Program-made: the position numbers and the translations under genes
DNA from: Cheiracanthium punctorium
Taxonomy: Eukaryota; Arthropoda; Arachnida; Araneae; Cheiracanthiidae
Assembly (NCBI GenBank): GCA_038373885.1
Contig: JAWZYV010001839.1
Span: 434,001-498,000, forward strand
DNA: 64,000 nt
Direction: 5' to 3'
Notes under the pieces: model-generated
What the model was told of the DNA's origin: nothing
The model's database searches: none
The model's input: the letters and a program-made list of their open reading frames with translations, nothing else
In this document: positions 1 through 64,000 of the stretch, piece after piece
Numbering within the stretch: position 1 is the first letter of the stretch
Layout of the letters: every line of letters begins with the position of its first letter

Positions 1-480
1 GTAATTCGAAAAAATCATTCGACTTTGGTACATAAGTACAAATAAACTAATTATGTCAGGCACTTCAAAATTTTGAAACTGTCTCTTTACAAGCTGTACT
101 ACATACTGAAATAAACGATAAACCAATATCAGTTGCAAAACTTTTAGAAAAAATTCTTAAAAATTAGAAATTTTCACAAAACGTGTCACTCTTCGAAAAA
201 TCCTGCAGCTCAGACCCATGTTACAGATTTTTTTCTGAAAATTTCACTAACGGCACAGCTTTTTCGATTATTGCAGTGTGTAAAGCAGCTTATGAAGAAC
301 CATCTGGAATTTTTTGGAGACCATGACGCTATTAGTTTATTTCAATTTATGTACCAAGACTAAAAACAGAGATTTTTTTTCTTCGAAGAACAGCCTTAAT
401 AATTACTTTGGGAAAAGTGTTGAAGTGTTCCTCTAATTTCTTAACCACGTTTCATAAATGGGCTTGTCTTTAAAAATTTC
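1..480. repeat. Long direct repeat, copy A (cut by window start)
   Basis: These bases recur at 1694-2173 with a constant offset of 1,693 and no difference that I noticed. The match ends sharply at the trinucleotide TTC in both copies; the left limit is outside the window. No coding frame or known termini are visible, so the family is unknown. Either a recent tandem duplication of about 1.7 kb or the two ends of a larger repeat would explain it. Confidence 0.85.
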
Positions 481-532
481 TTACGTTTATAGCAACCGTA
501 TTTACGTGTGTATGAATCATCGAGGTGGAGCC

Positions 533-908
533 ATAGAGATTTGAATACAAGGAGATGGCATTGGACATCTTCAGATCTGGACGAAATGGTGTTGATCAAA
601 GTATGGCGGAACATTTTATTGGTTTCTTTTTAAATAACAGCATTAAAAAGCAAAGATGCACCATTATATGTTACAATAGTTCTAAATACAAAATCTCAGC
701 ATTCTACAGTTAAAAGTTTGACAGTTATGCCAAATACGTAATTATTCTTGGCGCCAACTTTGGCGAAATTACTTCTTTAAAATTGGAACTGCCACCATAG
801 AATGACACAGTCATATTGCAACGTGGTCTAAGCAATATGGCGGATCGGTTACAGTTTCGGCTTCACTATCAGATAGCGAATGCCATCTCCTTGTATTCAT
901 ATCTCTAT
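533..908. mobile_element. Non-autonomous TIR element (MITE-like)
   Basis: The arms 533-562 and 879-908 are inverted repeats of 30 bp with one mismatch (ATAGAGATTTGAATACAAGG and on). If the outermost TA is read as target duplication the element fits a Tc1/mariner-type MITE, but that class is inference. The interior has no ORF. It carries a module (about 655-780) that is also present several times at 49.6-50.9 kb, including a 'TTGGCGCCAA' motif. Confidence 0.7.
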
Positions 909-1000
909 AGGAGGAACCATACCATGCAGAAGGATTTGGTGGAGAGAGCGTCCAATTTTATTAAGTTAAGATAGTAGCGTGGCTGGGAAAGAAATGTAAT

Positions 1001-1095
1001 TCTTGTCTGGAGCGCATGGTCGGTCCGAGCGTCCGTAGCCATAAACTCCTCAGTTTTCCCCTTCTTGGGGGTCCATTAACAACAACAAAAACAAC
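1001..1095 (+). mobile_element. SINE 3' fragment with target-site duplication
   Basis: The segment ends in an (AAC)n-type tail and is flanked by a perfect 13-bp duplication, AAAGAAATGTAAT, at 988-1000 and 1096-1108. Such a duplication plus tail is what LINE-driven retroposition leaves. The body does not match the tRNA-SINE at 7821-8062 except for the tail type, and no A or B box is visible, so it is probably a 5'-truncated copy of another family. Confidence 0.75.
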
Positions 1096-1547
1096 AAAGA
1101 AATGTAATGTATTTGTCAATGAATTGCTATCTATTTCCAAAATCAAGCATTATATTTTTCTAACAAGCAAAGCAAGAGACGAGGAAAATAATGAAATAGT
1201 TTTTGCTGCCATCTTTCCCTAAGTCACATGATTTACATGCTTGTTTCAGTTTAGGATTGCAATTGATCTCTCCACCTATTCCGCCTCTATGAGAGTGAAC
1301 ATATTGAATGGCCATATAACTGTAGATGTAATGCCTTGGGCGCATCTTCTCTACCGCCTCAGAGTTGCTTCTTGCCAGCTAAAAAACTGTACAGGAATTG
1401 GCAGTTACTTCTTTCTGTAACCTCAAACAGATTTTGAGACTCAGTGTAGGCGTGTTTGTAAAGTACCTACACGTTTTTAGAAAATGTACAGAAAATTAAT
1501 GGCCTATCATGCATCAAAATATAAAGAATAGTTGCGTTCTTCAAGGA

Positions 1548-1652
1548 GCTCCCACATTGCACGCAACAGCATATAAATGTTGTACCATAAGGACTGGGGC
1601 AAACTTTAAGGGGAGACAGGGTGCATAGAGAAGAATCAGAATGATATGGCAA
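1548..1652 (-). repeat. Inverted homologue of the module at 2340-2425
   Basis: Read on the minus strand, this stretch resembles 2340-2425 on the plus strand. Short open frames in the two share a pattern like SxSLCxLxPxKVC. The frames are short and have no recognised family, so they may be fragments of one old repeat and not genes. It lies just left of direct-repeat copy B. Confidence 0.4.
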
Positions 1653-1693
1653 TGTTGTGTCAAAAACGCCGTTTGAACTTATCTGCTAACGGT

Positions 1694-2173
1694 GTAATTC
1701 GAAAAAATCATTCGACTTTGGTACATAAGTACAAATAAACTAATTATGTCAGGCACTTCAAAATTTTGAAACTGTCTCTTTACAAGCTGTACTACATACT
1801 GAAATAAACGATAAACCAATATCAGTTGCAAAACTTTTAGAAAAAATTCTTAAAAATTAGAAATTTTCACAAAACGTGTCACTCTTCGAAAAATCCTGCA
1901 GCTCAGACCCATGTTACAGATTTTTTTCTGAAAATTTCACTAACGGCACAGCTTTTTCGATTATTGCAGTGTGTAAAGCAGCTTATGAAGAACCATCTGG
2001 AATTTTTTGGAGACCATGACGCTATTAGTTTATTTCAATTTATGTACCAAGACTAAAAACAGAGATTTTTTTTCTTCGAAGAACAGCCTTAATAATTACT
2101 TTGGGAAAAGTGTTGAAGTGTTCCTCTAATTTCTTAACCACGTTTCATAAATGGGCTTGTCTTTAAAAATTTC
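1694..2173. repeat. Long direct repeat, copy B
   Basis: Same orientation and sequence as 1-480. After 2173 the two copies diverge at once (ATCAATTAAA here against TTACGTTTAT after 480). The near-identity indicates a recent duplication, or concerted evolution of a larger array lying to the left. Confidence 0.85.
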
Positions 2174-2443
2174 ATCAATTAAATGTAGAAGAATTTTTAA
2201 ACTATCAATTTTAGTTACATGCTTTTTGTGAAAAATACATTAGTTTTTGACGAGCAATGGTCGGAAAGTATCCTATTATTTCAGCACTTGATCTAAAGTG
2301 ATTATTAAGAGCTACATAAAGACAACGTTTCTTATCCCACATTGCTAGGTAGTTCTGAATCCCTATTATGTGCCTTACCACCCGTTAAAGTTTGTACCAA
2401 TCATCATAGCACTCACTGTATAAGTGCATATCGAACGGCATCA

Positions 2444-3697
2444 CACGGTAAAAAAAAATTCGGAAACGTTACCCCAAAAAATGGGGCAGCTCTTGTAGTT
2501 CAAAATTGCGGAAACGTTTCCGAACCATGCGGGTAAAGTATTTAGAAACGTTTCTGCATATGTCGGAAACATATTTACCTATTTTCCTGCATTTTAGGTA
2601 AGGTTTCTGGAAAAGATGGGTACCGTTTCTGTATATTTTGGTTAAATATTGAGTAACCTCTCCGTGTATTTCGCAAAGGTTTCCGAGTATTTCGGAAAGG
2701 TTTCCGAATTAACGAGTAACCTTTCCGAGTTTTTCAGAAAAAAGTAACATGCACTAGATGAAGCGTTTCGAGTATCTTAATCTAGATGGCAGCACCAAAC
2801 TCTGTCGGAAGGAGTGGTGAGGACTAGCGACCAGAGCCAGAATCGAACGCTGGACCTACGCAATCGGTAGAAAGCACGGTACCACGACGCTGCGGTTTTC
2901 TTGCCGAATTTTGCTTTAAAAGTAAACTGACTGCTGCAAAAGTTATTTGTGGTACGGCTTGTTTTGGAAACTTAAACTTTTTTTGAAGTGTTTTGTAATT
3001 TGTTAGTGAGAGAAAATACCATAATTAATAAATATAAATTAAAAATCTTAAATCTTTTTTCTTCCACATAAATTATTTTCAGGAGATAATGTGCTGTTTT
3101 ATTTAAGTATTCACCCGTTTTATTTAAGTATTCATCCGGCGACGTCCCCTGGTGACTGGTCACAAATAAACTTCACAGTGACCACACAGTGAAGTTATAT
3201 CACTCACAAGTTACCAGACCCTTATTATAGGATGGGCAAATCGGGACTTTGCCTAGGTCCCCCAGTTTCAAATGTTGTTCTGAAATATTCTTTTATATGT
3301 CAAAATATTATGAAAAAGAAAACAAATTTTATAGATGGGGACACCCAAATTCATCAATGCCCGCGGCACCTGTTGGTCATAATCGGGCTGTGCAAGAAGT
3401 TACAATGTGACAGTCCTGTGACAATTGTGACCCTCGTGACGTCACAGCAACTCTTTTGTGACCATCTGTGCTATTAGGGAAAACGCGTTCACTCTTATCC
3501 GTCTCTTGGCACTTGGCGCATGCGCGCGAAGTCCCAAAAAAGAAAAAAAGATTTCCTCTCCCCCGTAAATACTTTACCCCGAAATATGGGTTATGTTTCC
3601 GAAATCGTGAGTTCGAGTAGAGCATCGGTAGGTTACGCTATACTTTCGGAAACCTTTCCGCTATAAGTATGTAACGTTTCCGAATTTTTTTACTGTG
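2444..3697. mobile_element. TIR element with arrays of GGAAACGTTTCC-like palindromes
   Basis: The ends are inverted repeats: CACGGTAAAAA then TTCGGAAACGTTAC on the left, and the complement with one change and a shorter A run on the right (CACAGTAAAAA). Inside the left end (2455-2750) and the right end (3585-3690) there are many variants of TTTCGGAAACGTTTCCG. No transposase frame is seen and no target duplication is convincing, so the superfamily is unassigned. The centre holds a tRNA-like segment and a cluster of GTGAC motifs. Confidence 0.6.
2832..2896 (-). repeat. tRNA-like (SINE head) segment, antisense
   Basis: On the minus strand a possible A-box (around CGTGGTACCGTGC) is followed about 25 nt later by a B-box-like GCGTTCGATTCTGG. 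The spacing fits a tRNA-derived RNA polymerase III promoter. Flanking sequence does not complete a cloverleaf with paired acceptor arms, so I read it as a SINE head and not a working tRNA gene. Confidence 0.4.
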
Positions 3698-5860
3698 CAG
3701 TGCTATTACTGTATGATCATTCCTTGAGCATGCTCGCAAGTTTTGATAAGTATTCTTACAAATTGAATTACGACTTTTTTGTCAAATTCAAAAAATAAAA
3801 AAGTTAAGGCTTCACTGAGCAGAAGTGTACCTATGGATTCATTACTCAATGCACGCTATACACTTCAATAATTTTAGTGCATACTTTTAAAATATCTTTC
3901 TTTTTTGTAAAATGAGCTTTATGCTTTTATGTGAATCAGAACAATGTTATTTTAATAATAAAATACGTTGTTTCTTGGATTTGAAGCATTCATGTTGAAA
4001 TAATTGAAATTATTCTAAGGTGTCTAGCTTTATTTTTCTGCAAAATTTCTCAGTATTAAAGCTGCTAACCTTATAGTATATAAGCAATAAAGCTTTTTTT
4101 CTAGACTTGTAACAAACAGCAGAAATTTTCTTATTTTTATAATTTTATTACATAATGTCGAAAGGTTAAAGGCTTTCAAATGCTAAGGTTACCTTTTTTT
4201 TTTCAATACGGCAATGCCAATTAAACTTTGGGATACGGAATACGAATAATTCAACAATATTGACTGGTTTTCAACCGATATCAGGGAGCCTTAAATCGCG
4301 AAAAATCTTTCATCGAAAGAACTTGAAGGCAACTTGATATCGAAAGCGATTTTAAACTGCAAGTCTTCATTGCAAATCACACTCAGGCGGGAGGAGGGGG
4401 GGGATAACGGCAATAGTTACCGAAACTGCAATGAAGATAAGCGGAGATAAAGGAAGAGACGCTTTACATAATGAAAGAAACCAGAGCCGATCTGCAATAG
4501 AGAAACTAGGCCGAAATATAATTTGAAGACGGATTTTGTTGCCTGAAACAGACCATAGTGAATAAAAAACTCTTTGTCGGAGGGTGGAAGACGAAAATTG
4601 TTGGTGAGGCATTTCTGAGCTGTTCGGCGTTCGCTTTGAATGCAAAATAAACTGAAATTTTTTTTAAAGTTTCTAATACGTTATTTCATCTTTTAAACTT
4701 AATAAAAGCTAATTTATAACCTCGAAGAATCTAAAAATTAAAATGTTCGGAGTATTTGACACATTAGATGAAACATACGGCAAAATAAAGATACAAAAAT
4801 GTATTGACAAAACTTTTTAAAAACACACTACGTCCCTATTACTTCACATTTTTATGCTAATTTAGTGCCTAAAAATATATTTATCACAACAACCATTATA
4901 TCTCTCTCGTCCTCTCTCGGAAACAGGTAAAGCTTCTTTTTTGAAATTTTGTGAAAAATGTCAGCATTTTTAGCAAATCAAAGAATTACTTTATAACCTT
5001 AATTTTTTTAGTAAACGTAGTATCATTAATGGTATCTTTTCCGCATTTTATTCTATTTAACCATCCTCGAAAGAAAAAAAAAAGGTTTTCCGAACTACCA
5101 TACTGTAAAAGCTGTTTGTTCGGTTTCACCAGTACAGAATGTGGCCTCTACTTTTATTTAACTTTAAAACGACGAATTTCTGGTTTGAACATACGGAATC
5201 GCAAATGTCTTTTCCACAGTAAGGAAACTGAACACCTACATCCGTTAGGCCGTTTTACAAATTCTTTCATACGTATGCGGCATCTACGAGCATAGTGAAG
5301 CGCAGTAGCTCTGTCAGAGAAAGTTTGGTCGATTATATCGAATACCTGGTACTGAAATAAAGTGGCTACAAAACAAGCGCACCCTGTTCACAATCTTTTA
5401 ATCTACCCTTTACAGACACTTTTTGAAGCGTTTTTTTAATGCTAATCAAAATCTAAAATTTTGGTGAACATTTTTTCGCCACCAGTAGGTACGTCTTTAT
5501 CGCAATTTCTCTTAGAATTACACAAAAAATTAAGAATTTAAATACTCTTCAAATAGATATATGTTCTTACTTTTTTAAAGTAATGTCTATGAGGGTAAAA
5601 ATTGGTGTATGAACTCATGCTGAATGAGTTTAGAGAAAAATAAAGTATGTTTAAAATGTCCTTCAAAAGTATTTTTGTTTCAAGAAATTCAGTTTTCTGG
5701 TTTAATGAACTTAAATAAAAAGACGAATGCCACCACAAGATTTCCTCGTTAAGAAGATTTTCGCGATTTGGTTTCTATGAGAATTAAGAAAAAAATATTC
5801 GGATAAATAAAGAAAAATTTTCTCCTTTGGTAGTTTGAGTTTATCAATTCTTTAAGATGT
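3698..5860. other. AT-rich interval, no gene recognised
   Basis: The stretch holds homopolymer runs and short chance ORFs. The longest (4951-5295, plus, 114 codons) has lysine- and phenylalanine-rich low-complexity composition at first and no recognisable domain. A purine-rich patch at 4380-4450 is the only compositional change. Confidence 0.5.
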
Positions 5861-6002
5861 TAATCAAAATGATTAATTGAGAATAATGTTTTATACATAA
5901 AATCAATATATATCAATATAAAATCAATATATCATATCATAAAATCAATATATCTCAATTAATCAAAATGATTAATTGAGAATAATGTTTTATACATAAA
6001 AT

Positions 6003-6034
<32 letters not shown>
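5861..6034. repeat. 99-bp tandem duplication running into an (AT)n tract
   Basis: About 50 bp beginning TAATCAAAATGATTAATTGA at 5861 is repeated at 5960, separated by variants of AAAATCAATATAT. The second copy runs into a pure (AT)n microsatellite at 6005-6034, which directly abuts the next transposon end. Confidence 0.8.
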
Positions 6035-6035
<1 letters not shown>

Positions 6036-6038
<3 letters not shown>

Positions 6039-6762
6039 GTCCCAAAAATGCTAACCTTTAAATTTTATTCCTTGATTATTGATCATACAGACATACAATA
6101 AATTACAAAGTTACGTAAATAAAGGTACAAAATTTTAGGTATCGATTAAAATTTTCAGGAGTTTAAATCTTTAAAGATCCAAAATTTAAATTTTTATACG
6201 GCCCCCGTACGAAAAAATTCCCAGTTAGTAAAATGTGCCCATACAATAATGAGGTGTTGTACAAAATTTCAGGCCTTTATCATGAAAAGACTCAAGAGAT
6301 CTGTTTAAAGAAAGTTGATAAGGGACTATACAATGGCAATAATCGCAAAAGTATCATGTATTTATGCAATCCTTGTTTTCTTTGATAATTTGTATACAGG
6401 CCCTGAAACACAATTTTTCGACGTGATTTTTCCATCTTCGAGAGCCATGAAAAAGTGGTATAAGTCAGTATATATTTATTTTAATTTCTCAAAGCATTTT
6501 TAGGAAGAAAGGCTGCAATTTTCTACATCGACTAAGTAAGATATGGGGCACATTTTACAAATTGAGAATGTTTTTGTACGGGGAACAAATAAAATTTAAA
6601 ATTTTTTGTATTTATTTAGATTTAATATTCTGAAAAATTTATTCGATACCACAAAATTCTGTACATTTCTTTGCGTAACTTCGCAATTTATTGTAAATAT
6701 CCATCATCAAGGGAAGACATTTAAGGAATAAAAGCCTAAATCAGTATTTTTGGAACCCGCTG
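6036..6762. mobile_element. Mariner-like MITE, family with CAGG..CCAAAAA ends
   Basis: The element is flanked by TA dinucleotides (6034-6035 and 6763-6764). Its left end CAGGTCCCAAAAATGCT pairs with the complement of the right end, CAGCGGGTTCCAAAAATACT. Interior sequence around 6205-6310 is homologous to 30345-30460, which is the same part of another copy. There is no transposase frame. Confidence 0.7.
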
Positions 6763-7820
6763 TACATGCAGGCAAAATGTAATTGTTTTTTTTTATGTTT
6801 GATACAATTGCAAAATAGTTAAAAAATCTTTTTCACTCTCTTAATCGATTTATTGTTGCTAAAAATAGATTTAAAATGTTTCAGGAAAAATCTTTAGGGA
6901 GAAAGTCTAATTATAGAAATATAATAAAGTACTGTATAAATAAAAAAGCTGATAATTTTGTTATTTTAGTCGATTTCCATACTTTGCAGGCGAACATTGT
7001 AATACTCCTTTATTTTTTAAAGAAATAACGTACTCTTTTCTACACGTGTAAACATTTATAAAATATTTATTATAGAAGTTAAAAAAATATTCAGGGTTTT
7101 TGTTTGATGTTATACAGTTGAACAAAAAGTAGTTTTAAACATCATGAAGAATGTAGAACGCATTCAACTGTTATTTATCATTGGGTAATTCGAAAATATT
7201 GAGGGTATTAAATTTATTTGCGTGATTATTTCTTAACAAGAGATTGAAAAGGAGATATTTTATCTATACCATTCAAATAACAATAAATTTTAAGTTTCGC
7301 TAAGAGTACCTACGTGATAGAACTGAAAATCTTTTTCTGAAAATTTTTGCTGAGATTCCAAGTTGTTTACAAAAACAGATTTAGTTTTAATATTTTTTCA
7401 AAAATAATTTTAAATAAAAAAACTGGATAAGAAACGTATTATTTTCTTGCTTGATGAAGGTTGCATAAAAAAGCTTTTGACTCATACTACAACAATTTCA
7501 ATTCTAGTAAAATCGGGCACTTTAACATTTCTGTCATTTTCAACTGTATATGTATAAGGCAATGTAATGGAATCTTTTAATTCAATTTTCACCCACTTCC
7601 AGAAATCCAATTAACTTGAAATTTAGCAGACGTATAAAGAATGGATTGCAATACCCTAACGTTGAAAATAGTTTACGCAGGATTTATAGTTTTGTTGTTA
7701 TTTATTTTACAGGAGTATATAAAAAAATACATTGCGATCTAAGGAGAGCCATTGTTTAACCCTTTAACGAGCAGTGCTCCCACTCTGGGAACACCCAACT
7801 CTGACGTTTTGACTATTGCC

Positions 7821-8062
7821 GCCTCACCATGGCACAGTGGTTATATCACTGAAAATGCTAGACGGCCGAAGTGTGAAGGTCCCGGGTTCGGGTCCCATCG
7901 CGCGTTCGTCGATCTAGCGGTCTGGCGTTTTGGCAGGTTTTCTCCAGATGTAACGTGAATACGCGTTAGAACCCCTTTTAGAAAGTCCTCCTACCAAGGC
8001 TTCCCTCATCTTAGGCAGATACCCCTCGCGCAGGTTTGCCTTAATCACACACAACAACAACA
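7821..8062 (+). mobile_element. tRNA-derived SINE, full length
   Basis: A 242-bp element with an RNA polymerase III type-2 internal promoter, a body, and a tail CACACAACAACAACAAC. It is flanked by a 9-bp duplication ACTATTGCC (7812-7820, 8063-8071). The homologous piggyBac-like copy at 34553 has the uninterrupted site (GACTGTTGCCAGTC), which proves insertion. A second, slightly 5'-truncated copy lies at 53149-53364. The partner LINE is not visible in this window. Confidence 0.92.
7830..7895 (+). promoter_or_regulatory. SINE internal pol III promoter (A and B boxes)
   Basis: The A box is TGGCACAGTGG (7830-7840) and the B box is GGTTCGGGTCC (7885-7895). Both are close to the tRNA consensus, with 44 nt between them. 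This is a promoter for RNA polymerase III, as in tRNA genes. Confidence 0.8.
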
Positions 8063-8518
8063 ACTATTGCCAGTCACGAAGAATAGATTTGATATCTATA
8101 AACATAATTGCGGGTGACATAGCTCCACGAGAATCCTTTACATTTTAGCACGTCATTTCCCGTAAAAAAAAAATTGTCACGGTTATTTTTAACAGCACTG
8201 ACGTCTGCTGAAAAGTATAGAAGAATGCGAGAACAGCTGGATAGATTGCCCAATGCTGAAAAAAAAGGTAGCCGTTGCCATCGCTCGAATTAACTACCAG
8301 CAAGAAGGCGGACGATCGAAACGTTCATCGCGTGCCACAGATCTAGAGACCCTTTTTTGACGACAGCCTTCTGTGCCGGGCACAGCCCCAAGAATTCCAA
8401 TTCAGAATTCGCCCAAGAATTCCAAACAGGAAAACCCATAAGAATTCCAATATATTACAGTCTATGGCAATTTAGAGGACATTTTAAACACAATACAATA
8501 AGTTTATACAGGGTGTTC

Positions 8519-8745
8519 CAAAAAGATGATAGCATGCTTTAATTCATTATTAGAGAGAAGTGGGCGATGTAAATTGAAAAAAAAAAAATGTTTAAAATAA
8601 GCTAGAAAGAAATACTACGATAAGACGAATTTTCTCTCGTTAATTTTCAAAAAGTGACACTTGTTAAATTTGTATGCGGCCTCCGTAGGAAAAAAGAATT
8701 TCAGTTAACAAACTGCGTAAAATACAGGACAGGGGCTATATACTA
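8519..8745. mobile_element. Mariner-like MITE fragment (left end only)
   Basis: TA (8517-8518) then CAGGGTGTTCCAAAAAGATG. The following 200 bp resemble the left part of the copy at 30172-30868, including the segment that reads '..AGTGGGCGATGTAAATTG'. No matching right end could be found, so the copy is truncated near 8745. Confidence 0.6.
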
Positions 8746-10104
8746 GTGCCAAAAAACAATATGCGATGTCGGCATCACAGCGACAAGGACTAAAATTTAA
8801 AAATAATCTTTATAAAAATTTTGTTCTATAGTAATATGATGTTGCACAGGTTGATATAAGTCAACTCTTTAATTAAGATTAAAACAAGAATACATTGATT
8901 GACAAAATATTACCTTAGTGTTAAAAATGCGTGGGGTACTTTTCACTTACATTTTGATAATGACACTCTGTGCTAAATTAAAAGTTCGGAAAAAAAGAGA
9001 CATCTGACAACAGCACCCCACAAGTTTTTGATATTAAGATATTTTTTCTTTTGTTAATCACTTTATTCAAATTTTAAGCTTAATTCAAAAAGTTAAGTAA
9101 TACCAAGCTGTGCGACATCATATTGCTGTTGAACAGAATCTTTAAGATTATTTTTTACTTTTTAGTGCATGATGCTATAGAAGCGTGTTCCCTTAGTTTT
9201 TAAACTTTAGAGTTTAATTTACTTATATAATTAACTTTCATTAATACGTAGGGAAAAATATACACCTTCCGTAGTTTTAGTGCTTAGATTACTCAGAATA
9301 ATAAGACTGAAGAAAAGAAAATTTTTCAAAGTGATAATCTTCATCTTTTATCTCATGTTTTCTGAATTTCAAGACAGGCAATGAATTTGTACTTCATCCC
9401 TTAATTGAAAGGCTGCGTGATATTTGAGAATGTAAAATAACACTGTTTTAGAAAAAGAGCAAACCTATAAACAATTCTTGGCGTGGCAGCTCAATATGTA
9501 TGAACTTATTAGAATCAAATATATTTGTGTATAAAAATTAATTAAAAAAAAAATAAAAAACATTAATAGTGACCTAGAAACAAAACATGCCATTCACTTA
9601 TTTGTCCCATTTATTTCATAGCTAGATTTAAATGAAAAGGAAGTTTGATTTTCTTTTTAATTAAAAATGTAAAAGTATCAAAATTGCTTTAGTAAAACAG
9701 TTTCTGTTTGTTTGTTTCATTTCTTATGATGAAAAAGTTAAGATTTTAAAATTTTCTGGTTGAATACTCTTTTACAATAAGGGCTAAATAATTGAAGGAA
9801 AAATGTGAAATGCTATAAAAATCAAAATTTTCAACTTATATTTACAAGCTAAAAATCAAAAATACTAGGCTTTTCGAATTCATTTACGAGCTCAATCTGT
9901 TCTAAAAAAGAAGAAACTCAATGCTTGACTGCTTCCTAAAAAATACTTTCAAATTATTTTTTAAATAATATTTCAATCAATTAGTGGTTTCATAAATTAT
10001 AATTATGTGTAAGATAATTATAGAACTCTGCCTTTAAAGAGATTATACTAAAAAGTTTTAAAATGTGATTATGAAAATGCTTTTAAAATATAAATGTACT
10101 TTTT
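8746..10104. other. AT-rich interval, nothing recognised
   Basis: I see only poly-A and poly-T runs and short chance frames. There are no terminal repeats and no recognisable peptide. Confidence 0.5.
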
Positions 10105-10330
10105 ATATGAAATAAATAAAAATTGTAAAAGAACGTCCATTAAAAGTTACTTATCAGTCTGTACAATCGTTTCGGCCGAAAAAAAATTCAGCCTTCATTC
10201 CGAAGAAGGCAGAAAATTTCATTTTCTTCTTTTTTCTTCTAAAGAAGGCTGAATTTCAGTCGTACAGATTGAAAAGTACTTTTTATATATGTTCTTTTAC
10301 AAAATTTCATTTATCTCATATTTTAATACC
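10105..10330. repeat. Imperfect foldback of about 225 bp
   Basis: The left arm (about 10105-10205) and right arm (about 10232-10330) are inverted repeats at roughly 80 percent. They share blocks such as TTGTAAAAGAAC, GTCTGTAC and ATTCAGCCTTC. The loop is TTC-rich. It looks like a palindromic MITE relic; no target duplication was identified. Confidence 0.6.
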
Positions 10331-10972
10331 AGTTTCTTTTAGAATGTTTTTTAGGACTTTTACAGTTTAATATAACGATCACAATAAGACAGCTTAAAAG
10401 AAGGCGACTTCATTTAATAGATTACATAAAAGAAAAAAGGAAAAAAAATATTATTAAGAATTAATCAAAAGGAATTATTCATTATAATAGGAACATAATA
10501 CTACCATTATTGAATATTAATGTCATCGTTATTTAGTTAGTGAAGAAAAGGTTTAGAAGAGCTTGTATCGGTATTCTCATAGATCGTTTGATTTATTAAG
10601 CAGAAGAAAACATAGTAAAAAGCTTAAGTGAAATTTTATATTAGTTTCAGAGAGCATTCCGGGAAAAAATAAGTATTTAGTGATTATTACTTTTTAATTA
10701 AATTTTTGAAAATTAAAAATCACAAAATATCTTATTAGAATCAAAGTTATATTATTTATTAAACTAGTACATCATATCTACACTTGTAACGAAAAAAAAA
10801 AACCATGCTGAGAGAAAAATTTTATTTCAGTCTCCCGGTGATTTAAAGAATTGAAGAGGGAATTCACGATGTGTAACAATTAGTATCCAAAGTGCACATG
10901 AAGTATAATAAATGTAGAAAAGATCATCTAAAGCAAAACCGAAATAAGTACATATACATACACACATAAATA

Positions 10973-11920
10973 CACTATCTACCAATAAGTACTAATTGGA
11001 ACCTATAATAAAAGAGATAAACACAATTTATTCATATTCAATAATTGGTAGAGCCTCCACCTAAAACAATTATATCTTTAACCCTTCCTGGAATGCTTTC
11101 CGCAAGTGTTTGGATGATGAACAGTGGCATTTTCTTCCACTCGGCTTGGAGAAGACAAGTTCTTTCACCCATTTTGGGCGTTTACTGCACCCCTTAATTC
11201 GGCGATCCAACTCGTTCTAGAGGTTTTATAGAGAATTTAAGTCTGGACTCAGGGAGGACGTATCCAGTCAGTTTAACCCATTGCCATCATACCAATCCAT
11301 GGTAGACCTCGCAACATGACGTGGCGTTGTCATCCTGTAAGTAACGATGATCCAGCCCGTGAATTCGCCCCAGCGTAGGAAGCAATGTGTTGTCTAGACT
11401 AGTGAAGTAGGAATCCAAGTTGACTTTTCAAGGAATTGGGAATAAGGGAACCAGTCCATACCACTAGAAACATGCCCAGACCATAATTCCAACTCCGCCA
11501 AACTTCACCTCAGTTACTGTAGGCACAATGCATTCTGGCAAAAATCGTTTTCCAGGCATACGCCAAACCCAGACTCCGCCATCCGACTGGCAGAGATTGA
11601 ACATTGATTGATCACTCCAGAGAGCCTGTTTCCACTCATCTACGGTCCAATTTCGCTGTCAATTCCTAATCCCAAAAGCCACTGTCGATTTTGGAATGTT
11701 TAACTCACTGGATATGTCCCTTAATGATCGGCCATTTCTGTGATACCCAACAATTACGCCTTTCGCGAAGTCAGAAAGCTCTGAATTTCATGACATCTTG
11801 CATGCGACTCGTGCCACTTCCATTTCCTACACGATATTGAAGTACAGAAGGCGCGGCGTAGATCCGGATCGTAGATATCCTCATTTGTATGGGTGTCCAA
11901 ATGCTTATTGGTAGATAGTG
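10973..11920 (-). mobile_element. Tc1-like transposon, inactive
   Basis: TA flanks (10971-10972, 11921-11922) enclose a 948-bp element with matching ends CACTATCTACCAATAAG. It holds a minus-strand transposase pseudogene with an internal deletion. A complete Tc1-like element is usually 1.3-1.7 kb, so about a third is missing. Confidence 0.85.
11038..11800 (-). pseudogene. Tc1-like DDE transposase pseudogene
   Basis: Conceptual minus-strand reading gives a helix-turn-helix-like stretch (KGVIVGYHRNGRSLRDIS). After a deletion of perhaps 70 residues comes [18 protein letters not shown], which holds the first catalytic Asp, and [11 protein letters not shown]. Later comes LDHRYLQDDNA with the second Asp. 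Stops and frameshifts break it in several places, including an in-frame stop right after the helix-turn-helix segment. The enzyme family cuts and pastes elements at TA. The third catalytic acidic residue is obscured by frame changes, so this copy cannot encode active enzyme. Confidence 0.85.
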
Positions 11921-12002
11921 TATATATTTATGTCACTAAAATACTGTTATAATATTTACTGTCACAATTTATTATGCATCTCTTTCTTGATTTCATTAAT
12001 TA

Positions 12003-12351
12003 TTCCATACAGTAAGTTAGCGACTGGCAAGCAAGGGTTAAATTTAAGTTCATTAAATTATTCCTATACTCGGTACTTAATAATTAATGATGAAAAGGAT
12101 TCTTTTGGATTGAAAAGTAGGGACTTTTCATCAAATAATAATGTACATCAATGGCCTGATCTTAAATTTAATAGATGTGCTTCATATCGCTGTAAAACCT
12201 GTCCTTTTGCTGACTCTAATAATATAAATGATAGTAGATATAACTTGAATACTTTTTGAAAAGTTTAGAACTATACCTACTGGTTAACTTGTAATATTTG
12301 TAACATGGCTTATATTGGCGAAACCGGCAATCCTTTGCATTTAAGTATTAA
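12003..12351 (+). pseudogene. Penelope-like element fragment, GIY-YIG end (left part)
   Basis: The plus-strand frame reads a Cys-rich stretch (CASYRCKTCPF), then after two stops TCNICNMAYIGETGNPLHLS. A CxxC pair followed by YIGETG..L is the hallmark of the GIY-YIG endonuclease that ends Penelope-like retroelement proteins. The frame is interrupted at 12352 by a 3-kb TIR element and picks up again, still in frame, at 15352. No reverse transcriptase part is seen. The stops at 12257 and 12266 mean it was dead or decaying, and the order of events is not resolved. Confidence 0.7.
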
Positions 12352-14631
12352 CCCAGCAAACACACAACTGCCCGCAAAATGACGGCCGGGTACCCGTCGT
12401 GCTGGCGAAGTGCCGTATACCGGGAGCAAGGTAGATTGCCATCGTCTGGAAGTCACTGGAGTACCAGTGCCTGAAAAGTGCATATGCGCCGGTACATAAC
12501 TAGTAACGGGGAACTGCCATGTGTCTATGACATGCACAAAAAAGTTAACGGCGTGGTACTGCTTAAAATGTACCGTTCCATCACTATTTGGCAGTAATGG
12601 GCCTGTATATATTTCGTAGTGTTGGCATAAAATTTCGTTATTTTAATTAAATAATATTGTTTCACATTCATACGGTGTAAGTACATATTCATAAGTGTTA
12701 GGGAATATAAGTTCCGGGCACCCAAAGGCAGGGTCACTGCAAAGATTTTTTTTTTTTTTTTTGAGGGGGGGGGATGCAAGGGGAGCAGTTCATATTGTGC
12801 CTTCAAATATTTTAGTACTAAAAACTAAAATAATACAAACGAGTTCAGTATGCTATAAAAATGTTTACTACACAGACAGTGGAACCTCCACTCTGTATAT
12901 GACAGTATATAACCCCCACTTTGTACAGAATTATGAATTTTAATCTTAACATTTTTGTAATTTATATTAATTTTTTACAATTTTGCTAAACTTTTCCTGA
13001 AAAACATATTTGGAGACTTTTTTCTACGTTAAGCCCTTTTTAAAATCTACCGAATTAGGGTGCAGAAATATGTTAGAGAGTATTACACGAAGACTCAGCT
13101 CCTGTAGTCTTTTTTTATTCAGAGAATTTTAGATTAAATTAAAAATTTTAACAGCCTACATAATTGCTTCTATTGACATTTTTTTATAAAATTAAATATA
13201 GCGGTGGTAAAACAAAAGATTACTTAATTTTTAAATACAAATTAGGTAATTAATGCTCAAATTTACAATAAAACAAATTAGAGCTCCTGCAGCTATTTTG
13301 TTAGAAATTCAGCAATGAACCAGTATTTACATATTATTTCTTTCAATCTGTTTCGATTACTCTCGAATCAAATGTTTTATTTCACACCCTTTTACGGGCC
13401 TCCTTACGGGAAGCAGGAGGTCAATATATCTACCGAGGGTCAACTAATATCTCACGGTTGCACGATAAGGCACCAAGAATCGAACTGTTATCGCGGATTT
13501 GGCTATATTAATTCAGATTATTTATACGAAGTACAAATGAATTTTTTATGCATTTGATGATTGGCGAGTTTCATTAAAACGGAAGTGGCGAGTTTTCGTG
13601 TCGATTGAATATAGTAACCCATTCTTTTTTTCTTTTGATGTTTCATTTCGTTTTGCAAATCTTGAAAAGTTGAGTGGGAAGCCAGTTATGAAATATGCTT
13701 TTTAGGATACAGTTTTTCCGGTTGTTGTTGCAGACTTTCGAGAAGGTTATTGCTATAGACTAGTAAGATATCTCTGTTAGGAGCAATAATAATTATAATA
13801 GGATTCGCTTCTGCAGTGATATCTTGCTGGTTATGGATACAGAAAGTGGATTTCAAAGTTTTACAATTGGATTTTACATTTTTTAAACAGTCGGGAAAAT
13901 ATTACAGGTAAATTTTTACTTCTACTGTTTTTATGTACACACGGTATCCACCGGTGACTTTAGAAACTAATTTAAAGATTAGGCGACTTTTTGAACCAAA
14001 AAACGTCATTTTTATACTATTTTCAAGTTTTGGCTACTTGTACCATACTCCAGGCGACTCATTTGAAAATCTGGTGTTGGTTTTTGTCAACTCCCTTTTT
14101 TTTTAAAGCTGCTACTGAGCTTTCAGCAAACATTTTAATCTGTTTCTATAATCGTGCTATAAAAATAAATGTATTATATATTCTGTTATATATATATGAC
14201 GTTTTTAAATTTTTCATTTTATTCAATCCTTCTTAAATGAAGCTAAATTAAGCATGTTTATTTCTTAACTACAAAATCATTCAAAAATGTTACTATTTTG
14301 GGAATTAAAATTGAGAAAATGGCTACTAAACTGGTGACTTTTTTTAAGTCGGTGATGTTACTAATGATACTTATTTTAGTGTACAAAAGTACTTTCCTAT
14401 ATAAAATTTGAATCATGCAGTATACAACAGATATAGAATTTTAGATAGAATAGACAGAATAGAATAAATATAGAATAGACAGAAAATTTCTTTTCAGAAT
14501 AGCTAAGATTTAAAAAATAATTTGATCTAAACAAAATGTACAATAAAGCAAAATGTTACCCTAAAGTTATGTGTGTAATCATAGTACAATTTTATTTATT
14601 ATTACTTCCTGTAAGATTTTGATTAGTACAT

Positions 14632-14669
<38 letters not shown>

Positions 14670-15351
14670 CAACCATAAAGTATTATAACTCAAATCTCTA
14701 ACTCTCAAATATTGTAATTAAACTGTTTATAAATGATTTTATGTTGGTTCTGAAATGTGTTACCGCCTCTCTCACAAAAAAAATCTTTTGCGACTGCAAA
14801 TTTCTAAGAAAATTGCAGTTTATGAAAACTGCACACAATTCACTAATCATAGGCGCACATAATTTGCAAACGATTGACCAACGGATTTTGCTGTTTTTTA
14901 TCTTTCAAAATGTTACCCTTAAGGAATGTATTTTTTTTTCTTTTTTTTGTGGGGGTTGATGAATAAGCCCCTTACCCCGAATCCGCCACCAGCTCGTATT
15001 TTAATTATGGCAGCATTACTGTAAATAGGCACTAATCCGGTACCATGCCATTATATTGTAGTCACTGTTAAGCTACCTGGCCAGTGCCTTTATTTTTAAT
15101 AATAGCCGGCACCTGGCCGTTTCATTTTGGGCATTATAAACTTAATGGGCCAGTGCCTTTATTGTGAGTAACGGCCGGCACATGCAGTATGCCAGTAGAG
15201 TGCCGTTGCCTTTCCGGGCACCTGGCAAGGTACTTCTCGGGCGACCACTTTTGGTACGATTCAGTTACTTTTGCAGTGTCGGGCCGGTGCTGGACGTAAA
15301 GGCAGAAAGGCACTGGCAAGGTACTCCGCCAGCAGGTGTGTGTTTGCTAGG
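12352..15351. mobile_element. Unclassified 3.0-kb TIR element with GC-rich ends
   Basis: The ends CCCAGCAAACACACAACTG (left) and the complement CCTAGCAAACACACACCTG (right) match at 17 of 19 positions. Both ends carry GC-rich subterminal blocks (12352-12620 and 15040-15351) full of GGCAC/GTGCC, GGTAC and GCCGGCAC motifs, while the 2.4-kb centre is AT-rich with no convincing transposase. Removing the element with one copy of AA (12350-12351 / 15352-15353) joins the two halves of the Penelope-like frame. The class is unknown. Confidence 0.65.
14631..14669. repeat. (CA)n(TA)n microsatellite
   Basis: A CA run passes directly into a TA run. It lies inside the AT-rich centre of the 3-kb TIR element. 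Confidence 0.9.
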
Positions 15352-15400
15352 AATGTTCATCGTAACCATGCATGTTAAAAACTATCCTAATAATCTTCCG
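15352..15400 (+). pseudogene. Penelope-like element fragment (right part)
   Basis: The first codons continue the frame broken at 12351 as NVHRNHAC, matching the L..RIN.HR pattern that follows YIGET in this family. A stop follows after eight or nine codons. See the entry at 12003-12351. Confidence 0.6.
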
Positions 15401-17000
15401 TCAAAAATTTTTATGTTTGAATGTTTTATTGACAACATAAAGTTAGTGATTACATCGCATAGCGCCATATTACCGTAATATTTCATTTAGCTCCTTTAGA
15501 ATACGTCGATGATCGTCCTACATGCAAGCCTGTAGCGTAAACCTGTGGCTTCTGCAGGTACATAAAGAATAATGACACAATTATGACACTTATAAAATGG
15601 ACAACCATTTATTTTAAATTATCTGCGCACCCGCTCTTCATACAGAAAGAAGCTAATATTTTACTAAAATCATATCTGCATGTGAGAAAACAGAATTTCC
15701 TTTTTTAAAAAGTTGAAGCTATTCTCTCTGTTAAAAAAAATGACTGCGAGATATATTAACGCAAATTAGAGTTACTTTTCGTTTGTTGGTTGTAAGACAA
15801 CCGTTGAAAAGGGATAAACAGAACACTTTTAATTTCATGAAATATTAGTAACGAGGTATATTGTGATTTATTCATATTAACCTTGCAAATCTACTAATAG
15901 TACTACCTATTGCATATATTAATACTATCTATCTTCGCTTCTCCCTCTTCAAGGCTCGATTTACAGAAACAGATTAGATTATTTGGCCCTTATGTGTCCT
16001 TTTTATTCTCTGGCGATTTTTTGCAATTTGCGCATTAGCATAAAAAATAACCATGCCACATAATGGTTGCCATTAGGGAAGCTCTCCATATATTTTTGAT
16101 TTATGCAAAGTTTTGTAAGATTGGCGTGTTTAGCAAAGTAAAACATTTCATCTCACCCTGGTGGAAGATATCCAAATGGTGCCATTTTAAATATTCGTGT
16201 ATCCAATTTAGTGATATCTTATAGCTCCTCCATGGCTCTGTCTCCTGAAAAACATCAAATTGTGTAATCTCGAAGAGCTTTTTAGAATTTCGCTTTAATT
16301 GTGACAGAACGTTAGAGTTGCAGAGCTTGCAAAAATAGAAAAAGTAAATAGCAAATTTTTAATATATCGCGCTTTCAAACGAACTTTGTAGTTTTTAAAA
16401 TGAAGAATATTTTCAGCTGCGTTAAAACATTTCAATTTTTAAAAAAGCACTGGTTAAAATACCACTTATAATAGTAATAACTGTGAATTTCTTAGTTTAT
16501 TTCTACAGTAAGTTTTAATCAAAACATCGCCTCCTTGTGTTAAAAAAAGAGCAGGAATAAATGCGTTAAAATTGTGGCGTAATTTTTACGTATCTTAAAG
16601 CAATTGATGTCATAGATCCTCACTTACGAATTGAAAATTCGGTGCCCCATTTAAAAGATAGGCTGAAAAAAAATTTTTTTCTAACCCTTTCTGTGGCAAC
16701 CCAACATAAATTCTTGTGCCATGATTCATTAATGTAATTAAGCGTAATGTGTGCGTAAGCTCTATGCGTTGATGTTATCAAAATTCTAAACATTATGTTA
16801 CATTAAAATTTGTAAAAATTAACCTAATTTTTATAATTTTTTCATTTTTATTTTAAAAGAAGAAGAAAGGAATGTTCCTCCTGATTTGTCAAAATATCAA
16901 AAAGTTATGACGGATAGAATTCAGGATGCAACAGTTTTAAAATTATTTTACAAAAAAAAATCGCAAAAGATACTTAGTTTAAAAATTCCTATAAATCTGT
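15401..17000. other. AT-rich interval, no gene recognised
   Basis: Only short chance frames and A/T runs. The right part (from about 16900) probably belongs to the Helitron whose 5' end is at 17327, but its 3' end was not found. Confidence 0.45.
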
Positions 17001-17049
17001 AAATTATGTAATACATTCAGAACAAACTGTATTTAAAAGATAATTTTCT

Positions 17050-17327
17050 CTTCTATCCGATGATACAAATGCCGTTTTGCTGCAAGCGTAATTACTGCCG
17101 TTATTGCGAATTAGGTGAGAAAAAATTCCAAAAATCGCATAAAAGACAAAATAAAAACACTTCTAGACTGAATTTTGTAAAAATCGCTCTGATGTGCATA
17201 ATTTCATGTTTAGACCTTCCTGAGTACCAAAGTTGGTGCTTCTAGGTGTAGCCGTTTGTCCTCAACGCCGCCGACAGGCACGCACGCCTACACACACACA
17301 GACATCCGCTTTTATAATAATGAGAGA
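17050..17327 (-). mobile_element. Helitron 5'-end fragment, minus strand
   Basis: On the minus strand the sequence starts A|TCTCTCATTATTATAAAAGC. It is followed by a GT-rich stretch (complement of the CACACACAGACATCC region), as is common at Helitron 5' ends in arthropods. The left limit is arbitrary because no CTAG end with hairpin was found nearby. Confidence 0.45.
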
Positions 17328-17393
17328 TTACAACATTCATTAGGTGATGTATCTATAACATTCAACCTTAACATATTGAATGTTATATATCTA

Positions 17394-18453
17394 CTAGCTG
17401 ACGTACCCGTTCTTCGCACGGGAATGAATGGACTTTTTGATATTACGATTTGTGGTGATTACTATTCATTGTAATAAACAGATATAGCAAAGTGGATATC
17501 GCGTTATATTGTGTCCAATAATCATGCATACCGAATTGCAAGGCAATCGTTTGTACGGTGAAGAAGGCCATGCGGCGTAGCGCAATCTAGTGGCGAGTTT
17601 TAGCAAAACGGATACGGCGAAAATATTTTTCGCATTCAGATATCGATGTATACGAATTTTCATGACTATCGGCTGGACAGTCCTGAAGTTCATGTGTTGA
17701 CGCGACATCTAGTGGCAAGTTATAGGAAAATGGATAGCGCCAAACTCTTCCCCGTGTTCAAATATCTATGTATACCTATTTTCATAGCGATTATTTGCAC
17801 AGTCAAGAAGTGATACACTGCAGGGCCATCTAGTGGTTCAATAAAGTAATGATTTGCTACAGCGCCGTCAAGTGGCGAGTTATAGCAAAATGGATAACGC
17901 CAAAATATTCTCATTGTTCAAATAGCTATTTATACTGATTTTCATAGCAACCGTTTGAACGGTCAAGAATTTGGCCTGCTGCAGCGTCATCTAGTGGCGA
18001 GTTACAATAATAATGCATTGCAGTGTCATCTAGTGGTGAGTAACATCAAAAGGAACGCAGTTAGAATATATTCTTCGTGCTCAAATGTGTAAGTATAAAA
18101 AATTTTCTGCCGAGCGGTCGAACGGTATAGAAGTTGATGCTTTGCAGCACCATTTAGCGGCAAGTTACAGCAAAATGGATAGTGAAAAATATTCTCCGTG
18201 ATCTAATATTCGCGTGTACCAAATTTCATGGAAATCGGTTTGACGATATTCGCATAGCAAACGGCTAAACGGAATAGAATTCAACGTTGTGCTGCGGCAC
18301 CAAGTGGCAAGTTAAGGAAAACGGATAGCATAAAAACCTTCTCCATCATAAAAGACTTAGGTGAACCAAATTTCATCGTGACACGGTGCTCAACGGTAAT
18401 GGAGTTTTTCAACCTCATAAACACATACCAACACATTCATTTTTATCTATAAC
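17394..18453 (-). mobile_element. Non-autonomous Helitron carrying a minisatellite
   Basis: The 3' end on the minus strand is a hairpin (CCCGTGCGAAGAACGGG) followed by GTCAGCTAG and host T, as Helitrons require. The 5' end near 18453 resembles TATAGATAAAAATGAATG but the expected initial TC is mutated. The interior is a degenerate tandem array; no Rep/helicase frame is present. Confidence 0.65.
17570..18400. repeat. Minisatellite of about 120 bp inside the Helitron
   Basis: About seven units each contain CATCTAGTGGCGAGTTA, then AAAATGGATAGCG, then a TTTTCATAGC..CGGTC block. Some units are shortened to about 40 bp (at 17822 and 17981). Divergence between units is high, so the array is old. Confidence 0.8.
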
Positions 18454-19198
18454 CAGTGTTATTATGCATACCAGTCTCAAATAAAATCCAGTTTCATATC
18501 TAAGCCTCGCCAAAGTGCCAACATACGCCATTTTGCAAGAGTTTTTTCAGGGAATCATTCGAAGCATTGACTTAGCAGCAATCAATATGGGAAATGGTTC
18601 GACCGCCAAAGAGTAGCACGTATTTATTTGAAAATTGGAATCCCTTAATACAGCCGATTTTTTTTTAAATTATCAACTATAATGTGTTTTATTCATCGTT
18701 ACTCCGATGTACTAAATGAGAAGATTTCAATTTTCTGAAATTTGGCGGAATTCCCCCAACTTAAATCAATGTACTCAACTGGCGAGAATTCTGAAGTTAG
18801 ATCGCTTGAAATCCCTTAATAACTGCAATATTTCTTCACGGATCATTAAAATTTAACGCTGTATTCTAATAAAACCTTTGCACTTGTTTTCAAAAATCTA
18901 TTTCCTTAAGCTCTCAATAAATTGCGCCAAGCCGAAAACTGTGCAAACCGCTAGAACTCACTTACTCAAAATCCATATTTCAGCCATTTTATTTTTTCGC
19001 CAAACTAAAAAAAAATTACATATTAGCCTCGGAAATCTTCAATTCTTATTGTTTTGCGTATAAAACATTTCATTCCTGCTCCGATTTCCCATGCACACGA
19101 TATTATAATAAAAAATTAATAATCTTAGAAATATAAACTAACAAAAAAAATCATTATTATTCTTTTATTTTTACTTTGAGAATTTAAAAAATCTTATT

Positions 19199-19712
19199 CG
19201 GCAAAATCGCCACACATGGCAACCACGATCCTTATTTCACACTTTTTTCACTAGAGGGGTTACAATTACGGAAAGCTTTTTGCGTGAAGAGCATAAAAAA
19301 TCTCTTAAATTCCGGGAACGGGTGGACTTTCAAAGTTTTAAAGTGGACTATGATTTATTCTATATTATTTTACATATCTGTGCTAAATTTCAGGCCGATA
19401 GGTTCATTTTTGTGGATTTGTATACGAACGACATTTTATTCGGCAAAATCGCCACACATGGCAACTACGATCCTTATTTCACACTTTCTTCACTACAGGG
19501 TTTAGTATTACGGAAAGATTTTTACGTGAAGAGCATAAAAAATCTCTTAAATTCCGGGAACGGGTGGACTTTCAAAGTTTTAAAATGGACTATGATTTAT
19601 TCTATATTATTTTACATATCTGTGCTAAATTTCAGGCCGATAGGTCCATTTTTGTGGATTTGTATACGAATCAAATCCACAAACAAACAAACAAACAAAC
19701 AAACAAACAAAC
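19199..19712. repeat. 242-bp tandem duplication ending in (CAAA)n
   Basis: The unit starting CGGCAAAATCGCCACACATG at 19199 is repeated from 19441 with about 5 percent difference, up to about 19672. A pure (CAAA)n run follows at 19680-19712. The single long ORF through it is simply open in both units and has no recognisable domain. The layout resembles the 3' end of a retroposed element, but no duplication was found. Confidence 0.8.
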
Positions 19713-19797
19713 AGAATTTCATTTTTATTTATAAGATTTTATAATATTCAACAATGAAATTTTGGAAACTTACTCATTTATATATATAAACTAGCTG

Positions 19798-19818
19798 ACC
19801 CGGCAAACGTTGTTTTGC
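19798..19818 (-). terminator. Helitron 3' terminal hairpin
   Basis: GGCAAA / TTTGCC arms with a six-base loop lie about 12 nt inside the CTAG end. In Helitrons this hairpin marks the end of strand transfer. Confidence 0.75.
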
Positions 19819-20045
19819 CATATAAATTATCCTAGGATTATTTTAGTAGAAAGAAATGACTAACTTATTGTAAGTTTGTGAGGATGTGGTATATGAGTGG
19901 AAAAGGCGTGGAGCTCTGTGAACGATGCTGGTATATAAAAATAACAGAATACCAAACATTTATATTTTTAATTCGTTGTAATTTATTCTTTAAATTTATA
20001 TATATCGCTAATTACAATAATTTTACTAAAAAATAATATCAATCC

Positions 20046-20262
20046 TTTAACGCAATAGAGTATACAATATTTTTTGTTATCCCATCTTTAGATAACACAA
20101 ACAAACTGGATGCCCACTGCATGGTTTGCCCACTCGAGAGCATGCCACGTATAACTGTCCGTGTGAAAAACATGGTGTGCTCAAATCTAATCCACAAACA
20201 GACATAGTTTGGTTTTGAGACTTATTGATAGTCATTCCATAAAAAATTTTGCCACCCCCCAA
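20046..20262 (-). pseudogene. Helitron Pif1-like helicase C-terminus, pseudogene
   Basis: The minus-strand frame contains [18 protein letters not shown] followed by [16 protein letters not shown]. These are the last conserved motifs of the Pif1/RecD-type helicase encoded by Helitrons, which unwinds DNA during rolling-circle transposition. After GKP the reading degrades but the tail (..ILYTLLR) still resembles the usual C-terminus. Upstream of 20262 a poly-A/poly-G junction replaces the rest of the helicase, so this is a fragment brought next to unrelated sequence by deletion. Confidence 0.85.
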
Positions 20263-20388
20263 AAAAAAGATTTTAAATACGCACTATAGTGCTATATATG
20301 AAAATCGTATCATAATTTATGCGTCATCCCTATTTTTCGTCCTTCTTCCATTAAGTTGGAAAGTGTTATCATTATTCATGACTGTGCT

Positions 20389-21327
20389 GTATTTTTCTTT
20401 CTTATTTCATAAAACAAATCTTTGGAATCGAAATCTATCTTAAAATCGCCTACTAAAACTATTTTACAATCTTCGCCAAGTATATCACAACTATACTTCA
20501 CCATTTTATAAATTGTTTCCTAATTTAATGCCTCGACTCCATTAAGGAGGCGATGATTAAACATATGCAGTTACCATGACGATTTTTTGCATTTATGTAG
20601 AAATCGTAATTTAGAATTAAAATGGCGATTTGGAACAACATGTAAGTACTGCATGCCGTTACATTTTTATTTATTTTGGATTACCAATTAATGTAGTTTT
20701 AATAATTAAATGTCTTCAAATTCCTTAACTATATCGCTAGTTTATCGCCAGTTTGTTTACTTGTTATCACCTAGTTCTTTTGGGTGCGTTGAAACGGTAC
20801 TTACGTATTATCCCGGCGGTCACTTCTGCCAAACTACTTTTTCGTAGATTTTAAATACGTTGCCAATCGTATTCCAAACCATCAACAATTTCATGTGCCC
20901 GACATTTATCTGGTGAAAAATTTCTTGTCTTGGCGGACCACTGGGATAATACGTAAGTACCGTTGAAACTTGTGCATAACTCCCAGAGACCCATGTCTGC
21001 AAAGCTCGCCAAAGTACGGGGATTTTTTAGGTTGGCGAGAGTGGGGGCGTTAAAATAGGAATCAACTCTTTCTTGTACCATAAAACACATCTTTGGAATC
21101 GAAATTTATCTTAAAATCGCCAACTGAAACTGTTTTACATTCTTCGCCAGGCATATTCTTCCTGTAGGCATATTCCAACTATACCGCAAAGACATTTTAA
21201 ATGCTGCTTGGAATGGGCATCATAACCCATGAGTGTACCGTGTTTTCCTTTCTTGTTCCACAGAGCACTTCTTCGGAAAAGAAATTTATATTAAAATCGC
21301 CTAATAAAACTCTTTTACAATATACGC
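20389..21327 (-). pseudogene. Endonuclease-like (EEP) motif in three degenerate copies
   Basis: Three related blocks lie at 20389-20478, 21069-21148 and 21241-21327. Translated on the minus strand they read VLVGDFKIDFDSKDLF, VSVGDFKINFDSKDVF and VLLGDFNINFFSEEVL. The [LV]GDFNI motif is typical of exo-endonuclease-phosphatase domains, some of which are found in Helitron proteins. All flanking parts are broken by stops. The tandem repetition of a small catalytic block is odd; a satellite-like expansion inside a dying element is one explanation. Confidence 0.5.
20795..20962. mobile_element. 168-bp MITE nested in the Helitron
   Basis: Perfect 20-bp arms CGGTACTTACGTATTATCCC (20795-20814) and complement (20943-20962) are flanked by TTGAAA on both sides (20789-20794, 20963-20968). 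A 6-bp duplication does not point to one obvious superfamily. Confidence 0.8.
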
Positions 21328-21718
21328 CCGGCGTTTTCTAACTATACGCGAAATATATTTATAATAAATTGGCACGTTTTGGCACCACATTTAGCGATCC
21401 ATTATCAAAAATTGCAAACCTTGTGCGACTTTCAACATTTTATTAACGTCCCCTCCCTCTCCACATTATCTGGCAAACACATTGAAAAGTGACTCGACAC
21501 GCTAATGTCTACACAGAAATCCTGATTGAAATGAATAGCACTCTGGGGCTAAACATTTCGGGGTGGACCGCCCTTATGACTTAGGGGTATGAGACATAGT
21601 TAAAAACCTATTCTCAGACCTAACGAATATACATAGAAAATTTCATTAAAATTGGTCGAGTGGTTTCGGAGGAGTTAGGTGACTAACACTGTGACAGGAG
21701 AATTTTATATATTAGAGA

Positions 21719-22800
21719 TAGCAACGTGAACAACAACAAAAAAATATCTTAATGGTTCCTGAAAAGGAAATTCTAAGTTTTTTCTTTTGCACTTTGATTG
21801 CCATGATAAGACAAAAAGTCATGTTTAATTTTTGTTTGTTTGAAAACAATTTCCCAAAGCCTAACAATAGAGAATTATAAGAAATCTTTTAATAGGAATA
21901 ATAAGATTTTTTTAACGGAAGCATCTGATAAACATAAAAAAATAATACTTTTTTTTCGTAGATTTTTAAAGAGCATTTTAAAAAGAATCTTTAAATCGTT
22001 TTTTAATTAACAAACAAACTATGTCTAACTGGCTCTTCAAAAACATTTTTACTCTAAGATTCGATATAACATGCACTTATTAAAAAAACGCATTACAAGA
22101 AGTGTACGCGATCTCAGATAAAAAGAAATTCGAATTTAATCTAGTACAAAAATTTTCTAATAAAAGGAAGTACTTTTTTTTATTATTTGTAAGATCTTTT
22201 TAACGGAACAATCTAGATTAAAAGCAGAGAACTTTGCTTCCCTCTTCTCCTTGGTTTAATTTATCGATCACTCAGGATATTACTCAAAAAGTTCAATTCA
22301 AGATAATAAGTTTTATAAACAAGATTGAGAACTTTTTTAAATATAGATTTAATGACTCTTTAATTCTTCCAAAAATGATTAAACCATGATTAAATCATTC
22401 TTTATACCTCGCGTCGATCTAAAAAATAAAAAATGTGTATCAAATTGCGCCGTTATAAAGTTTTAGTTTAAAAGCATTCTTATTGTAAAATAACAGTTAT
22501 TTAATATTTATAATGACTGGAAATTAAATATTTAAAATGTTTCTTAGCTATGACCATGTGCAATCATTAAAGGTAAATTTATTTTCAAATTTTGGCGAAC
22601 ATAAAGTCCGTAATTGGTGTTCGAAAATTAATAGAATATATGAATATCTCATATAATGATGCACCTCTCCAGAAAAAAAGAGGCTCATATGCTCTTTATT
22701 CTGCCGTCAATTGTCGTACCACAAAGTTATATATAACCATTTGTTTACAAATAACGTATACTTTAATTTCCTATTATACTTTTTGCATAAGGGGTTGCCT
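21719..22800. other. AT-rich interval, nothing recognised
   Basis: Homopolymer-rich sequence with chance ORFs only. Confidence 0.5.
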
Positions 22801-22806
22801 TCATAT

Positions 22807-23060
22807 TTAATTTTGCATCAACTTCATTTTCTTCAATGAAGTGGTAGTCAGCGCCAAGTCTGGGCTGTACGGCGAGTCATCGAACTGCTCCCAACGAAAC
22901 TGTCGAATCATCGTTTGAGAGACACCAGCAGTATGGGGCAGAGCGATGTCATGGAGGCAAGCACATGAAGCGCGAGCTAGGTGGAAATAGCTTTGGATCC
23001 TACGATGAGGTGAAAAATGCTGTGGAGTCGAGGTTATTGTCATATCTATGAAGATGGTAT
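22807..23060 (-). pseudogene. Mariner transposase C-terminal fragment
   Basis: The minus-strand frame reads ..HDIALPHTAGVSQTMIRQ.. then WEQFDDSPYSPDLA. In mariner (DD34D) enzymes the segment DNARPHTA holds the second catalytic Asp and HPPYSPDLAPSDFHLF the third. Here the first motif is changed to HDIALPHTA, and the part after SPDLA is out of register. No TIRs were found, so it is a stray fragment. Confidence 0.8.
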
Positions 23061-23195
23061 AGAAAAGCTTTAACCCGCTACGATGAGTGTTTGAACATAG
23101 GTGGAAACTATGTAGAAAAATAGTTTAAGGCATGCTCTTTCATGCAAAAATAAAATTGGCTTTAAAAGAAAAGTTGTTGTTACTAATTTTCTTTT

Positions 23196-23213
23196 TTTTT
23201 TTTTTTTTTTTTT
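23196..23213. repeat. Poly-T tract
   Basis: A long uninterrupted T run in otherwise unrecognised sequence just right of the mariner fragment. Confidence 0.7.
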
Positions 23214-23458
23214 CAAATCGGAACTTACTCTCCGAATACGCATCGTACATAATCGAGTGTTAAACATCCAGAAAAAAGTCATTGTCACCGAAAAACATAA
23301 AACAAAATTCAAGAAAGACAAAATTTTAGAAAAACAAATACAAAGTGAAAGAAATACAAAATGCCAGACCTCATCACAAAGAGACTGGCGCAGAAATTAA
23401 TTACAGTTTTCTGTACTGGTAGCTGGAGATTTGGAATTAATGTCTTACTTGCATAATA

Positions 23459-24190
23459 CAGGGTGGCCATAATTAAACTGCAAGTGTTCAAAGGGGGCTG
23501 GTGAGAAAACTACCGAGAATATTCCAGTGAAATTTGATATCTACACGTTTCAGAACATGCGCAAGTCAAATATGAAAAAAAAACGTCATTTTCACCCGAT
23601 AGATGGCGCTGTACCGTATTTCAAAGCTCACCGGTGGCATATACAACTACCAAAACCGATACACAGAGCATAGTGACATTCTAAGAGACATATAAACAAT
23701 ATGAAACAACATTTACAGTTTATCAAAATTCCATACATTTCACTTCAGTAATTAAATTTTTACAGTAACATGTAATCAAAAATTAACGTAAATTAAGATC
23801 ACAAATTAAACAATTCATAAAGAAGCTTTGGAAAACAATTAAACCATTATTTATTCTCATGGACACTCATTGGACCTCTTCTTAATCGTCGCATACGTCG
23901 GTATACTTTCAGAGTAGCTGAATAATTGCTACCATTCTGATAGAATATTTTCACTAAAAATGCACGTTCCTTCTTATTCAGTGTCATGATTGACCATTAC
24001 TCAATGTGGTCTTTTTTTTGCACTGTTCGATGGGCTTAAAATTTGCATATATCACGAAAGGCGATTTTTTATTGCATATTTGACTTGCGCATGTTCTGAA
24101 ACGTGTAGATACCAAGTTTTACTGGAATATTCCTGGTAGTTTTCTCTCCAGCACCCCTTGAACACTTGCAGTTTAATTATGGCCACCCTG
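23459..24190 (-). mobile_element. Long-TIR mariner-like element, copy 1
   Basis: TA flanks (23457-23458, 24191-24192) and inverted ends of about 125 bp starting CAGGGTGGCCATAATTAAAC. The 732-bp copy keeps a short minus-strand helix-turn-helix frame but no DDE catalytic part. The copy at 28257-29033 is closely related; 44650-45504 is a cousin with different terminal sequence. Confidence 0.85.
23873..23987 (-). pseudogene. DUF4817-type helix-turn-helix remnant
   Basis: From an ATG at 23987 (minus) the frame reads MTLNKKERAFLVKIFYQNGS then NYSATLKVYRRMRRLRRG. The pattern ER.FLV..FY.....S...T.+.+RR is that of the DUF4817 DNA-binding domain found at the N-terminus of a group of mariner-like transposases. 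The rest of the protein is deleted. Confidence 0.65.
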
Positions 24191-24308
24191 TATATGTTCT
24201 TTTTTATTTAGAAATATAATAGATATGTAATGTTTAAAAGTAATTTAATGTTCCAATCAGCGGGCACAATAGCTCTCCCTAACATGCCTCTAAAAGACAT
24301 GAAACATA

Positions 24309-24385
24309 CGGTAGAGTCTCGCTTATCCGACATAAAGGGGCCGGCACAATCTCGGATAAGCAAAAATGTCGGATAATAGGGAAGA
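24309..24385 (+). mobile_element. pogo/Tigger-type terminus, solitary
   Basis: GGTAGAGTCTCGCTTATCCG followed by a second imperfect CTCGGATAAGC resembles the subterminal region of pogo-like elements. No opposite end was found within several kilobases. Confidence 0.4.
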
Positions 24386-24399
24386 ATCAGGAACAAGCT

Positions 24400-26006
24400 T
24401 CTTAAACGTTAAGCTACATTGCATCCTGGAACACAATATATACATACTTATGTTATCTTGTACATTACTATCTTGAATCATAATCGTGATCTGCAAGCAC
24501 AAGAAAACAATGTAAAAAACTTACTAGCTACAGAATAATATATTGTCTGCATTTACGATTGCCATATGTAATACATAAAGTTCAGTTCTGTGAGGATTTA
24601 AAGAATTTTTTTTATGGTACTCTGTTTTCCTGAGGAGTGCCGTTTCTTCGTTGACAAATCACGTCATCTTTGCAGCATCGTTATGTCAATTCCTGTAGCC
24701 TTTTAAGAAAAAAAACCTCTGGCACCTGTTTTAGGACTATCAGACAAAAGAAATACATCGATAAAAATCCGTAGCCACTGCGGTTCGGGATAAAAGGTAT
24801 TAAAATTTCGAGGGCTAAGATTCTCAAAATAGAAGGGCCTAAGTTACTTTTAGTTACGATTTGGCACAAGTCAGGATTAATCCAGATATAATTCAAATTT
24901 ATTGAATTTTATAGTGGAACAAGGTATTCTGTTTCAAAATTTAAACTGAATGAACTTTTTTAAGCAGAATGACCCCCTGAAGAAAACCCCCTCTGAGTCT
25001 TTAAATTCCAGTTTATGTTGATGTCTCCATTAACCTCGTCCGAAAGTGAAAAACACTCAGTTACTGTAATGATCTTTTCTCAGAGAACCAGGGCTTTCTC
25101 TTGAATGACAGTAATTAGTGGCCTGTTGTCAGAGGCAAATAGTTTCAGTTGCAAAAATACTTTGAATTGCATAAAACATAATATCAGAAACAATCGGAGT
25201 CAATAAATCAATTCCTATAAAAATTACGAAATTTACTCTTGCATACGGTGCCCCGGTCCTATCAGCTATGTTCAGAAAAAAATTTTCTTTATACAATTTC
25301 GCGCGCAAAAAATAAAATAAAATAAAATAAAATAAAAATCGTTCTTCTACCACCAAAATTCTCCGAATTACAGCTGCTTAAAGTTAGAGCACTTTCTGAG
25401 CTGCAAAATAGGGGATGTATACAGAATGAATTTGAGAAAAATTAGTGTACATGGTTTTGATCGAGCATTCAAATCCAAAGCCTCCGGATAGATTTTTATA
25501 GAGCCTGACTGTAACCCTCTGCTTGAAGATTAGTATTCTGAAATCAGTTTTGCTTCTTTCTCCGCATTATACCAGAAAATGAAATTAAAAGCTATTATTT
25601 AAAATTCCATTAGTTATATGGTCCCTTAAAGGTGTGCTGAAACGGGACAGTTTTAAACGTGGAAAAGTAAATTAAGTCGAAATGTTTGCTGCTTCATAAA
25701 CTCGGTGAATTCTTGTTGCAAAAGAGAGAACTTTTTTAAAATTTTGCATGAAATTGAAAAAGGAAAATTTTTATAAATATAACTGACAGGACAGCGGAGA
25801 GTATGAAAATTTAAATTCCGTAATTTTTACGGTAATTGATTCATTGACTCCAATTGTTTCTGATATAATAGATTATACAATCTAATGCATTTTTGCAACT
25901 GAACTATGTGTCTGTGACAAACGGCTTAGGAAAGGGCCATTGGGCATCGTCAGCACTGGACACCCTGCATGTAGCATAATAGGTTTGGAGCAGCTAAATA
26001 TATATG
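24400..26006. other. AT-rich interval with an (AAAAT)n microsatellite
   Basis: Contains (AATAAA/AAAAT)n at 25311-25337 and an isolated GGACACCCTG at 25964-25973, which resembles the end of the mariner-like element to the right. No gene is recognised. Confidence 0.5.
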
Positions 26007-26570
26007 TAGGGTGTCCCATAAATACCGCCCAAACTTTGCAGTGCCAGATTCCTCGCTGGGAGTACATAAAAATTGCCCGAAGAACTGTACCTGTACGATC
26101 CATAGTTTTCGAGAAAAATAGGAAAAAGAAAATATGACGTCCCATCCGGTGCGAGGAAAAACAACTAGAAACATTAAATTGGATACTGGATTACATATGG
26201 GAGACCCGGTGTTATGGCCGCTACAAACTAGCACCTATAGATTGTTTTCAATGAAAACGATTGAAAGAACTCATCTATCGAGTCCTAATTACAACAAATG
26301 GTGATTCAGTCCCTCCCCTTCGTACTGGTGTATTTATTTATATGGGTACCAGATGGAACGTAAGCAGTTGGCCATTGCACTGAGCAAGCATGCTAGCCTC
26401 GATATGCACAGAGGACATTTTGATCATCATTTTATGAAAGCATATGTCAAAAAAAATAGGCTTGTAGGTGTTCATGATCCCGATAAAGGCACTTTTCGGG
26501 CACCGGAAATGACGTTTCTGCTTTTCTCTCGCACTTGCTTGAGTTTGGGCAGTATTTATGGGACACCCTG
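26007..26570. mobile_element. Mariner-like MITE with GGGTGTCCCATAAATA ends
   Basis: The left end GGGTGTCCCATAAATACCGC is inverted at the right (GCAGTATTTATGGGACACCC). The right side is followed by TA (26571-26572); the left CA is mutated to TA. The ORFs inside have no recognisable transposase motifs. Confidence 0.75.
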
Positions 26571-26572
26571 TA

Positions 26573-28082
26573 TATATATACAGACACATGTTTGTATAAA
26601 TTTTCTTTCATTTAAGTTTATAAAAGTCCTTGGATGTTATTGGCAAAAAATTAAAAAAAAACATGAAGATATATAGCTACAGGCGAATTAATTTGAAACT
26701 AAATTAAAATTATAATATTCAGTGACTGAATTTTGACTCCACAAAAGGATGTGTGTTTTCTCTGTGGTTGTCAATAACATTTTTTTTTTCTTTTCTGTTT
26801 TCGCGTTTAGATATGAACTATTTTCCTGCAGGTCATTAAAATCTTTTCAACCTTCTATTTTTTCAACCAGCACTACTTTTATGCAAGACCATGCATGAAA
26901 CGAAAATCAGTTTAATCGATTTCTAAAGTTTCCTAAGAAATTACACGAGAAATTATCGACTGTAAAATGTAAACTCGCATACAATAAATATTGCTGACTA
27001 CCGTTCTTTGTATTTCATATTCGTAGAAAACTATTTTTCATTTCTAAAAATAAATCGTATTTTTGCCTTTATACTTGTATAGATACTCCAGCTTCTACAC
27101 CTGAGTTGTTTTGCAAGTTGAATTTTTTTAATGCTACATTCTGCCCCAAAAAAATTTCAATTCGATTTTATCACAGTTTTAATTTTACATTAGTGTTAAT
27201 CTTAATTAAAATTTCGACTCGCACACAATGAATATGGTTGATTACACTTCTTTGTATTTCACATTCGTAGACAACTGTTTTCCATTTTTAAAAAATAAAT
27301 CGCAATTTTTGCCGTAGTACTAGTAGCTTCAAGGATTGAATTGGTTTGAATAATTGAATTCGTTTTAATGCATCATTCTGATAATTAAATTTCAATTTGC
27401 TTTTATCACAATTAGTTTTATTCAATAATAAATGAACTATTTTTAATACTTAAGTCAACAAGATTTGTAATCTTCTCATTCACACCAAAAACAGGAACTG
27501 ATTGTTTGACGGCGAAAATTGAACGAGAATCTGTAAATGTATTATTATTCATTATTGGAAAAGTAAAAACAAAGGCAAAGGGCTGATTGGCAGAATTTAT
27601 GGCACATATTGTTAAGGAACAAAAATAAGGGAGGATACGAATTTTGTCAGCTTTTAAGTCTTTGCAACAAATTTCAGGTGTGCTTATGATTTAAGTTTGT
27701 CTATTTCTCCATCCGTTCGTACGCTAATTGACATAAGTATGCATAGAATCAATATAGGGTCATACGGGGGAATTATGGGTCAAAAAACAACAACATCTTA
27801 AATCTCTCTAAAGAATGAAAGGTAACATGATATAATGCATGCCAAAAATAAATAAATACTCTAAATTATCGTTATTTACAACACAAACAGATTTTAATTT
27901 CTGATGAGTTGTATTTAAGAAAATACATTAATGTAAATAATAAGATTTGTTTTTACGAGCCTCTTACAATTTGTTTTCGCTTTAAGCCTACAATTCCATG
28001 CAGAATTTCTTATAACATTTGTATGCTTCATTTATTCTGCTACTACCATCAATCTATAAAGGGATTACTTCCACTTAAATTA
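26573..28082. other. AT-rich interval, nothing recognised
   Basis: Two loosely similar passages (26960-27090 and 27210-27310) each contain 'CTCGCACACAATGAATATNG' and 'TTTGTATTTCAYATTCGTAGA', which suggests an old degenerate duplication. No gene or element is recognised. Confidence 0.45.
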
Positions 28083-29335
28083 GCTGGCCCGTGGAATATG
28101 TATTTGTTTTCAATTAATTCCAAAAAAGTCTTGTTTGGTACAACGAAAATTTCTGGCACCTTGTTTCAGAAGTTTCATTTCTACTTTTTCCTTGTTCAAA
28201 ATTTTAGTTATTTATCCAATGTAAAATGGGTCATTATTATAATGCACAACAAAATACAGGGTGGCCATAATTAAACTGCAAGTGTTCAAGGAGTGCTGGA
28301 GAGAAAACTACCGAGAATATTCCAGTGAAATTTGGTATCTACACGTTTCAGAACATGCGCAAGTCAAATATGCAAAAAAATCGCTATTTTCACCCGATAG
28401 ATGGCGCTATACCGTATTTCAAAGCTCACCGGGGCATGTACAACTTCCAAAACCGATAAACAGAGCATAGTGACATTCTAAGAGACATATAAACAATATA
28501 GAACATTACTTACAGTTTATCAAAATTCCATACAATTCGCTTCAGTAATTAAATTTTTACAGTAACATGTAATCAAAAATTAACGTAAATTAAGATCACA
28601 AATTAAACAATTCATAAAGACGCTTTGAAAAACAATTTAACCATTATTTATTCTCATTGACAATCATTGGACCTCTTCATAATCGTTTCATACGCCGGTA
28701 TTCTTTCAGAGTAGCTGAATAATTGCTACCATTCTGATACAATATCTTCACTAACAATGCACGTTCCTTCTTATTCAGAGTCATGATTGGCCATTACTCA
28801 ATGTGGTCTTGTTTTTACACTGTTCGATGGGCTTAAAATTTGCATATATGACGTCCATAAGCATTGAAACACGAAATAGCGCCATCTATCGGGTGAAAAT
28901 GGCGATTTTTTTTATTGCATATTCGACTTGCGCATGTTCTGAAACGTGTAGATACCATGTTTCACTGAAATATTCCTGGTAGTTTTCTCTCCAGCACCCC
29001 TGGAACACTTGCAGTTTAATTATGGCCACCCTGTATTTTTGCTCTTCAAGTACAGTATGAATTCCTTGTAGCATCTTCTTAGCGTCTTCTAAGTAGGAAT
29101 TTTTTTGTAACTGCTTTATTGCAAGTTCTTCAATCTTATTTTCATTGTCATCACTCAGTTCTTCGTCATTAAGCACCTCCAAATTTGAGGGACTGTCTAT
29201 ATCCTCTTGGGGTGAATTTTCATTGTTTGCAAGCAAGGTTTCTGTCAATGTCTACATTTTTATGCTTTGGAGTTTCCTTATTCTTCTTTTCATTTGATTT
29301 CTCTTTTCTTTATCTCTTGCTGTTACGAGGTCCAA
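28083..29335 (-). pseudogene. Uncharacterised gene remnant split by a mariner-like element
   Basis: Minus-strand reading begins near 29335 with a charged stretch (LDLVTARDKEKRNQ), passes a stop, and continues through MTETLLANNENSPQED and an acidic, coiled-coil-like region to HTVLEEQKY at 29036. There the TA-flanked element 28257-29033 interrupts it. Beyond the element the frame continues as FVVHYNNDPFYIG, then after a stop KEKVEMKLLKQGARNF. This tail resembles a small 'xVxYxxxxYPGxI' module seen at the C-terminus of transposon-like and uncharacterised arthropod proteins. Removing the element with one TA keeps the frame. I do not know the function. Confidence 0.5.
28257..29033 (-). mobile_element. 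Long-TIR mariner-like element, copy 2
   Basis: TA at 28255-28256 and 29034-29035, with the same CAGGGTGGCCATAATTAAAC ends as copy 1 and arms of about 125 bp. An antisense frame from 28784 repeats the helix-turn-helix (MTLNKKERALLVKI) but reaches a stop after KRL. Its insertion breaks the frame of the pseudogene around it. Confidence 0.88.
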
Positions 29336-30169
29336 GAAAGTTTGACTAATTATAACTGCTAAATTTATATTAATTTGGCTTCTTATTTTGGAATTTAGTA
29401 CTCGAGATGTGCTTCTTTATGACTGACTTAGTATTTCTTCAAAGCTGGAATTGATTTGCGACCCGGAAATTGAAAGTTAACAGTTAAAGTATAATATAAT
29501 ATTTAAATAAAGTTATAAGAGTTAAATGCTAATATATCATTTAGTATCAAATGCTAATATATCATTTGCACAAAAATAAGTAAAAAAATCTCCTAAAATA
29601 TCACAACATATCACTGACCAAGAATTACCACAGTGACCATGAATTGCCCCAATAAACAGGGGGAAAAATCAGTAAGTTTCAAAAATTAATTTTAAAAATA
29701 ATAAAGAAAAAGTATATATGTAGGTATAAAAAGCAAGACTAAAAAAATTTTTAGCAGCAGGTTGCACAATATAATTTCAAATTAAATTAAGCGTTCTGTA
29801 AATAAAACGTTCTTACACTAAAACACCGTCATTGTTAAAATGTCAAAGGAGGTTACCACATGAAGTTGACTGTCAGGATTTCAGAGCTACGTTTTTCTAC
29901 GTTTTATAGTCTAGTGTAACGGGACTCCGTATCGGGATGCTTAGAATTTGGACCTCTTCTTTAATCAACTGGTATAGACCGTGCTGGAATTTTTTTTGTG
30001 TGATACGATAAAAGATCTAAACCCTGCTTACACTGTTTACACTCGAGATCATTCTTTTATTGCTCATAATGGTGAAATTGTTATTTTGTTGAAATTGTGC
30101 TTTTCATATGACACATGCAAGGAGTTATCACAGGAAAATTTTTTCAAAACTTGTAGGAAGAAAACATAA
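29336..30169. other. AT-rich interval, nothing recognised
   Basis: Includes a short duplicated phrase GCTAATATATCATTT (about 29528 and 29552). Chance ORFs only. Confidence 0.45.
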
Positions 30170-30171
30170 TA

Positions 30172-30868
30172 CAGGACGTCTCAAAAAGAAGTTGACATGC
30201 TTTAATTCTTCATCCAACAGAGATAAGTGGGCAACGTAAATTGAAAAGATGATCAAAATACGGTAGGAAAAAAGGATACCTTCAGAAAAAATTCCTCTCA
30301 TTAATTTTCTTCAAAAAGTGACACTCTTTAAACTTTTATACAATCTTCGTAAAAAAAAAAAAAAATCCTATTTAGTAAAATGTGCCCCACACAATATTGA
30401 GATGAAGCACAAAATTTCAGCCCTTCATCATTATCAGTCTAATGGCTAACGAGATACCTTTAAGTTAAGATGATCAGTGGCTGTACATAAATTTGAATGT
30501 AAACTTTTAATGCTAGAGAGCAAAACAATTATTTTATTTTATAATTTCTATACGGTTTCTGAAACACAATCATGCGACATGATTTTTTTTCCCTTCTACA
30601 GACATTGAAAAGGGATCTCAGTCAGCAGATATTTACCTTCATATTTCTGACACTTTTTAAGATATAATTCTCGAATTTTGCACATACCTCATTCGTGCAT
30701 GGGGCACATTTTACTGTCATTGTCTGAAAGTTAACTAGAGGATTTCTTTTCTCAACGTCATCTTTTTACTTCCTCATTTTGAACATTTTTTTTTTCAATT
30801 TATACTGGCAACTTATCTCTAATGGATAAGCAATTAAAGGCTGTTACCATCTTTTTCGGAACACGCTG
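30172..30868. mobile_element. Mariner-like MITE, relative of 6036-6762 and 8519-8745
   Basis: TA flanks (30170-30171, 30869-30870). Ends CAGGACGTCTCAAAAAGAAG and complement CAGCGTGTTCCGAAAAAGAT. Interior homology to the other two copies shows one family; there is no transposase frame. Confidence 0.75.
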
Positions 30869-31524
30869 TATAAAGTGCAAAATATGTACATAATTTGCTT
30901 CACCTTTATCCTGACATTTCCAACATAGTCAAATACAGAATAGTACCTTAAAAGTAACCGAAATCATAACAAACTCCGAAGCTAAGTGCAAAAGACGAAG
31001 CTCCAGCCGTACACATATTCCATTTCCTTAATCTATGTAAAAACGTTTTCGAAAAGTTGCATTTGTAAGACTATCTTTTGCTCTAAGCTAAATGGCAGAC
31101 TTCCGAACTTTCTTTTGAAATTTTATTTGCTTGTGGCATTCGATAAACATCGAACGATAGAAATATTAGGCTTCTGCAAGGAAGATTTTGCACGATGAAA
31201 AAAAAATGATGCTTACAAAATATTTGATCTGTTTTATCTTTAACTTCGAAATCGTAAACCGTAAAAAAATATCTCTGTACTGCTTTAGGAATTGATGTGA
31301 GCCTTTCTTTTGTTCTGCAGATGGTTCACTGTTTGAAGCAGGTCGAAGACAGAAAAACAAATATTGAATTTCTCGATAAGTACGATACATCATTTTGAAA
31401 GTAAATTTTATATCTGTGCAATAAATTTTTTCTTAATTATTTTTTATACGTGAAGAGAAAAGGGGCACATGCATTTCACACCATGATATTTAATTTACAT
31501 ACATTATATATTAATTTATATTTA

Positions 31525-31594
<70 letters not shown>

Positions 31595-31639
31595 TAAAGT
31601 AAATCTTATAATAATAATTTTTGTTTTCTTTCTAATGGC
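30869..31639. other. AT-rich interval with (CA)n(TA)n microsatellite
   Basis: A CA run (31527-31559) passes into a TA run (to 31588). The rest shows no gene. Confidence 0.6.
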
Positions 31640-31654
31640 CGGTCTAGTTGAGGA

Positions 31655-32182
31655 TCATGCCTGCAGACATTCCGATTCAGATGGAGTGTTTGCTGACGTT
31701 TAACGCCCGAAGGAGTATGAAGCGTGATTCATCGGAAAAAACTACCTGCCGCCACACTGTGAACGTCCATTTGTGGTACTGGGGTGCAAATTCTAGCCTT
31801 TGTGAGAGATGAACAGCAGTCAGAATAGGTGCATTAACCAGGCACGCAGAAACGTTGGCTGGATCGTCGTTGAGGAAACGCTGTTAGTAGCCTCTTGGTT
31901 CATCTGGGTGGTCAGCTTCTCAAAGATCGCACAGCTGTTCGCACGAACCCTTCTAAGCAGCCGTCGTTCACTTGTGTCATCTTTGGCCCGTGGTGCACCA
32001 CTTATACCATGTCGCACATTTTGAATAGTGCCATTTTAGATAATGCACAGTATACTTTTACCACGGTGGCATGCGAACAATCTACAATATCAGCCGCTTC
32101 GGAAATGCTTTCACCCTTGGTCCGAAGGCCAATGATCATGCCCTTTTGGACGTTGAATGAATCGCTCCGTTTCTACATAACC
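31655..32182 (-). pseudogene. Tc1-like transposase pseudogene, N-terminal half
   Basis: Minus-strand reading gives KRSDSFNVQKGMIIGLRTKG and ESISEAADIVDCSHATVVKV, a helix-turn-helix that binds the transposon ends. It is followed in another frame by ERRLLRRVRANSCAIFEKLT (second DNA-binding part). A third frame gives TFTVWRQVVFSDESRF with the first catalytic Asp. The second Asp and Glu are absent because the element is truncated. The second codon is a stop, and at least two frameshifts are present. Confidence 0.85.
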
Positions 32183-32698
32183 TAAGGAGACCATACGTCC
32201 TCGAAATTCGAGGACAGTCCCCAAATTTAGATTTTTTTTTTCATTTTGTCCCGAAATGTCCCGAAATTTAAAGATTTGTACTTTTTTTCCCTCAAAGTTT
32301 CCGTTTAGTTTATTTCTTTCAGAAAAAACTGAAGAAATAAGAAAAATAAACCAACTAAAAACGCCATTTACTCAGAGAAACAATGAAATTCGATCGCTGA
32401 AAACGTTTGTTGTCATTGCGTGGGTAGCGTGTACAGACATTCAATAAAGTATCCGACTATGAGCCAAATTTCCCCTTTCAGTTTTGTTAATGATTAATCA
32501 CCTTTCATGAAGAACCATGCTTTAATTGACGTACGAAAATTTTCTTGCCCTCGAATGCTTTTTTGGAGGGTGTACATGGTTATGTTATGTCCTCGAATAA
32601 GACCTCGAAAATATTTTCTAGTGTCCCCAAGTTTTTTTTAGATTCGAGGACAATGCTTGATTTGTCCCAAATTACCGTTTAGAAATATGGCCGCCTTA
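32183..32698. mobile_element. hAT-type MITE nested in the Tc1-like element
   Basis: Ends TAAGGAGACCATACGTCC and complement TAAGGCGGCCATATTTCT, flanked by a perfect 8-bp duplication ACATAACC (32175-32182, 32699-32706). The interior repeats 'TCGAGGACA' and 'GTCCC' motifs on both strands and has no ORF of interest. Confidence 0.88.
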
Positions 32699-32852
32699 AC
32701 ATAACCCGAACGATTGCAATGTTTGTCAATTTCCTCGCACACTCTTTATATACGCTCCACTGCAATGTGCTGCCACCTGCCTACTGTGATTGGTTATTTC
32801 GCGTTGACATCATAAGTAAGTGGTGGTCACATTAATCTGACTGGATTGTGTA

Positions 32853-34548
32853 TATACCCCCCAAAATTTTTCTTTTTGTTTTATATTTGTGAACAAAAAT
32901 TATAGCCACTTTCGTAATAATTGACAAATCAAAAATGGTCATTTAAATACCCAGAATTATGCGTTCAAAGGGAAAAAAAGCTTACAAAATGAAGAAGGAG
33001 GTTGTTTCTTAATTTCGAAGTTACGTTTTACTCTTTTCACTCTTTGAGTAGCTGAAACGTAAAACTCTGTTCACTGTTATCCAATTTTCCCTGCAATACA
33101 CCTAGATTTTAGTGAACTAAATTTCATCCAAACACCACAAGCAGTTGTTCAACTTTAAAGCATTGTAGCAGTATTTTGTTTAATTTATTAATTTTAGCTC
33201 TTTTTATCAAATTTTATTTTCTTTTATACCGGAGTACCATACGCAGACTATTTTCAGATAGTCGGTTAAAAGTCTTTAATTTAACTTTTATTCATTTTCA
33301 TTTTTAATCTTTAACACAGATTAACACTGTTTGCAACAGTGGGTTAAACTCCATATCAATTCGTCTGGTGATCTTCATGTGGAGTGGAAACAGGTTCTCA
33401 TTTTTACTTTTTTCCAAGGGTCTGAGTGGGTGATTTCTTACATAAAAAACATACGTAAAATAAAATGATTTAAATATTAATTATGTTAGATACTTCTTTA
33501 AACATAAAAATTTTAATTTTCTCGTTTAAGGAGCATTTTTTATTTGTTAAATTAAAAAAAGGGAGTATTTTGAAAGATATTCATGCATAGCAAGAAATTT
33601 GTTTTTTCCAATTTATATATTACTGTCAGGTTTATAATAAGAAGTTTGGATGTAAGCGACAAAAAATGTATAAAATGGTACATTGGAATTGATGAGGCTA
33701 TATTTATAATTTTTTATTCGGTTTTATTGCATTTTTTGATACATAGTAATGAAGATCACAAAATAATGATCTTTATATAGAAAAGAATGCGTCTAGCATT
33801 TAAAGTTCTACAAAAGCATTCAGAACAGCTCACCTTAATCACCATCACCCTAATTAACTTTCATTATCCTTTGGTTAGTATGATGAACAAAAGTTGCTAA
33901 AATGTTAAAATGTTAGGAAATATTTTGTTAGCAGGGTCCGAATATATTCGCCAAGCATACGTATTGGCACTATTACATTAAAGAAAACAAACTAATACAT
34001 TTTTAAGGGTATCCTTGTCAATAGAATTATTAATAATAGGCTTGAAAGAAAAAATAAATAAACCAACAAAGCGGGGGGACAGACTTTTGAATATTTTTTA
34101 AATGTTACTGCTTCCCATCGGTCAATAAAATAAATTATATTAAAAATAAAGAAACTAGTTTGTCATACTTCAAAATTTCAATGTTTCTAAAAAATAATTA
34201 ATAGTGTTCTAGATCTTTAAGATGTTAAATGTGGAAATTTATTAAAAAACTGTTGTTGTTTAGAATTATCTAAAAAATAATGAGCTTCCGATCGCAATTT
34301 TGTTATGCTTTACGTGCTTAATTTATTTAATATCAGCTTTCAGTTACATCCTACTTAAACTAATTTTTAAATGCATTGCTACATGCCTAAATTTTTAATT
34401 CATTTTAATATTTCCACCGTAAAAGAACTCACATGAATGTAACCAATCACCTACTTTTGATTCGAACATAAAATAATGAATGACAGAAGTTTAAATGGAT
34501 AATATTTAAAAATTTTTTAATATATAGTTTTCAATTACACGTGTGCAT
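32853..34548. other. AT-rich interval, nothing recognised
   Basis: Homopolymer-rich sequence. Chance ORFs only (for example 33583-33780). Confidence 0.5.
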
Positions 34549-34552
34549 TTTA

Positions 34553-35037
34553 CCCTTTAACGCGCAGTGTTCCCGCTCTGGGAACACCAAACTCTGACGT
34601 TTTGACTGTTGCCAGTCACGAAGAATAGATCTGATTTCTATAAAAATAGTTGCGGGTGACATAGCTCCACGAGAATCCTTTACTTTTAAGCACGTCATTT
34701 CCCGTAAAAAAATTGTCACGATTATTTTTAACAACTCTGACATCTGCTGAAAAATGGAAGAATGCGAGAACAACAGGTAGACTGCCCAATGCTAAAAAAA
34801 GGGCTGCCGTTGCCATCGCTCGACTTAACTACCAGCAAGATAGCGGACGATCGAAACGTTCATCGCGTGCCACAGATCTAGAGAACCTTTTTTGATGCAG
34901 CTGGCTGTGCCGCAGGTCACTAGATCTGTGGCACGCGATGAACGTTTCGATCATCCGCCATCTTCCTGATAGTTTAGTCGAGCGATGGCAACGGCTGCCT
35001 TTTTTTCAGCATTGGGAAAGGATTGCGCCTCAAAGGG
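34553..35037 (+). mobile_element. piggyBac-like foldback element, complete copy
   Basis: Starts CCCTTTAACGCGCAGTGTTC after TTTA (a mutated TTAA, 34549-34552) and ends GCGCCTCAAAGGG before TTAA (35038-35041). The left part carries a small hairpin (GTGTTCCC..GGGAACAC). The right part is a large palindrome, with 34785-34892 inverted at about 34919-35020 around a GGCTGTGCCGCAGG centre. TTAA target sites with CCC..GGG termini are typical of piggyBac-like elements. No transposase. Confidence 0.85.
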
Positions 35038-35041
35038 TTAA

Positions 35042-35689
35042 GGATGCAAGCATTTTAAAAAGTGTCATTCCTGAATTAAATGGTTTATTCTGCTATTCGG
35101 ATAATTTAAAAAGGTATTTTTAATCTCGAATAGCTAACCTAATACAAAACAAATGGTAGCAGTGGGAATATGAAGAACTTTTCAGTTTTAAATATACCCC
35201 CGATTTTCGATTTTATGAGATAGTCTCAAAGTTGTAAGACTCATTCACATTATGTTAACAGAATCAGACGGAAAAGATAATTTTTAGTTAGAATATTTTC
35301 ACACGTTGACATTAACGAAATTCGCGAAATGTTTCAACGTAAGAACGCTTTACCTCATTTACACGGAGATTTTTCTAATTGAAATTCTTTAAAACTTAAA
35401 GGAACACGAAACTTTTGACAAATATTTAACTTTATCATCTTCAGGCGCTGATATCTTTAAAGAAGTGAATTTCCATCGGTTTTCCCATTTGGAGATCGGG
35501 TATACAGATTTAAGCATCTGTATTTTATAAATGTGGCATTTTTGAGAAAGTTATAATTGAGAATTTGCATAAGTTGTTAAAATTTAAAATTATTTTTCTT
35601 GCATTTCTACTTTGTAAGGAACATCTACATAAATTAAATTAGACTTTTGTCTGTACAGTACTTTTATTTAAAAAATTTTGCGATATTTA
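35042..35689. other. AT-rich target region of the gypsy insertion
   Basis: No gene recognised. The last four bases, TTTA (35686-35689), are the left copy of the gypsy element's target duplication. Confidence 0.5.
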
Positions 35690-35972
35690 TGTGGATAATA
35701 ATTAGTTCTGCTGTGGCAACACCACTGAACGAACTATAACTTCAACTCCCGCCAGTTGTTCCCCCGCCAAAGAACACTCTAGACGGAGAACGAGACTGGG
35801 CAGACGTGCGATGTTAAAAGAGCAGAATAGCTCTCTTGATGTTATTTTTATTTTTATTTCTACCTCTCAATGTTTTTAAATGTTAGTGTCGTCGTTGTAT
35901 TAAAGTTTCGTCTCATTAAATGTTTAAAAAGATTAACGTCTATTTAATTTGGAGCGCTAGCTCCATCCTACA
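35690..35972 (+). repeat. 5' LTR
   Basis: Starts TGTGGATAAT and ends CATCCTACA. Contains a hairpin-capable region near the start (GTTC..GTGG..CCAC..GAAC), an ATTAAA that could serve as polyadenylation signal, and a perfect short palindrome GGAGCGCTAGCTCC close to the 3' end. It carries the promoter for the genomic RNA by family analogy. Confidence 0.95.
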
Positions 35973-35990
35973 TGGGTGCTCGCCGTTCGA
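35973..35990 (+). promoter_or_regulatory. Candidate primer-binding site
   Basis: TGGGTGCTCGCCGTTCGA starts exactly at the LTR border, where reverse transcription primes from the 3' end of a tRNA. TGG fits the CCA end. The complementary tRNA would need an unusual discriminator C, and the TTCGAA further in does not fold as a proper T-arm, so the tRNA is not identified. Confidence 0.5.
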
Positions 35991-36279
35991 ATCCGCACAT
36001 CCCCTAGATACAGTACCGGAACTAAAAAAGTTAATACTTTTCTTGTAATATTTATTGTTCTTGTGATTTATATGTCAGCGAAATTAAAAGTGATGTGCTA
36101 CAGAGGATAATATTTTCATGGAATGCCGAAACAAGAACAGAAACACAAACTGTAAGTACATTCTAATCATATTCTAATTACTTGATGCATACGTTGATGC
36201 TTGTTCAAGAAAATGTCGATGATTAATGAAATACTCATCTCATTCAAGATATAAGAAAACTGAGGAAATATTTCAACGT

Positions 36280-36600
36280 TATTTTGATGCAAGAATTTTT
36301 TAATTGATGCGAAATTCTTTTTTTGATGCGACTTTCACGTTGACTTTATTACTTCTGTTTTCTTGGCTTTCTACTTTGATGAATTTATTTGATGATTTCG
36401 AGGAATAATTTGATGATTTGATGAATATTTTGATGCGTAATTTGAAAGATTGGTAATTAGAAGTTTGGTTGAATTATATACCTTCGTTTTCTTGAACAGC
36501 AACATTTGAAGAACACGTATTTCGTATATATTTTGATTTGTTGTGAATTGAATACAGTTTTGAAACATATTATATTGTTATTCTGATGCATATTTTTGAG
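36280..36600 (+). repeat. Leader with repeated TTTGATG motifs
   Basis: In the untranslated leader, TTGATG or TTTGATG occurs about ten times, with spacings from 8 to 60 bp and followed by A or C. The rest of the leader is AT-rich without an ORF. Function unknown; packaging or translation signals are possible. Confidence 0.6.
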
Positions 36601-36750
36601 AACAGTCTCTATATTCTTTTAATGAGATTTAAATGCCTTAATGTGAAGAAAATGTTTGATACTGAAATTCTATTTTAAATTCCGAAGTGTTTGAGTTTTG
36701 ATCTTGGTTTTGCATATCTGTGTACAGTAACTATTTGAATATATATAATC

Positions 36751-37197
36751 ATGTCTACTCTCAGTGATTACCCCAATATCGCAAAATCGTTAAAAATTGG
36801 TAGTACGAGTCAAATAAAGGTTTTACATCGCTTAATTTTTGGTACAGACGGCGATAGACAAAATCGCGCGAGATTACGCAAATTTACAGGTTTCCCACAG
36901 CCATTCGAGTTAGAAGAAACGAAACAAAAAGTACTTAAAGAGTTTTCACTTAAAGACCTAATTTCTATTTGCAATTTACTTCATTTAGAATTCTCAACTG
37001 ACCCAGATAAGTGTGCTAACACCATTCTTACGAGTCTTAATGATTTATCGTTATTAAAAGCAGATTATTCCGATCTTTCGGAAAGCGAAGTCAATGATTC
37101 ACATCCGGTTGACAGTTCATCTCAAACAAATAACGTCGTGGGTGAAAATAGTACTCCCTCCCCACCCACCCCTGACGCAAAAAGAATTTTCAGATAA
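36751..37197 (+). CDS. Gypsy ORF1: Gag N-terminal protein with DEK-like domain
   Basis: 148 residues; the ATG is the first in-frame start after the leader. Residues 23-99 resemble the N-terminal pseudo-SAP/SAP domain of the chromatin protein DEK in order and spacing: LHRLIFG (25-31), RKFTGFP (43-49), KVLKEF (60-65), LISICNLLHLE (70-80) and a final TILTSL (91-96). In DEK this domain binds DNA and chromatin. By inference it could bind nucleic acid or tether the particle to chromatin. Residues 100-148 are acidic, then Ser/Pro-rich and disordered. The frame overlaps ORF2 (frame 1 against frame 2; ORF2 is open from 37058), so a programmed shift, re-initiation, or an indel in this copy are the alternatives. 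Gag capsid and zinc knuckles are in ORF2. Confidence 0.85.
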   Translation: MSTLSDYPNIAKSLKIGSTSQIKVLHRLIFGTDGDRQNRARLRKFTGFPQPFELEETKQKVLKEFSLKDLISICNLLHLEFSTDPDKCANTILTSLNDLSLLKADYSDLSESEVNDSHPVDSSSQTNNVVGENSTPSPPTPDAKRIFR

Positions 37198-40100
37198 GCA
37201 ACAGACACAGATTCCTTTTAGTGAATCAGCTCAGAATTTATTGCCTTCAGTCGAAACTACGAGTTCCTCTTTCCAATTATTTAGTCTCAAAGACGTTGTT
37301 GATTTAATAAAACCTTTTTCGTCTCGCGATAATTATAGCATTGAGAATTTCATATCCGACGTTGAAGAAATTTTTTATTTGTACCAAATAAACAATCCAA
37401 TTCACCAAATTACTTTTGTTAGAAAATGTTTGACTGGTCCCGCTCAAACTTTAATTAGGTCTATTCGTGGAATCACAAATTGGGAACAATTGAAGCACCA
37501 TTTGCTAGAGGAATTTTCTGACAAAATTAACAGCATTCAGTTACATCAATTAATGGAATCTCGACGTATGAAACCGTTTGAAACCCTACAAGAATATTTC
37601 TTAGCTATGAGAGATTTGGCACACAAAGGATCTCTTGATGATCCCTCCCTGATTGAATATGTTATAAATGGAATTCCAGATTCATCACACAATAAAATTT
37701 TCCTTTACGGTTGTAAATCCATCCCAGAATTCAAGGAAAAATTAAAGATTTATGAAAAAATCTTTAACAGTTCTCAACATTTCAGACAAAATAATCAGAA
37801 AAAATTCGATGATACCAACCTTAATGTGAAACTCGACAATAAACGTAACCCAAATACACAACCAGTATGTTATTCTTGTGGCTTGAAGGGTCATAAAAGC
37901 AACCAATGTTTGAATAAGTCACATGGTAAACAATGCTATGGATGTAAAAATTTTGGTCATGTTCATGCTAATTGTCCCAAAAGTTCTCGAAATTCGAAAC
38001 CAAAACCTGAATCTCAAAAACCTACTCCTGATAAAACTGTAAATGTGCTATCTCCTCAAACTTCATCGAAAAATCCCATGCATGTTGACATTCAACTTGC
38101 AGGAATTCAATTGACAGCACTCTGTGACACTGGGTCACAAGCAACCCTTATTAATGAGAAAACACATCGAAGAATCGGTTCGCCACCATTGCATTCCAAC
38201 ACCATTCCCTTTTCAGGAATTGGCCGAAACGAAGTTCATAGCCTCGGGTTTTTCCAGGATTCCATCGAAATTCAAAAGATTACTTTACCTGCTAAAATAC
38301 ATGTTCTAAAAGATGACTTGATTCCTTTTGATGTGATTATCGGAAGCGACTTTTTGCAGCAAACCCAATTTACATTTGATAAAGACGGTATTCATTTATG
38401 CGGTACCCTTGATGATAATATTTTCGTTAATATTGCTAATATTTCTAATGACCAAACTTTTCCATTTGATCTTTCACACATTTTGAATTCTGAAATTCGT
38501 GAGGAAGTTCAAAATATCGTTACTTCCTACAAACCCCATAAAGTTAAAGACACTGAAATTCAGATGACTATTTTATTACAAGATGAAATACCCGTAGCAC
38601 AACGCTCTCGAAGACTCCCTTTTGCTGAACAGAAAATTGTGGAAAAACAAATTCAAGATTGGTTAAATGATGGAATTATTAAACAAAGTTGCTCTGATTA
38701 CGCCGCCCCGATTGTTCTATGTAAGAAAAAAACTGGAGATTACAGACTTTGTGTTGATTACCGCAGGCTTAATAGAAAAATGATAAAAGATAAATTTCCC
38801 TTACCACTCATAGAAGAAGCCTTAGATAAACTTGGAACATCTCGGGTTTTCACTACACTTGACCTTAAAAATGGTTTCTTTCATGTACCTATGGACCCTA
38901 ACAGCACTAAATATACTTCTTTCGTAACTCATGAAGGCCAGTACGAATTTTTACGAGTTCCATTTGGATTATCCAACAGCCCTAGTGTTTTTCAACGATA
39001 TGTTTATACAGTTTTTAGAGATCTCATTCGCGATAACATTCTTATTGTTTACATGGACGATCTTCTCATACCATCTAATGACGAGGTCGAAGGCCTACAA
39101 AAATTGCGCCTAGTTCTCCAAACAGCTGCAGATTATGGCCTCGAATTGAACTTAAAAAAGTGCCAATTTTTACAACGAAAGATAGAATTCCTTGGTTATA
39201 TTATCGAAAACGGAGTAGTTAAACCGTCACTTACCAAGACACAGGCAGTTCAAAAATTCCCACAACCTCAAAACCCTAAACAAGTTCAAAGTTTTCTTGG
39301 ACTAACAAGTTACTTTAGAAAGTTTATTCCAAATTATGCGCTGATTGCTAGACCATTAAGTGACCTCCTTCGGGATAATGCAGAATTTAATTTTGGACCT
39401 GAACAAATAGCAGCTTTTCAACACCTGAAAAACATTCTTTCACAAAACCCAGTTCTTCATGTTTTTCAACAAGGATACCCATTAGAACTCCACACTGATG
39501 CAAGCTCCTTAGGTTTTGGCGCTGTGCTCTTACAAAAATCAGATGATGGACAGTTTCATCCTATTCATTATTTTAGCCGTAAAACTACAGTTCAACAAGA
39601 AAAATATCACAGTTACGAACTGGAAGTTCTCGCCGTCGTTGAGGCGCTAAAGAAATTTCGCACCTACTTGCTAGGTACAAAATTTAAAATTATCACAGAT
39701 TGCGATGCTTTCCAAAAAACGATGCACAAAAAAGATCTACCAGCTAAAATTGCTCGATGGGCATTGATGTTAGAGGACTTTGATTATGAAGTTTGTCATC
39801 GATCCGGTAGACAGATGAAACATGTTGACGCTTTAAGTCGTAACCCCATTCTTGTTATTACCACAAATGATATCACGCAAAAGGTGAAAAATGCCCAAGA
39901 TCAAGATGAATTTATAACTCAAATTAAATCTATGCTCGAATCTACACCTTCCGATGAATATTTGGTTAAAAACGGCATTCTTTATAAACTTCATAAGGAT
40001 ACCGAACTTTTAGTAGTCCCACAAATGATGCAGAAAGAAATCGTGCTAAACGCCCATTCACAAGGTCATTTTGCCTCACAAAAAACCGAATCAATTGTTT

Positions 40101-41068
40101 CTCGTGAATTTTACATCCCTCAACTTAAGAAATTGGTTCAAGAAATTATTTCAAATTGTATTCCTTGCATTCTCTCCTCGCGAAAATCTGGAAAACAAGA
40201 AGGATTGCTTCACCCAATTCCAAAAGGTGATGCACCTCTTGAATGTTACCATTGCGACTTTTTAGGACCTTTACCATCGACAAAAAAATGTTATAAATAT
40301 ATTTTTACAGTAATTGATGCCTTTTCGAAATTTATATGGATCTATCCCGTGAAGTCAACCTCTACGAAAGATGCCTTGGACAAACTATCCTTGCAACAAA
40401 CTACATTTGGCAACCCTTCAAAAATCATCACAGACAAAGGTAGCGCATTCACATCTTCAGAATTTCAAAGCTACTGCCAGGAACAGTATATTGAACACAT
40501 TTCAATTACGACAGGTGTACCACGTGGAAACGGTCAGGTTGAACGCATTCATGGCACAATTATCCCCGTTTTAACTAAGTTAGCTATAGATGAACCTGAC
40601 AAATGGTTTAAATACGTCCCGCGATTGCAACGTATCTTAAATAGTACCACCACACGCAGTACAAAATTCACACCTTTCGAACTTTTAATTGGTGTTCAAA
40701 TGAAACAACAGGAGGACCTACAGATTAAACAACTTCTTGACGAGGAACACCAGCAAAGAATTATTGATGACAAAGAAACGTTACGTATCGAAGCTAAACG
40801 AAATATCCTCCGTTTACAGGAAGAAAATATACGACAGTATAACAAACGACGTAAACCAGCCTGTAAATACAAGATTGGTGACAAAGTGGCAATACAACGA
40901 ACTCAGTTTGGAACTGGACTAAAGCTGCGACCCAAGTTCTTCGGACCCTATGAGATCACAAAAATCAACCCCAACGATCGTTACGAAGTTCGGAAGTTAG
41001 GACATCATGAAGGTCCCACCATAACGTCAACTGCAGCAGATAAAATGAAACAGTGGTGCAGCAACTGA
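37094..41068 (+). CDS. Gypsy ORF2: Gag capsid plus Pol polyprotein
   Basis: 1,324 codons, uninterrupted. In order: a retrotransposon capsid domain (about 60-225); two CCHC knuckles (CYSCGLKGH at 259, CYGCKNFGH at 281); aspartic protease with DTG at 345; reverse transcriptase with YMDD at 653; RNase H starting near HTDAS at 800; and integrase with the H-H-C-C zinc site (988, 992, 1022, 1025) and catalytic D1055, D1114, E1150 (D-x35-E). A GPYEI motif near the C-terminus is the GPY/F module. The enzymes copy the RNA to DNA and insert it into chromosomes. All catalytic residues I can place are present. No chromodomain follows. The true N-terminus is uncertain because the ATG at 37094 lies within ORF1; the first 30 codons are probably only overlap. 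Confidence 0.95.
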   Translation: MIHIRLTVHLKQITSWVKIVLPPHPPLTQKEFSDKQQTQIPFSESAQNLLPSVETTSSSFQLFSLKDVVDLIKPFSSRDNYSIENFISDVEEIFYLYQINNPIHQITFVRKCLTGPAQTLIRSIRGITNWEQLKHHLLEEFSDKINSIQLHQLMESRRMKPFETLQEYFLAMRDLAHKGSLDDPSLIEYVINGIPDSSHNKIFLYGCKSIPEFKEKLKIYEKIFNSSQHFRQNNQKKFDDTNLNVKLDNKRNPNTQPVCYSCGLKGHKSNQCLNKSHGKQCYGCKNFGHVHANCPKSSRNSKPKPESQKPTPDKTVNVLSPQTSSKNPMHVDIQLAGIQLTALCDTGSQATLINEKTHRRIGSPPLHSNTIPFSGIGRNEVHSLGFFQDSIEIQKITLPAKIHVLKDDLIPFDVIIGSDFLQQTQFTFDKDGIHLCGTLDDNIFVNIANISNDQTFPFDLSHILNSEIREEVQNIVTSYKPHKVKDTEIQMTILLQDEIPVAQRSRRLPFAEQKIVEKQIQDWLNDGIIKQSCSDYAAPIVLCKKKTGDYRLCVDYRRLNRKMIKDKFPLPLIEEALDKLGTSRVFTTLDLKNGFFHVPMDPNSTKYTSFVTHEGQYEFLRVPFGLSNSPSVFQRYVYTVFRDLIRDNILIVYMDDLLIPSNDEVEGLQKLRLVLQTAADYGLELNLKKCQFLQRKIEFLGYIIENGVVKPSLTKTQAVQKFPQPQNPKQVQSFLGLTSYFRKFIPNYALIARPLSDLLRDNAEFNFGPEQIAAFQHLKNILSQNPVLHVFQQGYPLELHTDASSLGFGAVLLQKSDDGQFHPIHYFSRKTTVQQEKYHSYELEVLAVVEALKKFRTYLLGTKFKIITDCDAFQKTMHKKDLPAKIARWALMLEDFDYEVCHRSGRQMKHVDALSRNPILVITTNDITQKVKNAQDQDEFITQIKSMLESTPSDEYLVKNGILYKLHKDTELLVVPQMMQKEIVLNAHSQGHFASQKTESIVSREFYIPQLKKLVQEIISNCIPCILSSRKSGKQEGLLHPIPKGDAPLECYHCDFLGPLPSTKKCYKYIFTVIDAFSKFIWIYPVKSTSTKDALDKLSLQQTTFGNPSKIITDKGSAFTSSEFQSYCQEQYIEHISITTGVPRGNGQVERIHGTIIPVLTKLAIDEPDKWFKYVPRLQRILNSTTTRSTKFTPFELLIGVQMKQQEDLQIKQLLDEEHQQRIIDDKETLRIEAKRNILRLQEENIRQYNKRRKPACKYKIGDKVAIQRTQFGTGLKLRPKFFGPYEITKINPNDRYEVRKLGHHEGPTITSTAADKMKQWCSN

Positions 41069-41197
41069 ACACCCAATCTTATTATGCTTTGTTTTTCAAC
41101 TTTACTTTCTCCCTTTTTCTGCTTGTTTTTCTTTTATCTTTTCAGATCTTTTGCTTTTTCAACCCAGCCGCGGACGTCTGTAACCTCAGGACGGCCG
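41069..41197 (+). other. 3' untranslated gap before LTR, no clear polypurine tract
   Basis: The 129 bp are pyrimidine-rich and end CTCAGGACGGCCG directly at the LTR. I see no run of purines that would prime plus-strand synthesis. Confidence 0.6.
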
Positions 41198-41480
41198 TGT
41201 GGATAATAATTAGTTCTGCTGTGGCAACACCACTGAACGAACTATAACTTCAACTCCCGCCAGTTGTTCCCCCGCCAAAGAACACTCTAGACGGAGAACG
41301 AGACTGGGCAGACGTGCGATGTTAAAAGAGCAGAATAGCTCTCTTGATGTTATTTTTATTTTTATTTCTACCTCTCAATGTTTTTAAATGTTAGTGTCGT
41401 CGTTGTATTAAAGTTTCGTCTCATTAAATGTTTAAAAAGATTAACGTCTATTTAATTTGGAGCGCTAGCTCCATCCTACA
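41198..41480 (+). repeat. 3' LTR
   Basis: 283 bp, identical by eye to 35690-35972. Followed by TTTA, the right copy of the target duplication. Confidence 0.95.
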
Positions 41481-41803
41481 TTTATCAGTTTCACGCACCC
41501 GGGAACCCAGTACGACCGATAAAAAAATGTTGGTCTCTCTCTCGATCTGCCATTCTGTGCGTGAGGCTTTTTTTCCGCATCATGTAAAAATGACTGAAGC
41601 GAATGAAATGAAATTTGGTGACATGATAGGGGGTCACTCAACATAAGCTATAGGCGTTCAATTTCTTAAACAATTTTGATTAGATTTTGAGATTTTGCGA
41701 AAATCGTTTCAAAATGCGTAAATTATTGTTCGCGCATCTCGTAATAACGACTAAAGCGAAAGATGTAAAATTTGATGACATAATAGTTGAGTATGCAACT
41801 TAA

Positions 41804-42247
41804 CCCTTTATAAGGCAGTGGTAAAATACTTACCCCCTACGGTCTAGTATATACAGAAATCAATTGTCATTAGTGAATTTTCTGATTTTTGTTCAGTTAT
41901 ATTGGATGTATATTTTTTACATACATCTAGATTCTATATTTGGCTTATGAACTTTTCTTTCATTCGCAATTTTAAAGAAAGCTCGAATAATTATTCGAAA
42001 ATCGCTTTTAATTATATATTTTTGCGTTTGATTCCGTGTACAAGCAGAAGGTAGTTTTCAGACTTTGATTTTGTGTATAATGAATGTAGTCTCCTGCAAA
42101 ATTTCTACGTTTGTTTAATACTTGTTTCTCCAATTTTCACGTAGGATATTACAGTAGAGGGAAAATATATGAATTAATTCTAAAAAATGGGCCAGAAAAA
42201 TTCCAAGTAATTTCGACTCTCTGCACATACCCTCGCCTTATAAAGGG
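41804..42247. mobile_element. piggyBac-like MITE in the satellite
   Basis: Flanked by TTAA on both sides (41800-41803, 42248-42251). Inverted ends CCCTTTATAAGGC. 444 bp without a transposase frame. It is a different family from the foldback elements at 34553 and 59092. Confidence 0.9.
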
Positions 42248-42691
42248 TTAAACTACAGTCGTCGAATTTTTGTGAAAATTTTGATAGGATTCTGGGATTT
42301 TGTGAAAAACTATTCAAAAATGCGCAAATCTTTGTTCACGCTTCACGCAATAACGACTTAAGTGAATAAAACGAAATTAAGTAATCTGATCGTGGATAAC
42401 TTTAGCAGTCGAATATTTTAAAAATTTGGATTGGAGTTTGAGATTTTGTAAAAATTTATTTGATTGTGTAAATAGTTGTTTGTCTATCACGTATAAACCA
42501 CTGAAGCGAATGAAATAAATTTTAGCATCATCATAGGTGGTCACATAAAATATAATCGTCGAATTATTTGAAAATTTCTTATAGATTTTGAGATTTTTTT
42601 AAAATTGAGTAAATGATAGTTCCATTCCTGAAAAATGGCAATGGAATAGAATGAAATTTGGAATTATGGTTGGTGGCAAGTTAGTTTAAGC

Positions 42692-43014
42692 TAGCGTTTC
42701 TCAACCTGTGGGGCGCGACCCCCAAGGGGGGCGCAGAGTGTTTGCAGGGGGGGGCGAGAAAAACCAAAGGGCAAGTAGTGATGCATGTTTTTAAAAAATC
42801 ATCTTAGTTCTTCTCATTTTTACTCAAAAATATATCCATTTTCGCTTAAAAATGTTTATTCAAACTTTACTGATAACATTATTTTGTCGAAAAATTCGAC
42901 TAAATGTTCATTGTTAAAGATTAAAAAAACTGAATGTATGCTGAAAAATGTGAGGGGGGGGGACGTCGCCGTAAGTTAGATTTTGGGGCGACATTAAAAA
43001 GTTGAGAACCCCTG
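42692..43014. mobile_element. hAT-type MITE in the satellite
   Basis: Ends TAGCGTTTCTCAACCTGTGG and complement CAGGGGTTCTCAAC. Flanked by GTTTAAGC / GTTTAAAC (8 bp, one difference, 42684-42691 and 43015-43022). G-rich subterminal stretches are present at both sides; there is no transposase frame. Confidence 0.88.
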
Positions 43015-43190
43015 GTTTAAACTATAGATGTTAAAATACATTTAAATATTTCGTAGATTTTGAGGTTTCAAAAATCGTTTAAATGTTTGTTCTTGCGTCG
43101 CTCAAAAACGGCTTAAGAGAACAGAATCAAATTTAATAACCTGAGGAGCAACGACTGAAGCAATAAATGTCGGATTTAAAAAAAATGAAT

Positions 43191-44647
43191 AAATTTGAAA
43201 CTTTGCAAAAACTGCTTTTTTTCTTTTTTGAGAGGAATTACTTTAAGGCGTCTTAGGTAACATTTCAGTTAGTTATTCAATTGAAACAAATTTTGTGAAT
43301 TTTTTAATCGTTATTTTCTTTTTTAGATGTAGTGAAAATTGTGCAAAATCTTCTTCAGGCATAATATTAAAATATTTTCAGGGAGTGAAACAAAATTTAG
43401 TTAAAGGCGAGGATTGACCACTTCATTTTAAAAGCTCATTCCACTAAGATTAAACATTTAGTTTGAAAATGAAATGTTTTCTCTATTGGCAGTTTCAACC
43501 AGCTCTTAGTTACACTTTAACCTGTAATCTTTTAACAATGCACAGAATTAATAACTTTACTTTCTATACTACTGCTAGCATGCTACTTCCATTCTTTGTT
43601 CTACTACAATGCTTACGAAAATTCAAGCTTTTAAGAAATCTGATTTACATACTAACCAGTAAGTGCTTCAGCTAGTAACGTTATACCATTAGAGCATTTT
43701 TTAAGAACATGTATTTATTATTAAATGTTTGGAACAGCATATGATGAAAAAACTAAACTTATTTATTATTAAATGTTTGGAACAATATGTGATGAAAAAA
43801 ACTAAGTTTCTTATTTGTTGCTCATAATTTAATAGCTGTGATCTAAATACTCCTTTTGTAATTTTTTATTTATTTTTAATGTGTATCATAAACACATCAT
43901 CGAGGGAAAATGTAATTAAATCTTCAAGAAGATGTGAACGACTAATTACTTTTTTTTTCTCCTAGTATTAAGCGCTAAAAAACCGATCTCATCTTTAAAG
44001 ACAACGAACAAGACTGTGAATGGGAAGATTTTTTTAAACTATGGTTAAATTAATTTCGCCAGAGAAGCATGGAAATCGGCTTGAATTGGTGAGAAGGCCA
44101 AATTCTAAGTGAGTTAAAAATTGTTTACTGAGCGATTAGTAAAATGCGCGATATCTTGGGCCGATTGACAAACAGAGCATATAAGCGAGAAAAAATATTG
44201 GCCAGGCACAGTAGCCACATTAAAGGTAAAATTATTTTTTATTGATAGCACGAGATGAAAGGTATCAATACTAACTTAATGAAAAACAAGAGAGATGAAT
44301 CATGTTGAAAGCATATTAAACAATTTCCAACATAGTGCATTCACAGGGTTAGAGCATCTGTATACACGCGATTGAAGGTGGAGCATTGAAAGACATAAGC
44401 TCGAAAGCAACTATAGTACAGAAGCATCCGATTGCAGCAGTTGCATCTTTGCGACGGTGTGAGCGAACGATGCATCAGCAGATAAACTTGCGTTGGAAAG
44501 TATTTTATAATCCATGCATTTGACGTCATTATTCTTACTTGTTGCATTATTACGTCTGCCTATATTCAGTAGCGCGTGCGAAACTTTTCTAAGGGGTGAG
44601 TCTTTTACAGACTTCAAAAAAGGAGGAAGTACTATATGCAACGCCTA
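43191..44647. other. AT-rich interval, no gene recognised
   Basis: A phrase TTATTATTAAATGTTTGGAACA occurs twice (about 43715 and 43760), a local 45-bp duplication. Short ORFs at 44341-44641 have no recognisable domain. Confidence 0.5.
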
Positions 44648-44649
44648 TA

Positions 44650-45504
44650 CAGGGTTGTCCAAATTAAACTTCCCCAACTCAGAGGCCTGTGTAGGATGTT
44701 GTACGGGTCATAATGTGATGGAATTTTGAAAACAGACACTTCAGATCACGCGCTCGTGATTTATTTAAAAAAAACATTAGTACAAGAAAGATTAGTACAC
44801 AATATTGGAACAAAAATATTAGTGCTTATCTGCAGCGCGATAGGTGGCGCTGTAGATAAGCAAGACGTTCTACAGATGTTCTATGTGCCGTGGTCGAATA
44901 GGGCATATCAACAGCACGAAAAACAGTTGGTGCACTGACAAAACCATGTGACGGTTGACTAGTGGCGTCCACGACCGCCAAAGCAACGTCGTGTACGCGT
45001 GCAGAATCCACAACATGTCGTCATCTACCTGGTAAAATTCCCAGCTGTCCGGTTCTTTCGAAATTCTTCGTCATGTCTCGTAAAGCGCGTGGTGTCATTG
45101 ATCCTTGTTTCAAGTTCTTCATCCGACGGAATGCTCTTATCATAGGACAGGAGTTCTCGTCATTCTGATAGAAAAGTTTCACTAACAGAGCTTTTTCAAA
45201 GTCGCCATTATGCATCAGCGAGCTGGAAACAACTGCCTGTGCAGCGCCTGTCTTCCACTTTTGTAGGGCCTGTCTTTTGGATACGTCGCGCAGAAGCTTT
45301 ATTTCTGCAAATCACGTTGTTGCAATATGCAAATTACTAGTGTTACAGCGCCACCTATTGGCAACTTCTTGTACTAATAATTTATTTTAATAAATCACGA
45401 GCGCGTGATCTGAAGTGTCTGTTTTCAAAATTTCATTACATTATGACCCATACAACCACCTGCACAGGCCTCTGAGTTGGGGAAGTTTAATATGGACAAT
45501 CCTG
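44650..45504 (-). mobile_element. Long-TIR mariner-like element, family 2
   Basis: Inverted ends of about 139 bp at roughly 90 percent, starting CAGGGTTGTCCAAATTAAAC and CAGGATTGTCCATATTAAAC. The left flank is TA (44648-44649); the right flank AA is a likely mutated TA. It encodes the DNA-binding part of a DUF4817-type transposase on the minus strand but no catalytic part. Confidence 0.85.
44826..45215 (-). pseudogene. DUF4817-type transposase, DNA-binding half
   Basis: From 45215 (minus): MHNGDFEKALLVKLFYQND then RAFRRMKNLKQGSMTPRALR and FERTGQLGILPGR, a helix-turn-helix of the DUF4817 type. A stop at 45021-45023 follows, after which the reading continues as RRHVVDSARVHDVALAVVDA, then SAPTVFRAVDMPYSTTAHR. 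This matches the second helix-turn-helix that usually follows ('..SI..AS..LGIPRST..'). No catalytic motif is present. Confidence 0.75.
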
Positions 45505-46220
45505 AATATATAAGTGACCCCCTCCTCCAACGACCAATTTTTTTCTTGAACACACCATACAACCCTCTATAAGCGACAAATACCGGTTCCCTGTCTGAAA
45601 AATTTCTAGCATTTTCCAGAAAGTAAACAAAAGTTACATTTCTAACCACTTGCTGTACTGTAAATCGACAGCAGGTGCAAGTGCACGTATTCATCGCTTA
45701 CAAATCTTGTAGGTTAGAGGAGATATGTCTGTGAAACGAGGAATTTTACAACTGGAGCAGCATATTGATGTGATCTAGTCGCAGTGTGAAATGAAAAGGA
45801 AATTCGGAGAGGAAGTTGGCGGTTACTTTTGTTGTGGGGTAAACCCAAAAAGCAAGTTTTGAAGCAAATAAAGTATCACAAATTCAGGAAGTTTGAAGAG
45901 TATCATATAAATGCTCTTTTGTGTCAGATGTAAAAATGCTCTTTTGTTAGATGTAAAGTAGAGAGAGAAGTACTCTCGAAGAGAAAGAGAAAAAAGAATG
46001 AAACAATCCGAAATTTCAAATCATTTTACTAAAATTTAAATTTAAAAAATATGTTTGCATAATCACTTATGTATTAGCATGCAGTTTCATAAATAGCAAA
46101 ACAAATATTATTATTTTTTTTTCTTGATTATCAAATTTTTATTCTTCTTGGAGTGACCACTTCTCTTAACGACCGATTTTTCGCTCAACGGAGGATGGTC
46201 GCTCCCAAGAAGCTTCACTG
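45505..46220 (+). mobile_element. pogo-like remnant with right terminus
   Basis: The right end, read inward on the minus strand, is CAGTGAAGCTTCTTGGGAGC, followed on the outside by TA (46221-46222). Sequence like it (CCTCCTCCAACGACCA) is seen near 45520, next to the inserted family-2 element. A weak start of a CENP-B-type helix-turn-helix (MSVKRGILQLEQHIDVI, from 45725) ends in a stop. The left end is lost. Confidence 0.5.
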
Positions 46221-46242
46221 TATATATATATATATATAGATA

Positions 46243-47125
46243 CAGTCGAACCTCGATTTAACGAATTGATTGGGACCCACAAATCCGTTCGTTAAATCGA
46301 ATATTAATTTTTGTAAAGAGTATGGTGTAAAAATATCAATGCAAAATACCCTTAGATAAAGATATGAAAAAAGAATGATTATTGTTTACTACGAGCTTAA
46401 AACTTATAAGTTATACGTTAGGTGATCAACTTTAAAATTATCTACATTCTTTAATGTTACTTGCTCTTAAAATTTAATACATAATACATACATAGTTATT
46501 GGCACTTCGGAAATAAATCCTTGATAGCGCTTTGTTTTGACTTTCCAAAGTTCTTTGTCGATATTTTCTAACTTCGTAAGAACAACAGCATCAATCTCGT
46601 GAGACAAAATAAATTTTTTTTTAAGCATTCAAGCTGCAAACTGCTTCTCGGAATGTCACCTTTTTTAATTCAATTTCCGTTTCTTCGTCATCTCTTCGCT
46701 GCATTCAGAATCTTCATTCTCTTTCTGTTCGCTATCGCAGGTACTTAGCTATACATCGCAAGACATATATCCTGTAAAATTTCCATTACTAGAAAAATCT
46801 TCCCATCGAGGCATTTGATCATCGTTATCCACGGCGTAATTCTAAATGACTGTTTCTGTATCGCTGTCTTCGTAGGCACTTGCTTCGTTTGAAGAAATAA
46901 GAAAAAAATTATTGTATTGCACACTTGTGGATTAGGGTGTGAAAGATTAAAATTTTGCTTCCAAATAATTCAAAGTTTTAGTTTTATGTGCGCATTTTAT
47001 TTCAGCGATTGTTGTTCGTTAAATCAAAGCTGAAAATTCGTTAAATCAGAGCATTTTAGTACCCTTTTTGTCGGGACGAATAAAACATTCGTTAAATCAA
47101 AGTACGTTAAATAGAGGTTCGGCTG
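46243..47125 (-). mobile_element. Tigger/pogo-like element, decayed
   Basis: TA flanks (46241-46242, 47126-47127), ends CAGTCGAACCTCGATTTAAC and complement CAGCCGAACCTCTATTTAAC, with further 'GTTAAATCGAA' repeats inside both ends. 883 bp. The interior has traces of the transposase C-terminus on the minus strand. Confidence 0.88.
46525..46900 (-). pseudogene. Tigger-like transposase C-terminal remnant
   Basis: Minus-strand pieces in different frames read SNEASAYEDSDTETVI, then MPRWEDFSSNGNFTGYMSCD, then EETEIELKKVTFREAVCSLN, then LTKLENIDKELWKVKTKR. The order (Trp/Phe-rich 'F..Y...D', acidic stretch, VTF+EA..AL) is that of the C-terminal tail in Tigger/jerky-type proteins. There are stops after each piece and no DDE region. 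Confidence 0.5.
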
Positions 47126-47151
47126 TATATACATATATATATATATATATA

Positions 47152-48147
47152 CTAGCTGCCTCCGGCGACCAGTTGGTTCGTCATCTTAATAAATCTTGTT
47201 CGAAGAGAATCTTGTTTCTCACCGCTTTCCTTGGCAATGAAATCACTCAGATTCTGAGTGGAATTTAAAATTAAGATGGTTACAAACAGGAACGGTCATA
47301 GGATAAGTGGTGCCCCCTGCTAACGTAGAAAAGAAGTCCCCTTTTGTTCTTTACTAATTTTTTGAGTTCGAAATCACGCCCCTTTTGAAGCCGACGCCCC
47401 AATGCAATGATTACCTTGCTTTGTCGGGTCGCTGATTACAAAAAATAAGATGGTTTAATGATAAAAACCTACAAAAAAGTACAAATTACTTTTGCCCTAT
47501 ATTAATTCTGAAGAGCTTCTGGATATATTGGCCGTTCTCAAAAAACAGAAAAAAAAAGTAAGAAAATCTGAAACACTTTCAGATTTTAAATACACACTAA
47601 AGCGCTATATATTAAAAGAGTATCATAATCCATGCGTCTTCCCTGTATCATTATTTTCATGAGTGTGATTAAACAAAATTAAAAGGGATATTTCTAACAT
47701 CCTTTTCTGGATGTAATGCAATGGAAATAGAATGGGAAAAAACTGCTCAGAAAAATGCATAACTCGAGCTGAATGAAAGTTTCAAAAACTGATTCAGGTG
47801 TATTCTTTAACCAAGTCAGGCGTAGCAGACGATAAAATGTCGTTTAGTCATTATTTTAGCATCATTTAACGATATTCTAAAAGTTTGCGCCATCTGTCGA
47901 AGACTCTGTAAAATAATAACTCAATTGTATTATTATTATTATAATTTTTTGATAAAAGAAATTTTTTTTTGTATATTATAGGAACAGTGTTTTTTTTTTT
48001 CGCGCAATAAATAGAAAAAGTAGCCCCTATGTTAATCCAGGACTTTTAACTATATTTAGTCCAAATTTCATCCAAATCCATCAAACCGTTTTAGCGCGAA
48101 GAATAACAAACATACATACAAACATTGACATTTATACATTAGTAGGA
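47152..48147 (-). mobile_element. Non-autonomous Helitron, minus strand
   Basis: The 5' end on the minus strand is A|TCCTACTAATGTATAAATGT (48147), a terminus type widespread in arthropods. It is followed by the usual 'AAACGGTTTGATGGATTTGG' block. The 3' end GGTCGCCGGAGGCAGCTAG|T is at 47152. 996 bp with no Rep/helicase. It abuts the Tigger-like element across a (TA)n run. Confidence 0.8.
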
Positions 48148-48252
48148 TTATGTAGGCACAGCAAAAATTTTTTACCACGTGGACGATTTCCAAAATTCAT
48201 TTTTCATTAGAAAGGAGATAGCTTAGGGGTGGTCTCTTATCTATCTATCTAT

Positions 48253-48680
48253 TCTATACATAATAAAAGAGAGTGTGTGTCTGTCTGTCTTTTGCGTAGC
48301 GGACTAACTATCCGACCGAATGGCACCAAACTTTCCGGGGGGTTCCCATGCACCCCGGAGTTTGCACCTGGGGCTTAGTTTTTTAATTTTTGAATTAGTT
48401 TTTGAATTATTTTATATTTTACGTTATTTTCGACCATTTTCTGTCTTTGCCCTCCGAAAAAAAGGCTTCCGATCGTCCTAAAGAAAAAATAATTACACGA
48501 TCGGAAAGAAGAAAGAGTTTTCTTTCTAAAGAGACCTTCATTTTTGAATTAGCTGCATTTTCCGATTTTTGATATCGACAGCCCTTTGCTCCGGCAAATT
48601 CGGGTGAATTTCAGAACGAGGAGCCTATCTCAGCTCGCATCTAAAAAGCAATGGAATATTTCGACTAAAAAAAAATATAC
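48253..48680 (+). mobile_element. Helitron-like 5' end, plus strand, truncated
   Basis: TCTATACATAATAAAAGAGA followed by GTGTGTGTCTGTCTGTC and 'CCGACCGAATGGCACCAAAC' resembles Helitron 5' ends. No CTAG end was found downstream; the right limit is set by the possible LTR. Confidence 0.45.
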
Positions 48681-49115
48681 TGTTACGGAAAAACTGCCCA
48701 TAGCTTAACATCATAGCAAAATATCATTAGCTCATAGCAAAACATCAAGCGTCTAAGACTAGCATCACGTGACATCAAAATGAAGAACCAGAGAGGGAAT
48801 AATTATTTTCTCTGGAGAATGTGTAGGTGGAGGTCCTAAGAAAATAAAAATAAACACCCTTCTGTTTTTTTTTCTTTATCACTTTCCCAGAATTCTTTCA
48901 CGCCTGTGGAGCTCGCAGAATTTAATGGTGGAGCCCCAGGAGACTCGGGGGGGGGGGCTTCTAATCGGCGGACCAGATAGTTGACGAAGAGAGCCGCTAA
49001 CCGTAGAGTGTAAAAACGATTCATAAGTCGCACAGACCGGTCGCAAAGCAGCCCGAGAGCCGTAGGTTGCACATTTCGGTCTCGAATAAAGCACACAGCA
49101 GGTGGAGTCTACAGC
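48681..49115 (+). repeat. Possible solo LTR
   Basis: The segment starts TGTTACGGAAAAACTG and ends near ..CACAGCAGGTGGAGTCTACA, with AATAAA (49086) shortly before the end and a G-rich patch inside (48950). TGTTACGG is common at arthropod LTR starts. I found no target duplication and no second copy here, so this is only a candidate. Confidence 0.3.
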
Positions 49116-49740
49116 AGGTAATAGGATTTATTTTATGCATGTGATGACTATTTTTAATAATGTTATTGGGAAAGAGAAGGCTGTACACACGTGACATGAT
49201 TCTTCAACATTTTAAAAGAAAATATTACAGTGAATATTACAGTAAGTTTATAAGTTACTTAGACTAAAAAATCTGATGTGTCCAACACATGACTTCCTTG
49301 CACGTCTATTAATTCTATTAATTTTACGCACTTCCTCTAAACTTATTTGTTTGAAAGAGATAAAATATCAATAATAGTAAGGTATAGCGATTTCTAGCCA
49401 AATATTTCGATATCGCCAAGCTGAGTTCAATTTGAAAGATTTCCTTCTGACACTTTATTTGGCGATATTTCACCAAAAGCCGACAAACATGAGATAGTTT
49501 GCGAGATTTTGGGGATAGCCAAAGTAGTCATTGACCACTGACTTTCAATGAATTGAATGCATCCATACACCTTAATGTATTTAAAGTCATTTGGCTCACC
49601 CTGTAAATAAATTCCCAGTCGACTGCTGTCAAAAAAGATATTGAAAACAGTTAGATATTATAATATAGTTCTAAATACAAAAGTTCAAAATTGTACGGGT
49701 TAAAGTTTTAGAGTTATACAAAATACGAAATAATTTTTGG

Positions 49741-49999
49741 CGCCAAATTTGGCGATATTTCGGCGAAACTCATCAATGTCGACGACATTTGGCGAGATTT
49801 TAAGCATGGACCAACAATGACAGATTATCGCCAAATTTGGCGACATTTCGCCAAAACTCGCCAAGAACGATGACAAATGGCGATACTTTGGGCATGAAAC
49901 AAATGACTGACTATCGCCAAATTTGGCAACATTTCGGCGAAACTCGCCAAGGTCGAGGACAGACGGCGAGATTTTGGGCATGTACCAAACAATGACTGA
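49741..49999. repeat. Minisatellite of 86-88 bp rich in TTTGGCGA
   Basis: Three units start at 49741, about 49829 and 49915. Each contains TCGCCAAATTTGGCGACATT, a second CGCCAA, then GGCATG and TGACTGACTA. Each unit is itself rich in short palindromes. Confidence 0.75.
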
Positions 50000-50191
50000 C
50001 TACAATTGTATTATATTGAAGATGTCCATGGACATTAAAGTACTGAAATTCTTTTTGGTGGTCCTGTAAAGAAACTCCAGTAGATTGGAACCAAAAATCG
50101 AGATGCACAACTAGATGTTACAACAATCTTACGTATGAAATTTCATAATAGTTTTAGAGATTTGAGAGTTAAATATGCACACGCGTACACG

Positions 50192-50217
50192 AAAAGTCGC
50201 CAAGCTTGGCGACTTTT
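50192..50217. repeat. Perfect 26-nt palindrome
   Basis: Arms AAAAGTCGCCAAG meet head to head at an AAGCTT centre with no spacer. It lies between two of the 175-bp modules. Confidence 0.9.
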
Positions 50218-51162
50218 GGCATAGTTCTTGAGGGAGGCACGTGACCGTGGTCGGACCATTACCTAACTTATGTGGTAGGACGGTATTGTGCTTGAAATGG
50301 ATGAATGCCCCTAAAATTGCCATTGACCGTAATGTATTGGAAATCTTTTGAGTGTTCCTGTAGCAGAACTGTAAATGATAAAGACACTTTTTTAATGGAG
50401 AAATTCATTTTCTAACTCTTTACAGCATATATCACTCCTGAGTCGTTTGAAATAGCCCAAAACCTCTAAAAAACACTTTGACGAATGTCGGCCCATAGAG
50501 CGTAATGTATTTCGAATCTTTTAGGCGGTTCTGTAGATAAACTATCCAGTCGAAAGGAACCGAAAGGGGAGGTGCACAACTAGATGTTACAGCAATCCTA
50601 AATATAAAGTTTCAACATTCTACGCCTCATAGTTTTTGAGATATGAGAGTTTAATGAATTTCGGCCCATTGAGCGTAATGTATTTCGAATGTTTTGGACA
50701 GTCCTGTAGATAAACTATCCAGTCGAATGGAACCAAAAGGGGAGGTGCACAACTAGATGTTACAACTATCCAAAATATGAAGTTTCGACATTCTACGCCT
50801 AATAGCTTTTGAGTTATGCGAGTTTAATGAATTTCGGCAAGTTTCGGCAATTTTCGGCTTCATTCATTCATTAAAGAACAATCCTAAATATCAAATCTCA
50901 ACATTCTACGACCAATAGTTTTTGAGATATGCGAGTTACATACATACGTACGTACGATAATACGTACGTACGTACAGACGGCATGGAAAAACTGACCACA
51001 ATAGACTCTCCGCTGGTCAAAATGAGTTGCAGACGCGTTCATATGATCGTGCATGCTAGCCTACGATGAGATGCATCGAAAAAATTCTTAAAATTAAATT
51101 TAGAGGTAGTCAAAATCGGATTTTTTGTCGAAATTTGGCCCCCAAAATTTTTCGGGATCACA

Positions 51163-51190
51163 TTACTTCCTTATACTACGTACAAGGAAG
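51163..51190. repeat. Terminal hairpin ACTTCCTT / AAGGAAGT
   Basis: Eight-base arms around TATACTACGTAC. Since ACTTCCTTGCACGT also occurs at 49292, this may be the end signal of the composite repeat. Confidence 0.6.
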
Positions 51191-51195
51191 TAAAA

Positions 51196-52405
51196 ATATT
51201 GAAACACAAAAAACTGGCTGTGGCGCCATCCACTTTAGTCAAACTACTGCAAAATACTATAAGTTTAAGATTTCTCTGAATTTTTCATAACCTTTATACA
51301 ATTGTATCAGTTTTAAGAGTGTAGTGTTCAATTTCTGAAGTGATATTCCGAAAATTTGGGTGTTTCGGCGTACATTTCATTATCTTTGAGCCTATTCAAA
51401 AAGTGAATTATTTCTTGGAAAAACAGCCTGAGAAACAATTCTTGGAAGTTATGAGAAAGGAAAAACTCGTTGAACAAAAGCGCCTGATGAATGGAGTTTA
51501 ATCACACGTTCTTCGCAAGAAATAAACATTTATCCCTGAGAACGACTTATAAATTCCCGCTAAAGATTTTCAAGGGTACCTTAATTACGATACTTAAATT
51601 GCACAACAGTGTAGTTTTCTGAAATTCTAGGAGGGGGGGGGGATGTTGAAAGTTGTTTTCATTCAACGTTAAATTCAGACATCTCCGTAAGAGGAAACGA
51701 AGTTTGTTGTCAAGTTTAAGTATCCCATTGGACTAAGATATAACTTGTTCATTCTCACAATTGGTCACTTTACACTGCACGTGCTCAGAGACCCCTTCCT
51801 GTCTTTAGTTCCTATTTTTATACACGCTTGACCTGCACTCAAGATTTGTGGCAACAGATTTACTACTACAATATTTTGCATACTTACACAGAAGAAACAT
51901 ATAATCTTATTTCTATTCCCCCCTAAAGCTATTTTCTTTTCTTTTTTGTCTCACTTCTAATAAGAATGTTAGTTGTGGGTAAATAGTAACAGATTACTCA
52001 AAAGGATTGCTTTTAAAGTGTTTTATACGTATTTCTAAGACGAAACGGGCGGAGATTCTCTTTTGCCTCAAGAGTTGATTTCGATCGTAAGTCTTTCATT
52101 TCTCCGCTGGGACACAGCCTTGAATAAATGCTAACCCGAGTCCTAAGTCAGGGATTCTAATAATCAATATGGGAGGCAACGCAGAACACATAAGGGAATC
52201 TTCAGCGTTGTACTTTGCTACAATGAGAGCGAATGAGCTAAACCTGAATTCAAGATTTATAAAGGAAGACAGAAATGACTTTGCACACTCAAAAGCATTA
52301 TTAAGCAAATTTAATTACATAAAATTAATTTCGGATGAAAGAAAATATATTTAAGGGGAAACCAGGTTTAAATGATAATTTCAAACTTCATGGCTGAAAA
52401 CTAAT
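51196..52405. other. AT-rich interval, no gene recognised
   Basis: A short G run at 51630. Chance ORFs only (for example 52169-52354). Confidence 0.5.
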
Positions 52406-52409
52406 TTAA

Positions 52410-52718
52410 GCCTTAACGCGTAAAAATTGTCGATTTTTTGTAAAATTGACAGGATTATTTTTAACAGCACTGGTATCTGCTGAAAACTGAAGAATACGAT
52501 GGAAATACATTGATATCGAAGAACAACTGGATAGAACAGCCCAATGCTGAAAAAAGGTCAGCCGTTGCTGTGCCACAGCCAGCTGTGTCATAAATGGTCT
52601 CTGGATCTGTGACACGCGATAAACGATTCGATCGACGGCCATGTTGCTGGTAGTTAAATCGAGGGATGGCAACGGCTTTCTTTTTTTCAGCATTGGAAAA
52701 TGGTTGCGCTTCAAAGGG
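52410..52718 (+). mobile_element. piggyBac-like foldback element, short copy
   Basis: TTAA at 52406-52409 and 52719-52722. Begins GCCTTAACGCG (CC changed) and ends GCGCTTCAAAGGG. It lacks much of the left arm of the palindrome compared with 34553-35037, though the right arm (about 52600-52700) is kept. Confidence 0.8.
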
Positions 52719-53019
52719 TTAACATTTCCAGACTGATTAAAGTATTTCTCTCCGATAGGTATCTACGAATAGTTTTTATAATAATAGAGATTAAATTCAT
52801 AGTAAAATAAATAAAGTAAACAATCCTGATTATTAAGTTGCTGTAAAATGAACTAAACCGTTTTCTACTTAAAATTATTAGTATCGTTACAAATTTTAGG
52901 GTGATCTGCCCTTCAGGGGTTAAATTTAGGTTAAAATATGTATTCTATGGGTCGAAAAATCAAAATTTGCATTTTGTTGCAGGTAAATCGGGTAACCAGA
53001 ACGTGAGATAGGGTCTTTT

Positions 53020-53435
53020 GAGTTTCTCCATTGTTCAACATAGTGTTTGGCGGTATTTCGCTAAATATGGGCGATATTCCTTAGCTGACTTCAATTTTAA
53101 GGGCTTATTTTTAGTGCCAAAAATGCGGACATTTCACCAAAACTCGCCCATTAGTTATGTCACTGAAAAAGGTAGACGGCCGAAGTATGAAGGTCGCGTG
53201 TTCGGGTCCCATCGCGCGGCTGTCGATCTAACGGTCTGGAGTTTTGGTAGGTTTTCTCCAGATGTGGCGTGAATACACGTTAGAACCCCATAGAATGTCC
53301 TCCTACCAAAGCACCCCCACCCTTGTCAGATCGCTCTAGTGTAGCGTTGGAATAGTCACACACAACCAAAACTCGCCAATCTTGACGACATTTGGGACGA
53401 TTTTATTAATGGGGCCTGTAATGTTTGCTTTAAAG
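53020..53435. repeat. Fragment of the TTTGGCGA-type repeat, split by a SINE
   Basis: Both sides of the SINE (53030-53148 and 53365-53420) carry 'TTTCACCAAAACTCGCC' and 'GGCGATATT' phrases like those at 49440-49990. This is another piece of that family. Confidence 0.65.
53149..53364 (+). mobile_element. tRNA-derived SINE, 5'-truncated copy
   Basis: Homologous to 7821-8062 from within the A box onward; the B box is GTTCGGGTCC with the preceding bases GTCGCGT. A duplication ACCAAAACTCGCC flanks it (53136-53148, 53365-53377). The first 17-18 bases of the head, including half of the A box, are missing. Confidence 0.88.
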
Positions 53436-53765
53436 CACTAGTGTTACGATTGCATTAGTACTACGTCATCATACGTCATCATAAGTTCCCGAAGGTGGAA
53501 TTACCGCGTAAATACTAGCAATATCACCAAAACTGTAAAAGAGCAGCTTATCCTACTCTCAGTTCAGTTTAGAGTGAATGCTCTTAGAGTTCACAGCCAT
53601 AAGACTTTGAATTGTGTGCGCTTTTGTGAGCGAATTTCTTGCTTGTTTTGAGAAGTTTATTTTTGAATGCTGTTTCTGGATTCTTCATTGTTGTATGCTG
53701 ATTGACAGCTGAGAGATTTTCTCCAGAAATTCCACTTTAGTCTGTGGAAGGATTTTATTATATGC
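53436..53765. other. AT-rich interval, no gene recognised
   Basis: Contains a local repeat TACGTCATCATACGTCATCA at 53461. Nothing else was recognised. Confidence 0.5.
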
Positions 53766-53847
53766 ATCCCTACTAGCAATTTTGCTCGGGATACCACCGG
53801 CCACGTAGCCAGGCGATGATGGCCCGAGCAAAATTGCTAGTAGGGAT
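53766..53847. repeat. 82-bp near-perfect hairpin
   Basis: Arms of 25 bp (ATCCCTACTAGCAATTTTGC then TCGGG) pair without mismatch around a 32-nt loop. The GC-rich loop (CCACCGGCCACGTAGCCAGG) differs from the surroundings. It could be a tiny foldback transposon; as an RNA it would be a very stable stem. Confidence 0.85.
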
Positions 53848-54797
53848 AATACAGCATTTGAGGAAGATCTATGAATAGTTGACCGATAAAAGACGTGTTG
53901 GGTCATTCTTCCATAATGTTACATTTCATGTCCTTGGTTAAAAAATGTCAACTCAGCATGTCAGTCATGGATGTTTAAAATTTTTTTTCACCAATTCTTT
54001 ACAAGCGCTACACTGGGCACAGATTTAAGTATGTAAAAAGTAAAATTTCAATAAAAAATTAAAGTTGCAAATGTCATTACCAAGGCTTGTCCCAAACTTC
54101 AAACTTTACTATCTGAAATTTTGTTTTAAAGACTTGAATAACTTTAAAACAAACACAACAATTATCTAGGCAATTTCACTTATCTATTTTCAATGTATGA
54201 GGAACTTTAGACATAAGGCGTGAAAAATCTATTAAAATTGCTCATTTAAAATTTGTCCCTAGAGGTAACTGTCATTACTAAGGTGTGTAATAATTTTTTC
54301 TACAGTTGCATACTAAAAAGTACTGCCATAGTAATTAAACTATCAAAATAACAGCACCACATGTCCTTACTAGCAGACTATGCTCCAGTTTAAGTAAACA
54401 AACATTATTTTGTTTGTTGTTTTTTCCAAAATTTATAGAGAAAGTATATATTATCGTTTTGTGTTATTGCCAAGTTCATTATTACTAAAATACGTAATTA
54501 ATCAATATAAATTGATTGTAGGATTTATAAAGAGTTTTGGAACTGCATTCAAAGTAAATATTGCTTTGGCTTTTAATTGTTATAATTTAGCCAAGAATTG
54601 GCTTAATTTTAAAAAAATGTCATAACCAAGGCAAAAACATGAAAATAACTTTTAAGGGCAAAGTTTTTAAGTAAGAAATAGTTTTAGATTTTTTAAAAAA
54701 TCATTCCTATTCCTTAGTTGATATTGTGGCCATTTTATTATATGGACTAATTTAAGCTTGTATAATTATTATAAAAAATTGAATTTTTAATTGAAAC
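53848..54797. other. AT-rich interval, nothing recognised
   Basis: Chance ORFs only. Confidence 0.5.
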
Positions 54798-54946
54798 CAG
54801 TAACATAGCTAGGATTTTTTTCTCGGTCGGCAAGTTTAATGGGAAGAAAAGTCAAAAAATAAGAAAATCCTTTTTGTGTGAGTCTGTCACTCTAATTTAG
54901 GGAAATCTAGACCCCCTAACCCCCACCTCTTGGCTACCCCACTATG
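54798..54946. mobile_element. hAT-type MITE of the CAGTGGCGTAGCCAG family, diverged
   Basis: CAGTAACATAGCTAGGATTT at the left and CCCCCACCTCTTGGCTACCC at the right correspond to the ends of the copies at 56981 and 61441. Many changes; the duplication is only partly visible (TGAAA). Confidence 0.55.
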
Positions 54947-56262
54947 AAAGTTATAATTAAGACAAACGATCTCTGCTGGTTATTTTCTTCATGCTACTAG
55001 ACATGCATAATTGCATTAAAACAAAGAAATTGGGAATTGAAACAAAACATTTTTAATGCTTTTTAAAATAAAAATTGAACATTTTCTCAGAATGACCCTG
55101 TTATTGCTTATTCATTTCTGTGCACTGTGTATTGGAGATTGTTCATCCAATTTCTAGAACCAACAAAATTTGTCTTTAGTCCTGTCAACAGGACTGCAAC
55201 AGTATTTTTTTTAAAATAATCTTTCGAAATTTGTGACCTCAATTGTGGATACCCGCTCCGAAAAGGTTAATGTAATTATATTTTAGTTAATGAAAAAAAA
55301 ATAAAATAAAAGGTAAGTGTAATGCAGCAAAACCTAGAGATTTGTGAATGTATTTTTGGAGCAGTTAAAATCACTTTCTAAAGAAATAAGCAAGACCACG
55401 ATATTATGAACTGAAATCAATGCACACCTTATAATAAAGAAAATCAAATGCCGATCGGAATGCGTTACTGCCTTCATATTGCTTTGATTGAAATTCTCTG
55501 CAACCACTTGATATTTCCGTGGTTACGCATTTGAAGGCTTATGCTATGTTAAAGGAGAAATAGATACATCTGGAAAGACCAATTTTGCGTTATTACCAAG
55601 ATGAAAGTTAAATTCACAATAAACACATGTTTATTGTCAACGGATTATGTGCTCGTTTCACTATTTCCAATTCTCTTAACTGTTTATCGAGATATTAATT
55701 TTCTGTTATTAATAACTAATTTAAGGGTACACCTTTAAAAGACCGGAGAGATGATGCATTTTCGCTTTTTTTTTATAAATAATTGTATAACTTTGAAAAA
55801 CTTTTACCTTGTGTTTATAAAACTGGTTTACGTCAATTTCAAAATTTATTGTTTTAATAATCTATTTGTAATTTACTACTGCTTTTTCTTCCCTATTTTT
55901 CTTTTGTTCAATTTTTCTTCTTTTGGAAATAAATCTCATTTCACAAAATTTGTGAAAACGTTTATGCACATTTTCTTAGTTAAATATAAAATACATAAAT
56001 AGGTCTTAAATATTTTGAATCATAAAATTTTATTTTTATGTTTAGTAACTCAAGAATGAAGTATTTCAGTGATAAATAAGGTAATTCAGGGAACGATGCC
56101 ATTTGAGGGAAGACGCATGTTTGCTGCTAGTATTTTTATGTGTCAACGGTTAGAAATACTGATCCTCTTGTTTGAGGAATCACTTCGCAGTGTTGTGGAT
56201 TGTGAATTTATCTTATTTCATCGCCTTTAATCGCTTTTATTTTGGATTTCGTGAGCATTCAA
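54947..56262. other. AT-rich interval, nothing recognised
   Basis: The ORF at 55751-56002 is rich in Phe, Lys and Asn from AT-rich DNA and has no domain. Confidence 0.5.
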
Positions 56263-56777
56263 CATAGGCGTAGAGTTATATGGGCCCGTGGGGCTCGAGC
56301 CCCCCCAATAAATTGTGAATAGAGGCTGAGCCCACCCAATAATTTACCACTAAATACAGAAAACTAATTTATACTAACATTAAAAAACTATTTCACGCCA
56401 TTTACAAACGTTTAAAAAACCTTTACTTGTACTTTTAAAAATTTCCTTCTTTTGATTTCAATCATGATTTAGTATTCATTGTGACGCCACGTAACACACA
56501 ATGTTACTATAAGTTGCCCTTGCCAGGCTCTGGTTAATTAAAATCAGATTATGCAATGTAAAGTATGAAATGAAGAAAAGTTCAGATGTGTCTAAAATGC
56601 ACTATCTCATCGAAAATGTTTATTTTTCCTCCTTTGGATTTTTTACTTTGCTTCTATTTTTAACTTATAACATGGTAGGAAGATACTAACATGGATACTT
56701 ACCTTACATAGGTGTAGAATTCTATGGACCGATAGAGCTCGAGCGCCTCCAATAATTTACACTTATATATAGTAAGT

Positions 56778-56958
56778 CATAGCTGCCAACTGCTACGGAA
56801 TATAATTAACCACTTTTTGTAAACAGAATATTTTTTAATTATTTTTTTCAAAATAGTATCCAGCTCGCGCCCGCAGCACAAAAATGTTGCTATATTTTAA
56901 GCCGAAAAATCATGTAGAAAAAGTGGTTAATTATATTCCGTAGTAGTTGGCAGCTATG
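56778..56958. mobile_element. 181-bp MITE, nested
   Basis: Nearly perfect arms of about 42 bp starting CATAGCTGCCAACT, flanked by AGTAAGT (56771-56777, 56959-56965). The 7-bp duplication (possibly 8 with one end eroded) leaves the superfamily open. Confidence 0.85.
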
Positions 56959-56980
56959 AGTAAGTTACATGTACGTGAAT

Positions 56981-57151
56981 CAGTGGCGTAATCAGAAATT
57001 TTTCATGGGGGGGGGGGTACGACTTCTGAAACTCACATATATGTATACGGGTGTATAATAAGGGAGTGAAGAATATACATTTTTTATTGCAAAAATTCCT
57101 CATGGGGGGGTTATGACCCCCCCCTAACCGCCCCCCTTGGCTACGCCACTG
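56981..57151. mobile_element. hAT-type MITE of the CAGTGGCGTAGCCAG family
   Basis: CAGTGGCGTAATCAGAAATT at the left and TTGGCTACGCCACTG at the right. Flanks ACGTGAAT / ACGAGAAT form an 8-bp duplication with one change. Poly-G and poly-C runs lie inside both ends. Confidence 0.85.
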
Positions 57152-57221
57152 ACGAGAATATATGTGGATGTGGGGCCCGCCCCCCCAATAATTTTGAAAA
57201 CTTTACGCTTATGGCATTCAA

Positions 57222-59087
57222 CCTGACGAGTAAGGCCCTTATAATATTCCACTGATCATATTTAAAGTTAATAAACGTATAATTTATTTTAAATAAAATA
57301 TTAGCAATAAAAATGAATTTCGCATCTGTTACACGCACAATACCAGCAGAAGCAGCCATAACCATCCAGCATAAGAAAATAGGTGCGCGTGTAAATCATC
57401 ACCCTTCACTTGGGGAAGAAATATGGTTCAGAGATCGCATATATGCAGAGACGCAATATGGTTCAGAGATAAGTTAACCTTTTACAGACAGCATTGACAT
57501 CCAGGCATATTTTAAATTAGTGTTTTGCATATTTTGTCTTCTAATGCGTTAGTGAAAGGATATTAGTCATTTAAATGGGGGGAATTTTTTTTAATACAAT
57601 ATTTACTGTCTTTCTACTGTATTGGGAGCATAGGTCATTTCTGACTATAATTTACATTGGTTTCAAAAACTGAATATACTGGTAGGTAGTTTAAATAATA
57701 AGTGAAGTTTAAAGAATTAATAAAAGATTTATTTTTTATAAATTTAAGTAAAGATATGAAATAAGTTTGAAAGAGGGGAGGGGGTTATCAAGATAGCTCT
57801 GTAAAAATTTATAAAAATGTCTATTTTCATTATCTTTTTCTTTTTTTTTTTCAAATTTCCCACTAAAGATAGAAATGCAACCTCTGTTTCAGAAAATCAA
57901 GTCTTCTTTTAATTTTGTCTGATAACTTTTTCCAGTCAACAGTGATAAAATTTCATTTTTAAATAATTTTTTAATTCAATGTTCCCAGTTGGGAACATTG
58001 AACCCAGTTGGGTACTGTTCAGTGTGCATGTGATACTGTTAGTTACGTAAGCCTATCCACCACGGCAAGGTCATATCACATCCTATTCGAAAAAACAGTG
58101 TTTAAATTGTTCTGAGGAGAAAATCCGCATACGAACAAACAATCAATTCGGTTCTTAAATTTTATTATAATGATGTAGGTAATATGTTACTATCTTGTGT
58201 ATCCTAAAGCAGTTTTTTTTTATTTCTTAAAAAAAAAAAATTCTTGACATATAGCCATTTCTACATTCCGCGGATGAATAAAAATCGCCATTTGAGACTC
58301 ATTTTCCAAAAGCGTAGAACTTTAATTTGAATTAGAAAGAAAATGAAACAGGGCTTATTGAAAAGCCTAAAGAATGGACTTCTAATTGCGTATAATAAAA
58401 TAGCTTCATGTTACGCCTACGTAGAATTTTTCGGACATCGAATAGTCGTTCACAAACTAATTTTTTGTGTCATTTTGAGCATTAAAAAAACAACGAAGAA
58501 CTTTAACAAACCAATTTCTTTTCTTGTTGTACTTAAGTATCCACAATATATGCAGGAAAAGTATTGAGCTGTTACTGGTGGTCCTTCATCCTGAAAATTT
58601 TGCTTTGAAAAAATTCAAGAAGGAGCTTTTTCACCCCTCAAAAAGTCATGTGGTACAGGTGATAAAAATATCGAAATGACATGGTAAGAAGCTCTTATAC
58701 TGTACTTTGAAACGCAACAAAAATTATCTTGTTATTCCAGAAGACAGAGGACATACACACTTTTGATGTAAAATAAACACCATTTATGTCCATTATTGAA
58801 TGAAGGTACTTTAGATAATGGTAATAACCAAATAAGACAGTTTATTAATTAAATATAATTTTAAAATATTTAAAAGATGTAATCTGACCTAATAAAACAA
58901 GCTTACCGTTCTTATTAGGTTTTTCCTTATTATTTTGCCATTTTTTCACACAGCAGAGTTTACAGGCACACATTCATGTATGAAGTTACGTTGTGACTTC
59001 TCCCAGTTGCTGTCAAATATATTTCAAAGGGTGAAAGAACCCTCCTTCCGGACCCATGAATCACAATCGCTGACTTCTTAACCCTTT
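57222..59087. other. AT-rich interval with a 28-nt palindrome
   Basis: A perfect palindrome with 13-bp arms TTCAATGTTCCCA lies at 57975-58002. It recalls the GTGTTCCC..GGGAACAC hairpin of the piggyBac-like family and could be a terminal scrap. No gene recognised. Confidence 0.5.
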
Positions 59088-59091
59088 GAGG

Positions 59092-59598
59092 CGCAACCCT
59101 TTCCCAATGCTGAAGAAAGGGCAGCCGTTGCCATCGCTCGACTTAACTACCAGCAAGATGGTGGACGATCAAAACGTTCATTGCGTGCCACAGATCTAGA
59201 GACCCTTTTTTTTTTACGACAGCTGGCTGTGCCGGGCAGAGCCAGCTGTCGAAAAAAAAAGGGTATCTAGATCTGTGGCACGCGATGAACGTTTCGATCG
59301 TCCGCCATCTTGCTGGTAGTTAAGTCGAGCGATGGCAACGGCTGCCCTTTTTTCAGCATTGGGCAATATATCCGGCTGTTCTCGCATCCTTCCATTTTTC
59401 AGCAGATGTCAGTGCTGTTAAAAATAATCGTGACAGTTTTATTTTACGGGAAATGACGTGCTAAAAAGTAAAGGATTCTCACGGAGCTATGTCAGCCGCA
59501 AATATTTTTATAGAAATCAATGCTATTCTTCGTGACTGGCAACAGTTAAAACGTCAGAGTTTGGTGTTCCCAGAGGGGGAACACTGCGAGTTAAAGGG
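59092..59598 (-). mobile_element. piggyBac-like foldback element, complete copy, inverted
   Basis: TTAA at 59088-59091 and CTAA (mutated) at 59599-59602. Compared with 34553-35037 it lies in reverse. The large palindrome (59110-59213 against about 59262-59370) surrounds a GTGCCGGGCAGAG centre; the small hairpin GTTCCCAGAGGGGGAAC is near the right end. 507 bp; no transposase. Confidence 0.88.
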
Positions 59599-59602
59599 CT
59601 AA

Positions 59603-60611
59603 AACGTGTGTTGGGACTTCGAGGATAGAAATAGTGAATCTTAAACAGTGATCTTCCGAGAAGTTTTTGTAAATCGGGCGGCATTATGAAACTTCAATGT
59701 GTAATTGTACAGAATTAAAGCATCTGAAATGGTATTCTGATTTGACGATATTTGATTTCTGGGAAGTCAGTAGAAATTGTCGGGTGATGCTCCCTGCCAG
59801 GAAGGCCTTTGGAAAATCCTGCTAAATTCTTCATTACTGTACTAACCGAATAAAATAATACTTAATTTACGATTGTTTAATAATTTTTTTTCATCATTAC
59901 TATTGGATTAGATTTAAAAAGATATTTTTTTTTCAAGAATAGAAGCGCATTAACTGTAAAACTTCTTTTACTTAATACTTCTTTTATAATAAATTATTTC
60001 ATATTCATTTAGAAAAGTTTAAATTTCAGTTTTTGCGTATTCTTTTGTACTTTAGAAATAATAAACTCTTTGTTTCTAATTCTTTCTGATAAAAAGAAAC
60101 CTTCAGGTTATTTCATTTATTTATTTATAGAATAAGCTTTGTTGATAAATTTCTGAATTCCCTGAGACTGCAACCTTACATTAATAACAAGCAAATAATA
60201 TGTATGTGTTTTTCTTTCGAACAATACCATTTTCGATTTTATAATTCTAATGTTCTAAATAGCATTCTTTTATTCTTCGATTATCTTTTCAAAGATCAAA
60301 CAAAAAATATTTTACTGTGTTTCAGAATGCAGTAAATTTTTGTGTATTTCTCGCAACTTGTATCAGATTTATTTATTTATTTTCAATGTATGGCATGGAC
60401 ATCGTTCTGGATGTTTACGAATAAAGAGTGATTTATGCATTTCCATGCATAATAAAAGGAGAATTCCAGAAATAAATTTATTTTAAATTCCAAAACGTCT
60501 GCAGTCGAAATCCGATTCGCTTGGTGTTGTCTTCTACTCCTTAAAAGATACTAGCATTGTTAAAAACAAGTTCAAATGAATTTGAAATACATAAGTAGAT
60601 GTATATGTTGG
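59603..60611. other. AT-rich interval, nothing recognised
   Basis: Chance ORFs only. Confidence 0.5.
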
Positions 60612-60619
60612 GGGGAATC

Positions 60620-61092
60620 CAGGCGCGCACACAGGATTTTTGGCTGGGGGGGTCCAACTTTTACAGTTTGGGGGTGCGATCCAACTTTTACAGTTTGGGG
60701 GGGGTGTTCCAACTTTTACAGTTGGGGGGGGGGTCGAACTTTTACGGTTTGGAGGGGTCCAACTTTTAGGGATGCTCCAGATTGACAAAAATCAGTGATG
60801 AAAGAACTCGTTTTCATTAGATGGAATTCATCAAACCTCGTCCCATCCAGTTCCCTAAGAATACGCTACACAATACAATAGTTTTATGTTCACTTTCAGT
60901 TCGTTTTTGAAAAGTTGAGGAAAACGAGAAAAAAAAATTTCTTTTTTTATTTATTAGAACTGAAATTATTGCTACCTTTTTTTGGAATCATTTTATTTAC
61001 TATATAGGGTAATAATCAATCGAAAAAAAAATCAAAGCCGATGGGCGGGGGGATCCAGACCCCTGGACCCTCCCCCCTTGTGTGCGCCACTG
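60620..61092. mobile_element. hAT-type MITE carrying a G-rich minisatellite
   Basis: The left end CAGGCGCGCACACAGG and complement of the right end CAGTGGCGCACACAAGG. An 8-bp duplication GGGGAATC / GTGGAATC (60612-60619, 61093-61100; one difference). Inside is a 25-30 bp tandem repeat at 60651-60769 with core GGTCCAACTTTTACAGTTTG, five units, which explains the proline- or glycine-rich ORFs on both strands. Confidence 0.85.
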
Positions 61093-61143
61093 GTGGAATC
61101 GAAGTAAAATTTGGTGGATTAATTTAACAATATGAAGCCACCA

Positions 61144-61178
61144 TTTTAACATCGATATTAAAGAACAACTGGATACAC
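61144..61178. repeat. Scrap of the piggyBac-like foldback family
   Basis: ATCGATATTAAAGAACAACT followed by GGATAC matches the region around 52505-52535 in the short copy. No ends are present. Confidence 0.5.
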
Positions 61179-61179
61179 T

Positions 61180-61400
61180 CAGGCCCGGACTGGCTGCTTT
61201 ATGGGCCTTCGGCTCGTGATTGAAAGGGGCCCCTTTCTGAGGAATTCAGAGGGAATACAAGATTCGAATATGTAATATTTGGAAATTAGTCACAAGCCTA
61301 AAATCCACAACTAACTATTTTAGAGCTTTGAGGGCCCTGACTCTTCAAGGGCCCGCTCGAGCCACAGGGCTCCTGGGGTCTTCCGCTGCGTTACTGCCTA
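61180..61400. mobile_element. hAT-like fragment with CAGGCCCGGACTGG end
   Basis: CAGGCCCGGACTGGCTG is a common terminus of a widespread hAT group, here followed by 'GGGGCCCCT' and 'GAGGGCCCTGAC' blocks as is usual. The right end is not clear. Confidence 0.5.
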
Positions 61401-61440
61401 AAGATGTAAAATTACTGGGGAAGAAATAATAATGTCACTT

Positions 61441-61609
61441 CAGTGGCGTAGCCAGAAATTTTAAATGGGGGGGGCGGGGTTACGACTACTGCAACTCACG
61501 TAAATGCGTACGTATGTGTGATGAGAGAGTGAAGAAATTGCATTTTGTATGGCAAAAAATTCTCATAGGGGGTTGTGATCCCCCTATCCCCCCCTTGGCT
61601 ACGCCACTG
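61441..61609. mobile_element. hAT-type MITE of the CAGTGGCGTAGCCAG family
   Basis: CAGTGGCGTAGCCAGAAATT to TTGGCTACGCCACTG. Flanks TGTCACTT / TGTTACTC match at 6 of 8. The best-preserved copy of the three in this window. Confidence 0.85.
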
Positions 61610-61761
61610 TGTTACTCTGATATATACATAGTCAATATCAATCAAATTCGTTCCCTAAGGTTTCTATAATTTTAAAGATGTGGGTTGGTTGAAATGTTGT
61701 AAAATGCATAAATATATGTCATTCTACACTATATATAAATCTGACAACTTAAAAAACAGAC

Positions 61762-61788
61762 AAAAAAAAAAAAAAAAAAAAAAAAAAG
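61762..61788. repeat. Poly-A tract
   Basis: A long A run without recognisable retroposed sequence before it. Confidence 0.7.
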
Positions 61789-62100
61789 AATTAAAAGTCT
61801 CTATGAAATTTGCATGTTTGGTCGCAATGCTTTTTAATAAAGTTCGTTTATTAGCAAAAAAGAGAATAATCTAGCCGTTTCGTGAAAAATTCTGTGTCAG
61901 TGACGTCAGAGGAATTAAACAGCATATAATGGCACACGATTCAAAATCGTTATCAGTGGTAAGCAGAAGCATGGAGCTAGGGATGGAGCTGATACTCTTC
62001 CAAAATACAAATAAATCATACAACAGCTTCAAAGTAATGTTTCGCAGAGTCAAATTAGCCGAGTGACACTAACACTTGACACAACCTGCAGTGAATACTA

Positions 62101-63553
62101 CACTGCTCAAAACAATTAAAGGATATTGTAAGTTTTATATAAAATAAAGATATAAGCGAAATTTTTTTTTTGCCGAAAATGGAAGAAGAAAATCACAAAT
62201 GCAAATTTTTCTGATTTTCAAACTGTGGAGTATGCTAATTTTGAGTTCGACGTCAAAAACTTCGCTTGAACTTTCAACTGAATAAAAGACAATGAAGTCA
62301 AGGATGATCGGCATTCAGTGACTGCTTTGTTTCGATGAGTACGATGTCTCAGCGAAGTCGTTTAACTGATTCAGAAGCTTGAAGAGTTGTCGGTAGGTTA
62401 GAAGGGGGCCAAACTCAAGCCGAAGTAGCGCAAGCCGTTGGAGTGTCACAAAGTGTGATTTCCAGGATCTGGAACCGGTTTTTGGCGACTGGAAGTGCAG
62501 GCCGAAAACCAGGGCAAGGTCGTAGACGGGCAACAACGCCCAATGAAGATCGTTATTTAGTGTTAATGGCTCGGAGACACCGGAATATGAACGCTACTCT
62601 TCTCCAACAACACCTTCGCTCGGCTAAAGGCACCACGGTTTCAACTCAGACTGTCAGAAACCGGCTATATGGTGTAGGTCTGTATACTCGCCGACCGATG
62701 GTATGTGTTAGACTAACATCAAGGCATCGTCGTGACCGCAGGGAGTGGGCAACAGAGCATGTGAACTGGATGAAAAATGAATGGAGCAATGCTCTTTTTT
62801 CTGACGAGTCCCGTTTTTCAGTTCATCCTGATAATAGGCGTATTTTCATCTGGAGGGACCGTGGCACTAGGAATAAGTCTGCGTTAGTGCACGAAAGTGT
62901 CAGCTTTGACGGTGGGGGAGTGTTAGTGTATGGTGGCATTTCCATTCACAGATCCTCAGACCTATTGTAGTCCCTTACGCTGCAGCAAGCGGAGATGACT
63001 TCATTTTAATGGACGATAACTGCAGGCCACATCGTGCTAACCTGGTGGAGGATTTCCTTTTCGAGGAAGGAATTGCACGAATGGAATGGCCAGCGTGTTC
63101 TCTCAGACATGAATCCAACAGAGCACGTTTGGGACGCTCTAGGAAGACGAGTTTCTGGCCGCCAACCACCCCCACAAACTCTCCAAGAACTGGAAAGAGC
63201 TCTTCTGGAAGAGTGGGACAGAATTCCCCAACTCGTGATTAATAGCCTCATTGACTCCATGCCTCAAAGGTGTTCAAAGTTGCTGGCCGTGCGTGGAAAC
63301 CATACCCCCTACTGAAAATGATTTCCTTTGAAGAAAAAACCTTTTCTTATTCTTTTTTTCTCATATGTACAAATTGTGTTTTTTTCCTTTTCTACACAAA
63401 TGCGCAATAAAATGCATTTTTTTCTGCCAAACATGTGTAATTTATTCTCATATAACCTACTACGTCTGTCGACCATGTATCAATCAGCTAAAAAGTTTCC
63501 CAACCACAAGATCCACCTAAAACCGCAATATCCTTTAATTGTTTTGAGTAGTG
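62101..63553 (+). mobile_element. Tc1-like transposon, nearly full length
   Basis: TA flanks (62099-62100, 63554-63555) and inverted ends CACTGCTCAAAACAATTAAA / CACTACTCAAAACAATTAAA. 1,453 bp, close to the usual length. It contains a plus-strand transposase gene damaged in several places. Confidence 0.92.
62344..63315 (+). pseudogene. Tc1-like DD34E transposase pseudogene
   Basis: The ATG at 62344 starts MSQRSRLTDSEA, but codon 13 is TGA (62380-62382). The following frame is open to 62970, with two helix-turn-helix parts (AEVAQAVGVSQSVISRIWNR; TVSTQTVRNRLYGVGLYTR) and SDESRF with the first catalytic Asp. Around 62945 about 20 residues are missing and the frame moves. The second frame carries PYAAASGDDFILMDDNCRPH with the second Asp. 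Near 63100 the frame moves back, giving NPTEHVWDALGRRV with the Glu. The DD34E spacing is recognisable. Three lesions make it inactive, although end-binding fragments remain open. Confidence 0.92.
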
Positions 63554-63555
63554 TA

Positions 63556-64000
63556 GTATAAAACGATTTACTATAACTGGAAATAGCCGTTTAGGGAAGA
63601 TTCGTGGTCGGAAACGAATGTTGGCTGGTCAAGAAGTACGCCTATTTCGTCAACATATTCCCAAAATTGGCACTTGGCAGTCGCAGATCTTGTCCGTCGG
63701 AACGACAAACTTTTGAAAAGACCACACGCTTAAATCTATTGAGTAAAATAATAATCAGAGTATATTTTTACTCAATTTTTGACTTCAAACAGCCATTCTC
63801 CCGATTGAGTAAAATTTGCTCAATTCATCGACAAAATCAATGGAGCGAAAAATTCTCAATTTTTTAGCATTATAAAACAGCTCCATTTAGGCTAAATAAT
63901 AATAAAAAATGAGGAGTGTCTGTCCGTTTTTGATTAATATAACTGTACTCAATTATGATTATTATTTAAGCTATAGAATGAGCGTTTTTGCAAAATCAGC
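63556..64000 (+). other. Unrecognised sequence with a short Arg-rich frame
   Basis: The plus-strand segment 63597-63705 can be read as IRGRKRMLAGQEVRLFRQHI, then PKIGTWQSQI. I do not recognise it. The rest is AT-rich with three GAGTAAAAT-like repeats (63740, 63805 region). Confidence 0.35.

Follow-up and report, generated by a model that had tools for sequence, protein, structure and literature searches.

In the spider Cheiracanthium punctorium, we found a Ty3/gypsy retrotransposon whose Gag protein opens with a domain that is almost certainly homologous to the pseudo-SAP/SAP region of the cellular nucleosome-binding protein DEK. The lineage, seen so far in spiders and in further contigs, would carry a Gag built of the DEK domain, a linker predicted to be disordered, the capsid and zinc knuckles. 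The domain was probably captured from a cellular DEK transcript and may tether the element to chromatin; taken as a whole, this explanation (DEK-derived Gag domain, transcript capture, chromatin tether) has in our view an even chance of being right. The window analysed here is a stretch of 64,000 nucleotides of contig JAWZYV010001839.1, and all coordinates refer to it.

The element in the window lies on the + strand between two copies of a 4 bp target-site duplication, TTTA (35686..35689 and 41481..41484), and is bounded by two identical LTRs of 283 bp (35690..35972, TG...CA, and 41198..41480). In this copy, a first frame, ORF1 (36751..37197), encodes 148 aa of the N-terminal part of Gag and ends early; ORF2, from the ORF listing (37094..41068, 1324 aa), encodes the remaining Gag and Pol. 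The Pfam scan of ORF2, run on three pieces, placed the capsid at 37313..37807 (Retrotrans_gag above its cut-off, Ty3_capsid just below with 28.8 bits for a cut-off of 29.1) and the better of two CCHC zinc knuckle stretches at 37865..37909, with a score below the Pfam cut-off. Above the cut-off were the aspartic protease (38084..38362), the reverse transcriptase (38723..39205), RNase H (39479..39781) and the integrase, with its H2C2 zinc-binding domain (40016..40177) and its core (40232..40510), all on the + strand. The order of these domains, from capsid and zinc knuckles through protease, reverse transcriptase and RNase H to integrase, is the Ty3/gypsy arrangement, and by its LTRs and its PR-RT-RH-INT order the element is a Ty3/gypsy LTR retrotransposon (Metaviridae). 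The original prediction had held that this element has no chromodomain; indeed, none was listed for the polyprotein pieces, even with E values up to 10 allowed for the final 424 aa, where the HMMER filters discard most hits weaker than 0.1. Two subgroup assignments were rejected: chromovirus, the integrase C-terminus having no listed chromodomain, and errantivirus-type (env-bearing) gypsy, there being no env ORF between the end of pol (ORF2 end, 41068) and the start of the 3' LTR (41198). Degenerate direct repeats, 61-71 nt long and spaced at about 145 and 606, also lie in the window just past the 3' LTR (41579-42552).

Copies are numerous in the 2.53 Gb genome: all 150 loci scored, from 532 candidates and with several families pooled, are matches. 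Among the first 20 rows of these 150, 15 have the ORF1 stretch at the start of a single open Gag-Pol frame of 1443 aa; ORF1 is thus the Gag N-terminus of a one-frame Gag-Pol, and it looks like a separate ORF in the window because the frame is broken in that copy. The domain was therefore rightly placed at the front of a gypsy Gag, but ORF1 is not a protein preceding Gag: in open-frame copies, it is the N-terminal domain of Gag itself. The frame is interrupted soon downstream of the domain in the window copy and in loci L002 and L003. The window copy and L002 have the same early end of the first frame, while L003, C6047 and C9420 share a different short frame of 189 aa; these shared breaks denote either related broken copies or an error-prone stretch. 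When the LTR pairs of 10 further copies were compared, six were identical, three differed slightly (282/289, 282/283 and 287/289) and, in one, the 5' LTR was not recovered; identical or near-identical pairs indicate that the family was active recently. As for the target sites, nine of 11 copies (the window copy and copies among L054-L073) have matching 4-bp duplications, all of the form TNNA (TTTA, TATA, TGTA, TAGA, TAAA) and several of them situated in TA repeats; the other two copies are unreadable on the 5' side.

The original prediction rested on a DEK-like signature read in residues 23-99 of ORF1. The resemblance goes far beyond chance, as judged by profiles and shuffles, but its extent is closer to residues 1-104 (36751..37062, + strand), delimited by profile, structural model and superposition. 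With a single sequence as query, the best PDB sequence match of phmmer was already DEK (2jx3, E 0.0017). A HMMER profile of 11 sequences, drawn from five families of this genome, gave a significant match to DEK over profile positions 2-99 (E 1.6e-11), with three DEK entries at 1.6e-11 and 3.3e-10 and the next entry at 0.85. DEK also ranked first (2.4e-9, one DEK chain being at 0.0036) with a wider alignment that took in relatives from elsewhere and included capsid and zinc knuckles. Such a profile match could arise fortuitously or by convergence between small helical domains, and it is true that Pfam lists no family above its cut-off on the domain. Single Gag N-termini matched host DEK at E <0.001 in 14 of 20 cases, the highest scores against DEK belonging to members of family F3; six (L015, L016, P0006, P0007, P0026 and P0034) did not reach this threshold, families F6 and F7, compared separately, did, and single-sequence comparison with DEK gives no significant match for F4-like sequences and P0034. 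The real profile scores 47.2 bits against human DEK and 48.5 bits against host DEK, and the maxima of 200 column-shuffled profiles were 4.4 and 6.3 bits, respectively; a fortuitous or convergent resemblance is exceedingly improbable. The predicted structure of the domain superposes on DEK over nearly its full length with the same helix order, which points to the DEK fold.

We also located the DEK gene of the host, by a DEK_C match and three SAP-region exons on a contig of the same assembly (C8067), and searched the genome back with its joined domain exons. Among the 150 places scored of 192 candidates, three are the host DEK exons and 147 lie elsewhere; 14 of these 147 were fetched, and all 14 match the Gag-domain profile, 13 more are loci already known (among L009-L028), and the other 120 are score matches alone. 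Starting from host DEK, this search recovers families F2, F3, F5, F6 and F7, the last two of which came to light solely in this way; F1, the window's own family, and F4 are absent among the 150 scored places of 192 candidates. Where the domain had been said to be either acquired or convergent, common descent is supported over convergence by the profile match, the predicted fold and the recovery of five of the seven families from the host sequence. Introns interrupt the domain in the host gene but not in the element copies, which is why we favour an origin from a cellular DEK transcript.

In this genome, the domain occurs in seven sequence families (F1-F7, grouped by eye). In F6 (L124-L130, L135), the capsid that follows the DEK-type domain bears only a remote resemblance to the capsids of the other families (profile E 0.0003); some copies have frames of 1566-1623 aa, and no zinc knuckle is listed in the scanned 429-aa piece. 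This could reflect transfer of the domain from one element to another, or divergence of the F6 capsid. The search beyond this genome found domain-bearing Gag relatives in Trichonephila clavipes, T. inaurata madagascariensis, Araneus ventricosus and Nephila pilipes, as well as in further contigs; among the matches listed, relatives numbered 29 proteins of 1499 candidates, 4 of 282, and 28 of 7999 scored. None of the 29 relative proteins among the matches listed has a precomputed Pfam domain, and two weak relatives, P0049 and P0052, are without the front part of the domain. In P0034, a Gag with the domain, the last third is acidic, lysine-rich and unlike Pol; it is perhaps a chimeric assembly or a fusion.

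In pairwise comparisons of 10 Gags (45 pairs), identity averages 42% in the domain and 43-44% in the capsid; the two covary (Mantel r 0.85, 0 of 5000 permutations; Spearman 0.49). The variable linker between them (37063..37312, + strand), inside which the frame of the window copy breaks, is marked by low pLDDT past residue 106 and by low inter-family identity, below 31% in 43 of the 45 Gag pairs. Among five families, third codon positions diverge further than second positions in all 10 pairs, and further than first positions in nine of the 10, the remaining pair being a tie. On these sequence comparisons, the domain is inherited with Gag and kept by selection.

What the domain does has to be read from its residues. 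In human DEK-nucleosome structures, as set out in the part of PMC12263440 drawn on here, the SAP domain sits on the dyad, where R107, K111, R116 and K144 contact DNA; K124/K125 contact one linker DNA and R153/K158/R168 the other, and R58 of the upstream arm binds the acidic patch. We mapped these positions by sequence alignment on 16 Gag representatives, from the seven families here and nine from elsewhere. Of the dyad contacts, R107 is basic in 14/16, K111 in 11/16, R116 in 1/16 and K144 in 2/16, the neighbours K143 and K145 being basic in 12/16 and 14/16; at the first linker DNA, K124 is basic in 16/16 and K125 in 5/16; the contacts with the second linker DNA are not retained (R153 basic in 2/16, K158 and R168 in 0/16). 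From the alignment, one part of the DNA-contact surface of DEK persists and another part is lost. Net charge ranges from -4 to +3 in 14 Gag sequences, vs +8 for host DEK and +10 for human DEK. The acidic-patch arm (HBR, with R58) is missing ahead of the domain, the Gag Met falling at about DEK residue 85, and DEK_C was not listed in P0001 or in the three ORF2 pieces. Helix 3 has more arginines in the Gag domain than in human DEK: its Arg-rich segment, residues 36-43 (R36, R39, R41, R43; 36856..36879, + strand), was delimited by conservation and by the model, where the helix spans 38-43. R36, R39 and R43 (window numbering) are basic in 16/16 representatives; in a 21-row set with several members per family, R39 is basic in 21/21, R36 in 19/21 and R43 in 18/21, so that the non-basic rows of R36 and R43 count against strict conservation of this helix.

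We infer from these residues that helix 3 (R36, R39, R43) and K23/K58/K60 would bring Gag carried on the capsid or the pre-integration complex into contact with dyad or linker DNA of the nucleosome and would keep the complex on chromatin ahead of integration, an end that foamy virus Gag and MLV p12 reach by a different route. That the domain works as a chromatin tether with changed geometry is close to an even call. Counted against it are the lost contact residues, the reduced net charge, the missing acidic-patch arm and the mild effect in DEK of K124E;K125E, which alone reduces binding only somewhat (same part of PMC12263440).

The near-zero net charge and the loss of one DNA-binding face would suit a matrix-like or RNA-binding part of Gag, where the DEK fold would have been reused to assemble particles, to bring Gags into contact or to capture the genomic RNA, without any role on chromatin. 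The domain does occupy the matrix position, the SAP domains of DEK contact each other in the two-DEK nucleosome complex (in the part of PMC12263440 used here), and an Arg-rich helix 3 would fit RNA as well as DNA. We nevertheless hold this to be rather unlikely, as the R107 and K124 positions remain basic and as other Ty3-type gag loci of this genome do without the domain: none of 50 has it at E <1e-3 (best 0.0066), which argues that assembly in general does not need it. These 50 were taken from 150 scored and comprise the top 30 PF19259 loci plus 20 lower-ranking ones chosen for variety; as a positive control, all 20 domain-bearing loci (L009-L028) were detected at E <1e-3. In the control gags with a visible start, among the rows printed, the start lies close upstream of the capsid. 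Alternatively, a domain that has retained its predicted fold while its DNA contacts thinned might act as a mimic, competing with or recruiting host DEK or its partners and altering silencing (H3K27me3 chromatin) instead of anchoring the element. According to the same part of PMC12263440, DEK and H3K27me3 colocalise, and PRC2 is stimulated by DEK in vitro; but a domain fused to Gag is produced along with the particle rather than as a free-standing factor, and we regard such mimicry as quite improbable.

Coming back to the tether, the Gag domain resembles the N-terminal domain of DEK (PDB 2jx3; nucleosome complexes 8kcy, 8kd1, 9l1x and 9l22) in sequence profile, helix order, near full-length superposition of the model, and basic residues at the R107 and K124 positions; unlike DEK, it forms the N-terminus of a retrotransposon Gag, with no HBR arm before and no DEK_C after, without the second linker-DNA contacts and with a charge near neutral. 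The element shares with other Ty3/gypsy elements (Metaviridae) its LTRs, capsid, zinc knuckles and PR-RT-RH-INT order, and differs by an extra DEK-type domain ahead of the capsid, missing from the other gags sampled here. Chromoviruses are LTR retrotransposons with a chromodomain in the integrase; they, too, have a domain of host chromatin-protein type, but it is a different domain in a different part of the polyprotein, and it was not listed in the window element. In MLV p12, the C-terminal region binds histones, and no DEK fold is known there. This Gag protein joins the capsid-containing complex to chromatin (part of PMC6021111), which is the link proposed here by analogy. Prototype foamy virus Gag likewise bears a chromatin-binding sequence that tethers to nucleosomes (part of PMC12125541), as would the domain here; it does so by an arginine-anchor motif on the acidic patch, vs a folded host-type domain in the spider element. 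Tentatively, at somewhat less than even probability, these elements would have captured the nucleosome-dyad module of DEK into the matrix position of Gag, and its remodelled, helix 3-centred DNA face would anchor capsids or pre-integration complexes to chromatin; such a module would be to Gag what the chromodomain is to integrase.

No earlier report of a DEK domain in a retrotransposon Gag was found in the open-licence literature, among the matches listed; PMC5408684 makes no mention of DEK, and PMC12460157 mentions it once, as an expressed gene. The presence in Gag of an entire folded domain from a nucleosome-binding host protein unites the chromatin modules of integrases with the Gag tethers of retroviruses, and the way in which particles of this kind reach chromatin becomes open to experiment. 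The element families further constitute an independent evolutionary record of the residues that DEK requires, and the domain profile may help name spider proteins that are at present uncharacterized.
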